From positions 1-43,181 of the forward strand of contig CACIOK010000007.1 in NCBI GenBank assembly GCA_902588255.1: a stretch of 43,181 nucleotides of DNA, in the 5' to 3' direction. A program made the position numbers and the translations under genes. The notes under the pieces are model-generated. The model was not told where the DNA came from, ran no database searches, and worked only from the letters and a program-made list of their open reading frames with translations. Below are positions 1 through 43,181 of this stretch, piece by piece (the stretch's first letter is position 1; every line of letters begins with the position of its first letter). The stretch is from an uncultured Pelagibacteraceae bacterium. GTDB taxonomy: Bacteria > Pseudomonadota > Alphaproteobacteria > Pelagibacterales > Pelagibacteraceae.

Positions 1-130
1 CAAGAAATTCTAATTTTTCGTTACTTTCAGAAGAGTTGAAACTTTTATGTGTTAGTGATTGTTTAAGAATTTTTTGGTTTTTAAATTTTAAATTTATTGT
101 TTTTTCTAACTTATTTAAATCTATATTCAT
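1..130 (-). CDS. rnc: Ribonuclease III, N-terminal fragment (cut by window edge)
   Basis: The first 43 codons of a minus-strand gene that runs off the left edge. The translation begins M-N-I-D-L-N-K-L and contains L-T-H-K-S followed by N-E-K-L-E-F-L, which is the N-terminal signature of RNase III leading into the metal-binding box. RNase III cleaves double-stranded RNA during rRNA maturation and mRNA turnover. Its ATG shares one base with the lepB stop codon (TAATG at position 130), so the two are probably translationally coupled. The lepB-rnc pair is the usual proteobacterial order, which supports the call. The catalytic and dsRNA-binding domains lie outside the window. Confidence 0.85.
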   Translation of the reverse strand, partial: MNIDLNKLEKTINLKFKNQKILKQSLTHKSFNSSESNEKLEFL

Positions 131-861
131 TATAAAATTTTTTTGAAAAATCGATCAAATTTAATAGATTTATGCCACTTCCAAAACTCAATAAAATAAC
201 CAATTCTATAATCAGATGAAAAAAAAATAAACTGCGCTTTGCCGACAAGATTGTTTTGATGAACGTATCCAACACTTGTTAAAAAACGGCTATCCTTTGA
301 ACAATCTCTATTATCTCCAAGAAAAAAATAGTGATTTGAAGGAACGGTAAATTTATCAGAATTTTGAAAACTTAAATTTTTTCGATATGATGTTACATAT
401 TTTTTTCTATTAGGAAGTTTTTCCTCAAAAATATTAACTGACATTTTTTTAGCACCACATGAAACCTGTTCGTCTTTTTTAACTAAGGTCTTTAAAATCT
501 GATTATCATTCACATAAAGATCACCATCAATAAATTGGATATTGTCACCAGGAAGTCCAATTAAACGTTTTATATAGTCTGTTCTATTATCTGAAGGTGT
601 CTTAAATACAATTACATCACCTCTATTTGGTTTCGAGCTGAATATTCTATCTTTGAGTATTGGGGGGCTAAATGGAAATGAATGTTTGCTATAACCATAA
701 GAATATTTACTAACAAATAATCTATCACCAACTAAAAGATTTGGTTCCATAGACGATGAAGGTATATAAAATGGTTGAAGAAAAAGCGATCTAATTAGAA
801 TAGCGATTATTAACGCATAAAAAATTGTTTTTAAATTATCTATAATAAAATCTTTATTCAT
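130..861 (-). CDS. lepB: Signal peptidase I
   Basis: Membrane-anchored serine protease (family S26) that removes signal peptides from exported proteins at the outer face of the inner membrane. It has an N-terminal membrane segment at about residues 10-30. The S-x-M-E-P box has the nucleophile as Ser37, the general-base Lys98 lies in Y-I-K-R-L-I-G-L-P-G-D, and a G-D-N-R box follows near residue 183. At 243 residues it is a normal alphaproteobacterial size, with a single N-terminal anchor. It lies 5 bases after acpS and overlaps the rnc start by one base, inside the long minus-strand operon from dapA to rnc. Confidence 0.95.
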   Translation of the reverse strand: MNKDFIIDNLKTIFYALIIAILIRSLFLQPFYIPSSSMEPNLLVGDRLFVSKYSYGYSKHSFPFSPPILKDRIFSSKPNRGDVIVFKTPSDNRTDYIKRLIGLPGDNIQFIDGDLYVNDNQILKTLVKKDEQVSCGAKKMSVNIFEEKLPNRKKYVTSYRKNLSFQNSDKFTVPSNHYFFLGDNRDCSKDSRFLTSVGYVHQNNLVGKAQFIFFSSDYRIGYFIEFWKWHKSIKFDRFFKKIL

Positions 862-866
862 TTTAA

Positions 867-1250
867 CTATTTTTGAAAAATTACGAAAGCTATTGAATAA
901 TTTTTTTCATCAGATATTGATAGAAAAAAATTAAATTTTTTTATTTTAAATTTTTTTTTAATTATGGATTTAATCTTCTTTGTTATATAAAAAAAAGGTT
1001 TTCCAGACATATCATTTTTAATAATTATGTCTTTAAAGCTTAAGTTGTTACGAAATCCAGTACCTAAAGATTTTGAAAAAGCTTCCTTTGCAGCAAATCT
1101 TTTTGCAAAAAAAGAAGCCTTATTTGATATTTTTTTTGAATATATAATCTCATAACTTGAAAAAACTCTTTTTATAAATTCCTTATTTTTAATCATTTTT
1201 TTTATCCTTGAATTATCGATTATATCAACTCCTATACCAGATAAATTCAT
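867..1250 (-). CDS. acpS: Holo-[acyl-carrier-protein] synthase
   Basis: Transfers the 4'-phosphopantetheine arm of coenzyme A to the serine of acyl carrier protein, switching on fatty-acid synthesis. At 127 residues it matches the AcpS size. The two metal/substrate motifs are clear: G-V-D-I at residues 7-10 (Asp9) and R-F-A-A-K-E-A-F at 51-58 (Glu56). The S-L-G-T-G segment follows at about 61-65. It lies two bases after pdxJ, and pdxJ-acpS-lepB-rnc is a conserved proteobacterial block. The C-terminal half is very lysine-rich, as are many proteins here. Confidence 0.94.
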   Translation of the reverse strand: MNLSGIGVDIIDNSRIKKMIKNKEFIKRVFSSYEIIYSKKISNKASFFAKRFAAKEAFSKSLGTGFRNNLSFKDIIIKNDMSGKPFFYITKKIKSIIKKKFKIKKFNFFLSISDEKNYSIAFVIFQK

Positions 1251-1252
1251 AA

Positions 1253-1972
1253 TTAATTATTAAGTATTTTTTTAAATTTTTTGATGACGGTTTTAATACC
1301 ATAAAAAAAAGACTCTCCAACAATAAAATGTCCTATATTAAATTCTTTTATCTCCTTAATAGAATTTAAAATCTTAGCGGTTTTATAATCCATTCCATGT
1401 CCAGCATGAACCTCTAGACCAGTTTTAAAAGCGTATTTTGCACATTTTTTAATTTTATTTAGTTCATTGATAAATATTTTTTTTTGTTTGACTAAACCAG
1501 CTAATTTACCTGTATGTAGTTCAATACAATTTGAATTTAATTCTTTTGATATTTTAATATTGTTTATTGTGGGGTCAATAAAAAGACTAGTTCTAATTTT
1601 TTCTTTATTTAAAATATGTATTATTTTCATTAATTTTGATTTATTTTTGATTAAATTCAAACCCCCTTCTGTAGTGACTTCTTTTCTTTTTTCAGGAACA
1701 AGGCACACAAATTCAGGTTTATTTCTTAAAGCTATATTAAGCATTTTGAAATTTGCTGCCATTTCTAAATTTACAGTTAATTTTTTATCCTTACAAATTT
1801 TTACAACATCTGCATCTCTAATATGACGCCTATCTTCTCTTAAATGTATTGTTATAGAGTCAGCACCATACTTATTTACTAATTTTGCTGCAAGATAAGG
1901 ATCGGGATGCATCTCTCCTCTAGCGTTTCGTAATGTTGCTACGTGATCAATATTTATACCTAATTTTATCAT
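1253..1972 (-). CDS. pdxJ: Pyridoxine 5'-phosphate synthase
   Basis: Condenses 1-deoxy-xylulose 5-phosphate with 3-amino-2-oxopropyl phosphate to form pyridoxine 5'-phosphate, the ring-closing step of the DXP-dependent vitamin B6 pathway. At 239 residues it is a complete TIM-barrel protein. It begins with the family signature L-G-I-N-I-D-H-V-A-T-L-R-N-A-R-G. The expected catalytic residues are visible: His43 and His50 in T-I-H-L-R-E-D-R-R-H, Glu70 in N-L-E-M, and His192 in H-A-G-H-G. Its ATG overlaps the pyrE stop by four bases (ATGA). Its presence implies at least part of a de novo B6 pathway in this organism. Confidence 0.96.
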   Translation of the reverse strand: MIKLGINIDHVATLRNARGEMHPDPYLAAKLVNKYGADSITIHLREDRRHIRDADVVKICKDKKLTVNLEMAANFKMLNIALRNKPEFVCLVPEKRKEVTTEGGLNLIKNKSKLMKIIHILNKEKIRTSLFIDPTINNIKISKELNSNCIELHTGKLAGLVKQKKIFINELNKIKKCAKYAFKTGLEVHAGHGMDYKTAKILNSIKEIKEFNIGHFIVGESFFYGIKTVIKKFKKILNN

Positions 1973-2556
1973 TTAATAAACCTACTACCAGGAGAAGAAA
2001 TAGGTTTTAATTTTAAATAATTAGGCAAGTTTTTTTTACTATAAGTTGGTACCTCAATTTTAATATGTGATATTATTTTCTTTTTAATACGTAAATTTTT
2101 TTTATTTGACCTATCAATTATAGTTGCAAAGCCTACCAGCTTAGCTTTTGATTTATCAATTAATTTTGCACACTCTAAACTTGATTTTCCTGTTGTTATA
2201 ACGTCTTCAACTATTATTACTTTCATATTTTTTTTTATAATAAAGCCTCTTCTTAATAAAAATTTACCTTTAACACGTTCACAAAAAATCGTTTCTTTTT
2301 TAAGTAATTTGCCTATTTCATAACCAATAATAATTCCTCCCATTGCTGGAGATAAAATTAAATCAATATTTTTAAAATTTTTTTTTATTTTCTTAGCTAA
2401 AGATATACAAATTTTATTAGCTATATGCGGAAAACTTAAAAGTTTAGCACACTGTATATACTGTGGTGAATGTAATCCAGATGATAGAACAAAATGACCA
2501 TCAAGAAGAGCGTTAGTTTTTCTTAAAATATTTAAAGATTTTTTGTGTGAAAGCAT
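1969..2556 (-). CDS. pyrE: Orotate phosphoribosyltransferase
   Basis: Joins orotate to PRPP to make orotidine 5'-phosphate, the fifth step of pyrimidine synthesis. The PRPP-binding signature V-I-I-V-E-D-V-I-T-T-G-K-S is at about residues 113-125. The N-terminus G-H-F-V-L-S-S-G-L-H-S is the family substrate-binding start. The start at 2556 makes the reading frame overlap the 3' end of rsh by 44 bases. It is kept because homologues need the residues immediately before G-H-F. At 195 residues it is near normal size. Other pyrimidine genes (pyrB and a pyrC-like gene) lie at 20-22 kb on the other strand. Confidence 0.94.
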   Translation of the reverse strand: MLSHKKSLNILRKTNALLDGHFVLSSGLHSPQYIQCAKLLSFPHIANKICISLAKKIKKNFKNIDLILSPAMGGIIIGYEIGKLLKKETIFCERVKGKFLLRRGFIIKKNMKVIIVEDVITTGKSSLECAKLIDKSKAKLVGFATIIDRSNKKNLRIKKKIISHIKIEVPTYSKKNLPNYLKLKPISSPGSRFIK

Positions 2557-4261
2557 TTCTTTTATTTTCGTGTCTTATGATTTTAAATTTAATCTGTTTT
2601 TGTTTTAACTCACTAATAAAATTTGTAAAGTTTTTCAGTTCATTTATAGTCAAATTAAATCTAAAGTTTATATAATCTTTAGTTTTTTCCTTCATTTCTA
2701 CACTAGATATGTTAAGCTTGTGTGTACCAATCAAAGTTGAGATCTCACCAAGTTTTCCGGGTTTGTCAGGCAACGAAATCCATAAGGTAGTATTATATTT
2801 TTTAACTCTTTCATCATTTTTAATATTATCTTTTTTATGCCAATATTTTCTTATTGCGGCTCTTGCCTTGCCAGTTTTTGTTAAAGGCAGCCAATGTAAA
2901 GACGGAGACTTATTTTTTGAAGTGATAATATTTACAATGTCACCATTTCTTAAAGTACTTTGTAAATCACTTTCTTTTCCATTTATTTCGCAGCCAATAG
3001 CAGTATCGCCAACTTTGGTATGTACAGCATAGGCAAAATCAATAGGAGTTGCATCTTTGGGTAATTTAATAACGGAGCCTTTCGGAGTAAAACAAAAAGC
3101 ATTTTCTTGGAACATTTGTAACTTGGTATATTCAAAAAAATGTTCAGGGTTTTCATTTCTATCCATTATATCTACTAAATCTTTTAACCAATCATACTCT
3201 TTCCAAGTAAGTGAATTAAATTTTTCTGAAGACTTGTATTTCCAATGCGAAGCTATACCTCTTTCTGCAAAATCATGCATTGATTGAGTTCTAATTTGAA
3301 TTTCAATTGGTCTTTTATTTGGACCTATTATTGATGTATGAAGTGATTGATATTTATTTATTTTTGGTGATGAAATATAATCTTTAAATTTACCTGGTAT
3401 ACAATTGTATTCTCTGTGAAATATACCCAGAGCTTTATAACAATCTTCTATATTATCTAAAATTATCCTAAAACCGATAACGTCTGTTATTTGTTCAAGT
3501 GAAACTCTTTTTTTTTGAACTTTCCTCCATATTGAAAAAGGAGTTTTTTCTCTGCCGATTATTTTAGCTTCAAGTTGATGTTGATTTAATAAATCGCTAA
3601 ACTGAAACGAAATTGAATTAAAAGAACTAACTTTATTATCTTTAATTTCATCAAGTCTTTTTTTAATTAATTTACGCGCATCATAATTAAGTACCTCAAA
3701 AGATAAATCTTCCAATTCATCTCTTATTCTATGCATTCCCATTCTATCAGCCAGAGGCGAATAAATTTCCATGGTTTCTTTGGCAATTCTTATTTGTTTA
3801 TCTTTTAATTTTATGAAATTAATAGTTCTCATGTTATGCAATCGATCCGCCAGCTTTACCAATAAAACTCTTATATCTTTTGATGTAGCTAATATAAGTT
3901 TTCTAAAATTTTCTGCTTTGGAGTTAGTTGAGGCTTGATTTTCAAAAACAGAAATTTTTGTAACTCCTTCAACAAGGTCAGCAACTTCTTTTCCAAACTC
4001 GCCTTTTATTGTTTCATAAGTAGCATGAGTGTCTTCAATTGTATCATGTAACAAACCTGTTGCTATCGTGGCACTATCAAGCTTTAGTTCAGTAAGTATA
4101 TTAGCAACAGCTATTGGATGATTTATGTATGGAACACCCTCATCTCTTTTTTGAGTTTGGTGTGCCTTTAAAGCAAAGTCATATGCCTTACTCAAGGTTT
4201 CTGGGTTTAAAAATTTATTATAAGATTTAACCTTATTTATTAAATCATCTGATTTAAGCAT
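2513..4261 (-). CDS. rsh: Bifunctional (p)ppGpp synthetase/hydrolase, compact form
   Basis: Makes and degrades the stringent-response alarmone (p)ppGpp in the cytoplasm. The HD hydrolase domain (about 20-170) keeps His48, the H72-D73 pair, E76-D77 and the box around D139-R-L-H-N-M-R, so hydrolysis looks intact. The synthetase domain (about 235-345) has Asp260 in D-V-I-G-F-R and Glu320 in E-I-Q-I-R-T, so synthesis also looks intact. A TGS domain spans about 388-448 and an ACT domain about 493-560. The protein has only 582 residues against roughly 700 or more for typical members. Only about 20 residues (472-492) separate the last TGS-proximal sequence from ACT, so the helical and zinc-finger/RIS portion is missing. 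It is the only long RSH gene in the window. Confidence 0.93.
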   Translation of the reverse strand: MLKSDDLINKVKSYNKFLNPETLSKAYDFALKAHQTQKRDEGVPYINHPIAVANILTELKLDSATIATGLLHDTIEDTHATYETIKGEFGKEVADLVEGVTKISVFENQASTNSKAENFRKLILATSKDIRVLLVKLADRLHNMRTINFIKLKDKQIRIAKETMEIYSPLADRMGMHRIRDELEDLSFEVLNYDARKLIKKRLDEIKDNKVSSFNSISFQFSDLLNQHQLEAKIIGREKTPFSIWRKVQKKRVSLEQITDVIGFRIILDNIEDCYKALGIFHREYNCIPGKFKDYISSPKINKYQSLHTSIIGPNKRPIEIQIRTQSMHDFAERGIASHWKYKSSEKFNSLTWKEYDWLKDLVDIMDRNENPEHFFEYTKLQMFQENAFCFTPKGSVIKLPKDATPIDFAYAVHTKVGDTAIGCEINGKESDLQSTLRNGDIVNIITSKNKSPSLHWLPLTKTGKARAAIRKYWHKKDNIKNDERVKKYNTTLWISLPDKPGKLGEISTLIGTHKLNISSVEMKEKTKDYINFRFNLTINELKNFTNFISELKQKQIKFKIIRHENKRNAFTQKIFKYFKKN

Positions 4262-4280
4262 GGTTTATTATATCATTATT

Positions 4281-4790
4281 TTAGATTTGTTTAATAGATC
4301 TTAAGTCTTCTTCTTTTAAAAAACTAATTAATTTACCAATTTTTACTTTAGTGACAGGGTGTCTCCAGTTTTGGGCTATTTCAAATAGTGGCAATAAAAC
4401 AAAGTTTCGATGCTCAATAAAAGGATGAGGAATTGTTAGTTTTAGTGGCCGTTTAATATTAAGAATTTTTTGGTCATAATCTATAATATCAATATCACAA
4501 GTTCTTGGCTCATTTTTTTTAAACCTTTTTCTGCCAAGCTCAATCTCAACTTTATTACATATATTTAAAAGCTCAATTGGTGAAAAAAATGTTTTTATTT
4601 TAATTACTACATTTATAAATTTTGGTTTATTTGGATTGGGCCAAGAAAGGGTTTCGTAATCACTGGAGGATTTAATTATTTTGATTAATTTTTCTTGTAG
4701 TTTAAATTTTGCTTTTTCTATATTAAGTTTTTTATTTCCCAAATTAGAGCCTATAGCGATAAAAGCATACTTAGCTTGTTTTTCTAACAT
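4281..4790 (-). CDS. folK: 2-amino-4-hydroxy-6-hydroxymethyldihydropteridine pyrophosphokinase (HPPK)
   Basis: Transfers pyrophosphate from ATP to 6-hydroxymethyl-dihydropterin in folate synthesis. The family marks are I-G-S-N-L-G at residues 13-18, R96-T-C-D99-I-D101 carrying the Mg-binding aspartates, and I-P-H-P near 120-123. Length is 169 residues, normal for HPPK. The start at 4790 overlaps the smpB end by 20 bases; no later ATG would keep the G-S-N-L-G motif, so the overlap seems real. No other folate gene is adjacent. Many alphaproteobacteria have rpoZ near this position, between smpB and rsh; here only folK lies between them. Confidence 0.93.
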
Positions 4791-5241
4791 ATCTAGCCTT
4801 GTCTCGGTTCCAATCTCTACGTTTTATGGCTTGTCTTTTATCATGCTGTTTTTTACCTTTAGCGACAGCTATTTCAACTTTTGCTTTTCCTTTTTTAAAA
4901 TACATTTTTGTTGGTATTAAAGTAAAACCTTCTCTTTGCATTTTACCAATAAGTTTATTTATTTCTTTTTTATTTAACAAAAGTTTTCTTTCACTCATTG
5001 GATTATGGTTTGTGTAACTAGCTTGTTTATATGATGAGATGTGAGAATTAATTAAAAAAATTTCTCCACCTTTTTCGATAGCATATGCGTCTGCAATATT
5101 TGCTTTTCCATTTCTAACAGATTTAATTTCCGAACCCTTTAACACTATTCCAGCTTCATATATGGTATCAAAAAAATAATTAAAGTTCGCTTTTCTATTT
5201 AAACAAATAATTTTTAAACCAGGAGAGGTTTTTTTTTTCAT
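4771..5241 (-). CDS. smpB: SsrA (tmRNA)-binding protein SmpB
   Basis: Partner of tmRNA in trans-translation, which frees ribosomes stalled on broken messages. At 156 residues it is full length: an OB-like core with N-R-K-A at 15-18, an [10 protein letters not shown] strand at about 29-38, and the basic C-terminal tail G-K-K-Q-H-D-K-R near 129-136 that enters the decoding centre. It shares a TAATG junction with dapA upstream and overlaps folK downstream by 20 bases. The tmRNA gene itself is not in the window. Confidence 0.95.
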
Positions 5242-6125
5242 TAACTAATAAGTTTAGCTGATGATAAAGCTTGTTTAACTTTTTCTTGTGTTTCTTTTTT
5301 AATTTTAACTAAAGGAAGTCTAATTTCATCATCACATAGTCCTAAAATTTTTGCTGCATATTTAGCTGGAGCAGGGTTACTTTCTATAAACAAAGATTTA
5401 TGTAAAGGCTGTAATAACTGATCTATTCTTTCTGCCTCTTTAATTTCATTATCAGATTTTGATTTAGAATATTTTTGCATATCTGAACATAACTTAGGTG
5501 CAATATTTGCAGTAACAGAAATAATTCCTACTCCACCTCTTTTATTAAATTCAAATGCAAGACCATCTTCTCCAGTTAGTTGGATAAAATCAGTTCCTAA
5601 CTTTTTTATTGTTTGATCTAGTCTATTCAAATCACCGGTTGCGTCTTTAACGCCAACAATATTTTTAAGTTCAAATAATTTTGCCATTGTATCTACAGAC
5701 ATATCAATCACACATCTACTTGGGATATTATAAATTATAATGGGAAGGCTTGTGTTGTCATTTATAGCTTTATAATGCTGATACAGACCTTCTTGTGTAG
5801 GTTTGTTATAATAAGGTGTAACAACTAATGCTCCGTCCGCTCCAGCCTTCTCGGCATGCTTAGTTAATGCTATTGCTTCAGCTGTAGAATTTGAGCCAGT
5901 GCCAGCTATAACTGGAATTTTACCTTTTGCCTCTTTAATGCACAGCTCAATGACTTGCTCATGTTCTTTATGGCTTAGTGTAGGAGATTCTCCAGTTGTA
6001 CCAGCTGGAACTAAGCCGTTAGTACCATTTTTTAAATGAAAATGAATTAAATTGATATAACAATCAACATCTAGTTGATTATTTTTAAACGGGGTGATTA
6101 ATGCAACATTTGATCCTTTAAACAT
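5241..6125 (-). CDS. dapA: 4-hydroxy-tetrahydrodipicolinate synthase
   Basis: Condenses pyruvate with aspartate semialdehyde, the committed step to lysine and meso-diaminopimelate for peptidoglycan. It has 294 residues in a TIM barrel. The Schiff-base lysine is Lys160 in G-V-K-D-A-T-G, with Tyr132 in Y-N-I-P-S-R and Arg137 in that same motif. The G-T-T-G-E-S loop at 42-47 is also present. It is the first gene of the minus-strand operon running to rnc and is divergent from the lytic transglycosylase gene 42 bases away. Both neighbours are thus connected to cell-wall metabolism, which may be coincidence. Confidence 0.96.
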
Positions 6126-6167
6126 AAATACTTATAACATAATTTATAGATTCATTTAGTAAAATTT

Positions 6168-8402
6168 ATGCCACATAAAGCTTTTTTATTATTACATTTA
6201 ACAATACTTTTATTATTTTTTAATACTAATATTTGTGCAGAAACACTTAAGATCATACCTTTAAAAAAACCAATATTAGAAAGCAAAGTTATAAAAAAAA
6301 AAATAGTTCAAGGTATATTAAAGCCAAAACCTAAGCCTAAAATTGAAGATCAAAAAGTAAAGGAAGAATCTAAAAAAGTTAAAAAAAAAGAAAAAGTAGA
6401 AAAAGTTAAAAAATCTTTTGGAATTTTATTACCTAAAAGTAAACCTCTTATTGTAAAAAAAGAAAAAATCAAATCTAAAGAAAAATCAAAATATTTTAGA
6501 CAAAAAGATTATATTTTAGCAAAAAATGCAATACGAGAAATGGAAAAAAGAAAATGGGATAAAGCATTAAGAATTGCAAAAAAAGCAAAAGATAAATCAA
6601 TATACAATTTCATACAATGGAGACACTTGCTAACAAAAGGTAATACAGCATCATTTTATGACTATAATGAATTTATAAGCAAAAATGAAAACTACCCTAG
6701 AATTAATAGAATAAAATATTTAGCTGAACACAAACTTTCTACGGACAAAATATCTCCTAAAAAAATAATTAATTGGTTTGATGCAAAAGAACCTTTAAGT
6801 GGTTTTGGAAAATTAATATTAGGTGAAAGTTATATTATTAATGGAAACGAAAATACAGGTATTAAGCTAATTAAAGAAGGTTGGGTAACAGCGCAACTAA
6901 GTAGATCTGATATGAAATTTTTAAGAAAAAAATTTAAAAAATATCTTACTGTTGATGATTATATTAAAAGAGCCGACTATTTAGCATGGGAAAATAAGCA
7001 TTGGGATTTAAAAAGAATGTTAAGATATTTACCAAAAGATTATCAACTTTTATATACGGCAAGACAAATTTTAATGAGTAAATCATACGGTGTAGACAAC
7101 GCTATAGCTAAAGTTCCTACAAAGTTAAAAAATGATGCAGGACTTAATTATGACAGGTTAAAATGGAGAAGAAAAAGAGGACGTGTCGATAGTTCTTTAG
7201 AAATATTACTTAAAATAAAAAATACTGAAGATTACATGGTAAGGCCTGACAAATGGTGGAAGGAACGTGAAATAATATCAAGATCACTTATTTATAAGAA
7301 AAAATATGAACTTGCTTATAAGATTGCTAGTAAACATGCAATGAAAGAAGGACCTGAATATGCAGCGGCTGAATGGATGAGTGGATGGATTGCATTAAGT
7401 TTTTTAAACGATCCAATTTTAGCAAAAGATCATTTTGAAAATTTTTATAATAATGTTGGATACCCTATTAGTTTATCAAGAGGAGCTTATTGGTTAGGAA
7501 GATCTTATGAAAAAATTAACAAAAATTTAGCAAATAAATGGTACCAAGAGGCAACTAAATTCCTTTCGACATATTATGGACAACTTGCATATTTAAAATT
7601 GTATCCGAATGAACCATTTGAACTACCAGAACAATTAAATGTTGATAAAAATTTCAAAAAAAGTTTTTATCAAAGTGATTTAGTAAAAATTGTTTTTCTG
7701 CTAGATGAACTTGATAAAGATAAATATACAAAACATATACTAAGACATTTAGCAACAAGCAACATATCTCAGGGAAGCGAAATATTAGCAGCTGAATTAG
7801 CAACTACTATTTCGAGATATGATTTTGCTATACAGATAGCTAAATTAGCATCTTATGAAAAAAGATTTCATAATAATTTTAATTATCCTCTAATTAGTAC
7901 ACCAAAATACATTAACGGTAGGAAAATTCCAGAAACACCTTTTATTTTATCCATTATTAGACAAGAAAGCGAATTTGATATGACAGCTCATAGTCATGCG
8001 GGTGCAAAAGGTTTAATGCAATTAATGCCATACACAGCAAAAGTTGTTGCAAAACAGGCAAAGCTTCCTTATGTAAAATCAAGATTAACATCTGATCCTG
8101 AATATAACATTAATTTAGGCTCCCACTACATTGCTGGATTAATATTAGAATATGAGGGATCATATCCATTTGCCATAGCAGCTTATAATGCCGGTCCTAA
8201 AAGAGTAAAATATTGGAAAAAAATAAATAAAAATCCTCAAAAGAAACAAATTGATTATGTTAACTGGATTGAGCTAATTAAATTTAGAGAAACTAGAAAT
8301 TATGTACAAAGAGTTTTGGAAAATTACAATGTATATAGGTATATGCTTGAAAAGAAGCCAATTAGAATGAAAAATTTCTTTAAAAATGATCCTTTATATT
8401 AA
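6168..8402 (+). CDS. slt: Soluble lytic murein transglycosylase (Slt family)
   Basis: Predicted periplasmic enzyme that cleaves glycan strands of peptidoglycan with 1,6-anhydro bond formation. A signal peptide covers about residues 1-24 (hydrophobic L/I/F core ending N-I-C-A-E). A Lys/Pro/Glu-rich low-complexity stretch follows at about 35-115. A long alpha-helical superhelix region runs to about 575. The C-terminal catalytic domain has Glu600 in R-Q-E-S-E-F, then G-L-M-Q-L-M-P and A-Y-N-A-G-P, the classical SLT motifs. At 744 residues it is slightly longer than E. coli Slt70, mainly because of the charged N-terminal stretch. N-I-C-A could alternatively be read as a weak lipobox-like site, but no proper L-x-x-C is clear. 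Its stop codon abuts the 3' end of the convergent tRNA-Ser gene. Confidence 0.93.
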   Translation: MPHKAFLLLHLTILLLFFNTNICAETLKIIPLKKPILESKVIKKKIVQGILKPKPKPKIEDQKVKEESKKVKKKEKVEKVKKSFGILLPKSKPLIVKKEKIKSKEKSKYFRQKDYILAKNAIREMEKRKWDKALRIAKKAKDKSIYNFIQWRHLLTKGNTASFYDYNEFISKNENYPRINRIKYLAEHKLSTDKISPKKIINWFDAKEPLSGFGKLILGESYIINGNENTGIKLIKEGWVTAQLSRSDMKFLRKKFKKYLTVDDYIKRADYLAWENKHWDLKRMLRYLPKDYQLLYTARQILMSKSYGVDNAIAKVPTKLKNDAGLNYDRLKWRRKRGRVDSSLEILLKIKNTEDYMVRPDKWWKEREIISRSLIYKKKYELAYKIASKHAMKEGPEYAAAEWMSGWIALSFLNDPILAKDHFENFYNNVGYPISLSRGAYWLGRSYEKINKNLANKWYQEATKFLSTYYGQLAYLKLYPNEPFELPEQLNVDKNFKKSFYQSDLVKIVFLLDELDKDKYTKHILRHLATSNISQGSEILAAELATTISRYDFAIQIAKLASYEKRFHNNFNYPLISTPKYINGRKIPETPFILSIIRQESEFDMTAHSHAGAKGLMQLMPYTAKVVAKQAKLPYVKSRLTSDPEYNINLGSHYIAGLILEYEGSYPFAIAAYNAGPKRVKYWKKINKNPQKKQIDYVNWIELIKFRETRNYVQRVLENYNVYRYMLEKKPIRMKNFFKNDPLY

Positions 8403-8495
8403 TGGCGGAAAGGGAGGGATTCGAACCCTCGGTACATCTTACGACGCACGACGAGTTAGCAACCCGTTGGTTTAAACCAGCTCACCCACCTTTCC
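8403..8495 (-). tRNA. tRNA-Ser (anticodon GCU)
   Basis: A 93-base minus-strand tRNA. The acceptor stem GGAAAGG (8495-8489) pairs with CCTTTCC (8413-8407). The discriminator is G (8406) and CCA is encoded (8405-8403). The anticodon arm is ACGGG-TTGCTAA-CTCGT, giving anticodon GCU for AGC/AGU serine codons. A long variable arm follows, as expected for serine tRNA, and then a normal T arm with GGTTCGAATCC. The identity from anticodon, G discriminator and long variable arm is consistent. Its 3' end directly adjoins the stop codon of slt on the opposite strand. Confidence 0.97.
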
Positions 8496-8504
8496 GTTGA
8501 TTAC

Positions 8505-8533
8505 TGTGTAACTTGAAATCATTGAATATTCAA
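8505..8533 (-). promoter_or_regulatory. Candidate promoter for tRNA-Ser
   Basis: On the minus strand TTGAAT (8533-8528) is followed after 17 bases by TACACA (8510-8505), which ends 9 bases before the mature tRNA 5' end. The -35 element is good and the -10 element is weak. Spacing and position fit a sigma-70 type promoter that would start a few bases upstream of the tRNA. Confidence 0.35.
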
Positions 8534-8534
8534 T
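8521..8534. promoter_or_regulatory. Perfect 14-base palindrome between tRNA-Ser and soxB
   Basis: ATTGAATATTCAAT reads the same on both strands. It lies in the 65-base divergent gap between the tRNA-Ser 5' end and the soxB start, and overlaps the candidate tRNA -35 element. It could be an operator for a dimeric regulator of the sarcosine oxidase operon. In DNA this A+T-rich a 14-base palindrome could also be chance, so this is only a candidate site. Confidence 0.3.
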
Positions 8535-8560
8535 ATTAATCAAGTATTTTCACTCAAATT

Positions 8561-9814
8561 ATGAAAAATAAATATTCTATATTTTCACTTATAAAGAATG
8601 CTTTTAGTTATCACGAAAATTGGCAAAGAGCATGGAGAGATCCTGAGCCTAAAAAAGAATATGAAGCTATTATAATCGGTGGTGGTGGTCATGGATTGGC
8701 TACTGCTTATTATTTAGCAAAAAAACACAACATGAAAAATATTGCTGTTCTTGAAAAAGGTTGGATCGGTGGAGGAAATACTGGAAGAAATACAACTATA
8801 ATAAGATCAAATTATTTATGGGATGCAAGCGCAGGATTATATGATCATGCTCTAAAAATTTGGGAAGGTTTGTCTCAAGAATTAAATTATAATGTAATGT
8901 TTAGTCAAAGAGGTGTAATGAACTTAGCACATAATCTTCAAGATGTAAGAGATTTAAAAAGAAGAACACACGCTAACAGATTAAATGGTATTGATGCTGT
9001 TTGGTTGAATACTGATGAAGTAAAAAAATTTTGTCCAATAATTAATACTTCGCCTAATATTAGATATCCAGTTTTAGGAGGAACTTTGCAAAGAAGAGCT
9101 GGAACAGCGAGACATGATGCTGTCGCCTGGGGTTATGCTCGTGGAGCTGATGCTATGGGTGTAGATATCATTCAAAACTGTGAACTTAAAGGAATAAAAA
9201 GAAATGGTAATAGTGTAGAAGGTATAGAAACAACAAAAGGTTTTATAAAAACAAAAAAAATTGGAGTAGTTGCTGCAGGACATTCTAGTGTTATTGCAAG
9301 TATGGTTGATTTAAAGTTACCTCTTGAAAGTAAACCTTTGCAAGCTTTAGTATCTGAACCAGTTAAACCAATTATAGATACAGTAGTTATGTCTAATGCT
9401 GTTCATGCTTATGTAAGCCAATCTGATAAAGGAGAATTAGTTATTGGTGCAGGAACTGATGCTTATGTTTCATATACGCAAAGAGGAAGTCATGATGTTG
9501 TTGAAGGTACTTTAAAGGCAATATTAGAACTCTACCCAATCTTTAGTAGAATGAAAATGTTAAGACAATGGGGAGGTATAGTAGATATATGTCCCGACGC
9601 TAGTCCAATAATAAGCAAAACACATATCAAAGGATTATATTTTAATTGTGGATGGGGCACAGGAGGATTTAAAGCAACTCCAGGATCAGGTGATTTGTTT
9701 GCTCACACTATTGCAAATGACGAACCTCACAAATTAAATGCTGATTTTAATATAAATAGATTTGTAAGCGGTGATCTAGTTGATGAACATGGAGCAGCTG
9801 CTGTAGCACACTAA
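8561..9814 (+). CDS. soxB: Sarcosine oxidase, beta subunit
   Basis: Flavoprotein subunit that oxidises sarcosine (N-methylglycine). It is the first gene of the heterotetrameric sarcosine oxidase operon. The dinucleotide-binding fold [13 protein letters not shown] is at 37-49, with an acidic residue ending the second strand (V-L-E-K). His185 in G-T-A-R-H-D-A-V sits where heterotetrameric enzymes carry covalently bound FMN; that assignment is by motif only. Length is 417 residues, close to the family's usual 400-410. Its stop overlaps the soxD start (TAATG at 9814). In marine SAR11-like cells this enzyme would complete glycine betaine or dimethylglycine breakdown to glycine. Confidence 0.95.
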
Positions 9815-10089
9815 TGTTTCTAATTAATTGTCCTTATTGTGGTGAAAGAGACCAGAGTGAATTTACAGCTGGTGGCGAAGCTCATATTGTAAGACCAAAA
9901 CAACCTACTGAATTAAGTGATGATCAATGGGCTGAATTTCTATTTATGAGAAAAAATATTAAAGGTATTCAGTTCGAAAGATGGAGTCATGCTCATGGAT
10001 GTAGAAAATGGTTTAATATGGTTAGGGATACATCTAACGATAAAATTCATGCTGTATACAAAATGGGTGAAAAACCTCCTATAAAATAA
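9814..10089 (+). CDS. soxD: Sarcosine oxidase, delta subunit
   Basis: Small zinc-binding subunit of heterotetrameric sarcosine oxidase, 91 residues. The Zn ligands C-P-Y-C (Cys6, Cys9) and a downstream H-A-H-G-C cluster (His59/His61, Cys63) are visible, as in characterised delta subunits. It lies between soxB and soxA with one-base TAATG overlaps on both sides, which favours equal expression of the subunits. Confidence 0.94.
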   Translation: MFLINCPYCGERDQSEFTAGGEAHIVRPKQPTELSDDQWAEFLFMRKNIKGIQFERWSHAHGCRKWFNMVRDTSNDKIHAVYKMGEKPPIK

Positions 10090-13000
10090 TGAGCAAAGAT
10101 TTAAGAATAACAAATAACAAGTTTATTGATCAAACAACTAGAATTTCTTTTAAATTTGATGGCAAAACTTTATATGGTTTTAAAGGTGATACTTTAGCTT
10201 CAGCATTATTAGCAAATAATATACATCTTGTTGGAAGAAGCTTTAAATATCATCGTCCAAGAGGAATAATGGCATGTGGTTCTGAGGAGCCTAACGCAAT
10301 AGTTCAGGTTGGAAGTGATGCTTCAATGACTGAACCGAATACAAGAGTAACTGAAATAGAATTATACGAAGGTTTAGAAGCGACAAGTCAAAATTGTTGG
10401 CCAAGTGTTAACTTTGACATAGGCGCTATAAACAATTTTTTCTCCCCTCTTATACCGGCAGCTTTCTATTATAAAACCTTCATGTGGCCTGCTAATTTTT
10501 GGAAATTATATGAATACTTTATAAGAAAATCTGCAGGTTTAGGTAAATCACCTACTAAACCGGACAAAGATATTTATGATCATAGATATTTACACTGTGA
10601 TGTTTTGGTTGTTGGAGGAGGTATATCTGGAATAATGGCCGCAAAAACAGCAGCTAAAAATAATTTAAATACAGTATTAATTGACGATAAAATTAATCTG
10701 GGTGGCACTACTCTTTTTCAGCAAAATGAGTGTTTTAAAATAAATAACACTTATTCAAACGAATGGTTAAAAAAAGAAATTGAATCTTTAAATTCTCTTA
10801 AAAATTTAACTATAAAAACAAGAACATCATTGGCTGCTTATCATAGCTACAATTATCTTTTAGCTAGAGAAAATTTGACAGACCATTTAGATATTAATGA
10901 AAAAAAAGATAAAGTTCGTCAAAGACTTTGGAAAATAAGGGCAAAAAAAGTAATTATATCTACAGGAGCGATGGAAAGACCATTGATTTTTAACAATAAT
11001 GATAGACCTGGGATTATGCTTTCATCGTCTATCAAAAAATACATAGATTACTATGGAGTTAAATGTGGCCAGAAAATATCTTTATTTACAAATAATGATT
11101 CAGCTTATGAAACTGCAATCTCTTTAAATAATAGTGGTGTAAATGTTAATTCAGTAATTGATATAAGAGATAAAACTAATTCCATTATAGTTAAGCAAGC
11201 AGAAGAATTAGGCATTAAAATTCATTGGAAATCTTCAATTGTAAATACAAATGGTTATAAAAAAATTAATTCTATTGAGATTATGAAATTGACAGATGAT
11301 GGTGCTGCTGTTGTAGGAGAAAAAATAAAAGAGCAATGCGATTGTTTAGGTATTTCTGGAGGTTGGACGCCACGTGTACATTTATTTACTCAATCTGGTG
11401 GCAAACTTAAATTTAGAGATGAAGATAATGTTTTTTTACCAGATAAATCAGAGTTAGATCAAATAAGTATCGGATCTTGCAATGGTGATTTTGAGCTTGA
11501 TGATGTAATAAAAAATTCAGTTACTTTAACAAATAAATTTTTAAATGTTGATAATAATGATTATGAAAATTTAGAAATTATTTCATCAAAAGAAACAACT
11601 AAAAAAAATATTTGGTTGCTTCCATCTGATAAACTTTTAAGTAAAGCCAAACAATTTTTAGACTTCCAAAACGACTCTACTGCAAATGATATAAAATTAG
11701 CTTTAAGAGAAGGTTTTAAATCAATTGAACACGTGAAAAGATACACAACAACTGGGATGGCTACAGATCAAGGAAAATTATCCAATATGCATGCTCTAGG
11801 AATTATAGCTGAAACCGCTGGAGTAAAAATGGGTGAATTGGGAACAACTACATTCAGGCCTCCTTACACTCCATTAACGTTTGGAGCAATTGTTGGAAGA
11901 AATGTTGGAGAATTTTTTGATATTACAAGAAAAACACCAATACATGATTGGCATGTAGAAAATAAAGCTGAATTTGAAAATGTTGGTCAGTGGAAAAGAG
12001 CTTGGTATTATCCTAAAAAAAATGAAAGCATGCATGATGCAGTCCAAAGAGAAAGTAAAGCAGCAAGAGATAGTGCTGGAATGCTTGATGCCTCAACACT
12101 TGGAAAAATAGATATTCAAGGAACCGATGCTTCAGAATTTTTAAATAGAGTGTACACAAACGCTTGGTCAAAATTAGAAATTGGAAAATGTAGATATGGA
12201 TTAATGTTGAATGAGGATGGAATGGTTTATGATGATGGAGTTACAACAAGATTAGGAGAAAATCATTACATAATGACAACGACTACCGGAGGAGCCGCAA
12301 ATGTTCTTTCTAAGCTAGAAGATTATCTGCAAACAGAATGGCCAGAATTAGATGTTTATTTAACATCGGTTACAGATCAATTCGCTACTATAAGTATTTG
12401 TGGTCCTAACTCAAAAAAAATTCTAACAAAAGTAATACCTGATTTGGACTTGTCAGATAAAGAATTTCCACACATGTCTTTTAAGAATGCCTCTATAAAT
12501 AATATCAAGTGTAGAGTAATGAGAATTAGTTTTACAGGTGAACATAGTTATGAAATTAATATACAATCTTCATTTGGAAAATCTGTTTGGGAAAAATGCT
12601 TTGAAGCAGGCAAAGAGTTTAATATTACGCCATATGGTACTGAAACGATGCATTTACTCAGAGCTGAAAAAGGATTTATTATAACAGGTCAAGATACCGA
12701 TGGAACAATGACGCCAGTTGATTTGCAGATGGATTGGATAATTAGCAAAAAGAAATATGATTTTATTGGTAAACGATCTTTGTACAGAAGTGATACAATT
12801 AGAGATGATAGAAAACAGTTAGTAGGATTAATAACAGAAGATCCAAAAGAAGTTTTAGAGGAAGGCGCACAAATAGTTTCTGAAATAAATAAAAAACCAG
12901 TTGAAATGTTAGGACATGTAACCTCTAGTTACTTTAGCCCAAATTTAAATAAATCTATTGCCTTAGCTGTTGTAAAAAACGGTAAAAACTTAAAAGGTCA

Positions 13001-13094
13001 TAAAATGTTTGTGCCCATGAAAAACAAAACTATAAACGTCACAATAACTGACTCTGTTTTTTTAGATAAAGATAACAAGAGGTTAAATGCTTAA
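10089..13094 (+). CDS. soxA: Sarcosine oxidase, alpha subunit
   Basis: Large subunit, 1001 residues, that holds NAD and a tetrahydrofolate site. An N-terminal ferredoxin-like segment includes Y-H-R-P-R-G-I-M-A-C-G near 55-65. An FAD/NAD fold follows, starting V-L-V-V-G-G-G-I-S-G at about 174-183. The C-terminal third is a GcvT-like aminomethyl/THF domain with motifs such as S-F-T-G-E-H-S-Y-E-I. In the family this domain captures the sarcosine methyl group as 5,10-methylene-THF, so carbon is conserved rather than released as formaldehyde. It overlaps soxG by 8 bases. Confidence 0.95.
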   Translation: MSKDLRITNNKFIDQTTRISFKFDGKTLYGFKGDTLASALLANNIHLVGRSFKYHRPRGIMACGSEEPNAIVQVGSDASMTEPNTRVTEIELYEGLEATSQNCWPSVNFDIGAINNFFSPLIPAAFYYKTFMWPANFWKLYEYFIRKSAGLGKSPTKPDKDIYDHRYLHCDVLVVGGGISGIMAAKTAAKNNLNTVLIDDKINLGGTTLFQQNECFKINNTYSNEWLKKEIESLNSLKNLTIKTRTSLAAYHSYNYLLARENLTDHLDINEKKDKVRQRLWKIRAKKVIISTGAMERPLIFNNNDRPGIMLSSSIKKYIDYYGVKCGQKISLFTNNDSAYETAISLNNSGVNVNSVIDIRDKTNSIIVKQAEELGIKIHWKSSIVNTNGYKKINSIEIMKLTDDGAAVVGEKIKEQCDCLGISGGWTPRVHLFTQSGGKLKFRDEDNVFLPDKSELDQISIGSCNGDFELDDVIKNSVTLTNKFLNVDNNDYENLEIISSKETTKKNIWLLPSDKLLSKAKQFLDFQNDSTANDIKLALREGFKSIEHVKRYTTTGMATDQGKLSNMHALGIIAETAGVKMGELGTTTFRPPYTPLTFGAIVGRNVGEFFDITRKTPIHDWHVENKAEFENVGQWKRAWYYPKKNESMHDAVQRESKAARDSAGMLDASTLGKIDIQGTDASEFLNRVYTNAWSKLEIGKCRYGLMLNEDGMVYDDGVTTRLGENHYIMTTTTGGAANVLSKLEDYLQTEWPELDVYLTSVTDQFATISICGPNSKKILTKVIPDLDLSDKEFPHMSFKNASINNIKCRVMRISFTGEHSYEINIQSSFGKSVWEKCFEAGKEFNITPYGTETMHLLRAEKGFIITGQDTDGTMTPVDLQMDWIISKKKYDFIGKRSLYRSDTIRDDRKQLVGLITEDPKEVLEEGAQIVSEINKKPVEMLGHVTSSYFSPNLNKSIALAVVKNGKNLKGHKMFVPMKNKTINVTITDSVFLDKDNKRLNA

Positions 13095-13647
13095 TTACAA
13101 TTCGCCTATCAAAGATCAAAAAGAGTATTCTGAAATTAAAATTTCAGAAGTTGAGCCTACATTAAAGTTAAATTTAAGAGGAAAAAAAAGAGATTTTATA
13201 ACTAAAATTGGAAAGGAACTTTCAATAATACCTCCATCAGATCCAAACACTTCATCCGGTAATGAAAAATTTAATATTCTTTGGCTAAGTCCAGATGAAT
13301 GGTTGCTTTATTCAAATGATAAAATAGATTTAAAAAATACAACTCTTTTAGAGGAAAAACTTTTTAACGAAGTATCCAAAAGTAAAATTGGATCAATTGC
13401 AAATGTTACAGACCATTGGATAATGTTGAATGTAAATGGTAAAAATACTTTTGATTTACTATCAACTGGATGTCCGTTCAATTTTAATAATTTTAAAAAT
13501 TCTAAAAATGCTGTAACACAAACGTTAATTAATCATATTGATGTAATTCTACACAATAAAGATTTAAATAACTTAAATTTATTTGTTAGAAGATCTTTTT
13601 CAAATCATTTATGGTCGTGGTTAAATGATAGCTCGAGATTTTTCTAA
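13087..13647 (+). CDS. soxG: Sarcosine oxidase, gamma subunit
   Basis: Fourth subunit of the heterotetramer, 186 residues, related in fold to the GcvT-like part of the alpha subunit. Supporting features are L-W-L-S-P-D-E-W-L-L-Y near 56-66 and the motif S-I-A-N-V-T-D-H-W near 107-115, where family members have V-T-D-x-S/W. Position at the end of soxBDAG supports the call more strongly than sequence alone, because gamma subunits are poorly conserved. The last 27 bases overlap the end of the convergent MATE gene. Confidence 0.88.
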   Translation: MLNYNSPIKDQKEYSEIKISEVEPTLKLNLRGKKRDFITKIGKELSIIPPSDPNTSSGNEKFNILWLSPDEWLLYSNDKIDLKNTTLLEEKLFNEVSKSKIGSIANVTDHWIMLNVNGKNTFDLLSTGCPFNFNNFKNSKNAVTQTLINHIDVILHNKDLNNLNLFVRRSFSNHLWSWLNDSSRFF

Positions 13648-14970
13648 TTTGTTTTTGATATAATAATTTACAATAATTAATAATATTATAGATACAAACC
13701 ATTGAAATATTACCCATAACCAAAAAAAACTATCGTAATCGGCACTTAAATAATCTGCTAAATAAAATACAATTATAGGAACAATAACATTTCTTGCTAT
13801 ATTATTAATCATAGCGTTTTCAGATTTTTTAAGAGCCATGAAAAATCCGTTTGTTAAAAAGAAAAATGGATAAGCAGGCAAAACAAAAGCAGATATTTTT
13901 AAATATCTTTTGCCATATTCAATCACTTGAAGATCGTCTGAAAAAAACTTTGGAATTACTGCAGATGTTAAAAAAATTAAAATTCCTGATACTACCATTA
14001 TAAAAAAAGAATATTTTATAGCTGTAAAATAAGTTTCTTTAATTCTAATATAATTTCTTGCACCAAAATTCTGAGCAATAATTGAAATTATTGCTGTATT
14101 TATTCCAAGTATTGGCAATAAAACTACTTGCTCTATTCTAGTAGCTGCACCATATCCCGCAGTCGCATACTCGCTTGTCATTCCTACATATTTAAATATA
14201 ATTGCTGATGCTATTGAATAGCCACAAATTGCTATTGTAATTGGCATAGATTGAAAAAAAATAGCAATTAAAAAATTAATTTTTGGATACAAATATTCTT
14301 TAGTTAATGTTTTTACTCTTTTATTTTGTAAAACTTTATAAAGAATAATTAAAAAGGATATAAACTGAGCAATTATTGTCGCAATACCAATACCTGCGAT
14401 ACCAAGAGGTGGAATAAATAAAAAACCAAATATTAAAATTGGATTTAAAATAATATTTAAGAAAAAAGAAAAAATTAAAATATTTCTATAGGTTTTAGTG
14501 TCACCTTCCGCATGTAAAAGTGAATTTAAAGCTACTACTAAAATAAATAATATAGAACCAGAAAAAATTATATCAGTATATTTTAATCCTAATGTAGTAA
14601 CAACATCAGTTGATCCCATTAATCGATAAACATTTTCAGAGAGATTTAAACCTAAAAAAGTTATTACAATAGAAATAAAAACACCAAAATAAATTGTATT
14701 TGTAAAAAAGTTTAATACTTTTTTTTTATCATTCTCACCAATACTGTTACCAATTAAAGATGTTCCGGCTACAGTAACTCCGATACAAGTAGCAATTATC
14801 ACAAAATATATTGGAAAAGATTTGCTTAAAGCTGATAAAGCTTCTGGTGAAATTTTTCCAGCATAAAATGTATCAACAATATTATATAGTGTTTGAAAAA
14901 GTGTTCCTACACTTGCGGGTATAGCAAGTTTTTTAACTAATTTAGGTATATTATCTTTTAATAAGTCCAT
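13621..14970 (-). CDS. MATE family efflux transporter
   Basis: Polytopic inner-membrane protein (449 residues, about 12 membrane segments) of the multidrug and toxic-compound extrusion family, which exports organic molecules in exchange for Na+ or H+. N-terminal family marks are L-A-I-P-A-S-V-G-T-L and Y-N-I-V-D-T-F-Y-A-G. The frame stays open upstream to 15171, but that extension lies inside trhO and looks soluble, so the start is placed at ATG 14970 (M-D-L-L-K-D-N), 16 bases after trhO. The substrate is unknown. It is the last gene of the gatCAB-led minus-strand run. Its 3' end overlaps soxG by 27 bases. Confidence 0.87.
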   Translation of the reverse strand: MDLLKDNIPKLVKKLAIPASVGTLFQTLYNIVDTFYAGKISPEALSALSKSFPIYFVIIATCIGVTVAGTSLIGNSIGENDKKKVLNFFTNTIYFGVFISIVITFLGLNLSENVYRLMGSTDVVTTLGLKYTDIIFSGSILFILVVALNSLLHAEGDTKTYRNILIFSFFLNIILNPILIFGFLFIPPLGIAGIGIATIIAQFISFLIILYKVLQNKRVKTLTKEYLYPKINFLIAIFFQSMPITIAICGYSIASAIIFKYVGMTSEYATAGYGAATRIEQVVLLPILGINTAIISIIAQNFGARNYIRIKETYFTAIKYSFFIMVVSGILIFLTSAVIPKFFSDDLQVIEYGKRYLKISAFVLPAYPFFFLTNGFFMALKKSENAMINNIARNVIVPIIVFYLADYLSADYDSFFWLWVIFQWFVSIILLIIVNYYIKNKLEKSRAII

Positions 14971-14986
14971 CTTTGTGAATTTGAAA

Positions 14987-15886
14987 TTAATACTCTTTTT
15001 GAAAGATATGTCTGTTCCCAGTCTTTTTTGCAACATTAATTTGTTTTTGTCGCATCCTAAATCTATCTTTTTGAGTATTAGTAAGTGCGTCATGACATTT
15101 AGGACAAGAAACACCTTCTTCATACTTTTTTGATTTCTTATCTTTTTTTGAAACTGGATTTCTGCAGCCACTACACATTGAATAACTGCCAGGTTTTAAA
15201 TTATGATTAAGGCTAATTCTATTATCAAAAACAAAGCATTCTCCTTTCCATAGACTTTCACTTTTATCTACATTTTTAAAGTAGTTTATTATTCCACCTT
15301 TCAGTTGGTAAATATTTTTAAAACCTTTTTTTTCTAAAAATACTGAAGCTTTTTCACATCTTATTCCACCAGTGCAAAACATGGCTATCGATTTATTTTT
15401 ATCAAGCTTTTTTAAAAAATTAGGAAACTGTCTAAAATTTTTAATATTGGGATTTAGAGAATTTTTAAAAGATCCAACTTCATTTTCAAAAGGTTTTCTA
15501 GCATCTATAAGTATAGTATTTTTATCACATATTAATTGATTCCATTTTTTTGGACTTAAATGACCGACTGTTTTTCTATTTTTAATTTTAATACCCATTG
15601 GAACGACTTCATTTTTAATTTTAATTTTAGATCTATGAAATGGCTGAAATGTATTTATTGAGACATTTTTGTTATCAAAATTAGTAAAATTAAAAGTTTT
15701 TTGAATTTTTGAGATTGCTAAATTTAAATCTTTTTTTTTACCAGAGATGGTTCCGTTAATTCCTTCAGAAGAAATTATTAACGTTCCTCTAATATTTTTT
15801 CTTAAAAAAAAATTATTTAGTACTTCTTTATATTTTGAAAGTTTCTTTAATTTTTTAAATTTATAAAAACCAAAAATATGATACAT
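14987..15886 (-). CDS. trhO: tRNA uridine(34) hydroxylase, rhodanese-like (TrhO/YceA)
   Basis: Rhodanese-fold protein of the TrhO family, which uses oxygen to form 5-hydroxyuridine at wobble position 34 of certain tRNAs. An N-terminal acylphosphatase-like domain carries S-S-E-G-I-N-G-T at about 39-46. The rhodanese loop is C171-T-G-G-I-R-C177-E-K. The C-terminus bears a Cys-rich module (C-S-G-C near 230-240, then C-P-K-C) typical of the family. Length is 299 residues. Its ATG shares one base with the stop of the upstream O-methyltransferase (TAATG at 15886), so the two are likely made together. Confidence 0.91.
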   Translation of the reverse strand: MYHIFGFYKFKKLKKLSKYKEVLNNFFLRKNIRGTLIISSEGINGTISGKKKDLNLAISKIQKTFNFTNFDNKNVSINTFQPFHRSKIKIKNEVVPMGIKIKNRKTVGHLSPKKWNQLICDKNTILIDARKPFENEVGSFKNSLNPNIKNFRQFPNFLKKLDKNKSIAMFCTGGIRCEKASVFLEKKGFKNIYQLKGGIINYFKNVDKSESLWKGECFVFDNRISLNHNLKPGSYSMCSGCRNPVSKKDKKSKKYEEGVSCPKCHDALTNTQKDRFRMRQKQINVAKKTGNRHIFQKEY

Positions 15887-16542
15887 TATAATTTCCTACA
15901 AACATTTAGCCCATCACCTAATGGGATAATTAAACTTTCAGTTCTTTTATCACTATTAATATAAGAATTAAACTCTCTAATACTTAATGTTAACTTATCA
16001 TTTTTTTTTTCATCAATTACATCACCGTGCCATAAAACATTATCAGTAATTATTAAGCCATTTTGATCAATTAAGTCTAATGAAGCTTCATAATAATTTT
16101 TATAATTTTCTTTATCAGCATCAATAAAAACAAGTTCAAATTTTTCTTTTTTTTCCTTTAGAAAATTTAAACTCTCTAAAGCTGGTGCAATTAATGTTTG
16201 GATTTTATCATCTTGTTTTGCTTTCTTAAAAAAATTCAATGCAATTTTATTTGTTTCATTGTTTTTATCTAAAGCAGTAATTCGTCCATCATTAGGTAAA
16301 GCGAGTGACATTGATAGAGTACTTAAGCCAGTAAATGTGCCAATTTCTAATATTTTTTTTATTTTTGTAATTTTAATTATTAAATGTAAAAAATGACATT
16401 GAGATATTGCTATTTGCATTTTCTTAATTTTTCCCAAGCTTTCGTTATATAAGATTATTTCTTTTTGTATTTTATTTAGTTTTAAGGAATGACTATTAAT
16501 ATAGTTCTCAATTTCATTATTGATGCTAATATTTGAACTCAT
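15886..16542 (-). CDS. SAM-dependent O-methyltransferase, possible TrmR-type tRNA methyltransferase
   Basis: Class I methyltransferase of the caffeoyl-CoA O-methyltransferase-like family, 218 residues. The SAM motif L-E-I-G-T-F-T-G-L-S is at 65-74. Metal/substrate residues are suggested by F-I-D-A-D-K (Asp141, Asp143) and T-D-N-V-L-W-H-G (Asp167-Asn168). Family members include TrmR (YrrM) of Bacillus subtilis, which methylates 5-hydroxyuridine-34 of tRNA to 5-methoxyuridine. Here the next gene is trhO, which makes 5-hydroxyuridine, and the two share a TAATG junction; this context favours a TrmR-like role. It starts one base after gatB ends. A small-molecule O-methyltransferase remains possible. 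Confidence 0.82.
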   Translation of the reverse strand: MSSNISINNEIENYINSHSLKLNKIQKEIILYNESLGKIKKMQIAISQCHFLHLIIKITKIKKILEIGTFTGLSTLSMSLALPNDGRITALDKNNETNKIALNFFKKAKQDDKIQTLIAPALESLNFLKEKKEKFELVFIDADKENYKNYYEASLDLIDQNGLIITDNVLWHGDVIDEKKNDKLTLSIREFNSYINSDKRTESLIIPLGDGLNVCRKL

Positions 16543-16543
16543 T

Positions 16544-18010
16544 TTATTTGAGTTTTTTTTTTAAAATATCATTAATTAATTGAGGATTTGCCTTTCCACT
16601 AGAAGCTTTCATTGCTTGTCCAACGAAAAAACCAAATAATTTATCCTTACCAGATTTGTATTCATTAACTTTATCTGGATTGTCATTAATAACTTTATCA
16701 ATCAGAAGTTCTATCTCTTTAGGATCACTCAGTTGTTTAAGGCCTTTTTTTTCAACTATTTCTATTGGATTTAGATCTTTTTCAGCCATTATTTCAAAAA
16801 CAGATTTGGCTATTTTTCCTGAGATAGTACCATCTTTTATTAAATTTATTAATTTTGATAAATTTTTTGCACTAATTGGGCTTTTTGATATTTCAAGATT
16901 TTTATCATTTAGTAAAGCAAATAACTCACCTGTTATCCAATTTGTTGAAAGTTTTACATCAGAATTTTTAATAACTTCTTCAAAATATTTAGATGTTTCA
17001 ATATCTGAAACTAGAATATTTGCTTCATAAGCAGATAAATTAAATTTATCTATAAATCTTTTTTTCTTTTCATCAGGTAATTCCGGTATATTTTTTTTTA
17101 TATCATTTATAAGATCATCACTTATCATTAATGGTAGCAAATCTGGATCGGGAAAATATCTGTAATCATGTGCATCTTCTTTCGATCTCATTGATCTAGT
17201 TTCGTTTTTTTTTGTATCAAATAATCTGGTCTCTTGATCTATGGATGCGCCTTCCTCTATAAGGTCAACCTGGCGATTTGCTTCATATTCTATAGCCATT
17301 TGCATAAATTTTATTGAGTTAACATTTTTAATTTCACATCTTGTTCCTAATTTTTCCTCACCTTTTTTTCTAACAGACACATTAACATCTGCTCTTAGAG
17401 AGCCTTCTTGCATATTGCCATCGCAAGTACCCAAATATCTCATGATTGATCTTAGTTTTTTTATGTAAGCATTAACCTCATCTGGAGATCTAAGATCTGG
17501 TTTACTAACAATTTCCATTAAAGCTACACCTGATCTATTTAAATCGACTAAAGTATTTTGTGGGTCAATATCATGAATACTCTTTCCTGCATCTTGTTCT
17601 AAATGTAACCTTTCAATACCAATAATTTTTTCGCCTGAAGGTAAATCGAGTATTACAGAGCCTTCACCAACGATTGGGTCTTTATATTGTGATATTTGAT
17701 ATCCTTGTGGAAGATCAGCATAAAAATAATTTTTTCTATCGAAAATTGATCTTTTGTTAATCTTAGCCTTTAACCCTAATCCAGTTTTTACAGCTTGTTT
17801 AATACAAAACTCATTAATTACAGGTAACATTCCAGGAAAAGCAGCATCAACTAGGCTGACTTGAGTATTTGGTTCTGCGCCAAATTTTGTTGCTGAACTA
17901 GAAAAAAGTTTTGATTCAGATGAAACCTGAGCATGAACTTCTAAACCAATTATTACTTCATAGTTATTTTGGTTTCTTTTAATTATATAGTCAGAATGCT
18001 TTTTTGACAT
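16544..18010 (-). CDS. gatB: Aspartyl/glutamyl-tRNA(Asn/Gln) amidotransferase subunit B
   Basis: tRNA-binding kinase subunit of GatCAB, which converts misacylated Glu-tRNA(Gln) and/or Asp-tRNA(Asn) to the amide forms. The family start [13 protein letters not shown] is near residue 17. The [16 protein letters not shown] motif and a C-terminal YqeY/tail domain ending in K-K-K-L-K follow. I place the start at ATG 18010 (488 residues), which overlaps the gatA stop by one base; an ATG at 18022 would add four residues. The pair is typical of alphaproteobacteria lacking one or both amide tRNA synthetases. Confidence 0.95.
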
Positions 18011-19464
18011 TATATCCACCAATCATTCATTTTATTTTTAAACTTTATTTCTTGTTCTAAAGAATAAGCAATATTAAGAATATTTTGTTCATCAAAAGCT
18101 TTACCGATAATTTGAAGCCCCAGTGGATAACCCTTTTGATCATGGCCTGCTGGAATAGATATTGCAGGTAAACCAGCTAGATTTATTGGAACTGTAAATA
18201 TATCATTTAAATACATTGATACTGGATCATTTGTTTTTTCGCCAATTTTAAACGCTGAGCTTGGTGTTGATGGAGTTAAAATTGCATCAACTTTTTTATA
18301 TACTTCATCAAAATCATTTTTAATTAATCTTCTGACTTTTTGTGCTTTAAGATAGTAAGCATCGTAATATCCAGATGACAAAACATAAGTACCAATCATT
18401 ATTCTTCTCTTAACCTCATTTCCAAAACCTTCAGATCTAGTTTTTTCATACATATCAATTAAGTTCTCTCCTTCAGATCTAAAACCATATTTCACACCAT
18501 CATATCTTGCTAGATTTGATGATGCTTCAGCTGGGGCAACAATATAATAAGTGGGCAAGGCATAATTTGTGTTTGGTAGAGACACATCAAGGATCTCAGC
18601 ACCAGCATCTTTTGCTATATTAATTCCCTTCTGCCAAAGATCTTCGATTTCTTTTGGCATTCCATCTACTCTGTATTCTTTTGGTATGCCAATTTTTTTT
18701 CCTTTGATCGATTTGTTTAATTTTTTAAAATAGTCATCTCTTTTAAAGTTTATTGAGGTTGAGTCTTTATTGTCGTAAGAACTAATTACACTAAATAATA
18801 AAGCACAATCTTTAACATCACGAGTCATGGGTCCAGCTTGATCAAGTGATGATGCAAAAGCGACTATTCCATATCTTGAGCAACTACCATAAGTTGGTTT
18901 TAAACCTACGATACCGGTAAATGATGCTGGTTGCCTTATCGAGCCACCCGTATCAGTACCTATAGTTGATGGTGTCAATTTTGCAGCTAAGGCAGAAGCT
19001 GATCCACCAGAGGATCCACCTGGAACTAACTTTTCTCCAACGGGACTTTGTACATTGCCAAAAAAACTAGTTTCATTAGAAGATCCCATCGCAAACTCAT
19101 CACAATTAAGTTTTCCTAAAAGAATACCTCCTTCGTTCCAAATATTATTTGTTACTGTAGACTCATAAGTTGGTATAAAATTTTCTAAAATTTTACTGCC
19201 TGCTGTTGTTCTTACGTTTTTTGTACAAAATAAATCTTTAACTGCAATTGGTATGCCTGGGAGTTTTTTATTAAAGTCAGGTTTGCTATCAAAATTATCT
19301 GCTTTTTTTAACGCACTTTCAAAATCTTCGGTAATATAAGTATTTAACTTTTTTGATTTTTCAGATCTTTCTATATATGTTTTTGTAATTTCTTTAGAAG
19401 ATAAATCCTTTTTTTTAATTCTTTCAACTAAATCAACTAATGTGAAGTCTAAAATATTTGACAT
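18010..19464 (-). CDS. gatA: Aspartyl/glutamyl-tRNA amidotransferase subunit A
   Basis: Amidase subunit of GatCAB that hydrolyses glutamine to supply ammonia. It has 484 residues. The amidase-signature triad is visible as Lys76 (I-A-V-K-D), Ser151 in G-G-S-S-G-G-S-A and Ser175 in [10 protein letters not shown]. The lengths between these residues match characterised GatA. It has TAATG junctions with both gatC upstream (19464) and gatB downstream (18010), so the three subunits are probably translated in a coupled way. Confidence 0.97.
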
Positions 19465-19751
19465 TATTCAACAACCTTAGGTACTACAAAAAAGTCCTTA
19501 TTTTCGTCAGGCGAATTTTTTAAAATTTGATCTCTTATATTTTGAGATTTTACTTCATCTTTTCTTAATTGAAGATTAGCATCTACAACAGATGTTAAAG
19601 GTTCAGATTTAGATGTATCTAATTGATTTAATTTTTCAATAAACTCAAATATAGAGTTTAGGTCATTCTCCAATTTTTTAGCTTTTTCGTCATCAACTGA
19701 TATTCTAGCTAATTTTGAAATTTTTTTTACTGTTTTAAGATCAATTGTCAT
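19464..19751 (-). CDS. gatC: Aspartyl/glutamyl-tRNA amidotransferase subunit C
   Basis: Small (95-residue) subunit that wraps GatA and GatB together. Family features are [10 protein letters not shown] at about 8-17 and the [11 protein letters not shown] segment near 30-40. A C-terminal F-F-V-V-P-K-V-V-E motif ends the protein. It is the first gene of the minus-strand run gatC-gatA-gatB-methyltransferase-trhO-MATE and is divergent from ruvX across 49 bases. Confidence 0.93.
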
Positions 19752-19800
19752 ATGATATTTAAATTATTGCAAAGTACCACTTAAGTATAAAATATACAAT
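19752..19800. promoter_or_regulatory. Divergent gatC/ruvX upstream region
   Basis: This 49-base gap must hold transcription signals for two divergent units. On the plus strand TATAAA at 19786-19791 is a fair -10 element about 9 bases before the ruvX ATG, but TTGCAA at 19767 is only 13 bases upstream, too close for a standard -35. On the minus strand no convincing pair was found. Leaders would be very short on either side. Confidence 0.3.
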
Positions 19801-20256
19801 ATGATCACAATTGAAGAGTTTAAAAAAAAACAAACCTCTAAAATAAGATTAATTGGATTAGATTTAGGTTCAAAAAGAATCGGTATATCAATATGTGATG
19901 AAAGACAGTCTATAGCTACACCTTTTAAAACAATTGTTCGAATTAATACGTCTAATCTTATTCAAGAATTAAAAGAAATTATTAAAGAAAACAACATTAA
20001 AGGTATAGTCATAGGTAACCCCGTAAATATGGACGGTAGCTCAGGATCTTCTGCCCAATCAGTTAAAGACATATCAATTAATATATCTAAATCTATTGAT
20101 TTACCTGTTTTTCTTTGGGATGAAAGATTATCAACAGTCGGAGCATTTAACTTATCTAGCCAACTTGATGTTAATATTTCAAAAAAAATAAAAAAAATTG
20201 ACGAAAATGCTGCCGCTTTTATACTTCAAGGTGCAATAGACTATTTAAATAATTAA
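19801..20256 (+). CDS. ruvX: Holliday-junction-resolvase-like nuclease YqgF/RuvX
   Basis: RNase H-fold protein of the YqgF family, connected with 16S rRNA 5'-end processing and proposed as a Holliday-junction resolvase. At 151 residues it starts with the catalytic strand L-I-G-L-D-L-G-S-K-R-I-G at about 17-28 (Asp21). Next come I-V-I-G-N-P and W-D-E-R-L-S-T, then the late D-E-N-A-A-A helix, all family motifs. It lies 21 bases before pyrB on the same strand. The name RuvX is used by convention; the rRNA role is better supported for the family. Confidence 0.92.
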   Translation: MITIEEFKKKQTSKIRLIGLDLGSKRIGISICDERQSIATPFKTIVRINTSNLIQELKEIIKENNIKGIVIGNPVNMDGSSGSSAQSVKDISINISKSIDLPVFLWDERLSTVGAFNLSSQLDVNISKKIKKIDENAAAFILQGAIDYLNN

Positions 20257-20277
20257 TACTTGCAATAATACCTCTTA

Positions 20278-21240
20278 ATGGCTATAGAGTTAATTTTAAT
20301 GGCAATAAATTCAAATAAAGCTATTAAAATATCTCAAAAACATCTATTAGGTATTCAAGATCTTTCAATTTCTGATGTTAATCTAATTCTTTCTGAATCG
20401 AAAAAATTTATTTCACTTAATAAAAGTAAAAATAAGAAAATTGATATTCTTAAAGGCAAGACACAAATCAATTTATTTTTTGAGCCATCTACAAGAACAC
20501 AAAGTTCATTTGAGCTAGCTGGAAAAAGGCTTGGTGCCGATGTTATGTCAATGAATATTACCAACTCTGCAATTAAAAAAGGAGAAACATTAATTGATAC
20601 AGCGATGACTTTAAATGCAATGCATCCTGATATAATTGTAATTAGACATCAAGACTCTGGTGCATGTAATCTTTTATCTCAAAAAGTTAATTGTGCGGTA
20701 CTAAATGCTGGTGATGGTAGAAGAGAACACCCTACTCAAGCATTGCTGGACGCTTTGACTATTATTGATAGAAAAAATAAAATTCAAGGTTTAAGAATTG
20801 CTATATGTGGTGATATACTTCATTCTAGAGTAGCAAGATCAAATATTTATTTATTAAACATGCTGGGAGCAGAAGTAAATATAATAGCACCATCTAATTT
20901 ACTACCAAAAGATATTAATAAAATGGGTGTAAATACATTTTCTAATATGAAAAAAGGATTAAAGGACTGCGATATTGTGATGATGCTAAGATTGCAAAAT
21001 GAAAGAATGACAAGTTCTTTTTTATCTTCCAACAGAGAGTACTATGAATATTATGGATTAACCCCAGATAAACTTAATGAAGCTAAAAAAGATGCTCTAA
21101 TAATGCATCCTGGTCCAATGAATCGAGGAATTGAAATAGATACAAAATTAGCAGACGATATAAATAAAAGTGTAATAAAAGAACAAGTTGAACTTGGTGT
21201 GGCAGTCAGAATGGCTTGTTTAAAAATTTTTTGTGAATAA
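20278..21240 (+). CDS. pyrB: Aspartate carbamoyltransferase catalytic subunit
   Basis: Joins carbamoyl phosphate to aspartate, the second step of pyrimidine synthesis. Motifs: the carbamoyl-phosphate loop F-E-P-S-T-R-T at about 68-74, H-P-T-Q-A-L-L-D near 157-164, and M-H-P-G-P-M-N-R-G near 279-287. With the start at 20278 it has 320 residues. An ATG at 20299 would remove seven residues and sits closer to the conserved H-L-L-G-I start, so either is possible. It joins the pyrC-like gene by a one-base TAATG overlap, the layout of ATCase with an associated dihydroorotase-like subunit. No pyrI regulatory subunit is present. Confidence 0.95.
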
Positions 21241-22526
21241 TGAAAAAAAAATATTTTCTTAATGCAAATATTGTAGACCCTCATAATTCTATTGAGGAAA
21301 TTGGAGGATTGATTATCAATGAAGAAGGTAAAATTGAAGCATTAGGTAAAAAAGTTAATAAAAACAATATCCCTTCTAGGGAAAAATTTATTGATCTTAA
21401 AGAAAAATATATCTTTCCTGGTTTGGTTGATATGAGAGTTTTTGTTGGAGAACCCGGATTTGAATATAAGGAAAACTTTAAAACTTTAAGTAATGCTGCT
21501 ATTGCAGGAGGCGTCACATCTGTTGTCACAATGCCAAACACTAGTCCAGTTATTGATAATGTTTCTATAGTGGATTTTTTAAAAAGAAGAGGTAGAGATA
21601 AAGCAAAAATTAATATTTTTCCTGCAGCATCTCTAACAAAAAACCTTGAAGGTACAAATATGACCGAATTTGGTTTATTAAAAAAAAAAGGAATAATTGG
21701 TTTTACAGATGGAACAAAAACTATTCAGAACACAAGATTAATGTCTAGGATTATGAAATCAGCTTATGATTTAGACTGTTTAATCATGCAACATGCTGAA
21801 GATCTTGAGTTATCTAAAAATGGAATGGTTAATGATGGAATTATTGCAACAAAATTAGGGTTACAAGGAATTCCTGATATTGCTGAAAAAATTATTATTG
21901 AAAGAGACTTAACCTTGCTAGAAGATTTAAATTGTAGATACCATGTCTCACAAATTTCTTCTTCTAAATCAGTTGATATAATTGGCCAAAAAAAGGATTT
22001 AGTTAATTTTACAACAGGTGTATCAATTAACAATCTATCATTAAACGAAAATGATATTGGTGACTTTCGAACATTTTTAAAACTATCTCCGCCATTAAGA
22101 ACTGAGGATGATAGAATTTCACTAATTAAAGCAATTAATAAAAATTTGATAGATGTAATTGTCTCTGACCACAAACCAGAAGATGAAGAATCAAAAAGAT
22201 TAACTTTTTCACAGGCTGCCACAGGAGCTTCGGGTATTGAGACTCTTTTGCCACTATCCTTAGAGCTTTTTCACAACGGATCAGTAAAATTATTTAAGAT
22301 AATTGAATTACTAACTAGTAATCCAGCGAAAATTTTGAAAATCAATAAAGGAAATTTATCAATTGGTAATGATGCAGATTTTTGCATTGTAGATCTTTAT
22401 AAACCATTGATTGTTAAAAAAGAAAAGATTGTGTCAAAATCTAAAAATACTTGTATTGATGATAAAAAACTACAAGGACAAGTTATCAATACTTTTATAA
22501 AAGGTGAAGAATTATTTAAAATCTAA
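21240..22526 (+). CDS. pyrC: Dihydroorotase-like protein, ATCase-associated, HxH metal motif lost
   Basis: Amidohydrolase-fold protein of 428 residues from the class I (multifunctional-complex type) dihydroorotase family. In active members G-L-V-D-x-H-x-H binds zinc; here the sequence reads G-L-V-D-M-R-V-F (Arg66, Phe68), so both histidines are gone. The other expected ligand positions seem kept: Asp157 (F-T-D-G), His185 (Q-H-A-E-D), His235 (Y-H-V-S) and Asp310 (V-S-D-H-K). The protein is therefore more likely a non-catalytic partner of PyrB, as known for the pyrC' gene of Pseudomonas, or a highly modified enzyme. Coupling to pyrB by a TAATG junction fits an obligate complex. The symbol follows usual annotation and does not assert activity. 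Confidence 0.88.
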   Translation: MKKKYFLNANIVDPHNSIEEIGGLIINEEGKIEALGKKVNKNNIPSREKFIDLKEKYIFPGLVDMRVFVGEPGFEYKENFKTLSNAAIAGGVTSVVTMPNTSPVIDNVSIVDFLKRRGRDKAKINIFPAASLTKNLEGTNMTEFGLLKKKGIIGFTDGTKTIQNTRLMSRIMKSAYDLDCLIMQHAEDLELSKNGMVNDGIIATKLGLQGIPDIAEKIIIERDLTLLEDLNCRYHVSQISSSKSVDIIGQKKDLVNFTTGVSINNLSLNENDIGDFRTFLKLSPPLRTEDDRISLIKAINKNLIDVIVSDHKPEDEESKRLTFSQAATGASGIETLLPLSLELFHNGSVKLFKIIELLTSNPAKILKINKGNLSIGNDADFCIVDLYKPLIVKKEKIVSKSKNTCIDDKKLQGQVINTFIKGEELFKI

Positions 22527-22528
22527 AT

Positions 22529-23107
22529 ATGGAAATAGGTTTAATTATATTGTTATCTTATTTATTAGGTTCGATTCCGTTTGGTTTTTTATTAACAAAA
22601 ATTTTTTTAAAAAAAGATATTAGAAAGATCGGCTCTGGCAATATAGGTGCAACAAATGCATTAAGAACAGGTAATAAGTTAATAGGTTATAGCACTTTAA
22701 TTTTAGATATTTCAAAAGCTGTTGTTCCAATACTTTTCATTAAAATACAATTTCCTGAACTTTTATTTATTTCTTCATTAGCTGTTTTTTTAGGTCATGT
22801 TTTTCCAATATGGTTAAAATTTAATGGAGGAAAAGGTGTTGCAACTTACGTTGGTATTCTTTTTAGCATTAATTATATTTTAGGATTTTTTTTCATAGCA
22901 ACATGGTTTATTGTTTTTTTTATCTCTAAATATTCCTCGGTGTCATCGCTTTTAGCATCTTTGCTAATACCAATTTATCATTATTTTTTTATAAGTACGG
23001 AAAACTATTATTTCTTTATTATATTGTTCATTTTAATTTTTTATACACATAAGGAAAATATAAAACGCTTAAAAAATAATACTGAATTAAAGACTAAAAT
23101 TTATTAA
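22529..23107 (+). CDS. plsY: Glycerol-3-phosphate acyltransferase PlsY
   Basis: Integral membrane enzyme that moves an acyl group from acyl-phosphate to glycerol 3-phosphate, starting phospholipid synthesis. It has 192 residues with several hydrophobic segments. Two conserved motifs are visible: L-G-S-I-P-F-G near 12-18 with K-I-G-S-G-N-I-G-A-T-N at 34-44, and F-N-G-G-K-G-V-A-T near 98-106. It follows the pyrC-like gene by two bases and lies 37 bases before topA. In many alphaproteobacteria dprA stands between plsY and topA; here nothing does. Confidence 0.95.
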   Translation: MEIGLIILLSYLLGSIPFGFLLTKIFLKKDIRKIGSGNIGATNALRTGNKLIGYSTLILDISKAVVPILFIKIQFPELLFISSLAVFLGHVFPIWLKFNGGKGVATYVGILFSINYILGFFFIATWFIVFFISKYSSVSSLLASLLIPIYHYFFISTENYYFFIILFILIFYTHKENIKRLKNNTELKTKIY

Positions 23108-23144
23108 TTTGACTATCTAATTCTTTTATGTAGGTTCTCATTAA

Positions 23145-25730
23145 ATGAACCTAGTCATTGTAGAAAGTCCTGCTAAAGCCAAAACAATTAACAAATATTT
23201 AGGTAGTAATTTTACAGTTTTAGCTAGTTATGGACATATCAGAGATCTTCCGTCTAAAAATGGTTCTGTTGATCCTGAAAATAAATTTAAAATGATATGG
23301 GAAGTAGATAGTTTTTCAAAAAAATATTTAAAAGAAATCACTGATGCTGCTAAAGATTCAAAAAAAATAATTCTAGCTACCGACCCAGATAGAGAGGGTG
23401 AAGCAATCGCATGGCATGTAAAAGAATATTTAAATGAAAAAAAACTTTTAAAAGATAAGGAAATTGAACGCGTTGTCTTTAATGAAATAACTAAAAAAGC
23501 TGTAATTCAAGGAATTGAAAATCCAAGACAAATCGAACCGCTGTTGGTCGATGCATATATGGCTAGAAGAGCTTTGGATTACTTAGTTGGATTTAATATT
23601 TCACCAATACTTTGGACAAAATTACCAGGATCTAAATCTGCAGGAAGAGTTCAATCTGTTGCTCTTAAGTTAATTACTGAAAGAGAACATGAAATAGAGT
23701 CATTTAAACCAGAAGAATTTTGGACCTTAAACGTTAAATTCACAGATGATAAAAATCAAAATATTACTGCTAGTATAAATCAATTAGATAATAATAAAAT
23801 TGAAAAATTTACATTTAAAAATAAAGATGAAATAAATAATGCCAAAACAAGTATTAATAAAAAAAAATTTAATATTACAGATATCTCTAGTAAGGTAATA
23901 AATCGTAACCCTTCTGGACCATTTACGACATCAACACTTCAGCAAACCGCATCGAGCAGATTAGGCTTTGGAGCATCTAGAACGATGCAAATTGCCCAAA
24001 AACTTTATCAAGGTATTGATATAGAAGGTGAAACTATAGGATTAATCACTTATATGAGAACAGATGGAACTAATTTATCTAAAGATGCAGTTTTAGCTTT
24101 TAGAGATTATATAAAAGATGAAATTGGTAATGAATATTTGCCCGAAAATGCTTTAAATTATTCAGGAAAAAAAGCAAAAAATGCTCAAGAAGCTCATGAA
24201 GCAATAAGACCCACTGACATCATTAGAACCCCACAAAGAGTTAAGAAATATTTGAGTACAGATCAAAATAAACTTTATGACTTAATTTGGAGTAGAGCGC
24301 TATCTTCTCAAATGGAGTCAGCTAAGTTTGATAGAAACACAATCACTATATCTTCGGACGATAACGATACAATTTGCAAAGCAAGTGGTTCTATTCTTAA
24401 ATTTGATGGTTTTTTAAAAATATATAACAATCCTAGTAAAGATGATGATGAAAGTATTTTGCCAGAAATGTCAAAAGGACCAGTCAATATTGAGTCTTTA
24501 TTAGACGAACAGCATTTTACCCAACCTCCTCCAAGATATTCAGAAGCTAGTCTAGTTAAAAAACTTGAAGAACTAGGAATTGGAAGACCATCAACTTATG
24601 CAAGTATAATTTCTACAATTGCTAATAGAGGATATGCGGAAATATTAAATAAAAGATTTTTCCCAACAGATAGAGGTAAATTAATTTCAGCTTTTTTAGA
24701 AAAATTGTTTTCAAAGTATGTAGATTATAATTTTACAGCAGGTTTAGAAGATCAACTTGACGAAATAACTACTGGAAAAGAAAGTTGGATTAGAGTTTTA
24801 GAGCTTTTTTGGAAAGATTTTAATAACAATGTTTCAGAAGTAAAAGAAAAAAGAACTAGAGAAGTCTTAGATTTATTAAATGATAGTTTGGGAGATTTAG
24901 TTTTTGATAAGGATAACCAAGGAAATATTGTTAGAAAATGTCAATTATGTAGCTCTGGTATATTAAGTCTGAAAAATAGTTTTAGAGGCGGTGCTTTTAT
25001 AGGTTGCTCAAATTATCCAGAGTGTAAGTTTACTCGACCATTATCAAAAGCAAAAGCTGCTGCACAAGCTCAGTTAGCGGAGCCAAAGCTTATTGGAAAG
25101 CATGAAAATGGTAATGATATATATTTAAAAAATGGAAGATTTGGTCCTTATCTTCAATATGAAAAAAATTCAAACGATATAGAAGCTCAAAAACCTACTG
25201 AGAAAAAAAAGAAAAGTAAAAAAATAAAATCTGATATCAATGATCTTTTAAAAAATGTTTCTATACCTAAAGGCCTGGATTTAGAAAGTATTAATTTAGA
25301 AAAAGCTCAATTTTTATGTTCTTTACCAAAGTCTCTTGGAATAAATCCAGATAACCAAAAAGAAATAACATTAAATACTGGAAGATTTGGTCCATATTTA
25401 AAATGTGAAAATAAATCTGCAAGAATTGAAAATATTGAGGAAATTTTTTCAATTGGTCTCAATAGAGCTGTGACTTTAATAGCTGAGGCAAAACCTGGTA
25501 GGATGTCCTCTTCTATAATTAAAGATTTAGGTGAACATCCTGAAGATAAAAAGCCGGTAAGAGTTATGAAAGGTCAATATGGTCCTTACATTAAATATAA
25601 ATCACTTAATGCAACAATTCCTGAAGAAAAAGATCCTACAGAACTTACAATGGAAGAGGCATTAATATTAATTGAGAAAAGAAAAGAATACGATAAAACT
25701 AAGAAATCAAAAAAAAGGAAATCAAAATGA
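23145..25730 (+). CDS. topA: DNA topoisomerase I (type IA)
   Basis: Relaxes negative supercoils by single-strand passage. It has 861 residues. The Toprim domain has Glu7 (I-V-E-S-P-A-K) and D80-P-D82-R-E-G-E. The active-site tyrosine is Tyr303 in I-T-Y303-M-R-T-D. One four-cysteine zinc finger follows (Cys599, Cys602, Cys621, Cys627). The tail has three G-x-F/Y-G-P-Y repeats at about 664-669, 746-751 and 810-815, separated by lysine-rich linkers, and ends in a basic K/R/S stretch. Its stop overlaps the ATG of the RidA gene (ATGA). Confidence 0.97.
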   Translation: MNLVIVESPAKAKTINKYLGSNFTVLASYGHIRDLPSKNGSVDPENKFKMIWEVDSFSKKYLKEITDAAKDSKKIILATDPDREGEAIAWHVKEYLNEKKLLKDKEIERVVFNEITKKAVIQGIENPRQIEPLLVDAYMARRALDYLVGFNISPILWTKLPGSKSAGRVQSVALKLITEREHEIESFKPEEFWTLNVKFTDDKNQNITASINQLDNNKIEKFTFKNKDEINNAKTSINKKKFNITDISSKVINRNPSGPFTTSTLQQTASSRLGFGASRTMQIAQKLYQGIDIEGETIGLITYMRTDGTNLSKDAVLAFRDYIKDEIGNEYLPENALNYSGKKAKNAQEAHEAIRPTDIIRTPQRVKKYLSTDQNKLYDLIWSRALSSQMESAKFDRNTITISSDDNDTICKASGSILKFDGFLKIYNNPSKDDDESILPEMSKGPVNIESLLDEQHFTQPPPRYSEASLVKKLEELGIGRPSTYASIISTIANRGYAEILNKRFFPTDRGKLISAFLEKLFSKYVDYNFTAGLEDQLDEITTGKESWIRVLELFWKDFNNNVSEVKEKRTREVLDLLNDSLGDLVFDKDNQGNIVRKCQLCSSGILSLKNSFRGGAFIGCSNYPECKFTRPLSKAKAAAQAQLAEPKLIGKHENGNDIYLKNGRFGPYLQYEKNSNDIEAQKPTEKKKKSKKIKSDINDLLKNVSIPKGLDLESINLEKAQFLCSLPKSLGINPDNQKEITLNTGRFGPYLKCENKSARIENIEEIFSIGLNRAVTLIAEAKPGRMSSSIIKDLGEHPEDKKPVRVMKGQYGPYIKYKSLNATIPEEKDPTELTMEEALILIEKRKEYDKTKKSKKRKSK

Positions 25731-26188
25731 GTTATGAAGAAAAATTAAAAGAACTGAATATAAAACTTCCCGAAGCAAAAGCACCCGTGGGAAACTATGT
25801 TGCAACAAAAATTATAGGAAAAATGTTATTTGTATCTGGTCAAATTTCAATTGATGAAAATGGTCAACTAATAAAAGGTAAGATCGGAAAAGATTTAGAT
25901 ACAGAAGCTGGTTATAATGCAGCTAAAAGATGTGCGTTAAGTATCGTTTCGCAGGTTAAAAAAGCTTGTGATAATGATTTATCCAAAGTTAAGTCTTGTA
26001 TAAAATTAACTGGTTTTGTTAATTCAACTGATAATTTTACAGAACAGCCTAAAGTAATTAATGGCGCATCGGATTTAATTGCTTCTATATTTGGTGATGT
26101 TGGTATGCACACAAGAGCTGCCGTAAGTACAAACAGTCTTCCATTAGGAGTATCTGTTGAAGTTGATGCAATATTTGAATTAAATTAA
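25727..26188 (+). CDS. RidA family protein (YjgF/YER057c/UK114)
   Basis: 153-residue member of the Rid superfamily. Best known members hydrolyse reactive enamine/imine intermediates such as 2-aminoacrylate made by PLP enzymes. Family marks are F-V-S-G-Q-I near 35-40, the substrate arginine Arg130 in H-T-R-A-A-V, and the L-P-L-G-V-S-V-E-V-D-A end segment with Glu145. It belongs to the longer Rid type with an N-terminal L-P-x-A-K-A-P-V-G-N-Y segment, so the exact substrate cannot be assigned. It overlaps topA by four bases. Its stop is three bases from the convergent ugd stop. Confidence 0.9.
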   Translation: MSYEEKLKELNIKLPEAKAPVGNYVATKIIGKMLFVSGQISIDENGQLIKGKIGKDLDTEAGYNAAKRCALSIVSQVKKACDNDLSKVKSCIKLTGFVNSTDNFTEQPKVINGASDLIASIFGDVGMHTRAAVSTNSLPLGVSVEVDAIFELN

Positions 26189-26191
26189 AGT

Positions 26192-27490
26192 TTACCTTCC
26201 AACACTATAATATTTAAAGCCTTGGTTTCGAATTTTTTTTGGAGAATATATATTTCTCATATCATAGATAATAAATTTTTTTCCTTTTATAAAATTTTTA
26301 AAGTTTATTGATTTAAAATCATTCCATTCTGTATGAACAATAACAAGATCAGAACCTTCTAAAGATTCTTTTATTGTATTTACATTGGATACATTTTTAA
26401 CTCTTGAAAATTCCTTTTTATATCCAGTTGGATCAAAATATTTAATTATTGCACCTTTTTTTGATAATGAAGGTATCATTATAAGACTTGAAGAGTCTCT
26501 CATATCGTCTGTGTTAGCTTTAAAAGTAACTCCTAAAAAAGTAATTTTCTTGTTTTTTATCTTTTTATTCAAAATCTCATAAACTCTATTGAGAAGAAGG
26601 GATGATCTATTTTCATTCGATTTAATTACAGATTTGATAACTGATAAGTTTGTTTTAAATTTATCTGCGGTTGAAGTTATGGCTTTTGTATCTTTTGGAA
26701 AACAAGATCCACCATAAGCAGGTCCAGCTCTTAAAAATCTGCTACCTATTCTCTTATCTAAACCCATCCCTATTGATATGTCTTCAACATTTATACCTAT
26801 TTTTTCACATAAATTAGCTATTTCATTAATAAAGGTAATTTTTGTAGCAAGAAATGCATTGGATGCATACTTAATTAATTCAGCAGCTCTTCTTTCGGTA
26901 TGAACATATTGAGCACCTTTTGAAATCAAAGGTGCATATAAATTTTTTAATACACGATTTGATCTAATATCGTTTGAACCAACTATAATTCTATCGGGGT
27001 ATGTAAAATCTCTTATAGCTTCACCTTCTCTTAAAAATTCAGGATTAGATACTACAGAAAAATTTTTTTTTTTATTTTTTTTGGATAAAATTTTTTCAAT
27101 TTCATCTCCAGTAGTTACAGGAACGGTTGATTTTGTAACAATTATTTTAAAACTATTTACTGATGATTTTATTTCACTAGCAACATTGTAAATTTGACTT
27201 AAATCTGCGGAACTACCACTTTTTTTTGTAGGAGTGCCAACACATATAAAAATTACATCAGAAGTATAAATTGATTTTTTTAAATCTGTAGAAAAAGTTA
27301 ATCTTTTATTTTTATAATTTTTTAATACAAGTTCTGATAAACCTGGTTCATATATTGGAATTTTTCCTTTTTTTAACAAATTAATTTTATTAACATCTTT
27401 ATCTACACATACAACATCATTACCTAAGTCAGCAAAACATACGCCGCTTACTAAACCTACATAACCAGTGCCTATCATGCATAACTTCAT
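26192..27490 (-). CDS. ugd: UDP-glucose 6-dehydrogenase
   Basis: NAD-dependent enzyme that oxidises UDP-glucose to UDP-glucuronate. The start at ATG 27490 gives 432 residues beginning M-K-L-C-M-I-G-T-G-Y-V-G, a proper Rossmann start. The open frame extends 51 bases further but inside galU and is not used. The catalytic cysteine is Cys263 in Y-G-G-S-C-F-P-K-D. V-G-T-P near residue 84 and N-P-E-F-L-R-E-G near 149-156 are also family motifs. It shares an ATGA overlap with galU, which supplies its substrate. Confidence 0.95.
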   Translation of the reverse strand: MKLCMIGTGYVGLVSGVCFADLGNDVVCVDKDVNKINLLKKGKIPIYEPGLSELVLKNYKNKRLTFSTDLKKSIYTSDVIFICVGTPTKKSGSSADLSQIYNVASEIKSSVNSFKIIVTKSTVPVTTGDEIEKILSKKNKKKNFSVVSNPEFLREGEAIRDFTYPDRIIVGSNDIRSNRVLKNLYAPLISKGAQYVHTERRAAELIKYASNAFLATKITFINEIANLCEKIGINVEDISIGMGLDKRIGSRFLRAGPAYGGSCFPKDTKAITSTADKFKTNLSVIKSVIKSNENRSSLLLNRVYEILNKKIKNKKITFLGVTFKANTDDMRDSSSLIMIPSLSKKGAIIKYFDPTGYKKEFSRVKNVSNVNTIKESLEGSDLVIVHTEWNDFKSINFKNFIKGKKFIIYDMRNIYSPKKIRNQGFKYYSVGR

Positions 27491-28302
27491 ATTTTTGATA
27501 TTTCTTGTGATGATTTTATATATCCATTCATAGTTCCACAATCTAGATATTTACCTTTAAATGTATGTCCAATAAATAATTCGCCATCTCTTATTAAATT
27601 TCTTATAGCATCAGTAATATGAATTTCACCGCCTTTTCCTTTTTTTTGTTTATTTAACTTTGAAAAAATTTTTTTAGGCAAAATATATCTTCCAATAACA
27701 GCATTATTTGAAGGTGCTGTTTTTATACTGGGCTTTTCGATAACATCTTTAATATAAAAATTTTTTTTATCAATTAAAGACTTCTTAGAGTAAATACCCC
27801 ATCTGCTAATAGTTTTTTTACTCACTATCATCGAAGCCATTATTGAACATTTTTTTTTGTTATGTAAGGAAACCATGTCTTTTGAACAGTTTCTTTTTAT
27901 AATTAGATCATCTGGAAGCAACATTAAAAAGAATTTATCTTTAATGATGTTTTTTGCTTTTAATACAGCATCACCTGTGCCTTTTGGATTATTTTGATAA
28001 ACAAATCTAATCATATTTTTATATTTTAATATTTTTTTATATTCATTCTTTAGTCTTGAATCCTTTTTTTTTTTAATAATTTTTTGATAAAATTGATCAT
28101 TATTAAAGTATCTTTTAATTAATTCTTTTTTTTTCGAGATTATAAAGACAATTTCTTTTATACCAGCATCGATACACTCATCTAAAATATATTCAATTCC
28201 GGGCTTACCATTAATTAATAAAAGCTCTTTAGGAAATACACTCGTAATTGGTAAAAGTCTTGTCCCAAGTCCTGCTAATGGTATTATTGCTTGTCTAATC
28301 AT
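27487..28302 (-). CDS. galU: UTP-glucose-1-phosphate uridylyltransferase
   Basis: Makes UDP-glucose from UTP and glucose 1-phosphate. It has 271 residues. The nucleotide-binding start I-P-L-A-G-L-G-T-R-L-L-P is at about 7-18, followed by F-P-K-E-L-L near 23-28. N-P-K-G-T-G-D-A-V is near 104-112 and the G-K-Y-L-D-C-G-T end motif near 250-257. It is the first gene of the galU-ugd pair and is divergent from panC across 31 bases. Together they supply UDP-glucose and UDP-glucuronate for glycolipids or envelope sugars. Confidence 0.94.
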   Translation of the reverse strand: MIRQAIIPLAGLGTRLLPITSVFPKELLLINGKPGIEYILDECIDAGIKEIVFIISKKKELIKRYFNNDQFYQKIIKKKKDSRLKNEYKKILKYKNMIRFVYQNNPKGTGDAVLKAKNIIKDKFFLMLLPDDLIIKRNCSKDMVSLHNKKKCSIMASMIVSKKTISRWGIYSKKSLIDKKNFYIKDVIEKPSIKTAPSNNAVIGRYILPKKIFSKLNKQKKGKGGEIHITDAIRNLIRDGELFIGHTFKGKYLDCGTMNGYIKSSQEISKI

Positions 28303-28333
28303 TAATATGTATTAATTATGTCAATTACCACAA

Positions 28334-29143
28334 ATGATAATTTTTAAAAGCATTAATAAATTGAATAAAGAAGTTAATTTTAAGGCAAATGTAGGATTTG
28401 TTCCAACTATGGGTGCCCTTCACAAAGGCCATATTTCGTTGATTAAATCATCAAAGTTAAAGTGTAAAAAAACTCTTGTAAGTATTTTTATAAATCCTTC
28501 ACAATTCAATCAAATAAGCGATTTCAAAAAGTATCCTCGAAAATTAAATAGAGATATAGCGATTCTTAAAAAATTAAAAGTTGATTACTTATTGATACCC
28601 AAAAAAAATGACATTTATAAAAATAAAAAAAATATGAAGGTAAGTATAAGCAAAAAAGATAAGATTTTATGTGCAAAGTTTAGGCCTGGTCATTTTGAAG
28701 GTGTTCTAGCTGTAATTAAACAATTTTTAACACATATTAAAGCTAAATATATTTTTTTAGGTGAAAAAGATTATCAACAAATTCATCTTATAAAAAATGT
28801 TATTAAAAATAATTTTAATACAAAAATTATTATTTGCAAAACTATTCGATTAAAAAATCTATTAGCATATTCATCGAGAAATTTTTTACTCTCTAAAAAA
28901 GAGATCAATAAAGCCTCATATGTAGCAAAAACAACTAAAAAATTTTTCGCAATGTGTAAGAATAATTATAAAAATTTAAAGAAAATAAATAATTTAAAAA
29001 AAAAAATTGAATCTAAAGGAATAAAAATCGAATATTTAGAAGTAAGAAATAAAAAAAATTTATCGATAAATACAAATAAATCTAATTTTAAAATTTTTGT
29101 TTCTTTTTACTTAAATAATGTAAGGTTAATTGATAATTTTTAA
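28334..29143 (+). CDS. panC: Pantothenate synthetase (pantoate-beta-alanine ligase)
   Basis: ATP-dependent joining of pantoate and beta-alanine to make pantothenate (vitamin B5). It has 269 residues, slightly shorter than the usual 280. The nucleotidyltransferase HxGH-type motif is P-T-M-G-A-L-H30-K-G-H33. F-I-N-P-S-Q-F-N follows near 56-63, G-E-K-D-Y-Q-Q near 147-153, and Y-S-S-R-N near 179-183, all conserved ATP/substrate motifs. The lysine content is very high. panB is not adjacent. It ends exactly where mgtE ends on the other strand (stop codons abut). Confidence 0.93.
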   Translation: MIIFKSINKLNKEVNFKANVGFVPTMGALHKGHISLIKSSKLKCKKTLVSIFINPSQFNQISDFKKYPRKLNRDIAILKKLKVDYLLIPKKNDIYKNKKNMKVSISKKDKILCAKFRPGHFEGVLAVIKQFLTHIKAKYIFLGEKDYQQIHLIKNVIKNNFNTKIIICKTIRLKNLLAYSSRNFLLSKKEINKASYVAKTTKKFFAMCKNNYKNLKKINNLKKKIESKGIKIEYLEVRNKKNLSINTNKSNFKIFVSFYLNNVRLIDNF

Positions 29144-30523
29144 TCAACCATAAAAGAAGTATGCTCCTATACCCAAAAAAGATAAGAAACCAATAACATC
29201 TGTTATAGTCGTTACAAAAACGCTTGAGGCAATTGCAGGATCTATATTAAATTTTTTTAATGTTATAGGTACCAAAATACCAAACAACCCAGCAACTATC
29301 ATATTTAAAACCATTGAAATTGAAATGATGAGTGACAATTGAATATCTTGAAACCATAATTGAACAATAATGGCACTAATTATTGCAAATATAATTCCAT
29401 TTAAAATCCCAATAAAAAATTCTTTTAGTATATTTTGGTTAAAATTATTTTTTGTAAGTTCATTTGTTGCAATAGTTCTAATTGTTACTGCAAGTGTTTG
29501 CATGCCAGCATTTCCACCCATAGACGCTACAATTGGCATTAAGAAAGCTAAGGCAACCATTTGTTCAATTGTTGCTCCAAATATACTTATTACCCATGTT
29601 GCTAAAAATGCTGTAAATAAATTTAATAAAAGCCAATTAAATCTCCTTTTTGTTTTTTTTAAAACACCATCGGTTATTTCTTCATCACCAACACCAGCTA
29701 ATCTTAATGCGTCCTCTTCTGCTTCTTCTTTTAATACTGTCAAAACATCATCACTTGTGATCATTCCAACTAGTTTATTATTTTTATCAACTACACATGC
29801 GGAATTAAGGTTATAATTTTCAAACAAGTGACCAACCTCTTCTCTATCCATGTCTACTGGTATTGATAATTGACTTTCATTCATTATTGAAATCATTTTA
29901 GATTCTCTTGATGTTCTTAAAACTTTTGATGAAGGTACGGTACCAATAGGTTTAAACTCATTATCTACTATAAAAATTTCCAAAAACTCTTCAGGAAGAT
30001 CTTTGTTTTCTCTCAAATAATCAATTGTCTGACCTACAGACCAATTACTTGGTATTGCTGTAAATTGTCTTTGCATTATTCTAGCTGCTGAATCTTCTGG
30101 AAAACTCAAACTTTCCAATAATGCAAAACGATCTTTTGGTGGCAAAGAACTTAATATTGAATTTTTGTTTTTTTCCTCAATATTTTCAAGTATTTGAACT
30201 GAGTCATCAGAGTCTAGATTTTTTAGAATGGATACAATTGACTCAGATGATAAGTATTTTATTATTTCTTTCTGTATAGACTCATTTAATTCAACAAAAA
30301 CTTCAGGATCAATTTTAAAATTGTTTAATTTAATTAAATTTTCTCTATCACTTTCATTTAAATGTTCAATTATATCGGCAGCATCAGCTGGATGCATTTC
30401 TTTAAATGAATTATTGATAAATAAAGCGTCGTTATTAGTTATTTTGTCAGTAACTACTTTAATATATTCTTTATTGAACTCAAAATTGACTTTTTTGTCT
30501 TTTATTTTTTTAATTAAAGTCAT
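29144..30523 (-). CDS. mgtE: Magnesium transporter MgtE
   Basis: Mg2+ channel of the inner membrane, gated by intracellular Mg2+. It has 459 residues from ATG 30523. The open frame continues upstream to 30601 but that part overlaps lipB and lacks domain similarity. An N-terminal helical MgtE_N domain includes H-P-A-D-A-A-D-I-I near residue 45. A pair of CBS domains follows at about 150-285, then five membrane segments. The pore signature P-I-V-A-S-M-G-G-N-A-G and the conserved D-P-A-I-A-S-S-V-F-V-T-T-I-T-D near the end mark the channel part. Confidence 0.93.
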   Translation of the reverse strand: MTLIKKIKDKKVNFEFNKEYIKVVTDKITNNDALFINNSFKEMHPADAADIIEHLNESDRENLIKLNNFKIDPEVFVELNESIQKEIIKYLSSESIVSILKNLDSDDSVQILENIEEKNKNSILSSLPPKDRFALLESLSFPEDSAARIMQRQFTAIPSNWSVGQTIDYLRENKDLPEEFLEIFIVDNEFKPIGTVPSSKVLRTSRESKMISIMNESQLSIPVDMDREEVGHLFENYNLNSACVVDKNNKLVGMITSDDVLTVLKEEAEEDALRLAGVGDEEITDGVLKKTKRRFNWLLLNLFTAFLATWVISIFGATIEQMVALAFLMPIVASMGGNAGMQTLAVTIRTIATNELTKNNFNQNILKEFFIGILNGIIFAIISAIIVQLWFQDIQLSLIISISMVLNMIVAGLFGILVPITLKKFNIDPAIASSVFVTTITDVIGFLSFLGIGAYFFYG

Positions 30524-30567
30524 AAATTTACCTATAATTTTATTAGGCACTATTAATACAAAATTCG

Positions 30568-30573
30568 TATAAT
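30568..30573 (+). promoter_or_regulatory. Candidate -10 element for lipB
   Basis: TATAAT, a perfect -10 consensus, lies 11 bases before the lipB ATG at 30585 in the 61-base divergent gap between mgtE and lipB. No good -35 is found at 16-18 bases upstream (best is TTAGGC at 19 bases). A transcript from here would have a leader of only about five bases. Confidence 0.4.
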
Positions 30574-30584
30574 ACAATTCTTTA

Positions 30585-31205
30585 ATGAAGATAGAGATCA
30601 AAAAAACTGAAAAACCAGTGGATTATGAAGAAGCAATAAGATTTCTTGAGGAAAGAGTTGATAAAATTCATAAAAAAGAAGAAAAAGAATTAATTTGGAT
30701 ATTAAAACATCGATCAATTTATACAGCTGGTACTAGTTATAGAGAAAGTGAAGTTTTAGATAAATCAGTAAAGTTATGTATAACTAATAGAGGAGGAAAA
30801 ATCACATATCATGGACCAGGCCAATTAATTTGCTATTTTGTAATAAATTTAAATAAAAGAAAAAAAGATATTAGAAATTTTATAAATACTATTGAAAATA
30901 CTATAATTGATGTTCTTAAAGAATATCAAATAAAAGCTTTTGCAGATAGAAAAAATATTGGTATTTGGGTTAAAAATAAGAAAAAAAATAAAAAATTAGG
31001 TGCGATCGGTATAAGAATTAAGAAATGGATTGCTTATCATGGTTTTTCAATAAATATAAATACTAACCTTGATAAATATAAAAAAATAATTCCTTGTGGG
31101 TTAAAAAATTCAAACGTAACAAATCTATATACGATTAAAAAACAAAGTTACAATAATTTAGATAGAAAGATAGTTAAAGAATTAATTAAAAATTTGAAAA
31201 TTTAA
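30585..31205 (+). CDS. lipB: Octanoyl-[acyl-carrier-protein]:protein octanoyltransferase
   Basis: Moves octanoyl groups from acyl carrier protein to the lipoyl domains of 2-oxoacid dehydrogenases and of GcvH, the first step of lipoate attachment. It has 206 residues. [12 protein letters not shown] at about 69-80 is the family signature. The catalytic lysine is Lys137 in K-K-L-G-A-I-G and the acyl-thioester cysteine is Cys171 in I-P-C-G-L. Its end overlaps the convergent pseudouridine synthase gene by 20 bases. lipA is not adjacent. Confidence 0.94.
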
Positions 31206-32100
31206 GTTTTTTCGAATCTAATAACTTTTTAAAGTAATCAGGTAATATAGCAGAGTATGTAAACTTTTTATCTTTAATCATAAATTTAATTTGAAATGCA
31301 TGAAGCATTAAATTTTTATTTAAACCTTTATTGTATTTATCAAAACTATATTTTTTATCACCATAAATAGGATGACCAATTTCATACAACTGTTTTCTAA
31401 GTTGATGCTTACGACCAGTTATTGGTTTCATTTGGAGAAGAGAACAATTGGAATTCTTATCAAGGACTTTGTAAATAGTTCTTGCATTTTCTTTGATGGG
31501 TTTATTATTTTCATATCTAATTAGTTGAGAATTCCATTCCCCTGAATTTATTGCAATCTCACCATGACAAACGCAAATATATATTTTATGTACCTTTCTA
31601 AGTCTAAACAAAGATGTTAGAAGTTGTGCAGTTTCTCTATTCTTTGCAATTAAAAAAACACCCGAAGTATCTTTGTCAAGTCTGTGAACAGAGTATGGCT
31701 TTGTATCTTTAAAAAAATTGCTTTTTGAAAAAATATCTATTAAATTTTTTTTTGACTTAGTTCCACCTTGAACTGCAATTCCTGATTTTTTATTTATTAC
31801 TATAAAATCCTCATTATTATCAATTATTAAATCTTCATTTGATTTAATAATAGATTTTGTAGGTTCAAATTTTGCTTTATTCTCCTTTTCTGCAATTTTA
31901 AAATCAAAGTTAAAAAAAATAATTGTTTCGTCTGTTTTGAGTTTATATGAGCTTTTAATTTTTTTATTGTTAATCTTAATTTTTCCGTTTCTTAAATTTT
32001 TTTCAATAAAACCTTGTGGTAAATTTCCAAATTTTTTTCTAATCCAGCGATCGACACGCATATTATTAAACGCTTCATCAACACTGAAGTATTTTTTCAT
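31186..32100 (-). CDS. rluC: RluA-family 23S rRNA pseudouridine synthase (RluC-like)
   Basis: Isomerises specific uridines of 23S rRNA to pseudouridine. It has 304 residues with an N-terminal S4 RNA-binding domain (about 14-62; M-R-V-D-R-W-I-R). The catalytic domain has H-R-L-D142-K-D-T-S-G, the family catalytic aspartate motif, and G-R-K-H-Q-L-R near residue 228-234. Similarity to RluC is by overall layout; which uridines are modified cannot be read from sequence. It starts 20 bases after rplQ ends and may be transcribed with the alpha operon. Confidence 0.88.
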
Positions 32101-32120
32101 GATTTTATATTATTGCAAAA

Positions 32121-32558
32121 TTATGCTGAAGCTAATTTTTTTTCTTCTTTTTGATCTTTTTTATCAATTTTTTTTTTAACATCTACTTTCTTAGCTTCTT
32201 TATCTCTATCAACAAACTCTATAATTGCCATTGGTGAATTATCTCCATATCTAAAACCAGCTTTTACAATTCTAGTGTAACCACCATTTCTCTTTTCATA
32301 TCTTTTTGAAAGTGTTTTTTTAACTTTATTTGTCGACTTAATATTCTGCAATTTCTGCATTAACAATTTAGTGGTTTGTAATGTTTCTTTTTTCCCTAAA
32401 GTAATTATTTTGTCAGCTTGTGGTTTCAAAAATTTAGCTTTTGGTAATGTTGTGGTAATTTGCTCATACTTAATTAAAGAATTTAACATATTCTTTAAAA
32501 GTGCTTTTCTATGTTCCGATGTTCTATTGAGCTTTTTATTTGCAAAACCGTGTCTCAT
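32121..32558 (-). CDS. rplQ: 50S ribosomal protein L17
   Basis: Large-subunit protein near the peptide exit region. The start at ATG 32558 yields M-R-H-G-F-A-N-K-K-L, the L17 signature; the open frame upstream lies in rpoA and is not used. It has 145 residues, with the core ending about residue 120 and then a Lys/Glu/Asp-rich tail of about 20 residues. rpoA-rplQ is the standard order at the end of the alpha operon. Confidence 0.95.
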   Translation of the reverse strand: MRHGFANKKLNRTSEHRKALLKNMLNSLIKYEQITTTLPKAKFLKPQADKIITLGKKETLQTTKLLMQKLQNIKSTNKVKKTLSKRYEKRNGGYTRIVKAGFRYGDNSPMAIIEFVDRDKEAKKVDVKKKIDKKDQKEEKKLASA

Positions 32559-32563
32559 ATAAA

Positions 32564-33592
32564 TTATATAGCCTCTTCTAGTTTTTTGGACATTTCCGCA
32601 ATATTGTCTGGTGGCCAATTTGGTATTTCCATACCCAAATATAATGACATTCCGTTTAAAACCTCTTTTATTTCATTTAGTGATTTTCTACCAAAGTTTG
32701 GTGTTCTTAACATTTCACCTTCAGATTTTTGAACTAAATCACCGATGTAAATTATATTATCATTTTTTAAACAATTCATTGATCTAACTGATAGTTCTAA
32801 TTCGTCAACTTTTCTTAATAAATTTTTATTAAATTCAGGTTCAGAAGGTTTTTCACGAACAATAACTTCTTGTGGTTCATCAAAGTTAACAAACATATTC
32901 AATTGATCTTGAAATATTTTTGCAGAATAAGCTACAGCATCTTCTGCTGAGATAGATCCATTAGTTTTTACCTCCATGATAAGTTTATCATAATCTAAAG
33001 CTTTGCCTTCTCTTGCAGTGCTTACAGAATATGAAACTTTTTTAACTGGACTAAATAGAGAATCTATTGGTATTAATCCTAAAGGTGGTTCATCTGGCTT
33101 ATTCATTGAAGCAGGAACGTATCCTTTGCCAGTTTCAACGGTCATTTCCATATGAAAATTTGTATTTTCATCTAAGTTACAAATTACAAGTTCTGGATTT
33201 AAAATTTCAATGTCAGCTACTGGTGCTATATTTGATGCCTTTATTTCACCTGGTCCTTTAGCATCTAAAACTAATTTTTTTACACCTTCAAATGAACTCT
33301 TAAGTGCTAAAGATTTAACATTTAAAACTATATCTGTAACATCTTCTCTAATTCCTTTAATTGAAGTAAATTCATGAAGAACTCCATCAATTTGTACTGA
33401 AGTAACAGCGGCACCTCTAATTGAAGAAAGTAAAATCCTTCTTAAAGAATTTCCTAATGTTAAACCATATCCCTTCTCCAAAGGTTCAGCTGTAATTTTT
33501 GCAAAAGTTTTATCATCACTAAGTTGAACGTCCAGCTTTGCTGGTCTAATTAACGATTTCCAATTTTTTATATTAACATCTGTAGTTTCCAT
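32564..33592 (-). CDS. rpoA: DNA-directed RNA polymerase subunit alpha
   Basis: Assembly platform of RNA polymerase and contact for UP elements and activators. It has 342 residues. The N-terminal domain contains [17 protein letters not shown] near 41-57 for dimer formation. The C-terminal domain (about 255-335) keeps [10 protein letters not shown] and the helix-hairpin-helix-like [10 protein letters not shown]. The gene is preceded by a good Shine-Dalgarno sequence (AAGGAGA) ahead of ATG 33592 and follows rpsK directly. Confidence 0.97.
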
Positions 33593-34042
33593 TTATACTC
33601 TCCTTTTTTTTGGCGGCCTAGTCCCATTATGCGGCATTGGCGTTGTATCTTTAATTGAAATAATTTTAAATCCTCTAGCTTGTAAAGCTCTTAAAGCAGT
33701 TTCTCTACCTGATCCAGGGCCTTTAACTTCTACGGATAAAACTTTCATTCCATATTCTAGGGCTTTAGAAGCAGCTGCATCTGCAGCAACTTGTGCTGCA
33801 TATGGAGTGGATTTTCTAGATCCTTTAAAACCTTTTTGTCCTGCTGAAGCCCATGATACGACATTACCACTTGTATCAGCTATAGATATGATTGTGTTAT
33901 TAAATGTAGACTGAACATAAGCTATACCATTCAATATATTTTTTTTAACTTTTTTTTTTTTAGAATAAGAACTTTTTTTAATTGCACTAACTTTTTTTTC
34001 TTGATCCTTATCTTTAGTAGTTTTTTTTTCTTCTTTTGACAT
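33593..34042 (-). CDS. rpsK: 30S ribosomal protein S11
   Basis: Small-subunit platform protein that lines the mRNA exit (E-site) region. It has 149 residues against about 129 for the usual protein; the extra part is an N-terminal Lys/Glu/Asp-rich extension of about 20-30 residues. The core begins near [16 protein letters not shown]. The C-terminus [15 protein letters not shown] is the family end. The K-K-K-K stretch is coded by an unbroken run of 12 A residues at 33950-33961. Confidence 0.95.
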
Positions 34043-34044
34043 AA

Positions 34045-34428
34045 TTATTTTTTAAGTGGTGTTAATTTTTTCCCGGCAATTGCTATAGCTTTACCCTTTC
34101 TTGTTCTTGCATTACATCTCGTTCTTTGTCCTCTGACAGGTAATTTTTTTCGATGTCTTGAGCCTCTATAAGACGCAAGATCCATCAATCTTTTAATATT
34201 TAAAGAATATTCTCTTCTTAAATCACCTTCGACTTTAAAATTTTTATCAATGTACTCTCTTATCTTAAGAATTTGATCATCAGTTAATTCATTTACTCTT
34301 TTGGATTTAGGAATTTCTAAATCAGCACAAATTTGTTGAGAAAATTTATCTCCTATACCATAAATATATGTAAGACCAATTTGAACAAGTTTATTTTGTG
34401 GTATGTTTACACCTGCAATACGAGCCAT
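34045..34428 (-). CDS. rpsM: 30S ribosomal protein S13
   Basis: Small-subunit head protein that contacts tRNA and the 50S subunit. It has 127 residues. The start [10 protein letters not shown] and the end with [15 protein letters not shown] are family signatures. A 56-base gap with a good promoter candidate separates it from adk, so it probably leads its own alpha-operon transcript (rpsM-rpsK-rpoA-rplQ) as well as receiving read-through from the spc operon. Confidence 0.96.
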
Positions 34429-34452
34429 ATTATCTGAGAATAAATTTAGCCT

Positions 34453-34480
34453 TTTATATAAGAAGTTGTTTTAAAGTCAA
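34453..34480 (-). promoter_or_regulatory. Promoter upstream of rpsM (alpha operon)
   Basis: On the minus strand TTGACT (34480-34475) and TATAAA (34458-34453) are separated by 16 bases, close to sigma-70 consensus at both elements. The -10 ends 24 bases before the rpsM ATG, giving a leader of under 20 bases. It lies in the widest gap of the ribosomal block and is the best promoter-like sequence I found in the window. Confidence 0.6.
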
Positions 34481-34484
34481 TGTC

Positions 34485-35045
34485 TTAAACATTAAGAATA
34501 AGCCCTATTTTACTGGTAATTTCATCAATTCCAAGACTTCCATCTACTTCATGAAAACCTTCATGTGAAGAATAAAAATCTAATAGAGGTTTTGTTTCTT
34601 TCATATAAATATCATATCTTGTCAAAATAGTATTGGCATCATCATCTGATCTTTTTTCTAAAATTTTTCTTTTTTCAATTCTTTTTAGGATTGCATCTTT
34701 GTTTACATTAAGAAAAAAAATATAGTCTATTTTTTTATTAGATTTACTCAATAAGCTCTCTAAATTTTTAGCTTGATTTAAAGTTCTTGGATAACCGTCA
34801 AAAATTAATTTTTTTTTTTTTGAATCAAATATTATATTTTCAAGAAGCTTATTTACTATTTCATCAGAAACAAATTTTCCATGTTCCATATTGTTTAAAA
34901 TTTTTTTACCAATCTCTGTATCTCTTTTAATTTCATCTCTTAACATCTCTCCAGTTGAAACTTGAAAACTATTTAATTTTTGTACTAAAATTTTAGCTTG
35001 GGTTCCTTTGCCAGCACCAGGAGGACCAAAGATAATTATGTTCAC
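34485..35045 (-). CDS. adk: Adenylate kinase (short-LID form)
   Basis: Balances AMP, ADP and ATP. It has 186 residues. The P-loop is G7-P-P-G-A-G-K13-G-T, the AMP-binding part includes S-T-G-E-M-L-R near 30-36, and F-D-G-Y-P-R-T is near 82-88. The LID region is short (about 127-137) and has no zinc-binding cysteines, as in other short alphaproteobacterial enzymes. The lysine stretch just before L-I-F-D-G-Y is coded by a 13-base A run (34809-34821). It follows secY by three bases, the standard spc-operon order. Confidence 0.95.
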   Translation of the reverse strand: MNIIIFGPPGAGKGTQAKILVQKLNSFQVSTGEMLRDEIKRDTEIGKKILNNMEHGKFVSDEIVNKLLENIIFDSKKKKLIFDGYPRTLNQAKNLESLLSKSNKKIDYIFFLNVNKDAILKRIEKRKILEKRSDDDANTILTRYDIYMKETKPLLDFYSSHEGFHEVDGSLGIDEITSKIGLILNV

Positions 35046-35048
35046 TTC

Positions 35049-36329
35049 TTATTTACCAAATTTTGTTTTTTTAATTAATTGCTCATATTGAGAGCTCATT
35101 AATCTTGTTTGAATTTGCGTGACAGTGTCAATTGCTACAACTACAACAATAAGTATTGATGTACCACCTAAGTAAAAAGGTATTGGATAATTAGCAATTA
35201 AAAATTCCGGCATTAAACATACTAAAGTTAAATACAATGCTCCCATAGTTGTCAACTTAGTCAAGATATCATCTATATAATAAGCTGTACTTTCACCAGG
35301 TCTAATACCTGGTATAAATCCACCGTGCTTTCTTAAATTTTCGGCTGTTTCATTAGGATTAAAGGTTATTGATGTATAGAAAAAAGTAAAAAAAATTATC
35401 CCAGATGCATATAAAAGCATATAAAGAGGCTGACCCTGTGTAAAAAATGATGATATATTTAAAAAAGTTTCATTTTCACTAAAATTAAAATTAGAAAAAG
35501 TAACTGGAAGTAACAATAAGGCTGAAGCAAAGATTGCAGGTATCACACCAGCTTGATTAATTTTTAAAGGAAGATGAGATGACTCACCACCATACATTTT
35601 ATTACCCATTTGTCTTTTCGGATAATTTATTAAAATTTTCCTTAGTGCTCTTTCCATAAAAACTATAAACATTATTGTTGCAACTAATAATACAAATATA
35701 AATATTATCATTAAAGTTGAGATTGCTCCGGTTCTTCCAAGTTCAAAAGTTGTAACAAGAGCTCTTGGAATTTCAGCCACGATTCCAGAAAATATTATTA
35801 ATGAAATACCATTTCCTATACCTCTTTGTGTGATTTGTTCACCTAGCCACATTAAAAAAATTGTTCCTGCTACTATAGTAGTAACTGTAGAAATTTTAAA
35901 AAACAAACCTGGATTTATCACAAGATTAGCAGAGGACTCTAAACCAACAGATAATCCATAGCCTTGTATAACAGCAAGCAAAACTGTTCCATATCTAGTT
36001 ATTTGAGTAATTTTTTTTCTTCCTATTTCTCCTTGGCTTTTTAAATTTTTAAAATAATCAGAAACACCTGTTAATAACTGTACAATTATAGATGAAGAAA
36101 TATAAGGCATTATACCTAAAGCAAAAATAGCCATACGACTTATAGCTCCACCTGCAAAAACATTAAACATGCCCAGTAAGCCTTTTTGGTTACCTTCCAT
36201 TAATATTTGTAATTGATCAGGATTAATTCCAGGTAAAGGAATAAATGTTCCCAATCTATAAATTGATAAAATAAAAATAGTAAATATTATTCTATTTTTA
36301 AGGTCATTTGATTGTGGATTTGCACTCAT
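35049..36329 (-). CDS. secY: Protein translocase channel subunit SecY
   Basis: Central pore of the Sec translocon in the inner membrane. It has 426 residues and about ten membrane segments. R-L-G-T-F-I-P-L-P-G-I-N-P near the N-terminus, the plug-adjacent G-G-A-I-S-R-M-A-I-F-A-L-G-I-M-P-Y-I-S-S segment, and the Q-R-G-I-G-N-G-I-S-L motif are visible. It lies between rplO and adk as in most proteobacteria. All hydrophobic blocks are continuous, with no break. Confidence 0.96.
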   Translation of the reverse strand: MSANPQSNDLKNRIIFTIFILSIYRLGTFIPLPGINPDQLQILMEGNQKGLLGMFNVFAGGAISRMAIFALGIMPYISSSIIVQLLTGVSDYFKNLKSQGEIGRKKITQITRYGTVLLAVIQGYGLSVGLESSANLVINPGLFFKISTVTTIVAGTIFLMWLGEQITQRGIGNGISLIIFSGIVAEIPRALVTTFELGRTGAISTLMIIFIFVLLVATIMFIVFMERALRKILINYPKRQMGNKMYGGESSHLPLKINQAGVIPAIFASALLLLPVTFSNFNFSENETFLNISSFFTQGQPLYMLLYASGIIFFTFFYTSITFNPNETAENLRKHGGFIPGIRPGESTAYYIDDILTKLTTMGALYLTLVCLMPEFLIANYPIPFYLGGTSILIVVVVAIDTVTQIQTRLMSSQYEQLIKKTKFGK

Positions 36330-36340
36330 AAACTTTTAGG

Positions 36341-36796
36341 TTATTTTTTATTAATTTGAACTGAACCACCAATTTTATCAAGCTTTTCGCTAGCTGATTT
36401 TGAAATTAAATCAGCTTGTATATTTATTTTATTTTTAATTTCTCCCTTACCTAAAATTTTTAATTTTTGAGAATTTTTGCTAATTATTTTCAATTTTTTT
36501 AAAGTTTCCATATTTATAGTGTCGTTTAAACTTAATTTTTTGTTATCAATAAACATTTGGATTTTATCTAGATTAATTTTTGCAACTTTTAAACTCTTAA
36601 GTGGGTTAAACCCTCTTTTAGGTAATCTTCTATAAAGAGGCATTTGACCGCCCTCAAAACTTTTTATAGCTACGCCAGATCGAGATTTTTGACCTTTAAC
36701 TCCTCTACCTGAAGTTTTACCTTTACCCGAACCAATTCCTCTACCTACTCTAATTTTTTTTCTTAAAATTTTTTCAGTTGTATTTAATGAAGTCAT
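36341..36796 (-). CDS. rplO: 50S ribosomal protein L15
   Basis: Large-subunit protein, 151 residues. The N-terminal Gly/Lys/Arg-rich arm (G-R-G-I-G-S-G-K-G-K-T-S-G-R-G) and the F-E-G-G-Q-M-P-L-Y-R-R-L-P-K-R-G-F motif near 50-66 define L15. Its ATG shares one base with the rpsE stop (TAATG at 36796), with GAGGA just before it. In most bacteria rpmD (L30) lies between rpsE and rplO; here no space exists for it. Confidence 0.95.
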   Translation of the reverse strand: MTSLNTTEKILRKKIRVGRGIGSGKGKTSGRGVKGQKSRSGVAIKSFEGGQMPLYRRLPKRGFNPLKSLKVAKINLDKIQMFIDNKKLSLNDTINMETLKKLKIISKNSQKLKILGKGEIKNKINIQADLISKSASEKLDKIGGSVQINKK

Positions 36797-37299
36797 TATC
36801 CTCTTTTTTCTATAATTTCAGAAATTTTTTTATTTCTTATAATTGATATTTGTTTTGGAGATGTTTGATTGTTAAGAGCTTTCAGAGTAGCTCTTATAAC
36901 ATTGTGTGGATTTGCAGTTCCCATTGATTTTGCAACAATATCTCTAATACCTAAGACTTCACAAACAGCCCTAACTGGTCCACCTGCTATTATACCTGTA
37001 CCCTTAGGTGCGGACCTTAATTTAATTTTTCCAGCACCATCTTTTCCATAAACATCATGATGTATAGTTCTTCCTTCTCTTAATGGAATTTGTATAAGTT
37101 TTCTCCTTGCCATTTCATTGGCCTTTTTAATAGCATCAGGTACTTGTTTTGCTTTAGCATGAGCAATACCAATTTTTCCATTTTGATTTCCTACAACAAC
37201 TAAAGCTGAAAAACCAAATCTTCTACCACCTTTAACTACTTTGGTAATTCTGTTAATATGAACTAACTTTTCAAGTATATCGTCTTTTACTTTATCCAT
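36796..37299 (-). CDS. rpsE: 30S ribosomal protein S5
   Basis: Small-subunit protein at the mRNA entry, important for decoding accuracy. It has 167 residues with a dsRBD-like N-terminal half (V-V-K-G-G-R-R-F-G-F-S-A-L-V-V-V-G) and a C-terminal half with G-T-G-I-I-A-G-G-P-V-R-A-V near 100-112. Position between rplR and rplO is standard apart from the missing rpmD. It overlaps rplO by one base. Confidence 0.96.
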   Translation of the reverse strand: MDKVKDDILEKLVHINRITKVVKGGRRFGFSALVVVGNQNGKIGIAHAKAKQVPDAIKKANEMARRKLIQIPLREGRTIHHDVYGKDGAGKIKLRSAPKGTGIIAGGPVRAVCEVLGIRDIVAKSMGTANPHNVIRATLKALNNQTSPKQISIIRNKKISEIIEKRG

Positions 37300-37301
37300 A
37301 A

Positions 37302-37658
37302 TTAAAATTCCATTCCATTTTTTCTTAAAGTTTCAGCAAAAATTTTTACTCTGCCATGATATTTGTAGACACCTCTATCAAAATAAACTTTTGTTATTTT
37401 TTTTTCTTGAGCTTTTTTTGCCAGTAGCTCAGCAACAGCTTTTGATAAATCTGTTTTATTTTTCATTTTTAAACTTTTTATATCTTTTTCTATCGATGAA
37501 GCTGAAAATAAAGTTTTAGAATTTACATCATCAATGATTTGAGCAGAAATATTTTTGCTAGATCTTGAAACGCAAAGTCTGAATCTTTCAGATTTTGCAA
37601 CTTTTTTAATTTTGTTTTTAATCCTAAATCTTTTTCGATCTAATGTGCTAAGTTTCAT
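37302..37658 (-). CDS. rplR: 50S ribosomal protein L18
   Basis: 5S rRNA-binding large-subunit protein, 118 residues. Family features are [15 protein letters not shown] near 27-41 and the C-terminal [13 protein letters not shown] motif. Its ATG overlaps the rplF stop by one base (TAATG at 37658). Confidence 0.95.
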
Positions 37659-38197
37659 TATTTTTTCTTTCCTTCTTTTCTAAGAACATACTGACCCTGT
37701 TCTCTAATACCTTTGCCCTTATAAGGTTCTGGTGGTCTCAATGACTTAATTTTTGAAACTACTTCACCCACTAACTGTTTATCATGACCACTGATTTTAA
37801 CTATAGTCTGCTTTTCAACAACAACCTTTATACCCTCCGGGATATCAAAATTAATATCATGACTAAACCCTAGTTGCATATTTATTTGTTTACCCTTCAA
37901 TGCTGCTCTATACCCAACACCAGTAAGTTCTAAAACTTTTTCATAACCCTTACTAATGCCTATTATAGCATTATTCAGTAGACTTCTATTCATGCCCCAC
38001 AATCTTTTTGTATCTTGATCTATTTTTTTTGGTTTTATGGATATATCTTTTCCATCATTTATTTTTAAATCAAATATATTTAAATCAATATTGATATTTT
38101 TCTTACCTAGCGGTCCATCTAAATTTAAAATTGAACCGTTTAGGACAACTTTTACTTTTTCGGGTATCGAAATATTTATTTTTCCAATTTTTGACAT
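37658..38197 (-). CDS. rplF: 50S ribosomal protein L6
   Basis: Large-subunit protein close to the sarcin-ricin loop and factor-binding site, 179 residues made of two similar domains. The C-terminal signature [10 protein letters not shown] near 155-164 is clear, as is [10 protein letters not shown] near 88-97. TAATG junctions join it to rpsH upstream and rplR downstream. AAGG sits about 8 bases before its ATG. Confidence 0.96.
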
Positions 38198-38592
38198 TAA
38201 AATACCTTACAAATTATTTCTCCACCAACTTTTTGTTTTCTTGCGTCTAAGTCGGTCATTACACCTTTAGGAGTAGAGATTATTGCTATACCTAAACCAT
38301 TATTTATTTTAGGAAGACTTTCTGCACTAGAAAATATTCTTCTTCCTGGTTTTGATACTCTTTCTATTGTGCTAATCACAGGGTTGCCAGAGTGATATTT
38401 TAGATTAATTGAAAGTGTAGGCTTTTTTGTTTCTTCATTAATTTTGTAATCATTTATATACCCTTCACTTTTCAATATTTCAGATATACTAATTTTAAAA
38501 TTTGAAGAAGGAAGTTCTACTACTTTATGGTTACGCATCTGAGCGTTTTTTATTCTTGCAATCATATCCCCTATCGGGTCACTTAAACTCAT
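38197..38592 (-). CDS. rpsH: 30S ribosomal protein S8
   Basis: Early-assembly protein that binds 16S rRNA and, in enteric bacteria, represses the spc operon. It has 131 residues. D-P-I-G-D-M-I-A-R-I-K-N-A at 5-17 and the C-terminal I-I-S-T-P-K-G-V-M-T-D near 105-115 are typical. No S8-target-like structure could be confirmed near rplE by eye, so autogenous regulation here is unknown. Confidence 0.96.
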   Translation of the reverse strand: MSLSDPIGDMIARIKNAQMRNHKVVELPSSNFKISISEILKSEGYINDYKINEETKKPTLSINLKYHSGNPVISTIERVSKPGRRIFSSAESLPKINNGLGIAIISTPKGVMTDLDARKQKVGGEIICKVF

Positions 38593-38602
38593 AATTTCCT
38601 TT

Positions 38603-38908
38603 CTACCAGCTTGATTTTACCATTCCTGGAATTTTACCTTCCAGCCCTAATTTTCTTAAGGCAATTCTAGATATTTTTAATTTTCTATAAACCGCATGTG
38701 GTCTACCTGTTATTTGACACCTATTCATTACTCTAACCTTGGCTGAATTTCTTGGCAGCTTCGAGAGTTTTTGTTGTGCTTTAAATCGTTCCTCCAAAGT
38801 AAGTTTTTTATTCATAATTATTTTTTTTAATGCTTTTCGTTTTTTAAAAAATTTATTAGAAAGCTTTATTCTTCTATTATTTTTATTTATTGCGCTTAGT
38901 TTAGCCAT
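38603..38908 (-). CDS. rpsN: 30S ribosomal protein S14, zinc-free type
   Basis: Small-subunit head protein, 101 residues. The C-terminal [14 protein letters not shown] near 62-75 and the end G-M-V-K-S-S-W are diagnostic. It is the long type without the CxxC zinc ribbon of short S14 proteins. It lies between rplE and rpsH, the normal spc order. Confidence 0.95.
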
Positions 38909-38910
38909 AT

Positions 38911-39465
38911 TTAATTTGCTCCTTTGTTTTTAAATGGAAAGTTTAATTTTTTAAGTAATTCAAAACTATGATCTTTAGATTTAGAGCTTATAACAATGGT
39001 GATATCAAGCCCTCTAATTTTATCTACTTTATCAAAATTAACTTCAGGAAAAATTATGTGTTCTTTTATTCCAAAAGTATAATTTCCAAATTTATCAAAA
39101 CCATCTGATGATAAACCTCTAAAATCTTTGATTCTTGGTAGCGCTATGTTTACAAGTCTATCAATAAATTCATACATTTTGTTTTTTCTTAATGTTACCT
39201 TAAGTCCTGCATTTGTTCCTTTTCTAGTTTTAAAGTTGGATATTGATTTTTTAAACTTTGTTACGACTGGTTTTTGTCCACCAATACTAGCTAAATCTTG
39301 TTCACAGGATTTAACTATTTTATTATCATTGCCATCTAAACCTAGGCCCATATTAATAACCACTTTTGTTAAATTAGGTGTCATATAAATATTTTTTAAT
39401 CCAAATTTTTCTTTTAAAGATGGTTGTATTTCTTTAATGAAAAGTTCTTTTAATCTTGGTGTCAT
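38911..39465 (-). CDS. rplE: 50S ribosomal protein L5
   Basis: 5S rRNA-binding protein of the central protuberance that touches P-site tRNA. It has 184 residues. Motifs include K-V-V-I-N-M-G-L-G near 50-58, I-G-G-Q-K-P-V-V-T near 77-85 and the R-I-K-D-F-R-G-L near 130-137. Gaps to both neighbours are two bases. Confidence 0.96.
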
Positions 39466-39467
39466 TT

Positions 39468-39716
39468 TTATTTTTTAACCTCTTTTTTTTTATTATTTTT
39501 CTCTTCAATAATTAATGCTAAGTTTGATAGGTTAAGAAAATTTTCTTTAGAAACAATCTCACCCTTTTTTTCTTTTGTGGTTTTAACATGCTTCTTTACC
39601 ATATTTAGTCCTTTAACTTTTGCTCTATTATTTGATCTATCAATTTCAATAATTTCACCCTCTTTTTTTTTATCTTTTCCTGCTAAAATTTTTACTTTAT
39701 TACCTTTTTTAATCAT
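39468..39716 (-). CDS. rplX: 50S ribosomal protein L24, short form
   Basis: Assembly-initiating large-subunit protein with a KOW motif. It has only 82 residues, about 20 fewer than the common 100-105. The KOW part is present ([15 protein letters not shown] near 2-16), with [10 protein letters not shown] near 34-43. The C-terminal zone is reduced and ends in a Lys/Asn/Glu-rich tail. The start is supported by the tight two-base gap to rplN. Confidence 0.93.
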
Positions 39717-39718
39717 TT

Positions 39719-40087
39719 TTATAGAACCTCCGGTGCAAGAGAAATTATTTTCATTTGCCCTTTACTTCTTAACTCTCTAGTTACTGGGCCAAAAATTCTT
39801 GTTCCAACAGGCTCACCTTTTTCGTCAACTAACACTGCGGCGTTATTATCGAATTTAACTTTTGATCCATCGTTTCTATGAATGCCTTTTTTCACACGAA
39901 CAACTACGGCTTTATGAACAGATCCTTTTTTAACTTTACCTTTAGGTATAGCCTCTTTTACAGCTATCACTATTGTATCGCCAATACTTGCATACCTTCT
40001 TTTTGAACCTCCAAGTACTTTTATGCACTCAATTCTTTTTGCTCCAGTATTGTCAGCAACTAATAGTTCTGTTTGCACTTGTATCAT
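39719..40087 (-). CDS. rplN: 50S ribosomal protein L14
   Basis: Large-subunit interface protein, 122 residues, standard length. M-I-Q-V-Q-T at the start, D-N-T-G-A-K-R near 12-18 and the conserved V-K[11 protein letters not shown] motif near 59-70 confirm it. It overlaps the rpsQ stop by four bases (ATGA). Confidence 0.96.
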
Positions 40088-40320
40088 TTTTGACTCTCCA
40101 TGACCTGAAATTTTTTGTTTTTTGAAAATGGTTTACTTTCAATTATTGAAACTTTATCGCCAGTTTTAAATTTATTATTTTCATCATGAGCATTATATTT
40201 CTTTTTTACTTTAATTATTTTTTTAAGGATAGGATGTTGATATTTCCTTTCAACAAGAACAGTTATAGTCTTATTTGGCTTATCACTAACAACCACTCCT
40301 GATAATATTTTTTTAGGCAT
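40084..40320 (-). CDS. rpsQ: 30S ribosomal protein S17
   Basis: Small-subunit OB-fold protein important in early assembly, 78 residues. [14 protein letters not shown] near 8-21 and the later [12 protein letters not shown] motif fit S17. It overlaps rpmC by eight bases and rplN by four. Confidence 0.95.
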
Positions 40321-40504
40321 TTAATTTTCCTTTTAAAAGAGTTTTTAGTCTTGCTATTGTTTTTTTTGTTTCATTAAACTTTGCAGGATTTGAAACTTGT
40401 GAGTTAATTTTTTGAAATCTTAAATTAAATAAATCTTTTTTCATTTTATCTAAATTCTTAATTGCTTGTGCTTTTGTTAATTTATTTAATTCCTTTTTCT
40501 TCAT
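40313..40504 (-). CDS. rpmC: 50S ribosomal protein L29
   Basis: Small helical-hairpin protein at the peptide tunnel exit, 63 residues, near standard size. L-F-N-L-R-F-Q near 31-37 is the family signature, followed by the arginine-rich helix around T-I-A-R-L-K-T. It lies between rplP and rpsQ, overlapping both. Confidence 0.94.
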
Positions 40505-40914
40505 TAAGAAATCCTTTTAATAAATTTTGTTTTAATTGGTAATTTGGCCGATGCTTTATATAGTGCTTCTTTTGCTATTTGTTCAGACACACCGTCAATT
40601 TCAAATAAAATTCTTCCAGGTTTAACTCTACAAGCCCAAAACTCGGGTGATCCTTTGCCTTTTCCCATTCTAACCTCTACTGGTTTTTTTGAGACAGGTA
40701 TATTTGGAAATATTCTTGTCCAAACTCTTCCTTGTCTTTTCATATGTCTTGTAAGAGCAACTCTTGCTGCTTCTATTTGTTTTCCTATAACTCTATCTGG
40801 CGACATTGCTTTTAATGCAAATGCACCATAATTTATCAAATTGGCTCTTGATGCATACCCGTGAATTCTACCTTTGTGAGCTTTTCTAAATTTTGATCTA
40901 GTTGGTTGTAACAT
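40504..40914 (-). CDS. rplP: 50S ribosomal protein L16
   Basis: Large-subunit protein near the A site, 136 residues. [11 protein letters not shown] at the start, the [13 protein letters not shown] near 47-59 and the [10 protein letters not shown] motif near 82-91 are diagnostic. A TAATG junction joins it to rpmC. Confidence 0.97.
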
Positions 40915-40916
40915 AA

Positions 40917-41576
40917 TTATTTTTTATTAGTCTCTTGACTAAACTCCTTAGTAAAAATTTCACCTTTATAAATCCATACTTTAATACCTATGATTCCATA
41001 TGTTGTTAACGCCTCAGACTCAGCATAGTCAATATCAGCACGTAAAGTATGTGAAGGTATACTTCCTTCTCGTAACCATTCAGTTCTAGCTATTTCATTT
41101 CCACCAAGCCTACCACTTATAGAAACTTTTATTCCTTTTGCCCCCAATCTTAATGCTGATTGCATTGATCTCTTCATAGCTCTCCTATAAGAAATTCTTT
41201 TGACTAATTGTTGAGCAATGTTCTCTGCTACTAAAAAACTATTGGTTTCAGGCTTTTTTACTTCTTTTATGTTTAAATTTACTTCGTTAGAAGTAATAGC
41301 TGATAGCTTATTTTTAATTTTTTCTATATCACTTCCCTTTTTTCCAATTACAAAACCAGGTCTTGATGTATAAATCGTTACAAAACATTTTTTAGATGTT
41401 CGTTCAATCATTACTTTTGATACACCAGAATTAATTACATTTTTTTTAATAAACTCTCTAATTTTAAAATCTTCTATTAAATAATTTCCAAAATCTTTCT
41501 TCTTAGCATACCAAACAGAATCCCAACCTCTGTTTATTCCTAATCTTAAACCGACCGGATTAACTTTTTGACCCAT
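40917..41576 (-). CDS. rpsC: 30S ribosomal protein S3
   Basis: Small-subunit head protein at the mRNA entry tunnel with helicase-associated residues, 219 residues. [13 protein letters not shown] at the start, the KH-domain loop V-I-G-K-K-G near 76-81 and the C-terminal [13 protein letters not shown] near 154-166 confirm it. It overlaps rplV by 17 bases, and its GGAG Shine-Dalgarno lies inside rplV. Confidence 0.97.
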
Positions 41577-41961
41577 GACTCTCCATTTTTTTAACTTCAG
41601 ATAAAATTATTGTTACATTTGAATATGGTTTTAATATTGAGGCAGCTCTTCCTTTTGCTCTTGCTCTAAATCTTTTCATGGTTATTTGCTTTCCACAGTA
41701 AGCTTCTTTCACAATAAGTTTATCAATATCGTATTGATAATTATTTTCAGCATTTGCTATCGCTGATGAAATTGTTTTTTTAATATCTTTTGAAATTCTT
41801 TTTTCTGAAAAAGTTAAATCTCTGATTGCAGTATCAACTTTTTTACCTACAATTGCTTTTAAAATAGGATTTAGTTTTCTTACACTAGATCTAACGTTCT
41901 TGTTAACAGATTTAACTGTTTTTTCTTTAGTCTCTTTATTATTTCTTTTCTTTTTTCCCAT
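41560..41961 (-). CDS. rplV: 50S ribosomal protein L22, with N-terminal extension
   Basis: Large-subunit protein whose beta-hairpin lines the peptide exit tunnel. It has 133 residues. The first 25 or so residues are a Lys/Asn/Glu-rich extension compared with short L22 forms. The core has [11 protein letters not shown] near 42-52 and the tunnel-hairpin motif [12 protein letters not shown] near 95-106. A TAATG junction joins it to rpsS. Confidence 0.94.
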
Positions 41962-42272
41962 TATTTTTTCTCTTCTTTGGTTTCAGTACCTGCCTCTTTG
42001 GCAGCCTTTTTATCAGCTGGAGTATGCCCTGCAAAAGTTCTTGTAGGTGCAAATTCACCTATTTTATGACCAACCATATCCTCTGAAATTGTTAAAGGTA
42101 TAAATTTTTTACCATTATAAATTAAAAAACTACACCCAACAAAATCTGGGATTATGGTCGATTTTCTTGACCAAGTTTTAATTGGTTTTTTATTTGTATC
42201 CTTTTTTTGTTTATCAACTTTTTTAATTAAGCTTTCTTCAACAAATGGACCTTTCCAAACTGATCTTGCCAT
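41961..42272 (-). CDS. rpsS: 30S ribosomal protein S19
   Basis: Small-subunit head protein that binds 16S rRNA together with S13. It has 103 residues, about 10 more than usual, the extra being an Ala/Lys/Glu tail. [11 protein letters not shown] at the start, [10 protein letters not shown] near 33-42 and [10 protein letters not shown] near 70-79 are typical. The order rplB-rpsS-rplV is standard. Confidence 0.96.
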
Positions 42273-42275
42273 AAA

Positions 42276-43109
42276 CTATTCCTTTTTCTTCTTTCTTCTT
42301 CTAACTATGTATTTATCTGTTCTTTTATTATCTCTTGTTTTTAAACCTTTTGCAGATTGGCCAGTTCTTGATACAGGGTGTCTACCTCCTGCACTCTTAC
42401 CTTCTCCACCACCATGGGGATGGTCAACCGGATTCATTACTACGCCTCTTGTATGAGGTCTTCTACCTAGCCATCTAGATCTTCCTGCTTTACCTATTTT
42501 TATGTTTTTTTGGTCAGGATTTGATAGTACTCCAATTGTTGCCAAGGACCTTGAGTCAATTTTTCTGACTTCACCTGAAGCCATTTTTATTAATGAATAA
42601 TTCCCATCTATTCCTGATATTGTTACTGAAGTTCCAGCAGATCTAGCTACTTTGCCTCCAGACCCAGGTTGCAATTCAACATTATGTATATCTATACCAA
42701 CTGGTATATCTTGTAATGGCATACAATTTCCTATTTTTATTTCTTTTTTATTGCCATTTATAATTTTATCGCCAACTTTAATTTTTTGTGGTGCTAAATA
42801 ATAATTATGTTTTCCATCATCAAACTTAACTAACATGATGTAACAAGATCTATTTGGATCATATTCTATTCTTTCAACAGTTGCTTCGACATCAAACTTT
42901 TTTCTATAAAAATCTACCTCTCTATACATTTTTTTATGTCCACCTGCTCGATTTCTTGATGTAATACGTCCATAATTATTTCTTCCTTTTCTTGAATTCT
43001 TAGGAGAAACCAGAGATTTAAAGGGTTTACCTTTCCAAAGTCCATCACGGTTAATTAAAATAGTTCCTCTAGTGGATTTAGTATAAGGTTTAAATGTTTT
43101 TAATGCCAT
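42276..43109 (-). CDS. rplB: 50S ribosomal protein L2
   Basis: Essential large-subunit protein needed for subunit joining and peptidyl-transferase function. It has 277 residues, normal length. G-R-N-N-Y-G-R-I-T-S-R-N-R-A-G-G-H-K near 42-59 and the C-terminal V-D-H-P-H-G-G-G-E-G near 228-237 (with the conserved His that affects peptidyl transfer) are intact. It follows the rplW stop by three bases. Confidence 0.97.
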   Translation of the reverse strand: MALKTFKPYTKSTRGTILINRDGLWKGKPFKSLVSPKNSRKGRNNYGRITSRNRAGGHKKMYREVDFYRKKFDVEATVERIEYDPNRSCYIMLVKFDDGKHNYYLAPQKIKVGDKIINGNKKEIKIGNCMPLQDIPVGIDIHNVELQPGSGGKVARSAGTSVTISGIDGNYSLIKMASGEVRKIDSRSLATIGVLSNPDQKNIKIGKAGRSRWLGRRPHTRGVVMNPVDHPHGGGEGKSAGGRHPVSRTGQSAKGLKTRDNKRTDKYIVRRRKKKKE

Positions 43110-43112
43110 TTT

Positions 43113-43181
43113 CTATATCCCAGTTGTCAGGTCAATACTCTGACCTTTTTTTAAAGTTATAATTGCTTTTTTATAACCCTG
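43113..43181 (-). CDS. rplW: 50S ribosomal protein L23, C-terminal fragment (cut by window edge)
   Basis: The last 22 codons and a TAG stop (43115-43113) of a minus-strand gene that enters from the right edge. The peptide G-Y-K-K-A-I-I-T-L-K-K-G-Q-S-I-D-L is the typical L23 C-terminal strand, and rplW-rplB is the universal order in the S10 operon. The start and most of the gene lie beyond the window. Confidence 0.9.
   Translation of the reverse strand, partial: QGYKKAIITLKKGQSIDLTTGI

Follow-up and report, generated by a model that had tools for sequence, protein, structure and literature searches.

Does an O-methyltransferase (OMT) whose gene overlaps that of the tRNA hydroxylase TrhO act on the product of that hydroxylase, so that the two proteins complete one modification of the tRNA wobble position, U34? 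In Bacillus subtilis, TrhO or the pair TrhP1-TrhP2, together with the methyltransferase TrmR (YrrM), form the route to 5-methoxyuridine (mo5U34) (PMC6599085). The CmoA/CmoB route of Escherichia coli proceeds from the same precursor, 5-hydroxyuridine (ho5U34), and serves comparable codon boxes (PMC6599085). The DNA analyzed here, referred to as the window, is a stretch of 43,181 nucleotides that forms contig 7 of a 901-kb SAR11 genome, which is 73% complete. From the sequence of the window, the initial annotation proposed a complete route from ho5U to mo5U in one alphaproteobacterial operon, which would replace CmoA/CmoB and widen wobble decoding with a reduced tRNA set. The explanation considered likely here is that SAR11 tRNAs receive an xo5U-type wobble nucleoside from the OMT-TrhO pair, and that in at least two lineages a protein of the U32 family took the place of TrhO while OMT was kept.

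Gene order and the TrhO protein

The two genes, their TAATG junction and their place one base behind gatB, as described in the initial annotation, were confirmed at 14987-16542 (Table 1). The order on the minus strand is gatC-gatA-gatB, OMT, TrhO and a transporter gene. A single base, 16543, lies between the stop of gatB and the start of OMT, and TrhO is spaced 16 bases from the transporter gene if the latter starts at 14970. The last gene of a run resembling sarcosine oxidase, which lies beyond the transporter gene, is also located near the transporter in the genomes G011, G013, G029 and G042.

Table 1. Positions of the features of the locus in the window and of two genes close to U32 in the ETNP genome
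Feature	Position	Strand	Basis or remark
OMT, class I (cation-dependent) O-methyltransferase, 218 aa	15886..16542	(-)	Pfam PF01596; proposed ho5U34-tRNA methyltransferase with TrmR-like function, of a different subfamily
TrhO, putative O2-dependent tRNA U34 hydroxylase, 299 aa	14987..15886	(-)	NCBIfam NF001133; CTGGIRC motif
OMT stop / TrhO start, one-base overlap TAATG	15886..15886	(-)	
gatB, upstream neighbour of OMT	16544..18022	(-)	Separable from the pair
MATE-type transporter gene, downstream of TrhO	13621..14970	(-)	Name and start codon by eye
Four-gene run resembling heterotetrameric sarcosine oxidase (soxBDAG)	8561-13647		By eye
Neighbours of U32 in the ETNP genome: HemN-type gene, ALAS-like gene	L222:6132-7490 and L222:4778-6013		ALAS-like gene named by eye

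The naming of TrhO in the initial annotation also held. With 264.8 bits, the protein exceeds the curated cut-off of the NCBIfam TrhO model (170), and it scores 204 bits against the Legionella homologue 4f67. Its motif is of the CXGGXR type, which is present in 43 of the 44 rows from SAR11 loci. In E. coli TrhO, the residues C200, T201, G203 and R205 are essential, and R114 is needed (PMC6599085); in the alignment to that enzyme, these four residues and K112 are kept, and R114 is replaced by Lys. As a genuine member of its family, SAR11 TrhO would be expected to make ho5U34 with O2.

The methyltransferase

The OMT matches Pfam Methyltransf_3 (PF01596) with 198 bits (cut-off 22), and its relationship to TrmR was judged by score and fold rankings, the trees containing no Firmicute TrmR row. 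Against solved structures, the single sequence reached 151 bits with 3r3h, 143 with 3cbg, 86 with TrmR (5zw3) and 69 with 8k1f, and a profile of 22 rows reached 235, 219, 121 and 129 bits, respectively. The predicted fold (pLDDT 93.7) is best matched by SafC at Z 33.2, vs Z 28.6 for TrmR. SafC, SynOMT of Synechocystis and the caffeoyl-CoA class I OMTs, which act on small catechols or phenylpropanoids, have a common fold with the SAR11 protein (Z 30-33), 32-37% identity and the same invariant Asp, Asp-Asn and Lys residues. By sequence and predicted structure, the OMT resembles these enzymes and is not close to B. subtilis TrmR. A TrmR orthologue of the B. subtilis type was considered and rejected, because small-molecule OMTs outscore TrmR by sequence, profile and fold alike. 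The TrmR kinship on which the initial annotation had drawn could thus not be maintained: as far as these rankings can tell, the OMT groups with small-molecule class I enzymes, away from TrmR. The profile scored 138 bits against an Anaplasma structure, vs 235 against 3r3h; the OMT of Ehrlichia is presumably of the Anaplasma type.

The residues D141, K144, D167 and N168 are invariant in all 52 OMT rows, which represent 43 distinct places, and they are also present in genomes without TrhO. From the family description in PMC6543040, the columns of D141, D167 and N168 would correspond to the metal ligands (two Asp and one Asn). The name of the family proves nothing by itself, since Rv0187, a COMT relative, showed no detectable action on ho5U-tRNA (PMC6543040).

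Conservation of the pair within SAR11

The family survey covered 147 Pelagibacteraceae genomes, in which TrhO was counted at a match above 100 bits; TrhO was found in 118 of them and a clear OMT match in 123. OMT lies directly upstream of TrhO and on the same strand in 114 of the 118 TrhO-bearing genomes, and in the remaining four (G096, G084, G118 and G013) a contig end cuts the start of TrhO, so that the upstream gene is not visible. The same gene order in so many genomes is not due to chance, and relatives do keep the pair together, as the initial annotation had expected. The junction was measured in 43 rows, with the TAATG overlap (-1) in 27, a gap of 0 in six, +1 in five and no ATG near the aligned TrhO start in five; as seven rows repeat a place, the counts per place are 23 of 36 (-1), five (0), four (+1) and four (no ATG). 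In G013 (L131), TrhO (truncated at the contig end) and the transporter gene lie on the same contig as OMT but in the opposite orientation, which reflects either a rearrangement or an assembly error.

Adjacency was not accepted as the sole proof of a shared function. Of 43 family rows, 42 have gatB adjoining OMT and 32 contain the transporter gene, so these neighbours are conserved too and adjacency alone is weak. Breaks in this order were therefore sought. In G067, the block of OMT, TrhO and transporter is located elsewhere, among genes that by eye resemble those of NADH dehydrogenase, and its TAATG junction is unchanged; in G118 the OMT lies behind other genes while gatB is on another contig with other neighbours. 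These breaks indicate that the OMT-TrhO pair is more stable than its position behind gatB; that position, to which the initial annotation had drawn attention, is the usual SAR11 gene order, but it is broken in G067 where the pair persists.

Neither OMT nor TrhO was found in 23 genomes of the family. Only five of these yielded gatB (G030, G061, G110, G139 and G142), which implies that the region is mostly unassembled in them, and in G061 and G142, where gatB has other neighbours, the pair may fall in sequence that is absent from the assembly. Joint losses of both genes were therefore not counted.

Loss of TrhO and the U32 protein

The strongest evidence comes from genomes in which TrhO has been lost, independently at least twice in SAR11. 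OMT occurs without TrhO in six of the 147 genomes, of which two (G034 and G055) have a contig that ends at OMT. In the other four (G011, G029, G042 and G121), the transporter gene directly follows OMT, TrhO is missing and the OMT frame is intact. These four genomes fall in two places of an OMT tree of 40 family rows, equivalent to two changes, and a single clade is rejected (p-AU 0.0001). Purifying selection on OMT after the loss of TrhO was discarded as an argument, because the dN/dS of the closest TrhO-less pair, 0.58, comes from seven differences and is uninformative.

A peptidase-U32 protein is encoded in three of the 147 family genomes, exactly G029, G042 and G121, and a scan of a 397-genome draw for U32 returned the same three only, TrhO status being known for the 147. 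The loss of TrhO and the U32 gene thus occur together, in three of four TrhO-less vs none of 118 TrhO-bearing genomes (Fisher p 1.4e-5, kinship ignored), with only two independent pairs for a sign test, too few to reach significance. No U32 gene was found in G011, which is 71% complete. On a 131-kb contig of G029, U32 and OMT occur together, so that mis-binning is no explanation there, a point that applies to G029 and not to G042 or G121. The U32 proteins (L218, L219 and L220; L221, L222 and L223 in the named records) share 86-91% identity across three SAR11 genera, vs 77-81% for GatB, and the nearest relatives found outside SAR11 belong to Bacteroidales, with 60% identity. Taken together, these identities point to a horizontal spread of the U32 gene.

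The U32 family includes TrhP, RlhA and UbiU, which are O2-independent hydroxylases, and the subfamily of the SAR11 proteins is ambiguous. They could be RlhA-type hydroxylases of C2501 in 23S rRNA or O2-independent quinone hydroxylases, in which case the swap would show no tRNA substrate shared with TrhO. BLAST against E. coli places RlhA first (155-165 bits), ahead of UbiU (132-146) and TrhP (112-124), and the scores against the NCBIfam TrhP model, 178-185 bits, stay below its curated cut-off of 534. Nevertheless, this reading appears rather unlikely. NCBIfam profiles rank TrhP above UbiU, though no RlhA model is among the matches. UbiU acts together with another U32 protein, UbiV, yet each of the three carriers, which are 75-93% complete, has one U32 gene only. 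Moreover, the absence of U32 from every TrhO genome means that its gain would have had to coincide with the loss of TrhO. The Peptidase_U32 domain is matched with 220-225 bits in all three proteins; U32_C (PF16325) is unmatched, in L218 even at E 10, and about 100 residues follow the U32 domain. A structure model of the U32 protein was discarded for its mean pLDDT of 42.6.

The reading preferred here is that the U32 protein would make ho5U34 and the OMT would convert it to mo5U34. As the OMT is kept with either hydroxylase, its substrate is probably ho5U34, a possible product of both, and the hydroxylase swap therefore independently favours a role of the OMT in methylating ho5U.

OMT and TrhO in other Alphaproteobacteria

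In a wider survey of 241 alphaproteobacterial genomes, three of them SAR11, 92 contain TrhO and 90 have an OMT match. A general alphaproteobacterial operon did not emerge: OMT was present in the fetched flank of none of 88 TrhO genes from outside Pelagibacteraceae (89 found, one contig-edge fragment left out), 30 of these flanks being about 1.5 kb long and some cut by contig ends. The 238 non-SAR11 genomes comprise 21 with both genes, 66 with OMT only, 68 with TrhO only and 83 with neither, a negative association (odds 0.39, p 0.0014) from which it follows that the wider OMT family mostly does something else.

A class tree of all 87 non-SAR11 OMT rows was built with a quick method, and the placement of a few long or fragmentary rows in it is unsure. 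One side of a branch in this tree holds 60 TrhO-minus and five TrhO-plus rows, and the SAR11 side holds 16 TrhO-plus and six TrhO-minus rows. The OMTs that group with SAR11 (G397, G305, G319 and G314) come from TrhO genomes in four of four cases vs 21 of 87 overall, with supports that are weak to modest and kinship not controlled. The SAR11-like branch of OMTs may thus have an older tie to TrhO. Separately, the OMTs of three other TrhO-bearing alphaproteobacteria, L245 (G310), L246 (G278) and L247 (G279), group together and are candidates for a further TrhO-linked methyltransferase branch; L245, the only one of the three tested, scores highest against the Anaplasma phagocytophilum structures 4pca/4oa5 (157 bits).

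The negative association across the class, along with the small-molecule OMTs as closest solved relatives, is what would be expected if the OMT acted on a catechol-like metabolite or another non-RNA substrate. It would then adjoin TrhO by conserved gene order, as it adjoins gatB, and it would be retained where TrhO is lost, the gain of U32 and the loss of TrhO being separate responses to anoxia. This possibility is judged improbable, since the pair remains intact in the other neighbourhood of G067, U32 is confined to genomes that have lost TrhO, which represent two independent lineages, and the class-tree OMTs nearest to SAR11 are all TrhO-plus, to the extent that the tree is supported.

Decoding and the Cmo route

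The complete relative G078 has 32 tRNA genes, without a C34 tRNA for six NYN boxes (Leu-CUN, Val, Ser-UCN, Pro, Thr and Ala), and its Ala and Pro boxes are served by U34 tRNAs alone. The reduced tRNA set postulated in the initial annotation is therefore found in G078, which depends on U34 for reading codons that end in G. The incomplete genome of the window, with 23 tRNA genes, likewise has no C34 tRNA for the six boxes, in which G-ending codons account for 3.9-7.2% (36 window ORFs). The absence of the E. coli route was upheld for its cmoB part: no match exceeds the curated cut-off in any of 41 genomes (the window's own and 40 relatives), compared with one of 14 control genomes, and methyltransferases match the model below the cut-off in all 41. 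On G000:C41, a CmoB-like methyltransferase of 266 aa, whose gene adjoins one resembling ABC transporters, was rejected because its match falls under the cut-off.

These observations suggest that OMT and hydroxylase complete one tRNA wobble modification. TrhO would hydroxylate U34 with O2 to ho5U34, and the OMT, a class I, Mg-dependent enzyme that is no orthologue of B. subtilis TrmR, would methylate the 5-hydroxyl with SAM to yield mo5U34. With mo5U34, the U34 tRNAs would read beyond A-ending codons in the six boxes. At least two lineages of SAR11 would have lost TrhO by deletion and acquired a U32-family protein, which is probably an O2-independent hydroxylase, without giving up the OMT. That TrhO alone matters, with the pathway ending mainly at ho5U34 and the OMT methylating it incompletely or in certain tRNAs only, is highly improbable: ho5U34 in E. 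coli tRNA-Ser1 can decode UCG (PMC6599085), but the OMT accompanies TrhO in 114 of 118 genomes of this small-genome lineage and keeps its invariant residues. The route from ho5U to mo5U thus survives in part, with a genuine TrhO, a conserved pair and a U34-dependent tRNA set, but with a methyltransferase nearer to small-molecule enzymes than to TrmR and an operon that is not class-wide.

Low-oxygen setting

TrhO requires O2, whereas TrhP-mediated hydroxylation does not (PMC6599085). A U32 scan of named genomes retrieved three SAR11 records, the Tara bins ERR599062_bin.175 and ERR599031_bin.40, and IIa.A_ETNP2013_S06_SV43_300m, which presumably are G029, G042 and G121. The title of one carrier's record thus names clade IIa.A, the ETNP and a depth of 300 m. 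Clade IIa.A is abundant in oxygen-deficient zones, and Candidatus Anoxipelagibacter denitrificans is endemic in them (PMC12598773). For the Tara bins ERR599062 and ERR599031, no publication on their habitat was found. In the ETNP 300 m genome, a HemN-type radical SAM gene and a gene for an ALAS-like PLP enzyme (the latter identified by eye) lie about 2-4 kb from the U32 gene, the HemN-type gene at a distance of about 3.5 kb. HemN-type enzymes are O2-independent by family, and these genes perhaps form a cluster for life without oxygen.

It is somewhat more probable than the contrary that in low-oxygen SAR11 a U32 hydroxylase independent of O2, acquired horizontally, replaced TrhO and the same OMT was kept, which would maintain mo5U34 through anoxia and supply the TrmR function from a different OMT branch.

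Relation to known systems and implications

Like the B. subtilis route, the SAR11 route would combine a hydroxylase (TrhO or U32 proteins) with a SAM methyltransferase of the PF01596 type. In B. subtilis, however, trmR forms an operon with the hydroxylase genes trhP1/trhP2 (PMC6599085), whereas the SAR11 methyltransferase is of another subfamily and is paired with trhO, not trhP, and no U32 protein occurs in TrhO-bearing SAR11. In contrast to SafC, SynOMT and the caffeoyl-CoA OMTs, its gene is linked to that of a tRNA hydroxylase, and unlike E. coli, SAR11 has no cmoB over the cut-off in the 41 genomes.

The two-step route itself is already known, as are trmR without trhP in the alphaproteobacterium Ehrlichia canis, where it is expected to pair with another hydroxylase, and fused trhO-trmR genes in two Phytophthora species and a diatom (PMC6599085). 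The part of PMC6599085 that was available contains no description of the SAR11 operon or of a hydroxylase swap, and in a limited literature search no title or term count among the matches listed ties SAR11 to TrhO, TrhP or U32. As far as these matches reach, two things are new: an operon in SAR11 whose methyltransferase is not of the TrmR kind, and the exchange of one hydroxylase for another.

The hydroxylase swap represents a natural genetic test of the substrate of the OMT, and it suggests that the wobble modification was rebuilt for oxygen-free water. Methyltransferases that form mo5U may escape recognition by similarity to TrmR alone. With the OMT-TrhO pair, the way in which SAR11 bacteria read all codons becomes directly testable.
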